Shown here piece after piece: positions 1-35,708 of a DNA stretch of 35,708 bases (position 1 is the stretch's first letter; each line of letters begins with the position of its first letter). The position numbers were made by a program, and so were the translations under genes. Below the pieces are notes generated by a model. It was not told the origin of the DNA. It saw nothing but the letters and a program-made list of their open reading frames with translations, and searched no databases. Origin of the DNA: Bacillota bacterium (lineage in GTDB: Bacteria > Bacillota > Limnochordia > DTU087); contig JAAYQZ010000093.1 in assembly GCA_012519025.1 (NCBI GenBank), forward strand, positions 1 to 35,708, given 5' to 3'.

Positions 1-477
1 CAGAATATTTTCTACATCTTCCCCGACATAGCCGGCCTCTGTCAGCGATGTGGCATCGGCGATGGCAAAGGGCACATGCAGTATTCGGGCAAGAGTTTGC
101 GCAAGCAGCGTCTTGCCGCATCCTGTGGGACCTAAGAGCAGGATGTTGCTTTTTTGCAGCTCGACATCGTCCACCCGTGCATTGGCATTGATCCGCTTGT
201 AGTGGTTGTAAACTGCAACTGCCAATGAGCGTTTCGCCAATTCCTGGCCGATTACATATTGATCAAGAATGGTTTTAATCTCCTTGGGCTTGGGGATAGT
301 GCCAAATTCCGTGTCCTGCTCCACAGTGAGCTCTTCTTCAATGATCTCATTACACAGTTCTATACACTCATCGCAAATATAGACACCTGGGCCAGCGATG
401 AGTTTCTTTACCTGTTCCTGGACCTTCCCACAAAAGGAACACTTCAATTGACCCTTTTCATCGCCAAACTTGAACAT
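1..477 (-). CDS. clpX: ATP-dependent Clp protease ATP-binding subunit ClpX (C-terminus beyond window)
   Basis: Translation of the minus strand from an ATG at 477 gives 159 residues running off the left edge. The N-terminus carries the C4 zinc-binding domain of ClpX (C13, C16, C35, C38), then the start of the AAA+ module with Walker A GPTGCGKT at 116-123. ClpX is the hexameric unfoldase that selects substrates and threads them into ClpP. A Shine-Dalgarno GAGGTGATGAG precedes the ATG, and only 12 nt separate it from the clpP stop, so the two are co-transcribed. The rest of the AAA+ domain and the ClpP-docking loop are not visible. The family assignment is secure. Confidence 0.97.
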
Positions 478-489
478 CTCATCACCTCA

Positions 490-1092
490 TTATTCCGATT
501 GAAGGTCCTTAGGCTCTGTCAGCACTCCATCGATGAGGCCGTATTCTTTAGCTTCTTCAGCCGACATATAGTAGTTCCGATCAGTGTCGGTTTCAACCCG
601 TTCTAAGGGTTGTCCTGTATGCCTGGCGAGAATCTCGTTGCCGATGCGCTTCAGCCGCAAGATCTCCCTTGCCTCAATCTCGATATCAGTTGCCTGCCCT
701 CGGGTACCTCCCCAAGGCTGGTGTATCATAATGCGCGAATATGGTAACGCAAATCTTTTGCCTTTAGAGCCCGCTGTCAACAGCAAAGCCGCCATACTGG
801 CAGCCATACCCATGCAAATAGTTGAAACATCAGGCTTAATATATTGTATTGTATCATAGATAGCCAATCCTGAATACACCACTCCACCGGGGCTGTTGAT
901 ATACAGTGAAATGTCTTTTTCTGGATCTTCAGATTCCAAAAACAACAGCTGTGCGATGATTAAATTTGCCATATGGTCATCTATGGGACCACCCACAAAA
1001 ATAATCCTGTCTTTAAGCAAACGGGAATATATGTCATATGCCCGTTCCCCTCGATTGGTTTGCTCCACAACCATTGGAATGAGAATACTCAT
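490..1092 (-). CDS. clpP: ATP-dependent Clp protease proteolytic subunit ClpP
   Basis: A 200-residue protein of normal ClpP length. The ATG at 1092 is chosen over an upstream one at 1146 because it has an AAGGTGA Shine-Dalgarno and gives the standard N-terminus [20 protein letters not shown]. ClpP forms two stacked heptamers that degrade proteins fed by ClpX. The catalytic Ser is S99 (GMAAS) and the His is H124 (MIHQP). By spacing from the His (49 residues, as in B. subtilis H123-D172), the third triad residue is N173 in DTDRN rather than Asp. The gene lies between tig and clpX. The family call is certain; the consequence of the Asn is not. Confidence 0.97.
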
Positions 1093-1264
1093 ACTGCTCA
1101 CCTTCCCTTTTCTATGCGATGGATTCCCCGCGCACAACTCAACCACCGCTCTTCCGCTATATATTCCCCTATGATTGGCTTTTTACACATGCTTTTGCCC
1201 AAGGGTGGTGGCGTGGAAAGGACTCTATCGACAACCTTCGTCGTAAGGGGGCTTATACCTCCCC

Positions 1265-2623
1265 TTAGTCTGCATCCACTTGGCCGGAGTCTTCCTGCCC
1301 TTGGTCAGCCTCAGTTTCTTCCGGTTCCTCCACCTGGATCTCGTCGATATCGCCGTTTTCGACCAAAATTTCCAAAGCCTTTTCTCTTGCTAATATACTA
1401 CTCAGTCGTTCCTTTTGGGTTTCCCAGAACCCTTTGACTGCATCAGCTCTGGCACCTTCACCAGCCATCTCAGTGATGCGTTCATCCAATTCCTCATCAC
1501 TTACAGTTATCTCCAATTCTTTAATGAAAGCATCCATAACCAGCGATGTTTTCACTTCGTTTTTAGCGTCTTCTTGAAGCTCTTCCCGCAGTTCCTCTTC
1601 GGTGGCAAATCCGAAAAATTCCAGATACCGTTCTTTGTCAAGGCCGCGCATTTCCAGTTCTTCTTGGGCCTGCCTGATTTGATAGTCTATCTGAAAATCC
1701 ACCATTTTCTGAGGAATGTCCACCTCGGAACGATCAACCAACGCCTGGAGTACATCGGCTTCCAATGATTGTGTTGCCCGGCGTTCGACTTCCTCTTCCA
1801 GATTTTTACGGATGTCTGCACGCAGCTCTAAAAGTGTCTCAAATTCTCCCATATCTTTAGCAAAATCGTCATTCAAAGCCGGAAGCTTCTTTTCCTTGAT
1901 TTCATGGATCACTACATCAAAGCGGGCTTCTTTACCGGCTAAATCCGGAGCACCATAGTCTTCAGGGAAAGTTACATGTACTTGGGCAGTTTCACCGGTG
2001 TTTGCCCCGACCAGCTGTTCTTCGAATCCGGGGATAAATTGCCCGCTGCCGATTTCAAGGGTATGACCTTGGGCGGCTCCGCCGGGGAAAGGTTGGTCAT
2101 CTACATACCCGGTGAAATCCATTACTGCAAAATCACCGGTTCGGACCTCATCTCGTTCCACTGTTACTAACTGGGCTCCCTGTTCCCGCATATTTTCCAG
2201 AGCCTCATTGACATGGGCATTGCTAATAACGGCAATCTGTTTCGTTGCTTTGAGACCTTTGTAGTCGCCCAAAGTGACCTCAGGCTCAACTTCAACAACT
2301 GCCCGAAAACGCACAGGTTTACCTTCTTCATTTTCCAATATATCCACCGGTGGTGCATCTATGGGCCTTAGATTATTTTCCCGAATAGCTTCAGCATAAA
2401 CCTCTGGGATTAGTGCATCCAGTGCTTCCCAGCGCAAATAGTCTTTCCCGACCCGGTTCTCTACAACACGCCGGGGAGCCCTGCCGGCTCTAAAACCGGG
2501 AACTCGAATCTGCTGTGCCACTTTGCGAAATACCCGCTCAATGGCCTCTTCAACGCGCTTCTCATCTACTTCGACTTCAAGGGCAATCTGGTTGCCTTCC
2601 AGTTTCTCCAACGTTGTTTTCAT
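1265..2623 (-). CDS. tig: Trigger factor, ribosome-associated chaperone and prolyl isomerase
   Basis: A 452-residue protein of normal length. It has the N-terminal ribosome-binding domain with the signature GFRAGRAP near residues 43-50, a central FKBP-type PPIase domain (around 150-245, with DFTGYVDDQPFPGG), a helical C-terminal chaperone domain, and a very acidic tail. It binds nascent chains at the ribosomal exit tunnel. The start ATG at 2623 has AGAGGATAGG upstream; an open frame extending to 2710 has no support and would overlap the terminator-like hairpin of the tRNA. Transcription order is tig-clpP-clpX, with about 170 nt before clpP that may hold a secondary promoter. Confidence 0.97.
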   Translation of the reverse strand: MKTTLEKLEGNQIALEVEVDEKRVEEAIERVFRKVAQQIRVPGFRAGRAPRRVVENRVGKDYLRWEALDALIPEVYAEAIRENNLRPIDAPPVDILENEEGKPVRFRAVVEVEPEVTLGDYKGLKATKQIAVISNAHVNEALENMREQGAQLVTVERDEVRTGDFAVMDFTGYVDDQPFPGGAAQGHTLEIGSGQFIPGFEEQLVGANTGETAQVHVTFPEDYGAPDLAGKEARFDVVIHEIKEKKLPALNDDFAKDMGEFETLLELRADIRKNLEEEVERRATQSLEADVLQALVDRSEVDIPQKMVDFQIDYQIRQAQEELEMRGLDKERYLEFFGFATEEELREELQEDAKNEVKTSLVMDAFIKELEITVSDEELDERITEMAGEGARADAVKGFWETQKERLSSILAREKALEILVENGDIDEIQVEEPEETEADQGQEDSGQVDAD

Positions 2624-2679
2624 GAAAAACCTATCCTCTCTGACTGGGTATCTAAGTTGTTGACTCCACTTTTGCTTAA

Positions 2680-2735
2680 CAAAACACAAAGAGCCTGTTT
2701 GTTCGGCCACGGCTCCCGAGTGGTCCTAACAGGCT
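2680..2735 (-). terminator. Hairpin between tRNA-Leu and tig, probable terminator
   Basis: Arms AGCCTGTT and AACAGGCT (2692-2699 and 2728-2735) form an 8-bp stem around a second internal stem (CCAC/GTGG). On the minus strand they are followed by CTTTGTGTTTTG. The position fits termination or 3' processing of the tRNA transcript. The U-tract is interrupted, so read-through into tig is possible. Confidence 0.5.
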
Positions 2736-2796
2736 GCAGTTGGAGTAAAATCATATTGCAATGCTTCTTCCCCTGTGAATGTGCCATAATAAGTAA

Positions 2797-2882
2797 TGGT
2801 GCGGGCGGAGAGACTCGAACTCTCACAGGAAAACCCCACTAGATCCTAAGTCTAGCGCGTCTGCCAATTCCGCCACGCCCGC
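2797..2882 (-). tRNA. tRNA-Leu (anticodon TAG), CCA encoded
   Basis: The minus strand gives a complete 86-nt class II tRNA. The acceptor arms are GCGGGCG (2876-2882) and its complement (2801-2807). The anticodon stem is CTAGA/TCTAG with loop CTTAGGA, giving anticodon TAG, which reads CUN leucine codons. A long variable arm and the T-arm motif GTTCGAGTC are present. The terminal CCA is genomically encoded at 2797-2799. Confidence 0.97.
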
Positions 2883-2910
2883 ATAAACCATATGCATTTA
2901 AGCAACATTG

Positions 2911-2940
2911 AGTATACCACAGGAGTTTGCCGTCAGTCAA
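2911..2940 (-). promoter_or_regulatory. SigmaA promoter of tRNA-Leu
   Basis: The minus strand reads TTGACT (2935-2940), an 18-bp spacer, and TATACT (2911-2916). Predicted initiation is about 20 nt upstream of the tRNA. Both hexamers are close to consensus. Confidence 0.8.
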
Positions 2941-2997
2941 GGATATTTCCCGCCTACGGCCGTCTGAAACAAGTGCACGTTTTACCCACTGAAAGCA

Positions 2998-3033
2998 CCG
3001 TGTTTTGCATCTATTTTCACGCAAAAAACACGG
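2998..3033 (-). terminator. Hairpin at the end of the nucleoside-transporter operon
   Basis: Inverted repeat CCGTGTTTTGC (2998-3008) and GCAAAAAACACGG (3021-3033), an 11-bp stem with a two-base bulge. It lies downstream of nupQ and holds the stop codon of the small frame at 3017-3124 in its loop. There is no clean U-tract after it, so it may be a 3'-end stabiliser rather than an intrinsic terminator. The rest of 2883-3147 holds only the tRNA promoter and this small frame. Confidence 0.4.
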
Positions 3034-3124
3034 CAGCAGCCCAGCCGCACAAAAGCGCCATACCTGGTAGAACCGCAAGTTCAATACCATGAGCTAAAAG
3101 GCGCGACACTATCCCTGCATCCAT
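3017..3124 (-). CDS. Possible 35-residue single-pass membrane microprotein
   Basis: The ATG at 3124 lies 23 nt downstream of the nupQ stop and is preceded by an AGGGGG Shine-Dalgarno at a spacing of 8 nt. The frame encodes 35 residues, starting MDAGIVSRLLAHGIELAVLP, then a hydrophobic stretch rich in Ala, Leu and Phe, ending in FFA. One transmembrane helix is likely. I do not recognise a family. Position and ribosome-binding site suggest translation as the last cistron of the importer operon, but the frame is short enough to be chance. Confidence 0.4.
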   Translation of the reverse strand: MDAGIVSRLLAHGIELAVLPGMALLCGWAAAVFFA

Positions 3125-3147
3125 GTAGAGTCCCCCTTTGCGGCCGA

Positions 3148-4077
3148 TCACCGCTCATATGGTTTGCCTTCTGCGGCCGGCGGCACAGCCTGACCAATCA
3201 CCCCCGCTAAAACCGCCATAGTCAGAATATACGGCAGCATCATGATAAACTCCCGGGGCACAATGGTCAGCCCCAGGGTTTGAGCAAGCATTTGCAGGGC
3301 CTCGGCATAGCCAAAGAAAAGGCAGGCAGCCAATGCCCCTAAGGGCGTCCATTTGCCAAAGATCATGGCCGCCAATGCGATAAACCCCCGTCCCGCAGTC
3401 ATGTTTTCCACAAAAGAGCTCAACAGCCCTAAAGATAGGGTGGCACCTCCCAATCCACCCAAAAGACCGCTGACAAATACACAAAGATATTGGATCCTAA
3501 ACACATCTACACCCATAGTGTCCGCAGCCCGCGGATGCTCACCTACAGCTCGAATCCTCAATCCCAAGGCCGTTTTATACAATACTATGTGTGAAATAAA
3601 CGCCAAAATAAGGGCTAAGTACACAGGAGGTGTGTGTTTTCCTAAAATCGGTCCCAAAACAGGTAGACTCTTGATCACCGGTAAAGACCAATCACTCAGC
3701 TTCACTACAGAAGGAGATTGTCCGGCATGGCCAAATATTCTTTGCAGCATGAAACCCGTGAAGCCCAGCGCGAAAATATTAATGGCAACTCCACTGACGA
3801 CTTGATTGGCTTTTAGTGCTATGGAATTGACAGCCAAAATAAGAGAAACTGCCCCTCCGGCCAGCATAGCAGCAGCTACGCCCAGCCAAGGGTTTTGCGT
3901 GTAATAAGATACCATTGTGCCGGCGAATGCACCTACCAACATGATCCCTTCTAAAGCGATGTTGACAATACCGGCCCTTTCAGAGAAAACGCCGCCTAAA
4001 GCAGCAAAGATCAACGGGGTGGCCATCCGCAATGTCGCGCTGAGCAAGGGTCCGCTAAACAGTTCTGCAATATTCAC
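3148..4077 (-). CDS. nupQ: ABC nucleoside importer, permease protein (NupQ/YufQ type)
   Basis: A 309-residue polytopic membrane protein of the BPD_transp_2 family that forms one half of the import channel for BMP-type nucleoside transporters. Visible family features are the N-terminal [26 protein letters not shown] segment, here cited only in part as [16 protein letters not shown], and the EAA-like loop [20 protein letters not shown] that contacts the ATPase. It starts at GTG 4077 in a GTGA overlap with the nupP stop, with GGGAGGG upstream, so translation is coupled. The order binding protein-ATPase-permease-permease matches B. subtilis nupNOPQ. The exact nucleoside specificity cannot be read from the sequence. 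Confidence 0.9.
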
Positions 4078-5180
4078 CGGCTGTCCCTCCCTGAAGTTGT
4101 ACTTACGAAGTCATTGGCTGAAACACTTATACGCCGTCGCTCCAAGAATCTGCGCACCGCGTACTCTCCTGTAACGAAAATAACTACAGCCGCCTGCACT
4201 ATACCGATAATCTGTCTAGGGACTTGGGCCATACTTTGCATATTTTGCGAACCACGAGCCAAAATACCAAATAAAGATGCACCGGCAATTACACCTAGGG
4301 GATGGTTGTTGCCCAGAAGGGCTACAGCGATACCATCGAACCCATAACCGGTAAAACCAAACATATCGTAAAATCGATGCTGGACTCCCAGAACCTGCAC
4401 AGCACCTCCCATGCCGGCAAGTCCACCGCTGATCATCATGGAAACTACGAGTTTATGTGACACGTTGATCCCAGCATACTCGGCCGCATCGGGATTCAAT
4501 CCCACGGCTCGGCATTCGTATCCCAGTGTGGTTCGCCAAAGGATAAAATACACGACTAACGCCATGAACAGTGCGGCGAAAACACCGATGTTGGCCCGGG
4601 TGGGAGGTATAAATCTCCACAGCTTAGCGGAATCCAACACTTGTTTTGTCACCGGCAGATAGCTGTGCCCCTTTAAAGGGCCGATTACCAGATAATGCGT
4701 AAAATACAAAGCAATATAGTTCATCATAATGGTGTTGATCACTTCATGGGCACCAAGTCTGGCCTTTAAAACTCCCGGGATCCCACCCCAAAGCGCCCCA
4801 AGCAGTGCACCTGACAGCAATGCCAGTGGTACATGAACAGCCGCAGGTAACCCCGCAAATGCGTAGCCTGCAACTGCTGCTCCCATTTGCCCCATAATCA
4901 ATTGGCCCTCCGCTCCGATGTTAAACAGCCCTGTCCTAAAAGCAAAGGCTACGGAAAGGCCGGTAAAAATTAAAGGAGTAATGCTGACTAAAGCTTCCCC
5001 AAATCCCCGCCAACTGCCAAAAGTTGCGTCCCATAGGGCGTAGTACGCGAGTAAAGGACTGCGGCCCGCCCAAATAATGACTACTGCCCCCACTGCTAGA
5101 GCAAGCCCCACTGCGGCTAGAGAAATCCAAAGCCGCTCTAACTGGTGGCCGGTTTTGGCGGATGTTTCGTTGATTGTCAT
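4074..5180 (-). CDS. nupP: ABC nucleoside importer, permease protein (NupP/YufP type)
   Basis: A 368-residue polytopic membrane protein of the BPD_transp_2 family and partner of the following permease. It has an N-terminal cytoplasmic leader, a first transmembrane segment at about 17-40, and the family segments [20 protein letters not shown] and [19 protein letters not shown] (the ATPase-contact loop). Its ATG at 5180 overlaps the nupO stop as ATGA, and its own stop overlaps the nupQ start, so three genes are translationally coupled. The C-terminal 25-30 residues are polar and cytoplasmic. Function in nucleoside uptake is inferred from family and gene order. Confidence 0.9.
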
Positions 5181-6724
5181 ACCCTATTCACCTCCGCTGC
5201 TTTTTTACCCCCTGTCATAAGCAAACCTAGTTCCCCTTCGCTGGTATCTTGCGGCAGGACTTCTGCCACAAGCCGCCCTTCGTAAATTACCAAAAGCCGA
5301 TCACTTAGGTTCAACAACTCCTCAAGCTCCAAAGAAATCAAAAGTACGCCTTTTCCCTGCATTCTTTGCTCCAAGAGCTTCTGGTGAACAAATTCAATCG
5401 CCCCAATATCCAACCCTCGAGTTGGCTGGGCCGCAACCAATATATCAGGGTCAGAGTCAAGTTCCCGTCCCACCACCAATTTTTGTTGATTGCCCCCGGA
5501 AAGTGAGCCGGCTGTAGTCGATATTCCGGCTGACCTAACGTCATATCGAGCCAATAGGCTGCACCCGTATTCCCGTACAGCCTCTATATTTTGACGAATA
5601 CCTTTTCTAAAAGGCGTCTGATGATGTTTACCCAAAACAGCATTTTCGGCTAAGCTGAAGTCGAGTATAAGGCCCCGCTGCCTCCGATCTTCAGGAATGC
5701 TGCTTATACCGAGTTCCCGTCGTGTTCTCAGACCTTGTGCAGTCACATCCTGCCCATTAAACAAAATCCTCCCCATATTCACCCGGCGGGCCCCGATTAA
5801 AACCTCAGCCAGTTCCCTTTGGCCATTGCCGTCAATTCCGGCAATACCAACGATCTCCCCCCGTCTTATTTCCAGATCTATCCCTTTTAAAGCGTCAAGT
5901 CCGCGCTCATCTTCAGCGTGCACATTCTCCAAGCGAAGGACAGTTGACCCCGGGGCTTGTTCCTTTTTAGCCAGTTTAAAAACCACATCTCGGCCCACCA
6001 TCATTCGGGCTAATTCAACGGGTCCGGTAGAATCAGTACGTACAGTATCTATGACTCGCCCTTTTTGTATGACAGTGATGCGCTGACTCATAGCCATGAC
6101 TTCTTGAAGTTTATGGGTAATAAAGATTATGGTCTTGCCGGTTTTTGCCAAATTATCGGTGATCTGTCTCAGCTCTTCAACTTCTTGTGGTGTTAACACT
6201 GCTGTAGGTTCGTCTAAAATAAGTACCTCGGCACCGCGGTAAAGTGCTTTGAGAATCTCCACCCGCTGCTGCATGCCCACAGATATATCTTGGACTTTTG
6301 CATTGGGATCAACCTGAAACCCATACTGAGCAGAAAGTTTCTCCACATCCCGTACGGCCCTTTTCATATCCAAAAACCAACGCTTTTGGCTGGGTTCTTC
6401 ACCAAGCACTATGTTTTCGGCCACAGTAAAAGGGTGTACAAGCATGAAGTGCTGGTGCACCATGCCTATACCCAACTTTAATGCGTCTAAGGGACTTGCA
6501 ATGGTGTGGGGAATGCCCTCGATCAAAATTTCCCCGGAGTCGGGCGGATAAAGACCGTAAAGTATATTCATTAGGGTGGTTTTTCCTGCCCCGTTTTCAC
6601 CTAACAAAGCATGCACTTCACCGGCGTGAAACTTAATGTTAATGCCGTCGTTTGCCACAACCCCGGGAAAAGTCTTAGTGATGCCTTTCAGCTCAACAGC
6701 TGGTTGTTTGTTCAACACAGCCAC
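5177..6724 (-). CDS. nupO: ABC nucleoside importer, ATP-binding protein with two ABC domains (NupO/YufO type)
   Basis: 515 residues with two fused nucleotide-binding domains, the usual architecture for BMP/ribose-type importers. The first domain has a full Walker A (GENGAGKTT, near residue 42), signature region DISVGMQQRVEILKAL and Walker B VLILDEPTAVL. The second has a degenerate Walker A (GIDGNGQRE) but a good signature (SLSGGNQQKLVVGREL), as expected for this family. The start is GTG at 6724, preceded by GGAGGGG at good spacing. It is separated from the binding-protein gene by a large stem-loop and overlaps nupP by 4 nt. Confidence 0.93.
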   Translation of the reverse strand: MAVLNKQPAVELKGITKTFPGVVANDGINIKFHAGEVHALLGENGAGKTTLMNILYGLYPPDSGEILIEGIPHTIASPLDALKLGIGMVHQHFMLVHPFTVAENIVLGEEPSQKRWFLDMKRAVRDVEKLSAQYGFQVDPNAKVQDISVGMQQRVEILKALYRGAEVLILDEPTAVLTPQEVEELRQITDNLAKTGKTIIFITHKLQEVMAMSQRITVIQKGRVIDTVRTDSTGPVELARMMVGRDVVFKLAKKEQAPGSTVLRLENVHAEDERGLDALKGIDLEIRRGEIVGIAGIDGNGQRELAEVLIGARRVNMGRILFNGQDVTAQGLRTRRELGISSIPEDRRQRGLILDFSLAENAVLGKHHQTPFRKGIRQNIEAVREYGCSLLARYDVRSAGISTTAGSLSGGNQQKLVVGRELDSDPDILVAAQPTRGLDIGAIEFVHQKLLEQRMQGKGVLLISLELEELLNLSDRLLVIYEGRLVAEVLPQDTSEGELGLLMTGGKKAAEVNRV

Positions 6725-6752
6725 CCATCCCCTCCTTCCTGGTTCGCCCGCG

Positions 6753-6837
6753 GTAAAAGATTGACACTGTTAGGCCCGACGCCCCATTTGGAGCACCGGG
6801 CCTAAATTTGCATCAGGAAAACCAATCAATCTTTTAC
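6753..6837 (-). repeat. Two-tier inverted repeat between binding protein and ATPase genes
   Basis: Outer arms of 12 bp match perfectly (GTAAAAGATTGA at 6753-6764, complement at 6826-6837). Inside lies a second hairpin, 6771-6804, with perfect TAGGCCCG/CGGGCCTA ends. The outer arm includes the stop codon of the binding-protein gene. No U-tract follows. The location is typical of mRNA-stabilising or partial-attenuation stem-loops that keep binding protein in excess over ATPase and permeases. Confidence 0.7.
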
Positions 6838-7802
6838 AGTTCCGCCCTTGTTGATGGTACAACAATACCACCGGCAGCTATTGCTTCGTTGGCATCACCT
6901 ACAGCCTTCTTAATGGAGTCCGGAATTTCAACGCCTTGGGAGTAAGCAAGTCCAACACCGCCCTCGGATAGACCGAGTTCCAAATGGTCGGATATAAATT
7001 CATCTTTTACTAGAGCTTCGACACCGAAAAACACGGCATTATCTACCCTTTTCAGCATGCTGGCAACTACATGCTGGGGTGCTAACACAGTCTGATCAGA
7101 GTCCACACCAATGGCGTATTTACCAGTCTCCTTGGCCGCTTCGATCAGCCCCAGTCCGGTGGCCCCGGCCGCATGATAGATGATATCTGCACCGCGGTTA
7201 TATTGGGTAAGTGCCAACTCTTTGCCTTTCCCCGGATCATCAAAATTGCCGGCATAACCAATCAGGATCTCTGCATCGGGATTGGTATCCATCACACCGG
7301 CTCTGAATCCTACTTCAAAACGTTCAATCACCGGAGCATCCATACCACCTATAAAGCCAATGACCCCTGTTTCGCTCCATAAAGCAGCAAACACACCGGC
7401 TAAGTATGAGGCTTCGTTGTCCTTAAAAGTCACCGACAAAACGTTGGGTGCATCAACGACAGCGTCTATCAAGCCAAATTTGGTGTCGGGATAAAGTGGT
7501 GCAATGTTCTCCAAAGCGTCAGTCATTAAAAAACCAACCGCCCAGATCAAATCGGCACCGGATTCCGCCAGATTTGCTAGATTGGGCTCATAGTCCGTCA
7601 TCATGCTCGATTCAACAACACGGATCTCCGCATCCAGCTCTTTTTCGGCCCTGCCAAGTCCCCGCCAAGCCGCATCGTTAAACGATTGATCGCCCAGCCC
7701 GCCTACGTCAGTCACCATAACTGCCTTCGGTCCTGTTTTGGCCGACACACCTAAGCTGAGTGCCAACAAAAGAACCAAAACCAACATTAAACTTCTTTTC
7801 AT
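6834..7802 (-). CDS. nupN: BMP-family nucleoside-binding protein of the ABC importer
   Basis: 322 residues of the basic membrane protein/PnrA family, which captures purine nucleosides for the adjacent importer. Family motifs include VGGLGDQSFNDAAWRGL near 33-49, IGFIGGMDAPVIERFEVGFRAG and IYHAAGATGLGLIEAAKE. It has a signal peptide (basic MKRS, then a Leu/Val-rich core ending LGVSAKTG), but no cysteine near the predicted cleavage site. It is therefore not a typical lipoprotein, unlike most Gram-positive homologues. Shine-Dalgarno GGGGAGGGG precedes the ATG. Upstream lie a palindrome TTGTATACAA and a terminator-like hairpin. Start of the nup operon. Confidence 0.92.
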   Translation of the reverse strand: MKRSLMLVLVLLLALSLGVSAKTGPKAVMVTDVGGLGDQSFNDAAWRGLGRAEKELDAEIRVVESSMMTDYEPNLANLAESGADLIWAVGFLMTDALENIAPLYPDTKFGLIDAVVDAPNVLSVTFKDNEASYLAGVFAALWSETGVIGFIGGMDAPVIERFEVGFRAGVMDTNPDAEILIGYAGNFDDPGKGKELALTQYNRGADIIYHAAGATGLGLIEAAKETGKYAIGVDSDQTVLAPQHVVASMLKRVDNAVFFGVEALVKDEFISDHLELGLSEGGVGLAYSQGVEIPDSIKKAVGDANEAIAAGGIVVPSTRAEL

Positions 7803-7833
7803 TTACTGCCCCTCCCCGCTTTCCTTTTCAATG

Positions 7834-7843
7834 TTGTATACAA
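7834..7843. promoter_or_regulatory. Perfect palindrome TTGTATACAA upstream of nupN, possible operator
   Basis: A perfect 10-bp palindrome sits about 35 nt upstream of the nupN start. The same core occurs in the B. subtilis gluconate-repressor (GntR) operator, so a GntR-family regulator is one candidate. It also contains TATACA, so part of it could be a -10 element, but no convincing -35 lies at the right distance. Confidence 0.3.
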
Positions 7844-7863
7844 TTGCAGCTCGGTTACAGTTT

Positions 7864-7909
7864 CTTGGCCGAAAAAACAAATCCTGCCGCAATCGGCAGC
7901 CTGGCCAAG
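7864..7909 (-). terminator. Terminator hairpin nested in a second inverted repeat, upstream of nupN
   Basis: On the minus strand CTGCCG-ATTG-CGGCAG (7884-7899) is followed by GATTTGTTTTTTC, a plausible intrinsic terminator for the small upstream gene. An outer pair, CTTGGCC/GGCCAAG (7903-7909 and 7864-7870), encloses the hairpin and its U-tract. Pairing of the outer arms would tie up the U-tract region, so the element could act as an attenuator. Confidence 0.5.
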
Positions 7910-7917
7910 TATGTTTA

Positions 7918-8124
7918 CTAAACATCACTTCGATGGGATCGATCGCCCAGATCTGCGCCAAGTTCTGCTGCAATTTCCTCAAGCACCCTAGCTCGGTACA
8001 TTTTAAAATCCAAACCACCGATCCATCCCATCATATTCGGCAGCTGTACCCCATCTTCCAAGTCCAGTGGGTGGTATCCAAATTCGTCCACAAAGCGTTT
8101 CAACTCTTTTTCTTTCTGCGACAT
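7918..8124 (-). CDS. Hypothetical 68-residue protein
   Basis: A small charged soluble protein starting MSQKEKELKRFVDEFGYHPL. It has a predicted N-terminal helix, a central Gly/Met-rich segment (PNMMGWIGGLDF), a second helix (YRARVLEEIAAELG) and a polar tail. I do not recognise a family. The start at 8124 follows a run of Gs (TAGGGGGTTAAACAGT) that can serve as ribosome-binding site. It lies between bioY and the importer operon and appears to be ended by the hairpin at 7872-7899, so it is probably its own small transcript or a read-through leader gene. Confidence 0.6.
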   Translation of the reverse strand: MSQKEKELKRFVDEFGYHPLDLEDGVQLPNMMGWIGGLDFKMYRARVLEEIAAELGADLGDRSHRSDV

Positions 8125-8174
8125 ACTGTTTAACCCCCTAAGTTAAATGAAATATCACTATTTCTAACTCTAAT

Positions 8175-8738
8175 CTACCCTAGGGGTATATGAGATATCC
8201 GAAAGACCCGGCGCCTAAGCGTACCCGCGGCTGTGATGGCCAAAAAACATTTGATGGAATCTGGTACTATGTAAGGAACACAGCCTAGAACAAGGGCTTT
8301 ACTCAGGCTGATATCCAAAACTTTTGCCAGCCAAAGGCTGCCCATCCCATAAATCACCCCAAACCCACCGATTCCCACAAGCAGACCCCGTACCCATGGG
8401 CTTGCCCGTCCGTCGAGAACAGTATTCAGCTTCCCCATCACATACGCGCCCGGTACAAATCCCACTAAAAAACCTCCGGTGGGCCCCAGCAAAACTCCCA
8501 ACCCGCCGACGCCCCCGGCGAAAACCGGCACTCCAACTGCACCTAAAGCCAAATAGACTGCCTGGCTGAGGGCGCCACTTCTGGGCCCAATAACTAAAGG
8601 TGATAATATGGTAAAAAACAGTTGGAGCGTAAACGGGACCGGAGTAAATGGCAAAGGCAATGCAATAAAAGCACCTACAGCAGTACAGGTGGCAAAAAAG
8701 GCAATTCTTATCATAGTTTGGGTTTTATCTACAAACAA
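8175..8738 (-). CDS. bioY: BioY, substrate-binding (S) component of the biotin ECF transporter
   Basis: 187 residues, about six hydrophobic segments, of the BioY family. Recognisable parts are AVGAFIALPLPFTPVPFTLQ near the N-terminus and the Gly-rich loop GGVGGLGVLLGPTGGFLVGF. BioY binds biotin and docks on the shared ECF module (EcfA, EcfA', EcfT), none of which is encoded here. The start is probably TTG at 8738, which overlaps the end of birA by 10 nt and has a CGGTGAT ribosome-binding site; the next in-frame ATG (8714) lacks one. It is co-transcribed with birA and so falls under the BirA operator. Confidence 0.93.
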   Translation of the reverse strand: MFVDKTQTMIRIAFFATCTAVGAFIALPLPFTPVPFTLQLFFTILSPLVIGPRSGALSQAVYLALGAVGVPVFAGGVGGLGVLLGPTGGFLVGFVPGAYVMGKLNTVLDGRASPWVRGLLVGIGGFGVIYGMGSLWLAKVLDISLSKALVLGCVPYIVPDSIKCFLAITAAGTLRRRVFRISHIPLG

Positions 8739-9697
8739 TGTACATCACCGGACCTTATAGTCATCATTTTACCGCACTGGAGTCTTACTGAAAGCCCTCC
8801 ATCATCTTCGATTGTCTCTGCGGTTCCTTCGTAAATTTTCCCCTCCTGTTCAAAGCGAATGGATCGCCCTAAAGTCCAGCACAACCGGCGATACTCTTCT
8901 ATAAAGTCTCGGCTGCCTGCTTGAAAATCGGCGTAGAACGTATCTAAGGAAGCAAGCATACTGTGCAATAGTTGGCGCCGCCCCATCCGCTGATTTTTGA
9001 TCTCCATGAGTGAGATGACAACATCCCTCAGTTCTTCCGGTAGATCCTGGCCCATCAAATTTACATTAATTCCCACACCCAAAACAGCTGAACGAACCTG
9101 ATCAGCCTCACCGCTTATCTCGAGGAGAATACCTCCTAGTTTGCGTCCATCGTAGAGTAAGTCATTGGGCCATTTCAAATCAGCCTGAACGCCCATATCC
9201 GCTAAAGCACTATGTACAGCTACCGCTGTCAGAGGCACCAACAACGCCGCCCTGGCAGTTGGCAAATTTTCCGGGAACAGTACTGTGGAAAAATATATGC
9301 CCGTCCCGGCGGGCGAGAACCATTGTCTGCCCATGCGCGCGCGGCCTTGGATTTGTTTATCGGCTAGGATCACAAGTCCGTTGGGGCACCCTTCCTTGGC
9401 ACGCCTGCGGCCTTCTAAGTTTGTCGAGTCAATTTCCTTCAGGTAGTGATAGGTAGTGCCAATGAGTGCTGTGCTAGGATCTACCGCCCCCGCATGCAGC
9501 ACATCGTCAGGTTCAGATAATCGGTATCCCAGCCGGGAAACGGCTGCAATTTTGACACCATCTTGACGTATTGCCTCTATGTGCTTCCACACTGCCGAGC
9601 GTGTTACATCGAGTTCCCGTGCCAGTTCACTGCCGGACACATATTTTTGACTTTGTTCGTGAGCCCTAATCAACCTGGCTACAATTTCTGCCTGCAC
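8729..9697 (-). CDS. birA: BirA, biotin-protein ligase and biotin-dependent repressor
   Basis: Bifunctional BirA: an N-terminal winged-helix domain (SGSELARELDVTRSAVWKHI) is followed by the ligase domain with the biotinyl-AMP loop GRARMGRQW (about 118-126) and KWPNDLLYDGRKLGGIL (from about 175), then a C-terminal SH3-like cap. It activates biotin and attaches it to acceptor proteins; when holo it represses biotin genes. I choose GTG 9697 (322 residues, GGGGTGG ribosome-binding site). The longer frame begins at an ATG (9736) that lies inside the -10 hexamer of the promoter and has no Shine-Dalgarno. Operator at 9754-9787 implies autoregulation. Confidence 0.95.
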   Translation of the reverse strand: MQAEIVARLIRAHEQSQKYVSGSELARELDVTRSAVWKHIEAIRQDGVKIAAVSRLGYRLSEPDDVLHAGAVDPSTALIGTTYHYLKEIDSTNLEGRRRAKEGCPNGLVILADKQIQGRARMGRQWFSPAGTGIYFSTVLFPENLPTARAALLVPLTAVAVHSALADMGVQADLKWPNDLLYDGRKLGGILLEISGEADQVRSAVLGVGINVNLMGQDLPEELRDVVISLMEIKNQRMGRRQLLHSMLASLDTFYADFQAGSRDFIEEYRRLCWTLGRSIRFEQEGKIYEGTAETIEDDGGLSVRLQCGKMMTIRSGDVHCL

Positions 9698-9731
9698 ATA
9701 GCCACCCCAATTCACATGTTTTGTTTGCTTC

Positions 9732-9761
9732 AGCATATATTGTGGCTTATGGCATTGTCAA
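9732..9761 (-). promoter_or_regulatory. SigmaA promoter of birA-bioY
   Basis: Minus strand TTGACA (9756-9761), 18-bp spacer, TATGCT (9732-9737). The consensus -35 is embedded in the left arm of the BirA-type operator, so bound BirA would block RNA polymerase. Confidence 0.7.
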
Positions 9762-9787
9762 CCATTTTCTTCGCAGTGGTTGACGAT
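9754..9787. promoter_or_regulatory. BirA-type operator between divergent birA and htrA
   Basis: Inverted repeat ATTGTCAACCA (9754-9764) and TGGTTGACGAT (9777-9787), 10 of 11 positions complementary, 12-bp spacer. As ATTGTCAACC-N14-GGTTGACGAT it matches the known Bacillota biotin operator layout (GTTAACC-type arms, 14-15 bp apart). It covers the birA -35 and ends 6 bp before the htrA -35. Confidence 0.75.
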
Positions 9788-9792
9788 GGGCG

Positions 9793-9821
9793 TTTACAGA
9801 GAATATCTATTGGGTTATAAT
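9793..9821 (+). promoter_or_regulatory. SigmaA promoter of htrA
   Basis: TTTACA (9793-9798), 17-bp spacer, perfect TATAAT (9816-9821). Predicted initiation near 9828 leaves only about 10 nt before the first in-frame ATG (9838), which favours the second ATG at 9877. Confidence 0.8.
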
Positions 9822-9876
9822 TAACCTTAAAGGATCGATGGTTTCCAATAATATTTCTAGATGGGAGTGTGGGTTT

Positions 9877-11139
9877 ATGACTCGAAAACGACGTTTAATA
9901 CCATTGATTTTAGTAGGTCTTTTGGCTTTCTTTGTTGGCGGAGCCGTGGCTCTCAACCTTTACCCTTCCAATCTAACTTGGGCAGAACCTTTGGCGGCTG
10001 TCGAAGAGCATGGTGGGGTTGACGCAGTGGACAAGATACCTGTAGCCAAAGATGCTCATCTTTTGCCCGGTATGAATCCATATTTGATTGCAGATATTGC
10101 CGAGGACACGGGACCGGCTGTTGTGTTCATCTCTGTTGAGTGGCCCCCAATTAAGCGGCCGGAAAGCCCCTTTGCCAGGGATCCTTTCTTCCGCCAGTTT
10201 TTTGAAGAGTTTTTCCCATTTCCGATGCCCCCCGGTGATTCAGTACCGCGTTCAGTAGGAACTGGATTCATCATCGATGAGAAGGGATATGTGCTGACTA
10301 ACCAGCATGTTGTAGGAGATCGGGGTGAAGACCAAAAGATCAAGGTGAGAATAACTACCGAGGATTATTCCGGTGAGGTTGACGCCACCTTGCTGGGTGC
10401 AGATTATAAGTTGGACCTTGCAGTGCTGCAAATCGACAAACCGGAAGAACTCAACCATTTGCCCGTTGCCAAGCTCGGCGACTCAGAACGCAGCCGTCCC
10501 GGTGAATGGGTAGTTGCCATCGGTAACCCCTATGGGAAGGAATTGGAGCACACTGTAACAGTTGGAGTTTTGAGCGCGAAGGGGCGACAGATTACGATTC
10601 CCGATACTGAAAAACAGCAGTACAGAGTCTATGAGAATCTGATGCAGACTGATGCTGCGATTAATCCCGGCAACAGTGGTGGACCATTGATTAATATCGA
10701 AGGTGAAGTAATCGGTATCAACACTGCTGTTAATGCCGCCGCGCAGGGCATTGGATTTGCTATACCAATCAATACAGCCAAAGATGTTGTTGAACAGCTT
10801 ATTGAAAACGGAGAAATCATCAGAGAAGAATCCATCCTGCCTTGGGTTGGAGTATATTTCAGTGAAATTACCCCTGAAGTGGCCAGGTATTTCAGATTGC
10901 GGGATACTAAAGGTGTAGTCGTGGTGGAGATCATACCGGGAAGCCCCGCAGAGAAGGCCGGCCTTACCACCTACGATATTGTTCGCAAGGTCGGTGACAA
11001 AGATATTGAAAACACCGATGATTTCAGCCAGGCCATCCAAGAAGCCGAACCCGGTGATACGCTGATGTTTGTAGTCACCCGACAGGGTGGTTCTATGCTC
11101 ATACCGGTAGAGATCGGCAGCCGCCCGGAGGAATTTTAG
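9877..11139 (+). CDS. htrA: HtrA/DegP-type membrane-anchored serine protease with PDZ domain
   Basis: 420 residues from ATG 9877, which has GGGAG nine bases upstream; an ATG at 9838 is too close to the predicted transcription start. Order: basic N-terminus, one transmembrane anchor (about residues 8-27), linker, trypsin-like domain, one PDZ domain (about 320-415). The triad is visible: H144 (TNQHVV), D180 (YKLDLAV), S267 (GNSGGPL). It faces outside the membrane and degrades or refolds damaged exported proteins. It is a single-gene unit between the birA promoter and a bidirectional terminator. No WalKR-type two-component genes are nearby, unlike the location of the Bacillus yycK/htrC gene. Confidence 0.95.
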   Translation: MTRKRRLIPLILVGLLAFFVGGAVALNLYPSNLTWAEPLAAVEEHGGVDAVDKIPVAKDAHLLPGMNPYLIADIAEDTGPAVVFISVEWPPIKRPESPFARDPFFRQFFEEFFPFPMPPGDSVPRSVGTGFIIDEKGYVLTNQHVVGDRGEDQKIKVRITTEDYSGEVDATLLGADYKLDLAVLQIDKPEELNHLPVAKLGDSERSRPGEWVVAIGNPYGKELEHTVTVGVLSAKGRQITIPDTEKQQYRVYENLMQTDAAINPGNSGGPLINIEGEVIGINTAVNAAAQGIGFAIPINTAKDVVEQLIENGEIIREESILPWVGVYFSEITPEVARYFRLRDTKGVVVVEIIPGSPAEKAGLTTYDIVRKVGDKDIENTDDFSQAIQEAEPGDTLMFVVTRQGGSMLIPVEIGSRPEEF

Positions 11140-11195
11140 TCCCAGCGGCAAACGCGACAGGATATTGCCCATTGCGGTGTTGAATATTTATAACG

Positions 11196-11242
11196 AAAAG
11201 AGGTGTTGGGGGCCCCGCAGCGGCCGCTCAGCACCTCTTTTT
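11196..11242. terminator. Bidirectional terminator between htrA and folB
   Basis: AAAAGAGGTG upstream and CACCTCTTTTT downstream form a strong stem around a GC-rich inner region. It has A-tracts on one side and T-tracts on the other, so it can stop both the plus-strand htrA and minus-strand folB transcripts. The folB stop lies at its right edge. Confidence 0.85.
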
Positions 11243-11597
11243 ATCTGTTTCTTACAACTTCAGCTTCGATATAGTCCATCAAACCACCAAGCGGTGCGTA
11301 GGAATTTCGGACTCTAACGACTACCTTCTCTAAATCATACGCATCCAGTATTTGATCGGCAACAGCCACACCCAATCCTTCCAGCAGGTTAAATTCCCGC
11401 TCTTCGACAAAATCCTTGACAATGGTGTAGACATCAACATAATTGACACCAAGCTCGACATCGTCGGCACGGGCAGCTGCTTCAAAATCCCCATGAAGTT
11501 CTAAGTCAACTTCAATTCGCTGTCCCACTTCTTTCTCCGCAGCAAACACACCGTGGTACCCGTAAAAAGCCATGTTTTTAAACAACAACCTACCCAT
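11241..11597 (-). CDS. folB: Dihydroneopterin aldolase FolB
   Basis: 118 residues, the normal FolB length, when started at ATG 11597, which has GGGAGG eight bases upstream. It catalyses retro-aldol cleavage of 7,8-dihydroneopterin to 6-hydroxymethyl-dihydropterin and glycolaldehyde in folate synthesis. Family motifs: FYGYHGVFAAEKEVGQ near residue 10, VNYVDVYTIV, EFNLLEGLG, and RVRNSYAPLGG. It is alone: the usual partners folP and folK are not next to it. It lies downstream of ftsH with a hairpin between, so may have its own promoter. Confidence 0.93.
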   Translation of the reverse strand: MGRLLFKNMAFYGYHGVFAAEKEVGQRIEVDLELHGDFEAAARADDVELGVNYVDVYTIVKDFVEEREFNLLEGLGVAVADQILDAYDLEKVVVRVRNSYAPLGGLMDYIEAEVVRNR

Positions 11598-11749
11598 TAT
11601 CAGGACCTCCCAATCCCCAATCAACGGAGCATGTTCTAGTTTCTCCCGGTCATCTGGCATTATCCAGAAAAACAGCTAATATTCGTCAACGTCCCTATTA
11701 CTTATACACGGCCGGTAAATCTCCTTCCAGATTTCCCTTGATATACAGC

Positions 11750-11783
11750 AAGAGCCCGCTGTATCCAACTGTGCGGGCTCTTT
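11750..11783. terminator. Hairpin terminator downstream of ftsH
   Basis: Perfect 10-bp stem AAGAGCCCGC/GCGGGCTCTT (11750-11759, 11773-11782). It lies between the ftsH stop and folB. The U-tract on the minus strand is short (CTCTTGCTG), so termination may be partial. Confidence 0.6.
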
Positions 11784-11826
11784 AACATACTATTAATTTT
11801 AGGTTGTTGGCAGTGGCTGCAGCTTG

Positions 11827-13794
11827 TTATTCCAAATTAACTGCAGGCTTGGGCTGTTTTCTATCAAAGGTGCCTTCACCCCGGGTGTTGGCACTTTGCC
11901 CTTGCTGTACAGCAGCTACTTCTTTGCGCTCTTCCACCGCTGCCTTGCCGCCCTCAACTTCTGCATACCGATCATCATCAACAGCGTAAGGGCGATATTC
12001 ATCTCCCATAATTCTGCGGAAATCTTCCCGATCCAGGGTCTCGTGTTCAAGCAGCCCCTGCACGACTTGTTCCAATTTATCTGCATGGGTCTTGAGGATA
12101 TCAGCGGCACGTTCGTAAGCATCTTCTACAAAGCTTCGAACCTCCCGATCGATAAGTGCAGCAACTTCCTCACTGTAGTTGCGCTCCCTGGAGATGTCCC
12201 TACCCAAGAAGATCTGTTCTTCATGCTGGCGTCCAAAGGTGAGAGGGCCCAGTTTTTCACTCATGCCCCACTCAGTTACCATCTGACGAGCCCGCTTTGT
12301 CGCTCTTTCCAAATCATTTTGGGCTCCGGTACTGATCTCGTTGAACTGTTGTTCCTCAGCAGCTCTACCACCCAATAGGTGAACCAATTCGTCTATCAAT
12401 TCAGATTTGGTCGTCACGTAGCGATCCTCAGTCGGCAAAGTCATGGTGTAGCCACCGGCCACTCCTCTTCCAATAATGCTTACCTTGTGCACCGGATCGG
12501 CATGTTCCAGGTAATTTGCCACTACCGCGTGACCTGCCTCATGGTAGGCAAATACTTTCTTGTCCCTTTCGGTCAAAACCCGGCCTTTTCGTTCCGGTCC
12601 CATGATCAAACGATCAATGGCTTCTTCGCAGTCTTCCATAAGCACGGTGCGGCGATTGGCCCTGGCGGTCAATATAGCAGCTTCATTCATCAGGTTTTCC
12701 AAGTCGGCACCGCTGAATCCAGGCGTGCGGCGGGCAAGTATCTGCAAGTCCACACTATCATCCAGAGGCTTTCCTCGGCTGTGTACCTTGAGGATTTCTT
12801 CCCTACCGACAACATCGGGCCGATCTACAACAATTTTGCGATCAAAACGTCCCGGTCGCAAAAGAGCCGGATCCAGTACGTCCGGTCTGTTGGTCGCTGC
12901 CATAACGATAATACCGGAATTGGGCTCAAAACCATCCATCTCCACAAGGAGCTGGTTGAGTGTCTGTTCCCGCTCATCGTGCCCACCGCCGAGACCTGCA
13001 CCGCGATGGCGACCTACAGCATCCAACTCGTCAACAAATACTATGCAAGGGGCATTTTTCTTCGCGGTTCCAAACAAATCTCGGACCCTGGAAGCTCCTA
13101 CCCCGACAAACATTTCTACAAAATCAGAACCACTTATACTAAAAAATGGTACTCCGGCCTCACCGGCCACAGCCCTGGCTAAAAGAGTTTTCCCATTGCC
13201 GGGCGGACCCATCAAAAGTACCCCTTTGGGTACTTGAGCACCCACTTCTTGGAACTTCTTCGGTTGTTTTAGAAACTCCACAACTTCAATCAGTTCCTGT
13301 TTAGCTTCCTCTAGTGCCGCAACATCGCTGAAGCGGACTCTAATTTTATCTTCGGAGTGCATCTTTGCCCTACTTTTGCCAAATGACATGGCACGATTGT
13401 TGCCACCCTGCATCTGGTTGAGGATAAACATCCAGATGCCTACAAAAATCACCAATGTGATAATATTAGGCAAAAGCGATAACCACCAAGGTGCAGGAGG
13501 CGTTGGCTCTGCTTTGAGTCTCACGCTGTGCTCCATCATCAGGTCAGCCAAATCCGGCATCTTGCCCATGGGCACGATGGTCGTAAATCGGCTGCCATCT
13601 TTTAAAACACCTTCAATCTTTTGTTCGCCGATCATTTCCGCAGATTCAACAGATTCGCTTTCGACCCGGTTAATGAAATCACCATAACCTAGTTCTACTT
13701 TAGCCTCCATACCGGGATATAAACTGCTGACAATAGAAATAGCAATAATAGCGATCAAAAGGTAAAGGCTGATACCTCGCAAAAATCTGTTCAA
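11827..13794 (-). CDS. ftsH: ATP-dependent zinc metalloprotease FtsH
   Basis: 655 residues: two transmembrane helices (about 7-26 and 108-126), AAA+ domain with Walker A GPPGNGKT (196-203), Walker [12 protein letters not shown] and SRH region [10 protein letters not shown], then the zinc-protease motif HEAGH (418-422) and an acidic C-terminal tail. FtsH is a hexameric membrane protease that removes misassembled membrane proteins and is needed for sporulation in B. subtilis. I place the start at TTG 13794 because a perfect GGAGG lies seven bases upstream; that site is inside the longer frame beginning at ATG 13812, which has no ribosome-binding site. The promoter is at 13917-13945. Confidence 0.96.
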
Positions 13795-13916
13795 ATTCCA
13801 TCCTCCCCTCATAGTGACATAAATAAATGGGGTCTACCATGTCGGATTTCCCCGTAGTTGCCTAGTGGTGTAAACAGTCTGCAATGTTGAATGACTTCAT
13901 TCCTCCACAGAAGATA

Positions 13917-13945
13917 ATTATATCACAGCACTATGCCCGGGACAA
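13917..13945 (-). promoter_or_regulatory. SigmaA promoter of ftsH
   Basis: Minus strand TTGTCC (13940-13945), 17-bp spacer, perfect TATAAT (13917-13922). It is placed between tilS and ftsH, giving a leader of about 115 nt. Confidence 0.7.
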
Positions 13946-13993
13946 CCATGTAAAGGTCTGTCAATGGCTGTGCCCAGGTCCCGGCAGGCAATT

Positions 13994-15448
13994 TCACTCC
14001 AGTTTTTGAGCAGTAACCCTCAATACCCTGGCAGTTTGTTCCGTCACTCGGGTGCGTTCGGCCTGATGAAAACCCACAACAGCTAAAACCCCTTCACTGT
14101 CGACAATACAGGGTACCAGTTCTCTAAACCTTCTGGGAATTTTTTCATCTACAAACAGATCTTGCAGTTTCTTTGTTCCGCTCATGCCTAAAGGTTGGAA
14201 CCGGTCCCCGGGCAAACGACTCCTTACGTAAAGCGGCAGCGACAGATTATCCAAATCCATGTCCGCCCACCAAAAACCCTGTTCTCGCCAGGTATCTTTA
14301 GGCCTAAGGTCATCACTTGCCTCCCACCAATGGGTGGTTTTATCTAAAATCTCCAAGCGGATCATCATATTCGCTTCTTCAAGAATTATATTCGAGTCCA
14401 AGCTTAGCCCGCGTTTGAGTAAACTAGTGCTTTGTTTGATCTTTACCCTTTGAGTAAGAATCAAAACATCATTTTCTAAATACAAATCAATTACACCGGG
14501 TAGGGTTATAGTCCGGATTTTGGTGTCTGGGTTAAATAGGGACTCAATCTGTTGAAGATTAATGGCCGAAAGACCCCGATACAAGCCCGTGACCTCATTA
14601 TATGCTAAAATGATCACTCGCTTACGCAAAGCTTGTGGCAGTTCTTTCAGGGTTTGCCAAGAGAGGAAGACTACTTCCGGAGATTTTTTGAGTAAAGCCT
14701 TTTCGTAGTATTGATCGGCTAGTTCTTTAATCAGCTGCCAATCTTCATCCAGCGTTTGGGCTGTATGCATTATATTATCCAATACACCGGGGTTGAGCTG
14801 GGCCAGCCTTGGAACAAGTTCCCAGCGTATGTAGTTGCGTCTATATGCTATGCTGAGATTGGTGGCATCCTCGCGCCAAGGCAGCTTCTGCCACCGGCAG
14901 TAAGCCTCCAATTGCCACTTCCGCAGATATAAAAGAGGCCGGATGATTTTGCCTCTGACAGGGGGTGTACCCGCCAATCCCCGTAGACCCGCACCACGGA
15001 TCAGGTTCATCAATACAGTCTCTACCTGATCATCACCATGGTGCCCTACTGCGATGCGGGCGGCTCCCGTTTGGTTCGCTATCCGTTCATAAAGTCCGTA
15101 GCGGGCCTCTCGTCCGGCTTCTTCTTCTGTCAAGCCAAGGGACTTGGCTCTTGCAGGTATGTCAACTGCTTGGCTGTACACGGGGATGTTTAACTGGGCG
15201 CCGTACTCTTCGACAAATTGCGCATCAGCTTTGGCTGCGTCCCCGCGAATACCGTGGTTTAGGTGCGCGATACTTAGTTCCAAATTCCAGGCGGTTTTCA
15301 GCCTCCACAACACGTGCAAAAGCGCCATCGAGTCCAATCCACCCGAGACACCGATAACCACACCTTCTCCCGGCTTCAGCATGCTGTAGCGTTCTAGTGT
15401 TTTAAGTACACCGGGGAGAATGTCTACTTCCATGTTATAACACCCCAT
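13994..15448 (-). CDS. tilS: tRNA(Ile)-lysidine synthase TilS
   Basis: 484 residues. The N-terminal PP-loop ATPase carries SGGLDSMALL near residue 35, followed by AHLNHGIRG and VGHHGDDQVET, all typical of TilS. The middle and C-terminal substrate-binding domains follow (DLFVDEKIPRRFRELVPCI). The enzyme converts C34 of the AUA-reading tRNA-Ile to lysidine and is normally essential. A second in-frame ATG at 15433 has GGGGTG upstream and could be the true start. In most Bacillota hpt sits between tilS and ftsH; here only about 200 nt of non-coding sequence remains. Confidence 0.95.
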   Translation of the reverse strand: MGCYNMEVDILPGVLKTLERYSMLKPGEGVVIGVSGGLDSMALLHVLWRLKTAWNLELSIAHLNHGIRGDAAKADAQFVEEYGAQLNIPVYSQAVDIPARAKSLGLTEEEAGREARYGLYERIANQTGAARIAVGHHGDDQVETVLMNLIRGAGLRGLAGTPPVRGKIIRPLLYLRKWQLEAYCRWQKLPWREDATNLSIAYRRNYIRWELVPRLAQLNPGVLDNIMHTAQTLDEDWQLIKELADQYYEKALLKKSPEVVFLSWQTLKELPQALRKRVIILAYNEVTGLYRGLSAINLQQIESLFNPDTKIRTITLPGVIDLYLENDVLILTQRVKIKQSTSLLKRGLSLDSNIILEEANMMIRLEILDKTTHWWEASDDLRPKDTWREQGFWWADMDLDNLSLPLYVRSRLPGDRFQPLGMSGTKKLQDLFVDEKIPRRFRELVPCIVDSEGVLAVVGFHQAERTRVTEQTARVLRVTAQKLE

Positions 15449-15538
15449 ACCATATATAACCTTCCCTGGGTTGCCGCATCCATGCTGTTGGGCCTAATGT
15501 GGTCATTGGCTGTTGCTTTGATAAATCCTGCTTAAAAG

Positions 15539-17983
15539 TTAAGCCAGCTTGCGATCGTAGACGGGAAGCTCCTGGGAATCAGTGTCAAGCACATCTGCAC
15601 CGCTTGTGCGCCTATGCATAAGTATGCCCACGACTGTCATATCGTCTTTTATTTGACCATTATTAGCTGATTGGGCTTCTTCCATGACCAAATCAACTAT
15701 TGTTCTTAAGTCACGCTTTGGGGCTCTACGCACAATGCGACTCAGCCAATCCTCGTTCAATGTGCCATAACCGTTTAAAATACCGTCTGTTACCATAAGC
15801 AGGATATCGCCGTGGCGCCAAATGCGAATCTGCGGCTCCATTTCCACGTGATTGAGTATACCTATGGGCAAGGTGTTGGAGCGTATAACATCAATTCCTG
15901 TACGCCTAATCAGAAAGCTTGGAGGAGCACCCACCTTGATAAATTCCAATTCACCGGTATAAAGATCAGCTACAACTAAATCCACTGTTGCAAAAATCTC
16001 GTCGGTTGAGCGCAGCAGCAAAACAGAATTGACCGTCCGCACTGCAAACTCCCGATCAAATCCCGCCTGCATCAGCTGCTTAAGCATGGCGATGGTGGCC
16101 GTACTTTCCATAGCCGCTCTGGCACCATGTCCCATACCATCACTGATTACTACTGCCAGTTTGCCGTCTTTCAACCACACTTCAGAATGCGTATCTCCGG
16201 AAATAAAGCTTCCATCCTTAGCTACTTTTAGGGCTGCTATCTCCACGTTAAATGACCGTTCAGGTAAAAGCACAAACTGACAGCGAGCCTTAGGCCCTGA
16301 ATCTTGGCATTCTTTTGTCCAAACTGAATACCCCTGCCCTAAAGTTTTAGACACAGTGGCAGCTACATTGTCCCGGCATGCATGGACACCGCCACAGTGT
16401 TTCATACGTATATGAATTTCAGGTTTGCCCATGGCGGTGCGTATTACCCGCAGTGAATCAGGTTTTATCCCCTGCTTGTTTAATGCCGCTTTCAATTTTA
16501 GTTCCCATTCCTCATCAAACTCCACATCCATCTCAATTTGTGAAGCAAAGGAACGCATTATATGGCTCAACCCTCCCAGTTGGTTGGTAACAATTTCTTG
16601 GCTTTCCTGCAGCCTCCGCTGCCATGCCGCTTCAACCCGGAGCATTTCCATCACTACGTTGATGCTGGTCGTCAATTGGTAGGGCTGCATACAGTACTTG
16701 GCAATCTCTTCGGGCAGATCCGCCGATTGCACACGGGAGTTTTTCTCGGCAATGGCCAACAGCTCTACCATGTCCCAATATGTTTGATGGAACCTCTCCT
16801 CCCAACAAGACCTAAAACCCGGACAGCCGGCACACACCTTTTGGGTGAGGGACATCAAAAAGTGATCATACGCATCATCGGATGCCACCGGTGTTGATGG
16901 AATTTGAGTAAACGTAGATGATAGTTCCTCAAACACCTTGGCAAAATCGTCCAGCCTTTGATTAAGCATTTCCTTAAGCCTTTTATTTGTTACATCTTGG
17001 TGCCTTTTCTGTTCTGCGGTTCGGGGAATGACCCGGGCAATTCTTCTGAGGGACTTGGCTGGCAGCAATGTAAACACAATCAGGGCCGAGCCCGACAGTG
17101 TCCAAAGGGCAAACAACTCCACACGATTTTGAATGAAAAAGGCTAAAGACAAATTAGCTACAACCAAGCCAAAAGCAATACCGAGCTTTTTGTGCCAGGT
17201 ACCAAACCCGATAAACAATCCCAATATACCGTAAATCGCCATCATGGATAAGTCCCCATTTACCAGAGCAAAAAAGAAACCCGCCACTAGACCACCGGTG
17301 ATACCTGCAGAAAAACCTCCTATGTATGCCGCTGCCATCAATAAAACTATACCTATACTTTCCTGCACATGAATGTCGTGGACATAAACATGGGAAAGGC
17401 CCAGCAGCACCCCTAAAGCCAGCATTGATAATGCCGCGATTTGGCTTTTTGTCAAAAGGGTGGTGTGGGGTCTTTTTTGGAATTCCAGTAAAGGCAGGTA
17501 CAAGTTGCTTAAAGCCCAGATGGCGACCATTGTAGGCAGCCAAAGGATAAATTCCGGGATATACCAGGGGGCGAGGGCGATAAAAGGCGGGACAACAACC
17601 CCCGCAAGCGCAACAAACAAGGTATTAAAACCAATGGCGCCGTGGTAGCCCTTTGGTGAATTGGCAATTAACCAAAGCACAAATCCACTCACCACCCAAT
17701 AATAGGTTTCAGGTGGTGGGATATTTACACCCATACCACATCCGGCCAATGCCAAGATAAGCACACTAGCCAAAGCCGGCAGACGACGTACCACAACGAC
17801 GAAAAACGCCATTCCGAAGGGATAAATCCCGGGGACAAATGGGGCCCTTCCTAAAAGATAGGCCAGGGGTCCCAAAATAAACAACCGCCTATGGAAAACG
17901 AGCTTTACAAGGCCTTTGAGCTTGTCCCACGCAAATGCCGCTGTTCTCATCGCAATCCTGCGTTGTAGCTGTAAATTTAGCAT
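15539..17983 (-). CDS. spoIIE: Stage II sporulation protein E, membrane serine phosphatase
   Basis: 814 residues, close to B. subtilis SpoIIE. About ten transmembrane segments fill the first 300 residues, then a regulatory middle domain with a Cys motif (CAGCPGFRSCW), then a PP2C phosphatase with metal-binding residues in VISDGMGHG (about 612), VTDGILNGYG (about 729) and KDDMTVV (about 778). It dephosphorylates SpoIIAA to release sigmaF in the forespore and localises to the asymmetric septum. Start ATG 17983 has a perfect GGAGG; the frame extends to 18040 without support. The promoter carries a Spo0A box at the -35 region. Confidence 0.96.
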   Translation of the reverse strand: MLNLQLQRRIAMRTAAFAWDKLKGLVKLVFHRRLFILGPLAYLLGRAPFVPGIYPFGMAFFVVVVRRLPALASVLILALAGCGMGVNIPPPETYYWVVSGFVLWLIANSPKGYHGAIGFNTLFVALAGVVVPPFIALAPWYIPEFILWLPTMVAIWALSNLYLPLLEFQKRPHTTLLTKSQIAALSMLALGVLLGLSHVYVHDIHVQESIGIVLLMAAAYIGGFSAGITGGLVAGFFFALVNGDLSMMAIYGILGLFIGFGTWHKKLGIAFGLVVANLSLAFFIQNRVELFALWTLSGSALIVFTLLPAKSLRRIARVIPRTAEQKRHQDVTNKRLKEMLNQRLDDFAKVFEELSSTFTQIPSTPVASDDAYDHFLMSLTQKVCAGCPGFRSCWEERFHQTYWDMVELLAIAEKNSRVQSADLPEEIAKYCMQPYQLTTSINVVMEMLRVEAAWQRRLQESQEIVTNQLGGLSHIMRSFASQIEMDVEFDEEWELKLKAALNKQGIKPDSLRVIRTAMGKPEIHIRMKHCGGVHACRDNVAATVSKTLGQGYSVWTKECQDSGPKARCQFVLLPERSFNVEIAALKVAKDGSFISGDTHSEVWLKDGKLAVVISDGMGHGARAAMESTATIAMLKQLMQAGFDREFAVRTVNSVLLLRSTDEIFATVDLVVADLYTGELEFIKVGAPPSFLIRRTGIDVIRSNTLPIGILNHVEMEPQIRIWRHGDILLMVTDGILNGYGTLNEDWLSRIVRRAPKRDLRTIVDLVMEEAQSANNGQIKDDMTVVGILMHRRTSGADVLDTDSQELPVYDRKLA

Positions 17984-18031
17984 GGTTTCCTCCATAAAGA
18001 GTCTTAGGGGAATGGAGTTACCGATATTGCT

Positions 18032-18065
18032 ATTATACAAGCAGGTAAGGGTTGTCCATGTCGAA
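18032..18065 (-). promoter_or_regulatory. Spo0A-type promoter of spoIIE: perfect 0A box 21 bp from a consensus -10
   Basis: Minus strand: 0A box TTCGACA (18059-18065), 21-bp gap, TATAAT (18032-18037). No good -35 lies at the normal 17 bp. The B. subtilis spoIIE and spoIIG promoters have the same atypical 21-22 bp spacing and are activated by Spo0A~P. Confidence 0.75.
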
Positions 18066-18256
18066 CCGATTAGAATGCAATCAGCGTCATTATGATACTA
18101 CTCTGTGTTTTCCCCTGTATTCTGAACTTTAATGTCAATAAACCAATCCTGTTCTCCATAAATTACAATTCATTCGGCTGTTTGGAACTGAGACGATTGG
18201 GGTAAAACTTGTTTGGGAAAACACACCCATAAAACCATTGTAGGAAGGCGATCTCT

Positions 18257-18718
18257 GTGGAAAGGTATACGTCCGACCTCCAACCGACGCATCACTCGGA
18301 GCAATTGAAGATAACCATTCCCCTTAGTGAACGGTATTTAACGATTCCCCGATTGGTCTTAGGGGATGTGTTCGTTAAGGCGGGTTTGGATGTTTGCGAA
18401 ATCACCAGTTACAAAGTCGCATTGACAGAGGCCTGCCGCAACCTTGTCCATTTTGCCTACAGTCACTTGGAGCCAAATGCTTTGCAGCTGTCATTCACCA
18501 AGACACCGATTAAGCTCACCATTGAAGTCAGCAATAGGGGCAAATGCTTTTGCAAACAGCGGGTTAAAGCCCACCCTGCTTTGAGTAAGTGGAGTTTGTC
18601 CAATGATATCGACCTTTTAATGATAACATCCTTAGTTGACGAGCTCCGCACCGGTGTCAGGCTCATTGATGATGAATGTGTGGCATTTGTAGTTTTGTCC
18701 AAGTACCTTGGAGCCTAA
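18257..18718 (+). CDS. RsbW/SpoIIAB-like anti-sigma factor (HATPase_c) with degenerate ATP box
   Basis: 153 residues, start GTG 18257 with AGGAAGG eight bases upstream. The fold resembles the GHKL kinases that bind sigma factors and phosphorylate STAS antagonists. The N-box is kept (ALTEACRNLVHFAY, with the usual Glu and Asn). The next box, normally DxGxGF, reads NRGKCF, so the Asp and second Gly are replaced. ATP binding may be weakened or lost. The region SNDIDLLMITSLVDELR matches the late helix of the family. It is divergent from spoIIE. No sigma factor or STAS protein is adjacent, so its partner is unknown. Confidence 0.7.
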   Translation: MERYTSDLQPTHHSEQLKITIPLSERYLTIPRLVLGDVFVKAGLDVCEITSYKVALTEACRNLVHFAYSHLEPNALQLSFTKTPIKLTIEVSNRGKCFCKQRVKAHPALSKWSLSNDIDLLMITSLVDELRTGVRLIDDECVAFVVLSKYLGA

Positions 18719-18867
18719 CACCCCTTTGGTATTCCGTTTGTCTGCATGGCTTTTTTCGGCTTACCTTGTCTGCCAATTCCGAGCAGGAGACTTACCCCAG
18801 AAATCTAATATATTAGTGGCGGATTGCTGTACATATATTACCAAACAAAGGTAGGAGGGTTTCCTGC

Positions 18868-19272
18868 ATGGAGATGGCAAAACCTGAGGATATTGTAGAA
18901 CAAATCTATGACAATCTTAACCGCTTGGAATATGTTCTTGACGGCGATCATGCAGAGGTAAAGCTTGCTACGCTGGCAAAATTGAGGGAAATATATTTGC
19001 GGGCTAAGCAGCAAAACAATGAGCGGCTGTATCTGCAGGCATTTCGCCTGTATCACCGCCTGCTTTCTTCGACAGATGCCGCGATGGAGGAGACAGAATT
19101 TGAAACATACGCTGACCAGCTGGCTCAGCACGTATCCAACTTGACGCTGCGCACTTTAAAAGAAACCGGATGGACTAAGGATAAGACCGCCGATGAAATT
19201 GCCGAATTTATTATTTGGCATACCGAGATTTTGACAATGGATTTTGAGCAAAGATTCCCATTGGGTCCGTAA
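18868..19272 (+). CDS. Hypothetical helical protein, 134 residues
   Basis: Start ATG 18868 with GGAGG nine bases upstream (a second ATG two codons later is also possible). The protein is acidic, soluble, and predicted almost all alpha-helical: repeated heptad-like stretches (EDIVEQIYDNLNRLEYVL, LATLAKLREIYLRAKQQ, LYLQAFRLYHRLLS) and no signal peptide or membrane segment. I do not recognise a family; the helical pairs recall TPR-like or four-helix regulatory proteins. It is preceded by a 149-nt gap in which I see no clear sigmaA promoter and is followed by a hairpin before the convergent rex gene. Confidence 0.75.
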   Translation: MEMAKPEDIVEQIYDNLNRLEYVLDGDHAEVKLATLAKLREIYLRAKQQNNERLYLQAFRLYHRLLSSTDAAMEETEFETYADQLAQHVSNLTLRTLKETGWTKDKTADEIAEFIIWHTEILTMDFEQRFPLGP

Positions 19273-19274
19273 AC

Positions 19275-19313
19275 GGGGTTGGCACGGGTACCCACAAGGG
19301 CACCCACAACCCC
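19275..19313. terminator. Hairpin between convergent hypothetical gene and rex
   Basis: GGGGTTG (19275-19281) pairs with CAACCCC (19307-19313) around a GC-rich loop with further pairing potential. It lies exactly between the two stop codons. There is no U-tract, so it may be a transcription barrier rather than a classical terminator. Confidence 0.35.
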
Positions 19314-20009
19314 CTATGTTCTGATTCTTCTTGTGTCTGTAGGACCTTTACTTCCTGACGCGCTGCTTTCCCCCGGCACATCCTGTTGTTTAATGTGGTA
19401 GGCCAAAGTTGTCAGCCCAACAGCCAAATCTTCGTCCCGCACCAATACCCCTTCAGGCACTTCCAGCCGCACAGGTGCAAAATTCCAAATAGCTTTCGCT
19501 CCGGCTTTCACCATAATGCCGCATACATCCTGGGCCTCGGCCGCCGGTACAGTGATTATACCGATTTTAATCCCAAGGCGCTCCATCAATTCCCCACACT
19601 TACTCAAAGGCATCACCGGGCGCCCGTAAAGACTTTTGCCGATCTTGTTTTCATCTGTGTCAAACACAGTTGCTATTTGAAAACCGTAGCGCTGAAAACC
19701 GGGGTACCCTACCAATGCACTGCCAAGCCGACCGGCTCCTGCCAAAGCGGCATCAGTGTCATTGCGAAGTCCGAGGAAATCAGCTAAACACTCAGCCAGT
19801 TTCTCGATCTCATAGCCAAGACCGGGGCGTCCACCGCTCCAGATGTGATTTAAATCTTTTCTCACTTGGGCATTGTCAAATCCTGATCGAAAACCTAGAT
19901 CCTTCGATGAAATGTATTGAAGTCCAATCTCCCGGCAGTGCATAAGGACACGATAATATACCGGCATCCTCTCCAGCGTTGGCTTAGGGATAGAGACTAA
20001 TCGGGTCAT
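19314..20009 (-). CDS. rex: Redox-sensing transcriptional repressor Rex
   Basis: 231 residues: N-terminal winged helix (ISSKDLGFRSGFDNAQVRKDL, cited in part as SSKDLGFRSGFDNAQVRKDL) and a Rossmann NAD(H)-binding domain with GAGRLGSAL (91-99) and a C-terminal domain-swap helix. Rex leaves DNA when NADH is high, de-repressing fermentative and hydrogenase genes. The ATG at 20009 has AGGAGGGGG upstream. The usual RKDLxxFGxxGxxGxGY stretch reads RKDLNHIWSGGRPGLGY here. The last 22 or so residues are a polar extension. The gene lies just after the hydrogenase operon, behind a terminator, and two Rex-type sites occur at that operon's promoter. Confidence 0.93.
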   Translation of the reverse strand: MTRLVSIPKPTLERMPVYYRVLMHCREIGLQYISSKDLGFRSGFDNAQVRKDLNHIWSGGRPGLGYEIEKLAECLADFLGLRNDTDAALAGAGRLGSALVGYPGFQRYGFQIATVFDTDENKIGKSLYGRPVMPLSKCGELMERLGIKIGIITVPAAEAQDVCGIMVKAGAKAIWNFAPVRLEVPEGVLVRDEDLAVGLTTLAYHIKQQDVPGESSASGSKGPTDTRRIRT

Positions 20010-20092
20010 TTTCCCCCTCCTATTTGTTTCCGTTATCTACACTCCACAGCCGTTTCTTCACTGCTTGCCGGTTTGCTTTACCCGGCCAAACG

Positions 20093-20132
20093 AATTTTAA
20101 AAGAGGCTGCCTTGCCAAAAGACCAGGCAGCC
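20093..20132 (-). terminator. Terminator of the hydrogenase operon
   Basis: GGCTGCCT/AGGCAGCC, an 8-bp stem (20105-20112, 20125-20132), followed on the minus strand by TCTTTTAAAA. It separates hydA from rex, which therefore is either read through or has its own promoter. Confidence 0.75.
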
Positions 20133-20160
20133 GTTTCCGAAAGTTGCATTGTGTTATGCT

Positions 20161-22164
20161 TTATTTCTCCAGTTCGTCTACTATCTTTCCAAATACTGCA
20201 TCAGTCTTGGCCGGAGACATGCCGCTGTAAAGAGTATCCCCAATTTTGACATTCACACCGCCGCCGCAGTTTTCAAAGCAGAAAGTGGCCTTTAAGTCTA
20301 CACGTTGATTCAGCTTCGCCTCTTGCAAACGATAGCCCAGGTTGTGCAGCAAATCATAAGCCCCCTTCAGGTAGCAGCCGGTGCCGACACAGACCGATAC
20401 CTCCAGCTGTTTTGCCGTGTGATTGTCCCCAAGGCTGATGCCTTCTCCCAATATGCGCCTTCGAGCACCATAGGTTGTATGCAGGGCATCGTGGGCCTTT
20501 TCGCTATTGGGTGCATCAAGCCACTTTTCATAGACGTTGTCGATCAATGGATTCTGATAGGACTTCCGCAGCTGTTGGGCTTTATCAGCAGTATAGATCC
20601 CCTGGGTCCTGGCACTCCGCACCTCTGGATTAGTTGCCGGCTGTCCGGCGCCTCCTACACAGCCTCCGGGACATGCCATAACTTCAATGATATGGTATTC
20701 TGCTTCACCATCTTTGATCTGCTGGAGGAGCCTTTTGGCGTTGGCAAGCCCAAAGACTATGGCCAATTTGACTTTCTGGCCTCCAACATCAACCTCTGCT
20801 GCCCTTAAGCCCTCTGTACCCCGAACTTCGGTAAAATTGACTTGATCGAGCTCCTCATCGAGCAGAAGGTAATGGGCGGCTCGCAGTACCGCTTCCGATA
20901 CCCCGCCTGTCACCCCAAAAAGGATACCTCCGCCTGAAGTGAACCCAAACGGCATATCCAATGAGTCATCTTCTAGATTAGCGTAATCCAATCCGGCTTC
21001 CCGAATCATTCGCACCACTTCTTGGGTAGTGATTACTACATCCACATCAGGCATGCCGTCAGTTGAGAGTTCCGGTCTTGCAGCTTCGAATTTCTTCGCT
21101 GTACAGGGCATTAGGCTGACAACCACCAGATCCTTAGGATCAATCTCGAGCTCTTCAGCGTAATATTTTTTCGCCAATGAGCCAAACATCTGCTGTGGTG
21201 AACGGCAAGTCGACAGGTTTCCTAAAAACTCCGGATGATACTGTTCGGTGTATTTTACCCAAGCAGGGCAGCATGATGTGAACTGGGGCAGGTGCTCACC
21301 TTTTTGGAGCCTCTCCAAGAACTCAGTACCCTCTTCCATGACTGTCAAATCAGCTGCAAAACTGGTGTCAAAGACTTTATCAAAACCCATTTGCCGCAGG
21401 GCCTGGGTTAATTTACCGATGGTGTTTTGCCCGGCTTCCAGACCAAACACCTCACCAACAGCTACTCTTACCGCCGGCGCTACCTGTACAATAACTGTCT
21501 TAGTCGGATCATGCAGTGCCTGCCAAACTTCGTTAGTTTGCGACTTGACAATTAAGGCACCGGTTGGGCAAACGGCAGCACATTGACCGCAGTTGACGCA
21601 GTCGACTTCTGCCATTGGTTTGTTAAAGGCAGGGGTTACGGTCATATCGGAGCCTCGGTGGGCAAAATCCAAAACTCCAATACCCTGTACCTCTTCACAC
21701 ATGCGCACGCAATCGCCGCACAGGATGCATTTGTTAGGATCCCTAATTAGGGCTAGACTCGAATCGTCGATATCCACTTTTTTGTCCCGTTGGCCAAAGC
21801 GCACTTCCCGCACACCAAAACGCTGGGCTAGATCCTGGAGTTTACACATGCCGCTTTTCTCGCAGGTAGTGCAATCACGATCATGGTTGGCAAGCAGAAG
21901 TTCTAATGCCATCTTGCGGATCTTCTGCACACGGGGTGTAGTGGTTTTAACTACTTGACCGGCCTCTGCCGGTGTTGAGCAGCCTGCCACGATTTGGCCG
22001 TTTTCCAACTCTACAAGACACATTCGACACGCACCATAGACGGAGAGCTCAGAATGATAACAAAAGGTGGGTAATTCAATGCCCGCTTTGCGGCATACCT
22101 CAAGGATGTTCCTTTCTCCATTGATTTCCACAGATTTGCCGTCGATAACCATGGTTTGGGCCAT
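20161..22164 (-). CDS. hydA: NAD-linked trimeric [FeFe] hydrogenase, catalytic subunit HydA
   Basis: 667 residues. In order: [2Fe-2S] domain (C35, C46, C49, C62), His-Cys [4Fe-4S] site (H94, C98, C101, C107), two [4Fe-4S] motifs (146-156 and 189-199), H-cluster domain with TSCCP (C299), MPCTAKK (C354) and ACPGGC (C498, C502), small-subunit domain, and an extra C-terminal thioredoxin-like [2Fe-2S] domain (C592, C597, C629, C633). It makes H2; with HydB and HydC it likely couples NADH and ferredoxin oxidation (electron confurcation). C298, the proton-transfer Cys, is kept. It overlaps the hydB end closely: GAGGAGG inside the last hydB codons is its ribosome-binding site. Confidence 0.96.
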   Translation of the reverse strand: MAQTMVIDGKSVEINGERNILEVCRKAGIELPTFCYHSELSVYGACRMCLVELENGQIVAGCSTPAEAGQVVKTTTPRVQKIRKMALELLLANHDRDCTTCEKSGMCKLQDLAQRFGVREVRFGQRDKKVDIDDSSLALIRDPNKCILCGDCVRMCEEVQGIGVLDFAHRGSDMTVTPAFNKPMAEVDCVNCGQCAAVCPTGALIVKSQTNEVWQALHDPTKTVIVQVAPAVRVAVGEVFGLEAGQNTIGKLTQALRQMGFDKVFDTSFAADLTVMEEGTEFLERLQKGEHLPQFTSCCPAWVKYTEQYHPEFLGNLSTCRSPQQMFGSLAKKYYAEELEIDPKDLVVVSLMPCTAKKFEAARPELSTDGMPDVDVVITTQEVVRMIREAGLDYANLEDDSLDMPFGFTSGGGILFGVTGGVSEAVLRAAHYLLLDEELDQVNFTEVRGTEGLRAAEVDVGGQKVKLAIVFGLANAKRLLQQIKDGEAEYHIIEVMACPGGCVGGAGQPATNPEVRSARTQGIYTADKAQQLRKSYQNPLIDNVYEKWLDAPNSEKAHDALHTTYGARRRILGEGISLGDNHTAKQLEVSVCVGTGCYLKGAYDLLHNLGYRLQEAKLNQRVDLKATFCFENCGGGVNVKIGDTLYSGMSPAKTDAVFGKIVDELEK

Positions 22165-24063
22165 TTAAACAACCTCCTCTATGGCATTAAAGCGACACGA
22201 TTCCACACATGCCCCGCACTTAATGCACAGTTCTTGATCTATAACATAGGGTTCTCTGACCTTGCCGGAGATGGCCCCAACCGGGCAGACTCTGGCACAG
22301 CGGCTGCAGCCTTTGCAAAGTTCACTATTAATCACAAATGTTTTCAGGCCCTCACAAACTCCTGCCGGACAGCGGCGCTCCACGACATGGGCAAGATACT
22401 CGTCTTTGAAATACTGCATGGTGGTTAATACAGGATTTGGTGCTGTTTTACCAAGACCGCACAGCGAGCCTTCTTGAACTGCTTCACCGATTTCCTCCAA
22501 TGCATCAAGATCAGATAGTTTGCCCTCACCATCGACAATTTTCTGCAGTATCTCCAGCATGCGTCTTGTTCCTTCCCGGCAAAGCACACATTTTCCGCAT
22601 GACTCATTCTGGGTGAAATTCATAAAGAACCTGGCTACTTCAACAATACAAGTGTTTTGATCCATCACAACCAAACCACCGGAGCCGATCATGGCCCCCG
22701 CATCTTGCAGGGAATCAAAATCCAAAGGTAAATCCAGGTGATCTGCTGTCAGACAACCACCGGAGGGTCCACCGATTTGCACGGCTTTGAACTCACCGTT
22801 GTTGCGCAGCCCACCACCGATGTCAAATACAATTTCCCGCAAAGTCTTACCCATAGGCACTTCAATCAGTCCGGTATTGGCCACTTCACCGGTTATAGCA
22901 AAGGTCTTTGTCCCGGGACTGGTTTCCGAACCGATATTTTTAAACCACTCTGCACCGTTTTGCAAAATGGGTGGGATATTGGCAAAGGTCTCTACATTGT
23001 TGATCAGTGTCGGACGTCCCCAAAGGCCGCTTTGTGCCGGGAAAGGAGGCTTTGGTCTCGGCATACCCCGCTTGCCCTCAATGGAGGCAATCAAAGCACT
23101 TTCCTCACCACAAACAAACGCGCCTGCACCTTCTTTGATCACAATGTCAAAGGCAAATCCTGTACCAAGAATATCTTCGCCTAACAGACCTTGGGCTTTG
23201 GCATCATCAATGGCCTTCTGCATTCTTTGAACTGCCAATGGATACTCGGCACGCATATAAACATAGCCTTCCGCGGCACCGATGGCATAGCCGGCGATAA
23301 TCATGCCCTCCAAGATGCGGTGAGGGTCGCCTTCCATTAGACTTCGATCCATAAATGCTCCCGGATCTCCTTCGTCACCATTGCAGATTACGTATTTAGA
23401 CGCACCGGCGGCTTTGCGGGTCAACACCCATTTAAGGCCTGCCGGAAATCCGCCACCACCGCGGCCTCTGAGGCCTGATTCTACGACAGTGTCACACACA
23501 GCCTCCGGAGCCATTTCGGTCAAAGCCTTGGCTAAAGCCCCATATCCGTCCCGGGCTATATACTCCCAGATGTTTTCTGGGTCAATTACACCACAGTCTC
23601 CGAGGGCGATTCGCTGCTGCTCCCGGTAGAAGGGGATATCTTCTTCTCTGGCAAAAACCTCGTTGGTATTGGGTTCCTCGTATAAAAGGCGTTCCACAAC
23701 TTCTCCTTCTGCCAAAGCATCGGCTATGTCTTGGGCATCCTCGGGCTTTACTCCCACATATAAAACACCTTCAGGTTCGATGCGAATTAGTGGGCCCTTT
23801 TCGCAAAAACCGTGACATCCACTCTTTTTAATCTCTATACCTTCCACCGGAGTTTCAGTGTTTTTGTCATGCTCTGCTTCCAATTCCACGGCAACGGCAA
23901 GTCCCAGGTCTTTGACAAGCTTCTTAAGTTCATCGAAAACCCTCAAAGAACCGCCGGCGACACAGCCCGTACCAGCGCAAACAAGTACCCGCTGCTTCAC
24001 CTTTTGTAATACTGCCTGCTTTTCTTGGCGCAGTGTCTCCAATACAGCCGCGTTTCGGATCAT
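22165..24063 (-). CDS. hydB: NAD-linked trimeric [FeFe] hydrogenase, flavoprotein subunit HydB (NuoF-like)
   Basis: 632 residues from ATG 24063 (GGGAGGGG upstream; a frame extending to 24144 has no ribosome-binding site and overlaps hydC). Domains: N-terminal thioredoxin-like [2Fe-2S] (C29, C34, C83, C87), NuoF core with GRGGGGFPAG (200-209, NADH) and NGDEGDPGAF (228-237, FMN), SLBB domain, [4Fe-4S] site (C489, C492, C495, C535), and a C-terminal 2[4Fe-4S] ferredoxin (C583-C593, C613-C623). This is the HydB/HndC layout of bifurcating hydrogenases, where NADH is oxidised at FMN. Gene spacing to hydC is 1 nt. Confidence 0.95.
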   Translation of the reverse strand: MIRNAAVLETLRQEKQAVLQKVKQRVLVCAGTGCVAGGSLRVFDELKKLVKDLGLAVAVELEAEHDKNTETPVEGIEIKKSGCHGFCEKGPLIRIEPEGVLYVGVKPEDAQDIADALAEGEVVERLLYEEPNTNEVFAREEDIPFYREQQRIALGDCGVIDPENIWEYIARDGYGALAKALTEMAPEAVCDTVVESGLRGRGGGGFPAGLKWVLTRKAAGASKYVICNGDEGDPGAFMDRSLMEGDPHRILEGMIIAGYAIGAAEGYVYMRAEYPLAVQRMQKAIDDAKAQGLLGEDILGTGFAFDIVIKEGAGAFVCGEESALIASIEGKRGMPRPKPPFPAQSGLWGRPTLINNVETFANIPPILQNGAEWFKNIGSETSPGTKTFAITGEVANTGLIEVPMGKTLREIVFDIGGGLRNNGEFKAVQIGGPSGGCLTADHLDLPLDFDSLQDAGAMIGSGGLVVMDQNTCIVEVARFFMNFTQNESCGKCVLCREGTRRMLEILQKIVDGEGKLSDLDALEEIGEAVQEGSLCGLGKTAPNPVLTTMQYFKDEYLAHVVERRCPAGVCEGLKTFVINSELCKGCSRCARVCPVGAISGKVREPYVIDQELCIKCGACVESCRFNAIEEVV

Positions 24064-24064
24064 G

Positions 24065-24595
24065 TCACTTCCCCTCCCGTTTCTGCAAAGTATCCAATAT
24101 CTCAGTAATTGCTTCTGGTGTGACATTGCCATACACTTCATCATTGATGGTGACTACAGGGGCCAACCCACAAGCACCAAGACATGATACTGTCTCTACG
24201 GTAAACCCCAAATCATCAGTTGTTTTTTGTTCTGGGCTCAATCCCACTTTTTTGCGGATTGCATTTAAAACATCAGTAGAACGCCGCACATGACAAGCGG
24301 TCCCATCGCAAACTCTTACGATGTATTCCCCCATGGGGTCTAGGGAAAATTGCGCATAGAAAGTGGCTACACCATAGACCGTTGCAGGGGATATCCCCAA
24401 TGCTGTAGCAACGTAGGTAAGAATCTCTTCCGGAAGATAGCGGTACTCCTCTTGTACCTTTTGTAGGATGGGAATTAAAGTAGATTCCTCTTTGCCGTGT
24501 TGGGCTATAATCTCATTGACCTTGATAAACTGCCGTTCTTGCAACATTCGCTCCTCCGCGTCGACAACCGGTAGGGCTTTTGCCACATCTATCAT
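24065..24595 (-). CDS. hydC: NAD-linked trimeric [FeFe] hydrogenase, HydC subunit (NuoE-like)
   Basis: 176 residues of the NuoE/24-kDa family: N-terminal helical bundle (LIPILQKVQEEYRYLPEEIL) and a thioredoxin-like [2Fe-2S] domain with C96, C101, C138 and C142. It passes electrons within the HydABC complex. ATG 24595 has AAGGGG upstream; a second in-frame ATG (residue 17) also has GGAGG and could be used. It is first of the three structural genes and follows the phosphatase gene by 39 nt. Confidence 0.94.
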   Translation of the reverse strand: MIDVAKALPVVDAEERMLQERQFIKVNEIIAQHGKEESTLIPILQKVQEEYRYLPEEILTYVATALGISPATVYGVATFYAQFSLDPMGEYIVRVCDGTACHVRRSTDVLNAIRKKVGLSPEQKTTDDLGFTVETVSCLGACGLAPVVTINDEVYGNVTPEAITEILDTLQKREGK

Positions 24596-24634
24596 CCTTT
24601 CCCCTTAAAAATCTATAAATGAGTGCAAATACAA

Positions 24635-25831
24635 TCAAAATGATGTGACTGTCACTGTTTTACCTGCCTGCTTGAGGGAATGGGTAAGCTCTTGAATTAC
24701 CTGTTCTTTGAGGGCTAGGCCTAAAGGCAGTTCAGGATTTTGATGTGCAGGATTGATCGCACCACCCACTAGAAAATCAATCTGATCACTTTCCCATAAC
24801 AAGGCCGCCAACATACTGGCACCATCCTCTCCCATCAAAACTTGACCCATTTCCATACCCGCATTTAAGCCTTTTAACTTCTCCAGCGCGCTGGAAACAG
24901 TGATGATCCCTTCTGTCACCAAGTCCACACCATTTATGCGGCCGAGGGGAGGAATCGTTGGGGTGCAGTAGCGCAGATCCACATCTAGATCCGTTTTCCA
25001 CTCCCGGGCAATAATATTGCTGGTGGTACCCCCACAAACTACCCTTCTCCCCGGTGCCTCAGCCAATAGGTGGGCCAGTTGTGCGTCATCTTCCCGCTTT
25101 CTCGGCGGCCCCACAACTATAGTCAGGTGCCGTGGACGGCGAATATATAGGGCGGCAACAGTGGTGTCATCACCGGGCCTTCCAGCATAAAGGTGCCGGC
25201 AGATATCCCCGAGTCTATGGGCAATGTCTAAAGCCCCATTCTCTTTGACTATGGCCTTTTCCAAAAACTTGGCTACATTGGGCCACTGCCAGCCCAAATT
25301 GAGTACTCCTCCAATCCCGGCATGCACCACGCCATCGCTGATGGCAACAAGAAAATCACCTTCAGACGCCATAAAGCGGGTTTCTTTAACTTTATTGGCG
25401 CCGATGCGGCGCTCACGATGGGGCAATTTTGTCACCTTACCGCGGTGGATGTAGAACACAGATGGGTTGTCAAACTCCGCCATATAGACCTTGCCATCAT
25501 TAAAAATTTGTATGATAGTAAAAGTTGAATAGGCGAGGCCCCGCACTTGGCACACCGGCAGAGTTTGACCCACCGTTTCCACTACTTCATCAAGCCTGGC
25601 ACCCATTTCCAGCATGGTGCCGGCGATCTTAGTAGTCAAAGTTGATAAAATGTTGGCCTTAACCCCACTGCCCAAGCCATCGGACAAAACCATGATTACC
25701 GAATCATTTCTATGGGAAATAACTACATTGTCTCCGCAAAGTTCTTCACCGTGTTTGTTTAAAGACACATAACCTGTCTCGATAATATAAGGGGAGTTTA
25801 CTAAAGGTATATTAAAAGCTGCTTCTGTCAC
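24635..25831 (-). CDS. SpoIIE-type PP2C serine phosphatase linked to the sensory hydrogenase
   Basis: 398 residues. The first 230 form a PP2C/SpoIIE phosphatase with metal-binding acids in CGDN (D34), SDGLGSG (D51), SDGV (D166) and GDDTT (221-222). It has no membrane segments, unlike SpoIIE. The last 165 residues (from about 236) are a separate alpha/beta-looking domain with GGTTSN and TPTIPPLGRINGVDLVTEG that I cannot name. It overlaps the sensory hydrogenase gene by 4 nt, so the two are translated together. Phosphatase-coupled sensory [FeFe] hydrogenases form a recognised group (C3 in the hydrogenase classification). The probable substrate is a phosphorylated STAS protein, but none is encoded nearby. 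Confidence 0.87.
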   Translation of the reverse strand: MTEAAFNIPLVNSPYIIETGYVSLNKHGEELCGDNVVISHRNDSVIMVLSDGLGSGVKANILSTLTTKIAGTMLEMGARLDEVVETVGQTLPVCQVRGLAYSTFTIIQIFNDGKVYMAEFDNPSVFYIHRGKVTKLPHRERRIGANKVKETRFMASEGDFLVAISDGVVHAGIGGVLNLGWQWPNVAKFLEKAIVKENGALDIAHRLGDICRHLYAGRPGDDTTVAALYIRRPRHLTIVVGPPRKREDDAQLAHLLAEAPGRRVVCGGTTSNIIAREWKTDLDVDLRYCTPTIPPLGRINGVDLVTEGIITVSSALEKLKGLNAGMEMGQVLMGEDGASMLAALLWESDQIDFLVGGAINPAHQNPELPLGLALKEQVIQELTHSLKQAGKTVTVTSF

Positions 25832-27567
25832 GGCGTCTCATCCCCATTCTGCATCAGCTTCATCAGCTGAGATAATAGAACCTTAGTTTCCGCCGTTGTT
25901 TCACCTAAAAGCCCGGCAATTTCTTGGGCAACCCGCATTTGCCGATTAATCACATCTTGGGCCCGCTCCAAAGTGGTGCTTTTGAGCTGGGCCAGTTCTG
26001 CCTGCCGGCCCCGATCTTCGGTTATATCAGAGAAAATGCCGATCACAATTTCTTGATCTTCCGGTGTAAACACATACTGACGCACTATCAGATTGTGCTG
26101 GGGATATTCAGCATTTTCTTGGATGAGTGCTCCTTTAGTTAAAACCTCTTCAAAACTGCTGGTATCTATTAGCTCACAAAGCGGTCTGTGTAAATGCGCT
26201 GCGACTTGACAGTTAAACATCGCTTCTGCCGCCGGGTTGACCACCAAAACCTCCAGGTTTTCGTCTACTACAATGATTCCATTGGGTGTTGTCTCAATGA
26301 TTACGTTGGCCAAGGATTCTGCCTTTCGGCGCATGTATGGGATGCACATCTCGTTTTCCGCAACCCCATGATAAACGGCTTTAGCCTTATCCCGGCATGA
26401 ATCATAACCACATGCCCCGCAGTTGAGCTCATCTTGGGGAGTTCGCTTGCCTATAGCCTCTAAAATTGCTTTCAACTCTGCTTCTGTCGGCTCTTTGAGT
26501 CTCAGTTTTCGATCACGATAAGTGCGTGTTATGAACGGAAGCAGCCGGCCGTTTTCGTCCAAATGAGGTGGTAAAGTTTTGAGGTGTGAATGTCTTTTCC
26601 TCCTCTTTTGTACATGGGAAAGCAATCTCTGCCGTCTTGCCAAACCCTGCCAAGGCCCAACCATACAGGGACCATCAACACACCCTCCGGCACAGGCCAG
26701 CATTTCAATTAAAGTCAGAGACAAATCTACTCCCTCAATCAATTGGCAAATTACCGATTCGCATTCTTCAATTCCGGCCACAATGGCCATCTGATCCGCC
26801 AAAACATCTGTATCCAAACCGGCGGTGCGCATGAGCCCCCCGCCTAGGGGAAAACTCCGACCCCAGTAAGCGTCGTTGGAAGTGTATCCCACCGATGCCA
26901 GGGCTTTAGGGTCAATGCACTCATCTGCCAACCATTTTTCTACTTCCTGGAAAGTGAGTACATGGGATACTGCCCCCTCAAACTGTACTTCTTCTGCTTC
27001 GGCTTTTTTAGCAGCACATGGGCCGATAAAAACAACTTCCACTTCAAAGTTGTACTGCTCTTGCAAAAGACGTCCATGGGCAATCATGGGTGAAACAATC
27101 GGTGCCAAATAAGGGATTGCTTCCGGATAGTGCTGTTCTATAAGGTTCACAATGGCCGGGCAGGAGCTTGTAATTATGGGTTTGTGTTCATCCAAAAGGG
27201 CTTTGTGGGCCTGGGCTACGATCTCGGCCGCTGCGGCAGTCTCTGCCACATGACTAAAACCCAGCTTATAAAGGGCGGTGATCATTTGATCGGCTGTTGC
27301 CACACTGAAGGCAGCCACATAAGATGGCGCCAGGCTCGCCACCAAAACTCGTCCACCGGCCAGGCTTGCCTGCACCTTGCCCAGATCATCTCTAACCTGT
27401 TTGGCACCTTGCGGACAAACACTAATACACCGGCCATCGAGGATACATCGTTCCTCCCAAATCTTGGCATGACCGGTATCGATCTTGATGGCTTTGACAG
27501 GGCAGGCTCTAACACATTTATAGCAATCTTTGCATTCAGCCTCCAAAGTTGCCAACACGCGCCCCAC
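25828..27567 (-). CDS. Sensory [FeFe] hydrogenase with PAS domain (HydS, group C type)
   Basis: 579 residues, start GTG 27567. Order: ferredoxin-like domain (C12, C15, C18, C22; then C41, D44, C47, C51), H-cluster domain with TSSCP (C136), GPCAAKK (C184) and ACAGGC (C292, C296), a [4Fe-4S] module (CGACGYDSC, then C408), a PAS domain (about 415-520), and a helical tail. All four H-cluster Cys are present, but the proton-relay Cys is Ser (S135) and the CPGGC proline is Ala, as in sensory rather than catalytic enzymes. The second cluster has CxxD. It probably senses H2 and signals through the PAS domain to the coupled phosphatase. Confidence 0.9.
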   Translation of the reverse strand: MGRVLATLEAECKDCYKCVRACPVKAIKIDTGHAKIWEERCILDGRCISVCPQGAKQVRDDLGKVQASLAGGRVLVASLAPSYVAAFSVATADQMITALYKLGFSHVAETAAAAEIVAQAHKALLDEHKPIITSSCPAIVNLIEQHYPEAIPYLAPIVSPMIAHGRLLQEQYNFEVEVVFIGPCAAKKAEAEEVQFEGAVSHVLTFQEVEKWLADECIDPKALASVGYTSNDAYWGRSFPLGGGLMRTAGLDTDVLADQMAIVAGIEECESVICQLIEGVDLSLTLIEMLACAGGCVDGPCMVGPWQGLARRQRLLSHVQKRRKRHSHLKTLPPHLDENGRLLPFITRTYRDRKLRLKEPTEAELKAILEAIGKRTPQDELNCGACGYDSCRDKAKAVYHGVAENEMCIPYMRRKAESLANVIIETTPNGIIVVDENLEVLVVNPAAEAMFNCQVAAHLHRPLCELIDTSSFEEVLTKGALIQENAEYPQHNLIVRQYVFTPEDQEIVIGIFSDITEDRGRQAELAQLKSTTLERAQDVINRQMRVAQEIAGLLGETTAETKVLLSQLMKLMQNGDETP

Positions 27568-27821
27568 TACTTCACCCCCACTTTTGGAAGCACTTCTTGT
27601 TGAAAAATCTCATCTGTATCTTGAGCTGTTACACATATGATGGGATCGGCTCCAATCTGCACCGCCACTGCCTCAGTACAGTGACCTACACAAAAGACAC
27701 CTTTTAGTTCCACTTTATCCTCTAACGAAAGATTATGAATTAAGGTTTGAAATCGATTTATGATTGCATATGAACCTTTGATATGACAGGAGCTGCCAAC
27801 ACATACGGCAATGGTAACCAT
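27567..27821 (-). CDS. Small thioredoxin-like [2Fe-2S] ferredoxin
   Basis: 84 residues when started at ATG 27821 (GAGGGG seven bases upstream; the frame extends to 27875 without support). Four Cys with the NuoE-type spacing: C7, C12, C44, C48. The same domain recurs at the C-terminus of HydA and the N-terminus of HydB. It is the first gene of the hydrogenase operon, directly joined to the sensory hydrogenase (stop and start touch). It may carry electrons to or from the sensor. The redox partner is inferred. Confidence 0.88.
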   Translation of the reverse strand: MVTIAVCVGSSCHIKGSYAIINRFQTLIHNLSLEDKVELKGVFCVGHCTEAVAVQIGADPIICVTAQDTDEIFQQEVLPKVGVK

Positions 27822-27843
27822 GTCCAGACCCCTCTTCGGCGGC

Positions 27844-27861
27844 TCGTGCACTATTTCACAA
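27844..27861. promoter_or_regulatory. Rex-type operator 2, at the hydrogenase transcription start
   Basis: On the minus strand TTGTGAAATAGTGCACGA matches the Bacillota Rex consensus (TTGTGAAATA, then TTTCACAA) at 15 of 18 positions. It sits just downstream of the -10, over the predicted start, where a repressor would block initiation. Confidence 0.55.
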
Positions 27862-27865
27862 TCAG

Positions 27866-27894
27866 AGGATATCACTTCGCTCTTGAAAGAACAA
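27866..27894 (-). promoter_or_regulatory. Promoter of the hydrogenase operon
   Basis: Minus strand TTGTTC (27889-27894), 17-bp spacer, TATCCT (27866-27871). Both hexamers are imperfect but well spaced, and the pair lies between the two Rex-type sites. Confidence 0.6.
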
Positions 27895-27901
27895 GGGATT
27901 G

Positions 27902-27915
27902 GTGAAATATTTCAC
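27902..27915. promoter_or_regulatory. Rex-type operator 1, perfect palindrome
   Basis: GTGAAATATTTCAC is a perfect 14-bp palindrome matching the core of the Rex site (TTGTGAAAT-type). It lies 7 bp upstream of the hydrogenase -35 and about 13 bp upstream of a possible hslO -35, so it may act on both divergent units. Confidence 0.7.
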
Positions 27916-27928
27916 ATTAAATTTACTT

Positions 27929-27959
27929 TTGTCTATGGACAGCCCTTGTGTGGTACAAT
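27929..27959 (+). promoter_or_regulatory. Possible hslO promoter
   Basis: TTGTCT (27929-27934) and TACAAT (27954-27959) with a 19-bp spacer, which is longer than optimal. The start codon follows 26 nt later. Confidence 0.4.
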
Positions 27960-27985
27960 AATTACCAACAGAAAGGGGTAAGACT

Positions 27986-28909
27986 ATGGGAAAATTGGGC
28001 CAAGACAACAGCAGTGGCCTTAACGAATACGTCGCACAAGGCACTGCCGCCAATGGGCAGATCCGCGTATTGGCTGTCGATAATACTAAAATAGTGGAAG
28101 AAGTCAGACGGCGTCACCAAATGCTTCCTTGGGCCAGTGCCGCATTGGGACGAACTATGGCTGCCACTGCTATGCTCGGTGCCATGTTAAAGGACAATGA
28201 CAAAGTTACTGTGCAAATTGTCGGAGACGGCCCTTTAGGTCAGATCGTTGCCGATGGGGATGCACAGGGCAATTTGCGGGGGTATGTTTCAAATCCCCAT
28301 GCCGAAGTACCAAACCACTCAGGAAATAAGTTGAATGTTGGGGCCGCGGTTGGTGAAGGGCATCTGTTTGTGATTAGAGACATAGGATTGGGTGAACCTT
28401 ACAGCGGCAGTGTTCCCCTCATAAGCGGGGAGATAGCTGAGGATTTTGCCAATTATTTTGCCCGTTCAGAGCAAACGCCCTCTGCGGTTGCCCTGGGAGT
28501 CTTGGTTGATGTAGACTACTCCATCAAAGCCTCCGGTGGCCTCATACTGCAGCTGCTGCCCGATGCAAGTGAAGGTATTGCTATTATGTTGGAACACATG
28601 CTGAAAGACCTGCCGCCCATCAGCAGCATCTTAGCAGACGGCGGTACACCGGAAGATATAATTGAAGCCGCTGTGGGTGATCTTGAGCCAAAATACCTCC
28701 ATCAACTGCCACTGCGCTTCAGCTGCACCTGCTCACGAAAACGGGGTGAGGCTACCTTGGTGGCTCTTGGTCCCGAAGAGCTGAGGTCTTTGCTTGAGGA
28801 CGAGGGACAAGCAAAACTTACATGTCACTTTTGTCAAGAGGAATACGTCTATGATCAGCGTGATGTGGAGGCAATAATCCATCAAATCACTGCCCAAGCC
28901 GGGGAATGA
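27986..28909 (+). CDS. hslO: Redox-regulated chaperone Hsp33
   Basis: 307 residues of normal Hsp33 length. The N-terminal substrate-binding core (WASAALGRTMAATAMLG, GDGPLGQIVADGDAQGNLRGY) is followed by the C-terminal zinc centre C247-x-C249 and C280-xx-C283. Under oxidative stress Zn loss and disulfide formation unfold the switch and turn on holdase activity. ATG 27986 has AAAGGGG upstream. It is divergent from the hydrogenase operon and shares its intergenic region with the Rex palindrome. Confidence 0.96.
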   Translation: MGKLGQDNSSGLNEYVAQGTAANGQIRVLAVDNTKIVEEVRRRHQMLPWASAALGRTMAATAMLGAMLKDNDKVTVQIVGDGPLGQIVADGDAQGNLRGYVSNPHAEVPNHSGNKLNVGAAVGEGHLFVIRDIGLGEPYSGSVPLISGEIAEDFANYFARSEQTPSAVALGVLVDVDYSIKASGGLILQLLPDASEGIAIMLEHMLKDLPPISSILADGGTPEDIIEAAVGDLEPKYLHQLPLRFSCTCSRKRGEATLVALGPEELRSLLEDEGQAKLTCHFCQEEYVYDQRDVEAIIHQITAQAGE

Positions 28910-29071
28910 CAGCGGATTCCTAAGGCCGACACCGGTGGTTGGGGGCTTTCTGTCTCCCACAACACCACATTAAAAGGAGTCCGGGGGAATTTAAAGAATA
29001 ACTGAGTATCCCAGACCGCGTCATCACCGGCTTTGCCTCTATCAAGGTTAATCTAATCTAGGAGGCAAACC

Positions 29072-29464
29072 ATGATGGTAGCCGTGCAGTCCCGCATCCA
29101 CAATACCGGGTGGGCAGTTTTATTGATGCTGCTTGTTCTTGGGTTTGGAGGGAATTTCGGGAACAATGCCCGAGCAGAGATCGGCGACGAACTGGCAGAA
29201 TTTCCAACCCTAGTTTCGAAAAATATATATGCTGTTGATCAAATCACGGCGGAGGTTGCACTTTTGCTGCCCCAAAGCCAAGATCTTGAACCCGAATGGG
29301 TGCCCAAATCGGAATTGGGTTTAGTGCGAGAGGGTGACCTTGTTTGGGTAGTTTTAGAATCTTGCAGCAAATACTATTTTTTGGACGAGACGGCAACACA
29401 TGAAGCTGAGAAAAACGTATCCAACCTGTTGGAGAAACTTGTAGATCGACCTAACGAATATTAG
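29072..29464 (+). CDS. Exported DUF3006-like protein
   Basis: 130 residues, ATG 29072 with a perfect AGGAGG. The N-terminus is a signal peptide (WAVLLMLLVLGFGG core, AxA-type site NARA|EIG near residue 35). Residues about 52-123 align with the small convergent protein at 29537-29773: AVDQI against TVDRI, LLLPQ against LLLAT, then REGDL against GEGGK, then SNLLEKL against SDLLDKL. That places it in or near the DUF3006 family, whose members often neighbour secreted ComEC-like metallo-hydrolases. A single Cys (C98) is in the mature part. The preceding 160 nt hold a weak hairpin but no clear promoter. Confidence 0.75.
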   Translation: MMVAVQSRIHNTGWAVLLMLLVLGFGGNFGNNARAEIGDELAEFPTLVSKNIYAVDQITAEVALLLPQSQDLEPEWVPKSELGLVREGDLVWVVLESCSKYYFLDETATHEAEKNVSNLLEKLVDRPNEY

Positions 29465-29492
29465 AAAGGCACTGGTTTTCCAGTGCCTTTCT
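29463..29492. terminator. Bidirectional terminator between the two DUF3006-like genes
   Basis: Perfect 13-bp stem with a TTTT loop (arms 29463-29475 and 29480-29492). It overlaps the stop codon of the plus-strand gene. T-rich ends in both orientations. Confidence 0.88.
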
Positions 29493-29536
29493 TGTAACAA
29501 GGGGATGTTAATTTATCAAAACCGAGCTGGCCAAAG

Positions 29537-29773
29537 TTAATCCGATCCTCCGGTGAGCTTGTCCAGCAAATCCGAAATCCTTTGACGTGCATCGTCTTCC
29601 GCCTGTTTATTTTCCTTGATGCAGAAGTCCAGCTTCCCTCCCTCACCGATCCCAGAGGGCAGTAAAGCCAGCGGCCAATCTACCGGCACTTCTCCTTCAG
29701 GTGTGGCAAGCAGCAGTACGGCTTTGTCCGCCTCTATGCGATCAACTGTGGCCTGAATCTGAAATTCCTCCAT
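29537..29773 (-). CDS. DUF3006-family small protein, cytosolic
   Basis: 78 residues with no signal peptide. The short beta-rich first half (ATVDRIEADKAVLLLATPEG) and helical C-terminus (ARQRISDLLDKL) are typical of DUF3006 proteins; their function is unknown to me. ATG 29773 has GAGGTGAT upstream. It directly follows the ComEC-like hydrolase gene on the same strand (59 nt), the common neighbour of this family, and converges with its exported relative. Confidence 0.82.
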   Translation of the reverse strand: MEEFQIQATVDRIEADKAVLLLATPEGEVPVDWPLALLPSGIGEGGKLDFCIKENKQAEDDARQRISDLLDKLTGGSD

Positions 29774-29832
29774 TTAGTCATCACCTCGGGCCTTTTACTC
29801 AAAAGCTTTTCTTATGCGGACTGATAAAACTT

Positions 29833-30684
29833 CTACTTCTCTTTTACCACTCGGTAAGATGTCCCGTCACTAATGACAATTACGGTGCCATCGAGATCTG
29901 TGCGTCCCACTTCAGCCCCCACTTTTTCAAGCGTCTGCAAGGTTTCCGCGTTGGGATGCCCATAAGAATTGCCAGCTCCTACTTGTATGACGGCATACTC
30001 AGGAGCCACAGCCTCAATAAATTGGGGAATACTGCTTGTATTGCTGCCGTGGTGGGCAACTTTTAATACTTTCGCTCGGGGCAGTTCTTCTTCCGCCACA
30101 ATGCGTGCTTCAGCTTCTTTTTCAATATCCCCTGTGAGCAAAAAAGTTACTTGGCCGTGTCGAAACCAAAGTACAACGGAGTTGTTATTCAACCCCTTGA
30201 GCATTGGCTCTTTGGGATTCAATATAGCGACTTCATCGAGTCCTTGGACAGTCAATTGACCTTGGGTCCTGGCCAAACTGAAGGGAATTTCTTTTTGTAA
30301 AATCAGCTGCAGCAGTTCTTCATATGTCTTGGTGGTGTGAATCTGACCATCAGCCAAAATCCTCCCCACCGAATATGCTTCTATTACGGGAACTAATCCA
30401 CCTATGTGATCGAAATGGGGATGGGTCATCACAACCAAATCTAAATGTTTGATACCGAGTTTTTTCAGATAAGGTACTACTGATTCCCTACCACTTTTAG
30501 TTACACCTGCATCAACCAACACATTTGTACCGGTAGGTGTTTGAATCAAAACCGAGTCACCCTGTCCCACATCAATGAAATGTACGTAAAGCTCACCGGC
30601 TTCGGCCCCCAAACTCACTGTGGAAATAAAAACAAGCACTAGTGCCAGGCAAACCAGTTGTTTCCTAAGTATTTTTCTCTGCAA
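29833..30684 (-). CDS. Secreted ComEC-like metallo-beta-lactamase-fold hydrolase
   Basis: 283 residues when started at TTG 30684, which has GGAGG ten bases upstream and places a signal peptide (QRKILRKQLVCLALVLVFIS) at the N-terminus; the open frame reaches 30831 with no ribosome-binding site. The mature part is the ComEC/Rec2-type MBL domain: HFIDVGQGDSVLI, metal-binding THPHFDH (H88, H90, D92, H93), AHHGSNTSS and a C-terminal YGHPNAET. No competence membrane domain is attached. Such stand-alone exported proteins may hydrolyse nucleic acids or other phosphodiesters outside the membrane; the substrate is unknown. Confidence 0.85.
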   Translation of the reverse strand: MQRKILRKQLVCLALVLVFISTVSLGAEAGELYVHFIDVGQGDSVLIQTPTGTNVLVDAGVTKSGRESVVPYLKKLGIKHLDLVVMTHPHFDHIGGLVPVIEAYSVGRILADGQIHTTKTYEELLQLILQKEIPFSLARTQGQLTVQGLDEVAILNPKEPMLKGLNNNSVVLWFRHGQVTFLLTGDIEKEAEARIVAEEELPRAKVLKVAHHGSNTSSIPQFIEAVAPEYAVIQVGAGNSYGHPNAETLQTLEKVGAEVGRTDLDGTVIVISDGTSYRVVKEK

Positions 30685-30827
30685 TATAACTACGCCTCCT
30701 GCATACGAACTGACCAAACCTCGCCCCTTGAAATGCCATATAGTGGATTTCTTGCCAAGTCCGTGAATCCCTGCCGCGAATACGATTATCACTAGTCTTT
30801 CCCGTTTGGCAAATAACTCCAAGAAGT

Positions 30828-30853
30828 TCAAAAGGCCCCCATTGGGAGGGCCT
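30828..30853 (-). terminator. Terminator of the double P-loop ATPase gene
   Basis: AGGCCCtCCC-aat-GGGgGCCT hairpin (30833-30853), followed on the minus strand by TTTTGAAC. It separates the ATPase gene from the ComEC-like gene. Confidence 0.7.
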
Positions 30854-30886
30854 AAAGACTTTTCAAACGCAGCAGCCTATACCTTT

Positions 30887-31990
30887 TTAATCGGTGTCAT
30901 GCATGATATCGCAGATAAGTTCAGTACACATGGCATCTAGGGCAGTAAAATCCATGTGCTTCACATAGAAATGTTCAACTTCCAGGTGTGTTTCCCGAGC
31001 CTGGTAGATCATTTGTACTGCTGTGCTGACAAGCTGCAGGAAAGTCTGCCGATCGAGTTCCAACTCAGTGCGATACTGCTTCAGCCGCTTTTGATCAAGG
31101 CTTTGGTTGAGATCGATAATCTCGCAAGGATCAACAGCTTCATAGGGGAACAGTTCCGTTTGAGCAGCAATGAAAATATCCAATCCCGGGCAAAGTACAT
31201 GCTGCACTTTACGCGGATCGATGGGATTGTGATATGCTTCTACGTCCCAGCCCAGTTCTAGAGCCGTCTTTGCCCAATCTTTGAGCAGTTCAGATTTGCC
31301 TGAACCCGGAGGGCCTTTAAGTAATATGACTTCCGTTTTGGGCCCGGTTAGACTGTCAAGATAGCTGATTGGCCCTACAGGGCCGATTGCAGCAGCAAAT
31401 AGATGTCGGAGTCTTCCGGGGTCATCACCTGCCGTTTGGTTGTTGAAGTCGACGGTTTTTAAAAGACTTTTCTTCTGACGGTTAAAGCAGCTTTTGTCCT
31501 GAACCCTTTGGATTTTATCAGCCCAATTCCCATGAATCTCCTTGGCAGCCTTCAAATAGCGAAAGGCACTTTGGAAAAGGCGGCTCCCTTCATCGCCGGC
31601 AGCCACAATTGCTTGTTTGTGGGCGCGGATTCCGGAACTGTGCCAGAATTCGCCCAAATTGAGGATTTGACCCAGGGCACCGGGATACGGCGGATCGTAA
31701 ATGTGGGGACGCATGCCATCTATGAAAGCGGCACCCAGTCCTGGAATTACTAATGCGTCCAATGAATCCACATCAGATGCGCAGTAGTGCATCTCAATGA
31801 AATAACCACGCTTTGCCGCTGCTTGGGCAACACGCTTCATCAAAGTAGATTTACCGGTCCCCGGGCCTCCTTTGAGCACGTACACGCTTTCTATCTCCGG
31901 CCCAGCAATATATTCAAAAAAGGAGTGAAATCCAACACCGGTGTTGCCGGCAGCAAACACTTTTTTACATCGGTTTGTCTGTTCCTCCAT
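30887..31990 (-). CDS. Tandem P-loop ATPase of unknown function (PRK06851-like)
   Basis: 367 residues from ATG 31990 (GGAGG seven bases upstream). Two P-loop domains follow each other: Walker A GGPGTGKST at 41-49 and GPPGSGKSE at 226-234. After each comes a matching stretch, HYCASDVDSLDALVIPGLG (69-87) and YHNPIDPRKVQHVLCPGL, showing an internal duplication. The family occurs in spore-forming Bacillota as a conserved hypothetical protein; I know no assigned role. It is soluble, with no signal or membrane segment. It is flanked by terminators on both sides, so it is monocistronic. Confidence 0.8.
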   Translation of the reverse strand: MEEQTNRCKKVFAAGNTGVGFHSFFEYIAGPEIESVYVLKGGPGTGKSTLMKRVAQAAAKRGYFIEMHYCASDVDSLDALVIPGLGAAFIDGMRPHIYDPPYPGALGQILNLGEFWHSSGIRAHKQAIVAAGDEGSRLFQSAFRYLKAAKEIHGNWADKIQRVQDKSCFNRQKKSLLKTVDFNNQTAGDDPGRLRHLFAAAIGPVGPISYLDSLTGPKTEVILLKGPPGSGKSELLKDWAKTALELGWDVEAYHNPIDPRKVQHVLCPGLDIFIAAQTELFPYEAVDPCEIIDLNQSLDQKRLKQYRTELELDRQTFLQLVSTAVQMIYQARETHLEVEHFYVKHMDFTALDAMCTELICDIMHDTD

Positions 31991-32092
31991 ACTCATCCCT
32001 CCCACAGCTTCCCCATTGGAACCGATCACAACACAACGACGTTTTGGCCGTATTATCTTATGCCAAAACAACTCGAAAGTTGCTGTGGCAAC

Positions 32093-32130
32093 AAAAAAGC
32101 GGGAGCCACCCTAAAAAGGATGACCCCCGC
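32093..32130 (-). terminator. Strong terminator of trxA
   Basis: Minus strand GCGGGgGtCAtCC and its pairing arm, then CTTTTTTG. A long GC-rich stem with a six-base U-tract, 24 nt after the trxA stop. Confidence 0.88.
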
Positions 32131-32154
32131 GGATAGTTTAAGTCGCTTGCCGAT

Positions 32155-32472
32155 CTAGAGGTAGCTGTCTAGTTTTGCGGCAAGTGTTTGTTTTGGTGTT
32201 ACACCGACCATTTTATCAACAGGTTTACCGTCTTTGAAAATCATTAGAGTAGGGATACTCATAATGCCGTACATTGCTGCTACTTGCTGCTGTTCGTCAA
32301 CATTAACCTTAGCAATGGTTGCTTTTCCTTTGTATTCTTCTGCAAGATCCTCTATGATGGGGTTTACTACGCGACAAGGTCCACACCAAGGTGCCCAAAA
32401 ATCAACTAAAACAACACCCTCTTGTTCCAAGACATCTTTTTCAAAACTGGCGTCTGTCAAATGCTGAACCAC
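32155..32472 (-). CDS. trxA: Thioredoxin
   Basis: 105 residues, normal thioredoxin length, from GTG 32472 with GGGAGG upstream. The active site is WCGPC (in VDFWAPWCGPC) and the cis-Pro motif is SIPTLMIF. It reduces protein disulfides in the cytosol. The open frame continues to 32523, but that extension would include the terminator hairpin at 32493-32520 and has no ribosome-binding site. No thioredoxin reductase is in the window. Nearby Hsp33 fits a redox-stress theme, though the two genes are not in one operon. Confidence 0.96.
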   Translation of the reverse strand: MVQHLTDASFEKDVLEQEGVVLVDFWAPWCGPCRVVNPIIEDLAEEYKGKATIAKVNVDEQQQVAAMYGIMSIPTLMIFKDGKPVDKMVGVTPKQTLAAKLDSYL

Positions 32473-32492
32473 GATTCTCAACCTCCCTGATT

Positions 32493-32520
32493 TAAAAACC
32501 AATCTGGCAAAATGTGCCAG
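32493..32520 (-). terminator. Terminator of the MFS transporter gene
   Basis: CTGGCA-CATTT-TGCCAG stem (32504-32520), followed on the minus strand by ATTGGTTTTTAAA. It lies between the MFS stop and the trxA start. Confidence 0.7.
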
Positions 32521-32541
32521 CATGCCGCCCCGTATTGCCGG

Positions 32542-33738
32542 TCACCTTTTGCTGAGCCCCGGGAAGGCAGATTCCCGAGAATCACCGGGCAGATGACGCA
32601 AAGTGAGACCACCTCCGATGATTCCCAACAAGCCTGTTAAAAGAAAGCCACCGGTAAGCCCTGATATATCTCCTATTATACCCACCAACATTGGTCCCCC
32701 AAACATCCCAAGGGCATATATTGCCTGGAAAAACCCCATAGCGGTTGCACGCTTTTCTTCAGGGACGGTTTTAATACTTAAAGCCATTAGGATCGGGAAA
32801 ATGACTCCACGGCCCAACCCACCCAGTGCTTGGGTAACATACAGCATGGGCAGTGAGGTAGTAAAAGGAACTACTGCGGCAGCCAACCCACCTAAAATAA
32901 ATCCCCAGACAACTGCGTTTTTTTCGCCCAGTTTGACAACTAGCTCCCCACTGGTAAAAAGAGCTGCTAGGGCAACAGGCAAATTAGATACAAAAGTTAA
33001 AAGACCCAGCTCCCCTTGGGAAGCTCCAATTGCTTCAGCATGTAGGGGTGTAAAACCGTAAGCTGTGGCAAATGTCATAAATTGAGTTAAAATAGCAAGA
33101 CCAGATACAATCAATAAATCCCGTTCCTGCCCCACTGCCATTAACTCCGATACCTTTAAAGGTTCCCGATCTGCCCATTTGGTCTCCTTGATGGCAAAGC
33201 TCAATAAAAAACCTCCAAGGCCGACTAACGCACCGACGAAAAAAGGTGCACTCCAGCCAAAGGCTTGGGCAATATAGCCCCCCAAAGAAGCTGCAAGCAG
33301 CTGTCCGACAAGACTGTAAAACACGGCTAACCCTGCTGCCTTCTGGGCCTCTTCACCGGCAAAATAACTGGAGAAAAGCACCGTGAAATTGACCCATGTC
33401 GCGGCTGCCACACCTGATATGGACCTGCCGATCAAGACCGTGGAAACGCTGGGAAAGACACCCATTAGCAGACTGCTGCCTAAGGCCAAGAAAACACCAA
33501 TAGATATGAAAACTTTCCGTTTACCGATTCTGTCAGACCAAATACCCAAGGGAATCCTAATCAGCATCTGCATCAGGCCGTAAGATCCTACTATTAGACC
33601 GGCCATCTTCAATGTGCCTCCTAAATAGGCGACATAGTTGGGTAAAATAGGAACGTAAACATAGATTGCAAACCAATATAACACAGCAACTGCGGCGAAA
33701 ATAAAGTGAGCTTTGCGTTTATCATCTGCTGTCACCAA
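32542..33738 (-). CDS. Major facilitator superfamily transporter
   Basis: 398 residues with about twelve transmembrane segments. The MFS signature between helices 2 and 3 is visible (GIWSDRIGKRKVF). Helix 4 to 5 has LIGRSISGVAAATW. The sequence resembles small multidrug or sugar-efflux MFS proteins; the substrate cannot be deduced. The start is TTG 33738 or GTG 33735; the AGGAG motif is 10-13 nt away, so neither is certain. Upstream there is a 240-nt gap shared with the divergent HTH gene. I see no clear sigmaA promoter for it. Confidence 0.88.
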   Translation of the reverse strand: MVTADDKRKAHFIFAAVAVLYWFAIYVYVPILPNYVAYLGGTLKMAGLIVGSYGLMQMLIRIPLGIWSDRIGKRKVFISIGVFLALGSSLLMGVFPSVSTVLIGRSISGVAAATWVNFTVLFSSYFAGEEAQKAAGLAVFYSLVGQLLAASLGGYIAQAFGWSAPFFVGALVGLGGFLLSFAIKETKWADREPLKVSELMAVGQERDLLIVSGLAILTQFMTFATAYGFTPLHAEAIGASQGELGLLTFVSNLPVALAALFTSGELVVKLGEKNAVVWGFILGGLAAAVVPFTTSLPMLYVTQALGGLGRGVIFPILMALSIKTVPEEKRATAMGFFQAIYALGMFGGPMLVGIIGDISGLTGGFLLTGLLGIIGGGLTLRHLPGDSRESAFPGLSKR

Positions 33739-33916
33739 CTAGCTTATTCTCCTCTCCGATTTTCCTAGATATGCCCTTTAATGACACAACCTAAACTATT
33801 ATCTACCTCAACCTCCTTTCCCTGCCGTCAAAGATTTCTCGAAGGAAATTTAGAAGGAAGGAAGTTTGCGGCTTCTCATAGAAGTGACTATTGTCTGTAT
33901 CAATTTTGTATAAATT

Positions 33917-33948
33917 TTGTCCACAGCATTATCCACAGCTGTTGATAA
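33917..33948. promoter_or_regulatory. Cluster of three DnaA boxes before the HTH gene
   Basis: TTGTCCACA (33917-33925, one mismatch), perfect TTATCCACA (33929-33937) and, inverted, TTATCAACA (33940-33948, one mismatch) lie within 32 bp. A TATAAA sits just upstream (33909-33914). The region 33739-33916 is otherwise A/G-rich on the plus strand with no gene I can support. Confidence 0.6.
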
Positions 33949-33980
33949 CTTCTGTACCATTTGCATAAGGGGTTAATGTC

Positions 33981-34217
33981 ATGCGAATCGAAATTCGCGG
34001 TGTGGAGAAATTAAGCTGGCGGGAAAGACAGGTCGTGACCTTAAAAGAAACCGGTCATACCGCGGATAATATTGCCCAACGCCTGGGTATTGCTGAAGGA
34101 ACCGTGGCCACCTTATACAACCGGGCTCGCAAAAAGGGATATGAGGTAGTGATTATCATTGATGGCGATCCTTTGGGCCTTGGTGAAATGGTTGAGGATA
34201 TGCATGATGAAACTTGA
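33981..34217 (+). CDS. Small HTH protein, sigma-70 region 4/LuxR-like
   Basis: 78 residues, ATG 33981 with AAGGGG eight bases upstream. A helix-turn-helix covers about residues 10-50 (LSWRERQVVTLKETGHTADN, then IAQRLGIAEGTVATLYNRARKKG), like sigma-70 region 4 or LuxR-type domains. The rest is a short hydrophobic strand (YEVVIIIDGD) and an acidic tail. No sigma region 2 is present, so it is not a whole sigma factor. It may bind DNA as a small regulator. DnaA boxes lie upstream. Its stop codon overlaps the -35 of the FMN riboswitch promoter. Confidence 0.78.
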   Translation: MRIEIRGVEKLSWRERQVVTLKETGHTADNIAQRLGIAEGTVATLYNRARKKGYEVVIIIDGDPLGLGEMVEDMHDET

Positions 34218-34242
34218 CATGACCTTGATATTTGCTTACACT
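34214..34242 (+). promoter_or_regulatory. SigmaA promoter of the ribU transcript
   Basis: TTGACA (34214-34219), 17-bp spacer, TACACT (34237-34242). Initiation near 34249, about 14 nt before the riboswitch P1 stem. Confidence 0.75.
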
Positions 34243-34261
34243 AAAGGTGACAATCTAGATA

Positions 34262-34408
34262 AGTCTTCGGGGCAAGGTGCGAAGGTGAAAGCCTTCAATT
34301 CCTGACCGGCGGTATGTCTGTAAGATGAGCCCGCGAACCCATGTGAGTCATGTGGTTGATCCGGTGAAATTCCGGAGCCGACAGTATAGTCTGGATGGTA
34401 GAAGACAT
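34262..34408 (+). ncRNA. FMN riboswitch (RFN element)
   Basis: All conserved blocks are present: TCTTCGGGGCAAGGTG, ACCGGCGGT, AGCCCGCGAA, then TTGATCCGGTGAAATTCCGG, GCCGACAGT and AGTCTGGATG. P1 is closed by GTCTTC (34263-34268) and GAAGAC (34401-34406). FMN binding would favour the terminator that follows and switch off ribU. Confidence 0.97.
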
Positions 34409-34430
34409 TGGTAGTAGAGTTTTGCTGTGC

Positions 34431-34463
34431 AGCCCCGGAGAGATCTCCGGGGCTTATCTTTTT
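34431..34463 (+). terminator. Expression-platform terminator of the FMN riboswitch
   Basis: Perfect 10-bp stem AGCCCCGGAG-agat-CTCCGGGGCT (34431-34454), followed by TATCTTTTT. It lies between the aptamer and ribU, as in transcriptional FMN riboswitches. Confidence 0.92.
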
Positions 34464-34502
34464 GCCTTACCCTGAGGGCCATTTTATGAGGGGTGATTGT
34501 AA

Positions 34503-35054
34503 GTGACTAAAGTACGACAAATGACTATTCTAGCGTTCCTGTCCGCCTTAAGCTTTCTGTTTATGTTTGCGTTGGAGTTCCCTTTACCGTTTTTTCCACC
34601 ATATCTAAAATATGATCCTTCACAGTTGTGCGGCCTGCTGGCGGCCTTTTCCTTCGGCCCGGCGGCTGGGTTCTTGGTGGAGCTCATCAAGAGCATATTG
34701 TTTTTCTTGTCGGGCAAATCAGCTGACGGTATCGTTGGTGCCGCGGCAGCTTTAGTTGCCGGTGCCAGTTTCGTAGTTGTGGCGGGTAGAATTTATCATG
34801 CTGGTAAAGGCAAATCTTTAGCCCCCGGGCTGATCATCGGTACCATCGTCATGACAGTAGTAATGGTCTCCGCAAATTATTTCTTCTTCTTGCCCCTGTG
34901 GGGAATGCCAACCAGCCAAATCGGTATGCCTCTAATCCTGGCCATGGTGGGGTTCAATATAGTCAAAGGGATCTTAACTTCGCTGCTTACAGTAATCATT
35001 TTGAGAGCTTTAGAGGGAAAAGCCATCTTGCAGCGTCTGCAGACTGGACACTGA
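34503..35054 (+). CDS. ribU: RibU, substrate-binding (S) component of the riboflavin ECF transporter
   Basis: 183 residues with about six transmembrane helices. The N-terminus (MTILAFLSALSFLFMFALEF) and the segment FFPPYLKYDPSQLCGLLAAF are characteristic of RibU. It binds riboflavin or FMN outside and relies on an ECF A/A'/T module encoded elsewhere. The start is GTG 34503 with GGGGTGAT upstream. Expression is controlled by the FMN riboswitch directly ahead. No riboflavin-synthesis genes follow. Confidence 0.94.
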   Translation: MTKVRQMTILAFLSALSFLFMFALEFPLPFFPPYLKYDPSQLCGLLAAFSFGPAAGFLVELIKSILFFLSGKSADGIVGAAAALVAGASFVVVAGRIYHAGKGKSLAPGLIIGTIVMTVVMVSANYFFFLPLWGMPTSQIGMPLILAMVGFNIVKGILTSLLTVIILRALEGKAILQRLQTGH

Positions 35055-35079
35055 CACCTACAAAAAAACTCTACACCAC

Positions 35080-35116
35080 AAAAAGAGCCCTACCTTCCAT
35101 AAGGTGGGCCCTTTTC
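35080..35116 (+). terminator. Terminator of ribU
   Basis: AAAGAGCCCtACCTT-ccat-AAGGTgGGCCCTTTT hairpin with a T-rich tail (CTTTTCTT). A few mismatches interrupt the stem. Confidence 0.75.
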
Positions 35117-35226
35117 TTACCCAACAGTCGGGAACGTTTTCCTATCTAATAAAGGAAAACGTCAGCCATCGCTTTTCGCTATACATGTGTCAGAAGCTTT
35201 CCCACTTTAATATCGTAATGGATGTG

Positions 35227-35334
35227 CTATTCCCTTTGGCCAAGGCAAGTACATACCAACAGACCAAGGGTAAAAGCCAGCACCATTGGGCAAGTTAAAA
35301 TTTCATCAAGGCAGCATCGGCGTCTCCGGCTCAT
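35227..35334 (-). CDS. Possible 35-residue Cys-rich membrane microprotein
   Basis: The ATG at 35334 is preceded by AAGGGGGATTAAAAT, a good Shine-Dalgarno. The frame encodes 35 residues: a basic start MSRRRRCCLDEILTCP, then a hydrophobic helix (MVLAFTLGLLVCTCLG) with five Cys overall, ending in a charged tail. I recognise no family. It lies downstream of the ferritin-like gene on the same strand, 173 nt away. The coding call rests on the ribosome-binding site and the basic-then-hydrophobic layout, so it is tentative. Confidence 0.4.
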   Translation of the reverse strand: MSRRRRCCLDEILTCPMVLAFTLGLLVCTCLGQRE

Positions 35335-35368
35335 ATTTTAATCCCCCTTATTTGGAGTATCGTCTATT

Positions 35369-35408
35369 CCAGATTAAAGCCTTTCCTTGAAATAGCCTTG
35401 GAATCTGG
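35369..35408. repeat. Inverted repeat in the gap between ferritin-like gene and microprotein
   Basis: CCAGATT (35369-35375) and AATCTGG (35402-35408) are exact complements around a 26-nt interior. It lies upstream of the small frame. The gap 35335-35507 has no other gene; a further short hairpin (GGGAG/CTCCC, near 35451-35464) is also present. Confidence 0.4.
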
Positions 35409-35507
35409 ATGACGTACTACAATATACGTAGGATTGCAGTTCCCGGAACGGGAGCAAACTCCCATTTATAAAACGCCTTGGTAAGCCTTGGCAGTTTGGG
35501 CCATGCC

Positions 35508-35708
35508 TTAGGATTCGTGACACCGGCAGTAGCGTCGATAGGCCTTGTTGAAGAGACTAAGATGGAGCTCTTCATCCTTAATTATGCGGGCCAACACAGC
35601 TTTAATGTAGCGATCATTGATCATCTCCATGTGGTGTCGGTAATTGCGAATGGCAGTTCGCTCAGATTCAATATTGATTCTCAGCTGCTCGCAAGGCTGA
35701 CCGATCGC
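35508..35708 (-). CDS. Ferritin-like domain protein (5' part beyond window)
   Basis: Minus strand from the right edge to TAA at 35508-35510 gives 66 residues. The sequence shows ferritin-like helices with metal-ligand spacing: NIESERTAIRNY, then MINDRYIKAVLARIIKDEEL followed by H (the DEELH motif). It ends YCRCHES. Rubrerythrin- and ferritin-type di-iron proteins of this kind often serve in oxidative-stress defence in anaerobes. The N-terminal helices, including the first Glu ligands, are outside the window, so the subfamily is open. Confidence 0.75.
   Translation of the reverse strand, partial: AIGQPCEQLRINIESERTAIRNYRHHMEMINDRYIKAVLARIIKDEELHLSLFNKAYRRYCRCHES

Follow-up and report, generated by a model that had tools for sequence, protein, structure and literature searches.

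A putative H2-sensing module, consisting of a group C3-type [FeFe] hydrogenase and a PPM phosphatase, in a hydrogenase operon with Rex-like operators

The window, which comprises all 35,708 nucleotides of one contig (G000:C22) of a 2.4 Mb draft genome that is 98.6% complete, carries on its minus strand, in 5' to 3' order, genes for a [2Fe-2S] protein, a sensory hydrogenase (hydS), a phosphatase, NuoE- and NuoF-like subunits, HydA and Rex. The first gene (27567..27875; an ORF of 102 aa, PF01257 at 5.6e-9) encodes a thioredoxin-like [2Fe-2S] protein, is more likely to start at the ATG at 27821 than at the start of the ORF, and occupies the same upstream place in 67 of 80 related loci (tblastn). 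It overlaps hydS (25828..27567; 579 aa) by 1 nt, and hydS overlaps the phosphatase gene (24635..25831; 398 aa) by 4 nt. After a gap of 39 nt come the genes of a trimeric hydrogenase: the nuoE-like hydC (24065..24595; PF01257 at 1.9e-54), the nuoF-like hydB (22165..24144; PF01512 and PF10589), whose listed start, within the overlap with nuoE, is probably placed too early, and hydA, encoding the catalytic subunit (20161..22164; NF040763, group A6, 804 bits versus a cut-off of 765). The rex gene (19314..20009; NF003994, 236 bits versus a cut-off of 130), predicted to encode the NADH/NAD+-sensing repressor, probably is the last gene of the string or forms a unit of its own, and lies in the same place in those family relatives whose contigs reach that far. 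The overlaps and the short gap fit a single transcription unit running from the [2Fe-2S] gene through hydCBA. The original prediction, that a PAS-containing group C-type hydrogenase overlaps a SpoIIE-type phosphatase and that both precede hydCBA in one tight same-strand string, is thus borne out; its span of 24635-27567 has correct coordinates but omits the [2Fe-2S] gene at one end and the downstream rex at the other. The gene hsp33 is divergently oriented, at 27986.

Two Rex-like operators precede the first gene: TGGTGAAATATTTCACAT (27900..27917), with two mismatches to TTGTGAAATATTTCACAA, and TCGTGCACTATTTCACAA (27844..27861), with three. These are the only such sites found in the window, where 0.04 would be expected by chance, and the first overlaps the -10-like hexamer of a promoter-like site of the minus strand (27935-27906), which is weak on its own because 12 promoter-like sites were found versus 12.1 expected. 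Among the upstream regions of relatives, 26 of 75 score at least 11/14 for a Rex-like site, versus approximately 3% of shuffled sequences. Putative operators at the promoter and a rex gene in the genome, here just after hydA, are what a Rex regulon would contain, in agreement with the Rex sites predicted for this operon, and Rex may accordingly feed the NADH/NAD+ ratio into transcription at this promoter.

HydS contains two Fer4 domains, a hydrogenase large-subunit domain (Fe_hyd_lg_C, 7.8e-50), an FeS domain (PF04060) and a PAS domain (5e-9), and its AF2 model has a mean pLDDT of 90. The H-cluster domain (26668..27345; 173 bits) includes the loops TSSCP (L1), GPCAAKKAE (L2) and EMLACAGGC (L3), and the H-cluster cysteines C136, C184, C292 and C296 are present in HydS and invariant in 53 of 53 aligned homologues. 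The H-cluster ligands are thus intact at the sequence level, which speaks against the lack of an H-cluster that the original prediction had named among its refutations. The C-terminal [4Fe-4S] motif Cx2Cx4Cx16C (26338..26427) has equally invariant cysteines (53/53), and the PAS domain (26023..26304; PF00989) has PAS-like strands and helices in the AF2 model. The position of CpI C299 is Ser135 in HydS (Ala in 18, Cys in 17 and Ser in 12 of the 53 aligned homologues), that of M353 is Gly182 (Gly in 50, Asp in 3) and that of M497 is Leu; replacement at these positions is described as the pattern of sensory enzymes (PMC10055695, PMC8163306). In the second of two N-terminal [4Fe-4S] sites, Asp44 replaces one cysteine, as in 12 of the 53 homologues. 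In a quick tree, 26 HydS sequences group together in a single clade, separate from groups A, B-like and D (the group D protein being from the same genome), with an SH-aLRT of 93, just below the tree's starred threshold of 95. The ligands, the residue pattern, the tree position and the group C (M2f) architecture of two N-terminal [4Fe-4S] sites, Cx2Cx4Cx16C motif and PAS domain together assign HydS to the group C sensory [FeFe] hydrogenases.

The phosphatase matches SpoIIE (PF07228, 1.8e-16) and no other Pfam domain was found in it, so that its description as a soluble SpoIIE-type phosphatase fits. Its best Foldseek match is the SpoIIE phosphatase 5mqh (E 8e-16), and the best 50 matches listed are all PPM-type phosphatases. 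D34, D51, D166, D221 and D222 are invariant in 60 of 60 aligned phosphatases; D34, D51, D166 and D222 are the metal-binding aspartates that, with the fold, place the protein among PPM phosphatases. The chain begins at the first strand of the PPM fold, and the N-terminal helical linker of the RsbU/RsbP type is absent from the polypeptide; possibly, this phosphatase works like the linker-controlled RsbU/RsbP type without being one. Residues 235-398 (24638..25129), with the motifs CGGTT, DLVTEG and INPAHQNP, are well predicted as a second alpha/beta domain, with a mean entropy of 1.89 bits versus 1.71 bits for the catalytic domain. This C-terminal domain has no Pfam match at E<=1 and no PDB sequence match, and no named fold could be assigned to it, as the Foldseek matches listed were all PPM-type. 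In 151 genomes it is found on this phosphatase only, besides one 137-aa fragment (in genome G038).

The association of HydS with this phosphatase extends far beyond one genome. Of 80 public loci, 77 have a called phosphatase ORF, and in 74 of these HydS is directly upstream, most often overlapping by 1-4 nt; in the other three, HydS is detected by tblastn or would fall past the contig end. HydS is kept even beside phosphatases of 26-30% identity, and the layout is far beyond chance. The genes downstream of the pair encode NuoE-NuoF-HydA in some loci and a single-subunit group B-like hydrogenase in others, and are sometimes accompanied by rex and an AdhE-like gene. No kinase, STAS or sigma factor gene recurs beside the module in the 80 loci, and no widely recurring gene family other than hydrogenase subunits and rex was found there. 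With its adjacent and overlapping genes, the pair belongs by sequence to HydDB group C3, named "phosphatase-linked (putative)" (PMC5037454), a class that is itself putative; as HydDB describes it, C3 likewise has a PAS-bearing sensory [FeFe] hydrogenase beside a Ser/Thr phosphatase, with no difference that excludes membership.

Conservation in HydS peaks not at the H-cluster but in a segment behind the PAS domain (residues 539-574; 25846..25953) that includes QMRVAQEIAxLLGETTAETK, a helix-GETT-helix element that is a candidate for docking to the phosphatase on the evidence of its conservation and its exclusive co-occurrence. Its near-invariant core, residues 539-562, has a mean entropy of 0.37 bits, the lowest in HydS, compared to 1.0 bits for the FeS motif, 1.2-1.8 bits for the H-cluster loops and 2.4 bits for the PAS domain. 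In the AF2 monomer a long helix (residues 516-554) leads into the GETT turn, and pLDDT drops to 53-80 at the segment, as would be expected of an element that binds a partner. A 49-residue profile of the segment found 145 copies in 398 genomes, of which 143 sit 6-138 nt before a phosphatase gene on the same strand; of the other two, one is a tandem hydS and one lies at a contig end. The segment is present in 122 genomes and the phosphatase in 124. Two genomes have a phosphatase but lack a segment match: in one the phosphatase is an orphan beside a DUF3810 gene, and in the other the tail of HydS has diverged. None of the approximately 145 segment matches is in a HydS-phosphatase fusion (open frames of at most 769 aa). 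In a control search, a profile of the FeS and PAS domains found approximately 150 HydS of this set, followed by proteins of 792-874 aa, whose similarity is mainly to the FeS part. The segment has no match in four group C proteins with a fused output, namely two hydrogenase-PAS-histidine kinases (PAS-HisKA-HATPase) and two hydrogenase-PAS-sigma-54 activators (PAS-AAA+-HTH), which suggests, from a control set of only these four non-C3 proteins, that it occupies the place of their output domain. A degenerate histidine kinase DHp (HisKA) domain in the HydS tail (VAQEI versus VAHEI) was considered and rejected: the hhalign probability was 0.3%, with a HisKA profile of five sequences only, and there was no Pfam match.

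Divergent phosphatases pair with divergent segments. After removal of the hydrogenase-domain signal, the partial distance correlation with the phosphatase catalytic domain is 0.43 for the linker plus segment, 0.25 for the PAS domain and -0.03 for the FeS domain, of which shared phylogeny may explain part. The segment probably marks where HydS and the phosphatase touch. Three lines of evidence strongly support the coupling of sensor and phosphatase that had been predicted from this locus: the obligate adjacency of their genes, the private motif that they share and their correlated evolution.

Several known systems resemble this locus. In Thermoanaerobacterium, hfsABCD likewise comprises, in one operon, a PAS-hydrogenase (HfsB), a serine phosphatase homologue (HfsC) and a hydrogenase (PMC5707799, PMC11837493); HfsD is described as ferredoxin-linked and HydA2-like, whereas the partner here is a trimeric, NADH-linked HydABC. 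Expression of adhE and ethanol yield are reported to rise when hfsA or hfsB is deleted but not when hfsC or hfsD is (PMC5707799). Overexpression of hfsD alone in an hfsABCD deletion strain gives the high-ethanol phenotype (PMC11837493), which therefore does not strictly require the phosphatase. Thermotoga maritima (TM1420-TM1422 / TM1424-TM1426), set beside HydS here by its published description, also has a dimeric M2f sensory hydrogenase, TmHydS, one gene upstream of a trimeric hydrogenase; position 299 of TmHydS is Ala rather than Ser (PMC3561251, PMC10055695). Many fermenters are described as having a sensory hydrogenase, a regulator gene and a trimeric hydrogenase arranged in this way (PMC3561251). 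The HydS operon of Ruminococcus albus also encodes a PAS sensor hydrogenase and a putative Ser/Thr phosphatase, for which a feedback loop induced by high H2 was proposed, and co-culture with an H2 consumer lowered its expression 111-fold; unlike the operon here, it has a ferredoxin-only hydrogenase and an alcohol/aldehyde dehydrogenase (PMC6776011). Given HydDB group C3, the arrangement in many fermenters and the R. albus model, neither this kind of module nor the idea of H2 feedback is new. What appears to be new is the near-invariant C-terminal segment of HydS that is tied to the phosphatase, and the private C-terminal domain of the phosphatase, neither of which was found mentioned in the C3 literature covered, which includes little of the older work.

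The interpretation that we favour, and hold to be somewhat more likely than not, is of a Rex-controlled hydrogenase operon with a built-in C3 H2-sensing module, consisting of the [2Fe-2S] protein, HydS and the PPM phosphatase, in which the tail of HydS docks in trans on the phosphatase. HydS, with its intact ligands, would bind H2 at a slow, altered H-cluster, and the state of the H-cluster and FeS chain would alter the PAS domain together with the coiled-coil that follows. Residues 539-574 would then dock on the phosphatase and set its activity, as their position, conservation, co-occurrence and correlated evolution suggest. Docking in trans is proposed because one polypeptide contains the sensor, PAS domain and helix and a second one the PPM domain, with no fusion in approximately 145 cases. 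RsbP and RsbU (PMC12143880) likewise have a sensor domain, an alpha-helical linker and a PPM phosphatase acting together, and in RsbU, and probably RsbP, the helical linker between sensor and PPM domain is reported to dimerise and switch the phosphatase; the system here differs in always consisting of two polypeptides and in the extra C-terminal domain of its phosphatase. HydS may thus supply in trans the PAS-coiled-coil linker that phosphatases of the RsbU/RsbP type have in cis. The target may be an unlinked Ser/Thr-phosphorylated protein that tunes hydrogenase and fermentation genes. Binding of HydS to the phosphatase, dependence on H2 and the direction of the effect are all inferred. The likely sign, from hfs genetics, is that HydS restrains output unless H2 is high, which fits the hfs deletions and the R. 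albus co-culture data; this sign is weakly indicated, because overexpression of hfsD alone mimics the hfsB deletion in the hfsABCD deletion strain (PMC11837493). The C-terminal cluster of the group D sensor TamHydS is reported not to be reduced by H2 (PMC13104023), which counts against a simple internal signal path.

A more specific proposal, to which we give an even chance, is that the C3 pair is a split, trans-acting PAS-coiled-coil-PPM switch in which an H2-responsive H-cluster sensor controls the phosphatase through a dedicated, near-invariant docking segment found nowhere else, and the private C-terminal domain of the phosphatase serves as a second contact or as a substrate-recognition surface. 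The interaction partner and the signalling step of sensory [FeFe] hydrogenases have been named as open questions (PMC13104023, PMC11376134); such a switch, if real, would be their missing output step. With a short conserved segment pointing to the partner, the signalling step becomes directly testable by mutation, and control of H2 versus ethanol formation in fermenting bacteria is of practical use.

The same phosphatase control might instead serve a redox sensor, in which ferredoxin/NADH poise is read by the [2Fe-2S] protein together with the FeS chain of HydS, and the H-cluster does no more than equilibrate with it. The frequent presence of the thioredoxin-like [2Fe-2S] gene before hydS and the phenotype shared by hfsA and hfsB deletions (PMC5707799) would suit such a sensor, which is nevertheless unlikely: the four H-cluster cysteines are invariant in all 53 HydS, Rex already reads redox poise, and TmHydS and TamHydS are reported to bind and turn over H2 (PMC10055695, PMC8163306). 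Slightly less likely still is partner switching, by which the phosphatase, like SpoIIE and RsbU, would dephosphorylate a STAS anti-anti-sigma factor, and H2 would control a sigma factor. The phosphatase has the SpoIIE/RsbU fold, an RsbW-like ATPase adjoins rex in several relatives, and this genome encodes another in the operon of its group D sensor; however, the ATPase in the window looks degenerate by eye, without the usual DxGxG box, and across the 80 loci the module has no recurrent STAS or sigma factor neighbour. The genome has only three STAS matches: spoIIAA with spoIIAB/sigF (L043), a member of an Rsb-like set (L042) and a 514-aa open frame; two of these are in sets with a phosphatase of their own (spoIIAA/spoIIE, and the Rsb-like set on contig C85). 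In a very improbable reading, HydS is no regulator but serves the neighbouring hydrogenase as an accessory or catalytic subunit, and the target of the phosphatase is that enzyme complex. The shared operon, shared FeS chemistry and paralogous H-domain would suit this role; however, a PAS domain combined with a phosphatase is an architecture of regulators, the activity of group C/D sensors is low (PMC8163306, PMC10055695), and the module also occurs beside single-subunit group B-like hydrogenases and an AdhE-like gene, so that the partner enzyme is exchangeable and the HydS-phosphatase pair is not.

The maturation proteins HydF and HydG had no match in searches of this draft genome, nor in seven of the ten family relatives searched, which bears on whether the H-cluster cofactor would be assembled and counts somewhat against the favoured interpretation. 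Where they are present in the family, their genes are on short contigs or at contig edges, and an assembly gap is the simpler reading.

The genome to which the window belongs (G000) encodes a putative second sensor operon (locus L041, positions 261-4532, on contig C63), in which genes for a DRTGG protein, an RsbW-like ATPase, a group D-like hydrogenase, and a second DRTGG-like protein are followed by PHP-like, HATPase, and [2Fe-2S] genes and then by NuoE-NuoF-HydA. Whereas the module of HydS, the group C3-type sensory [FeFe] hydrogenase of the window, includes a phosphatase, the L041 module includes the RsbW-like ATPase. At least five [FeFe] hydrogenase genes are present in G000, although neither HydF nor HydG had a match in this genome (98.6% complete). 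Both were also absent from the matches in seven of the ten family relatives searched; hydG is present in G006, G007, and G010, on small contigs or at contig edges, as is hydF in two of these.

Two other genomic loci encode fusions of a group C-type [FeFe] hydrogenase with FeS, PAS, and sigma-54 AAA+ activator domains (L183:1736-4351 and L184:1402-4023, the latter with a matched HTH domain). By their architecture, these may be single-protein H2-responsive transcription activators, a fusion that none of the HydDB subtypes C1-C3 covers. Genes resembling nuoE and nuoF adjoin both.

Tandem hydS genes, both carrying the C-terminal motif of HydS, precede a single phosphatase gene at L173:2288-7255. 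Genome G016 possesses an orphan copy of the HydS-linked phosphatase (L172:7587-8726; 40% identity, C-terminal domain present) with no adjacent hydS and no match to the HydS C-terminal motif anywhere in the genome; a DUF3810 gene adjoins it.

In HydS, the second N-terminal [4Fe-4S] site has Asp in place of one of its Cys at residue 44 (window 27438-27436), a substitution common to 12 of the 53 aligned HydS; the sequence suggests that this site in such proteins holds an Asp-ligated or [3Fe-4S] cluster.

The window itself encodes an RsbW-like ATPase (HATPase_c_2; 18257-18718) convergent with rex, which such a gene also adjoins in several family relatives (52-65% identity). Judged by eye, the window ATPase retains the N box and lacks the DxGxG box, and it may therefore be a pseudo-kinase. 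An FMN riboswitch (RF00050, 113 bits) is located at 34259-34410.
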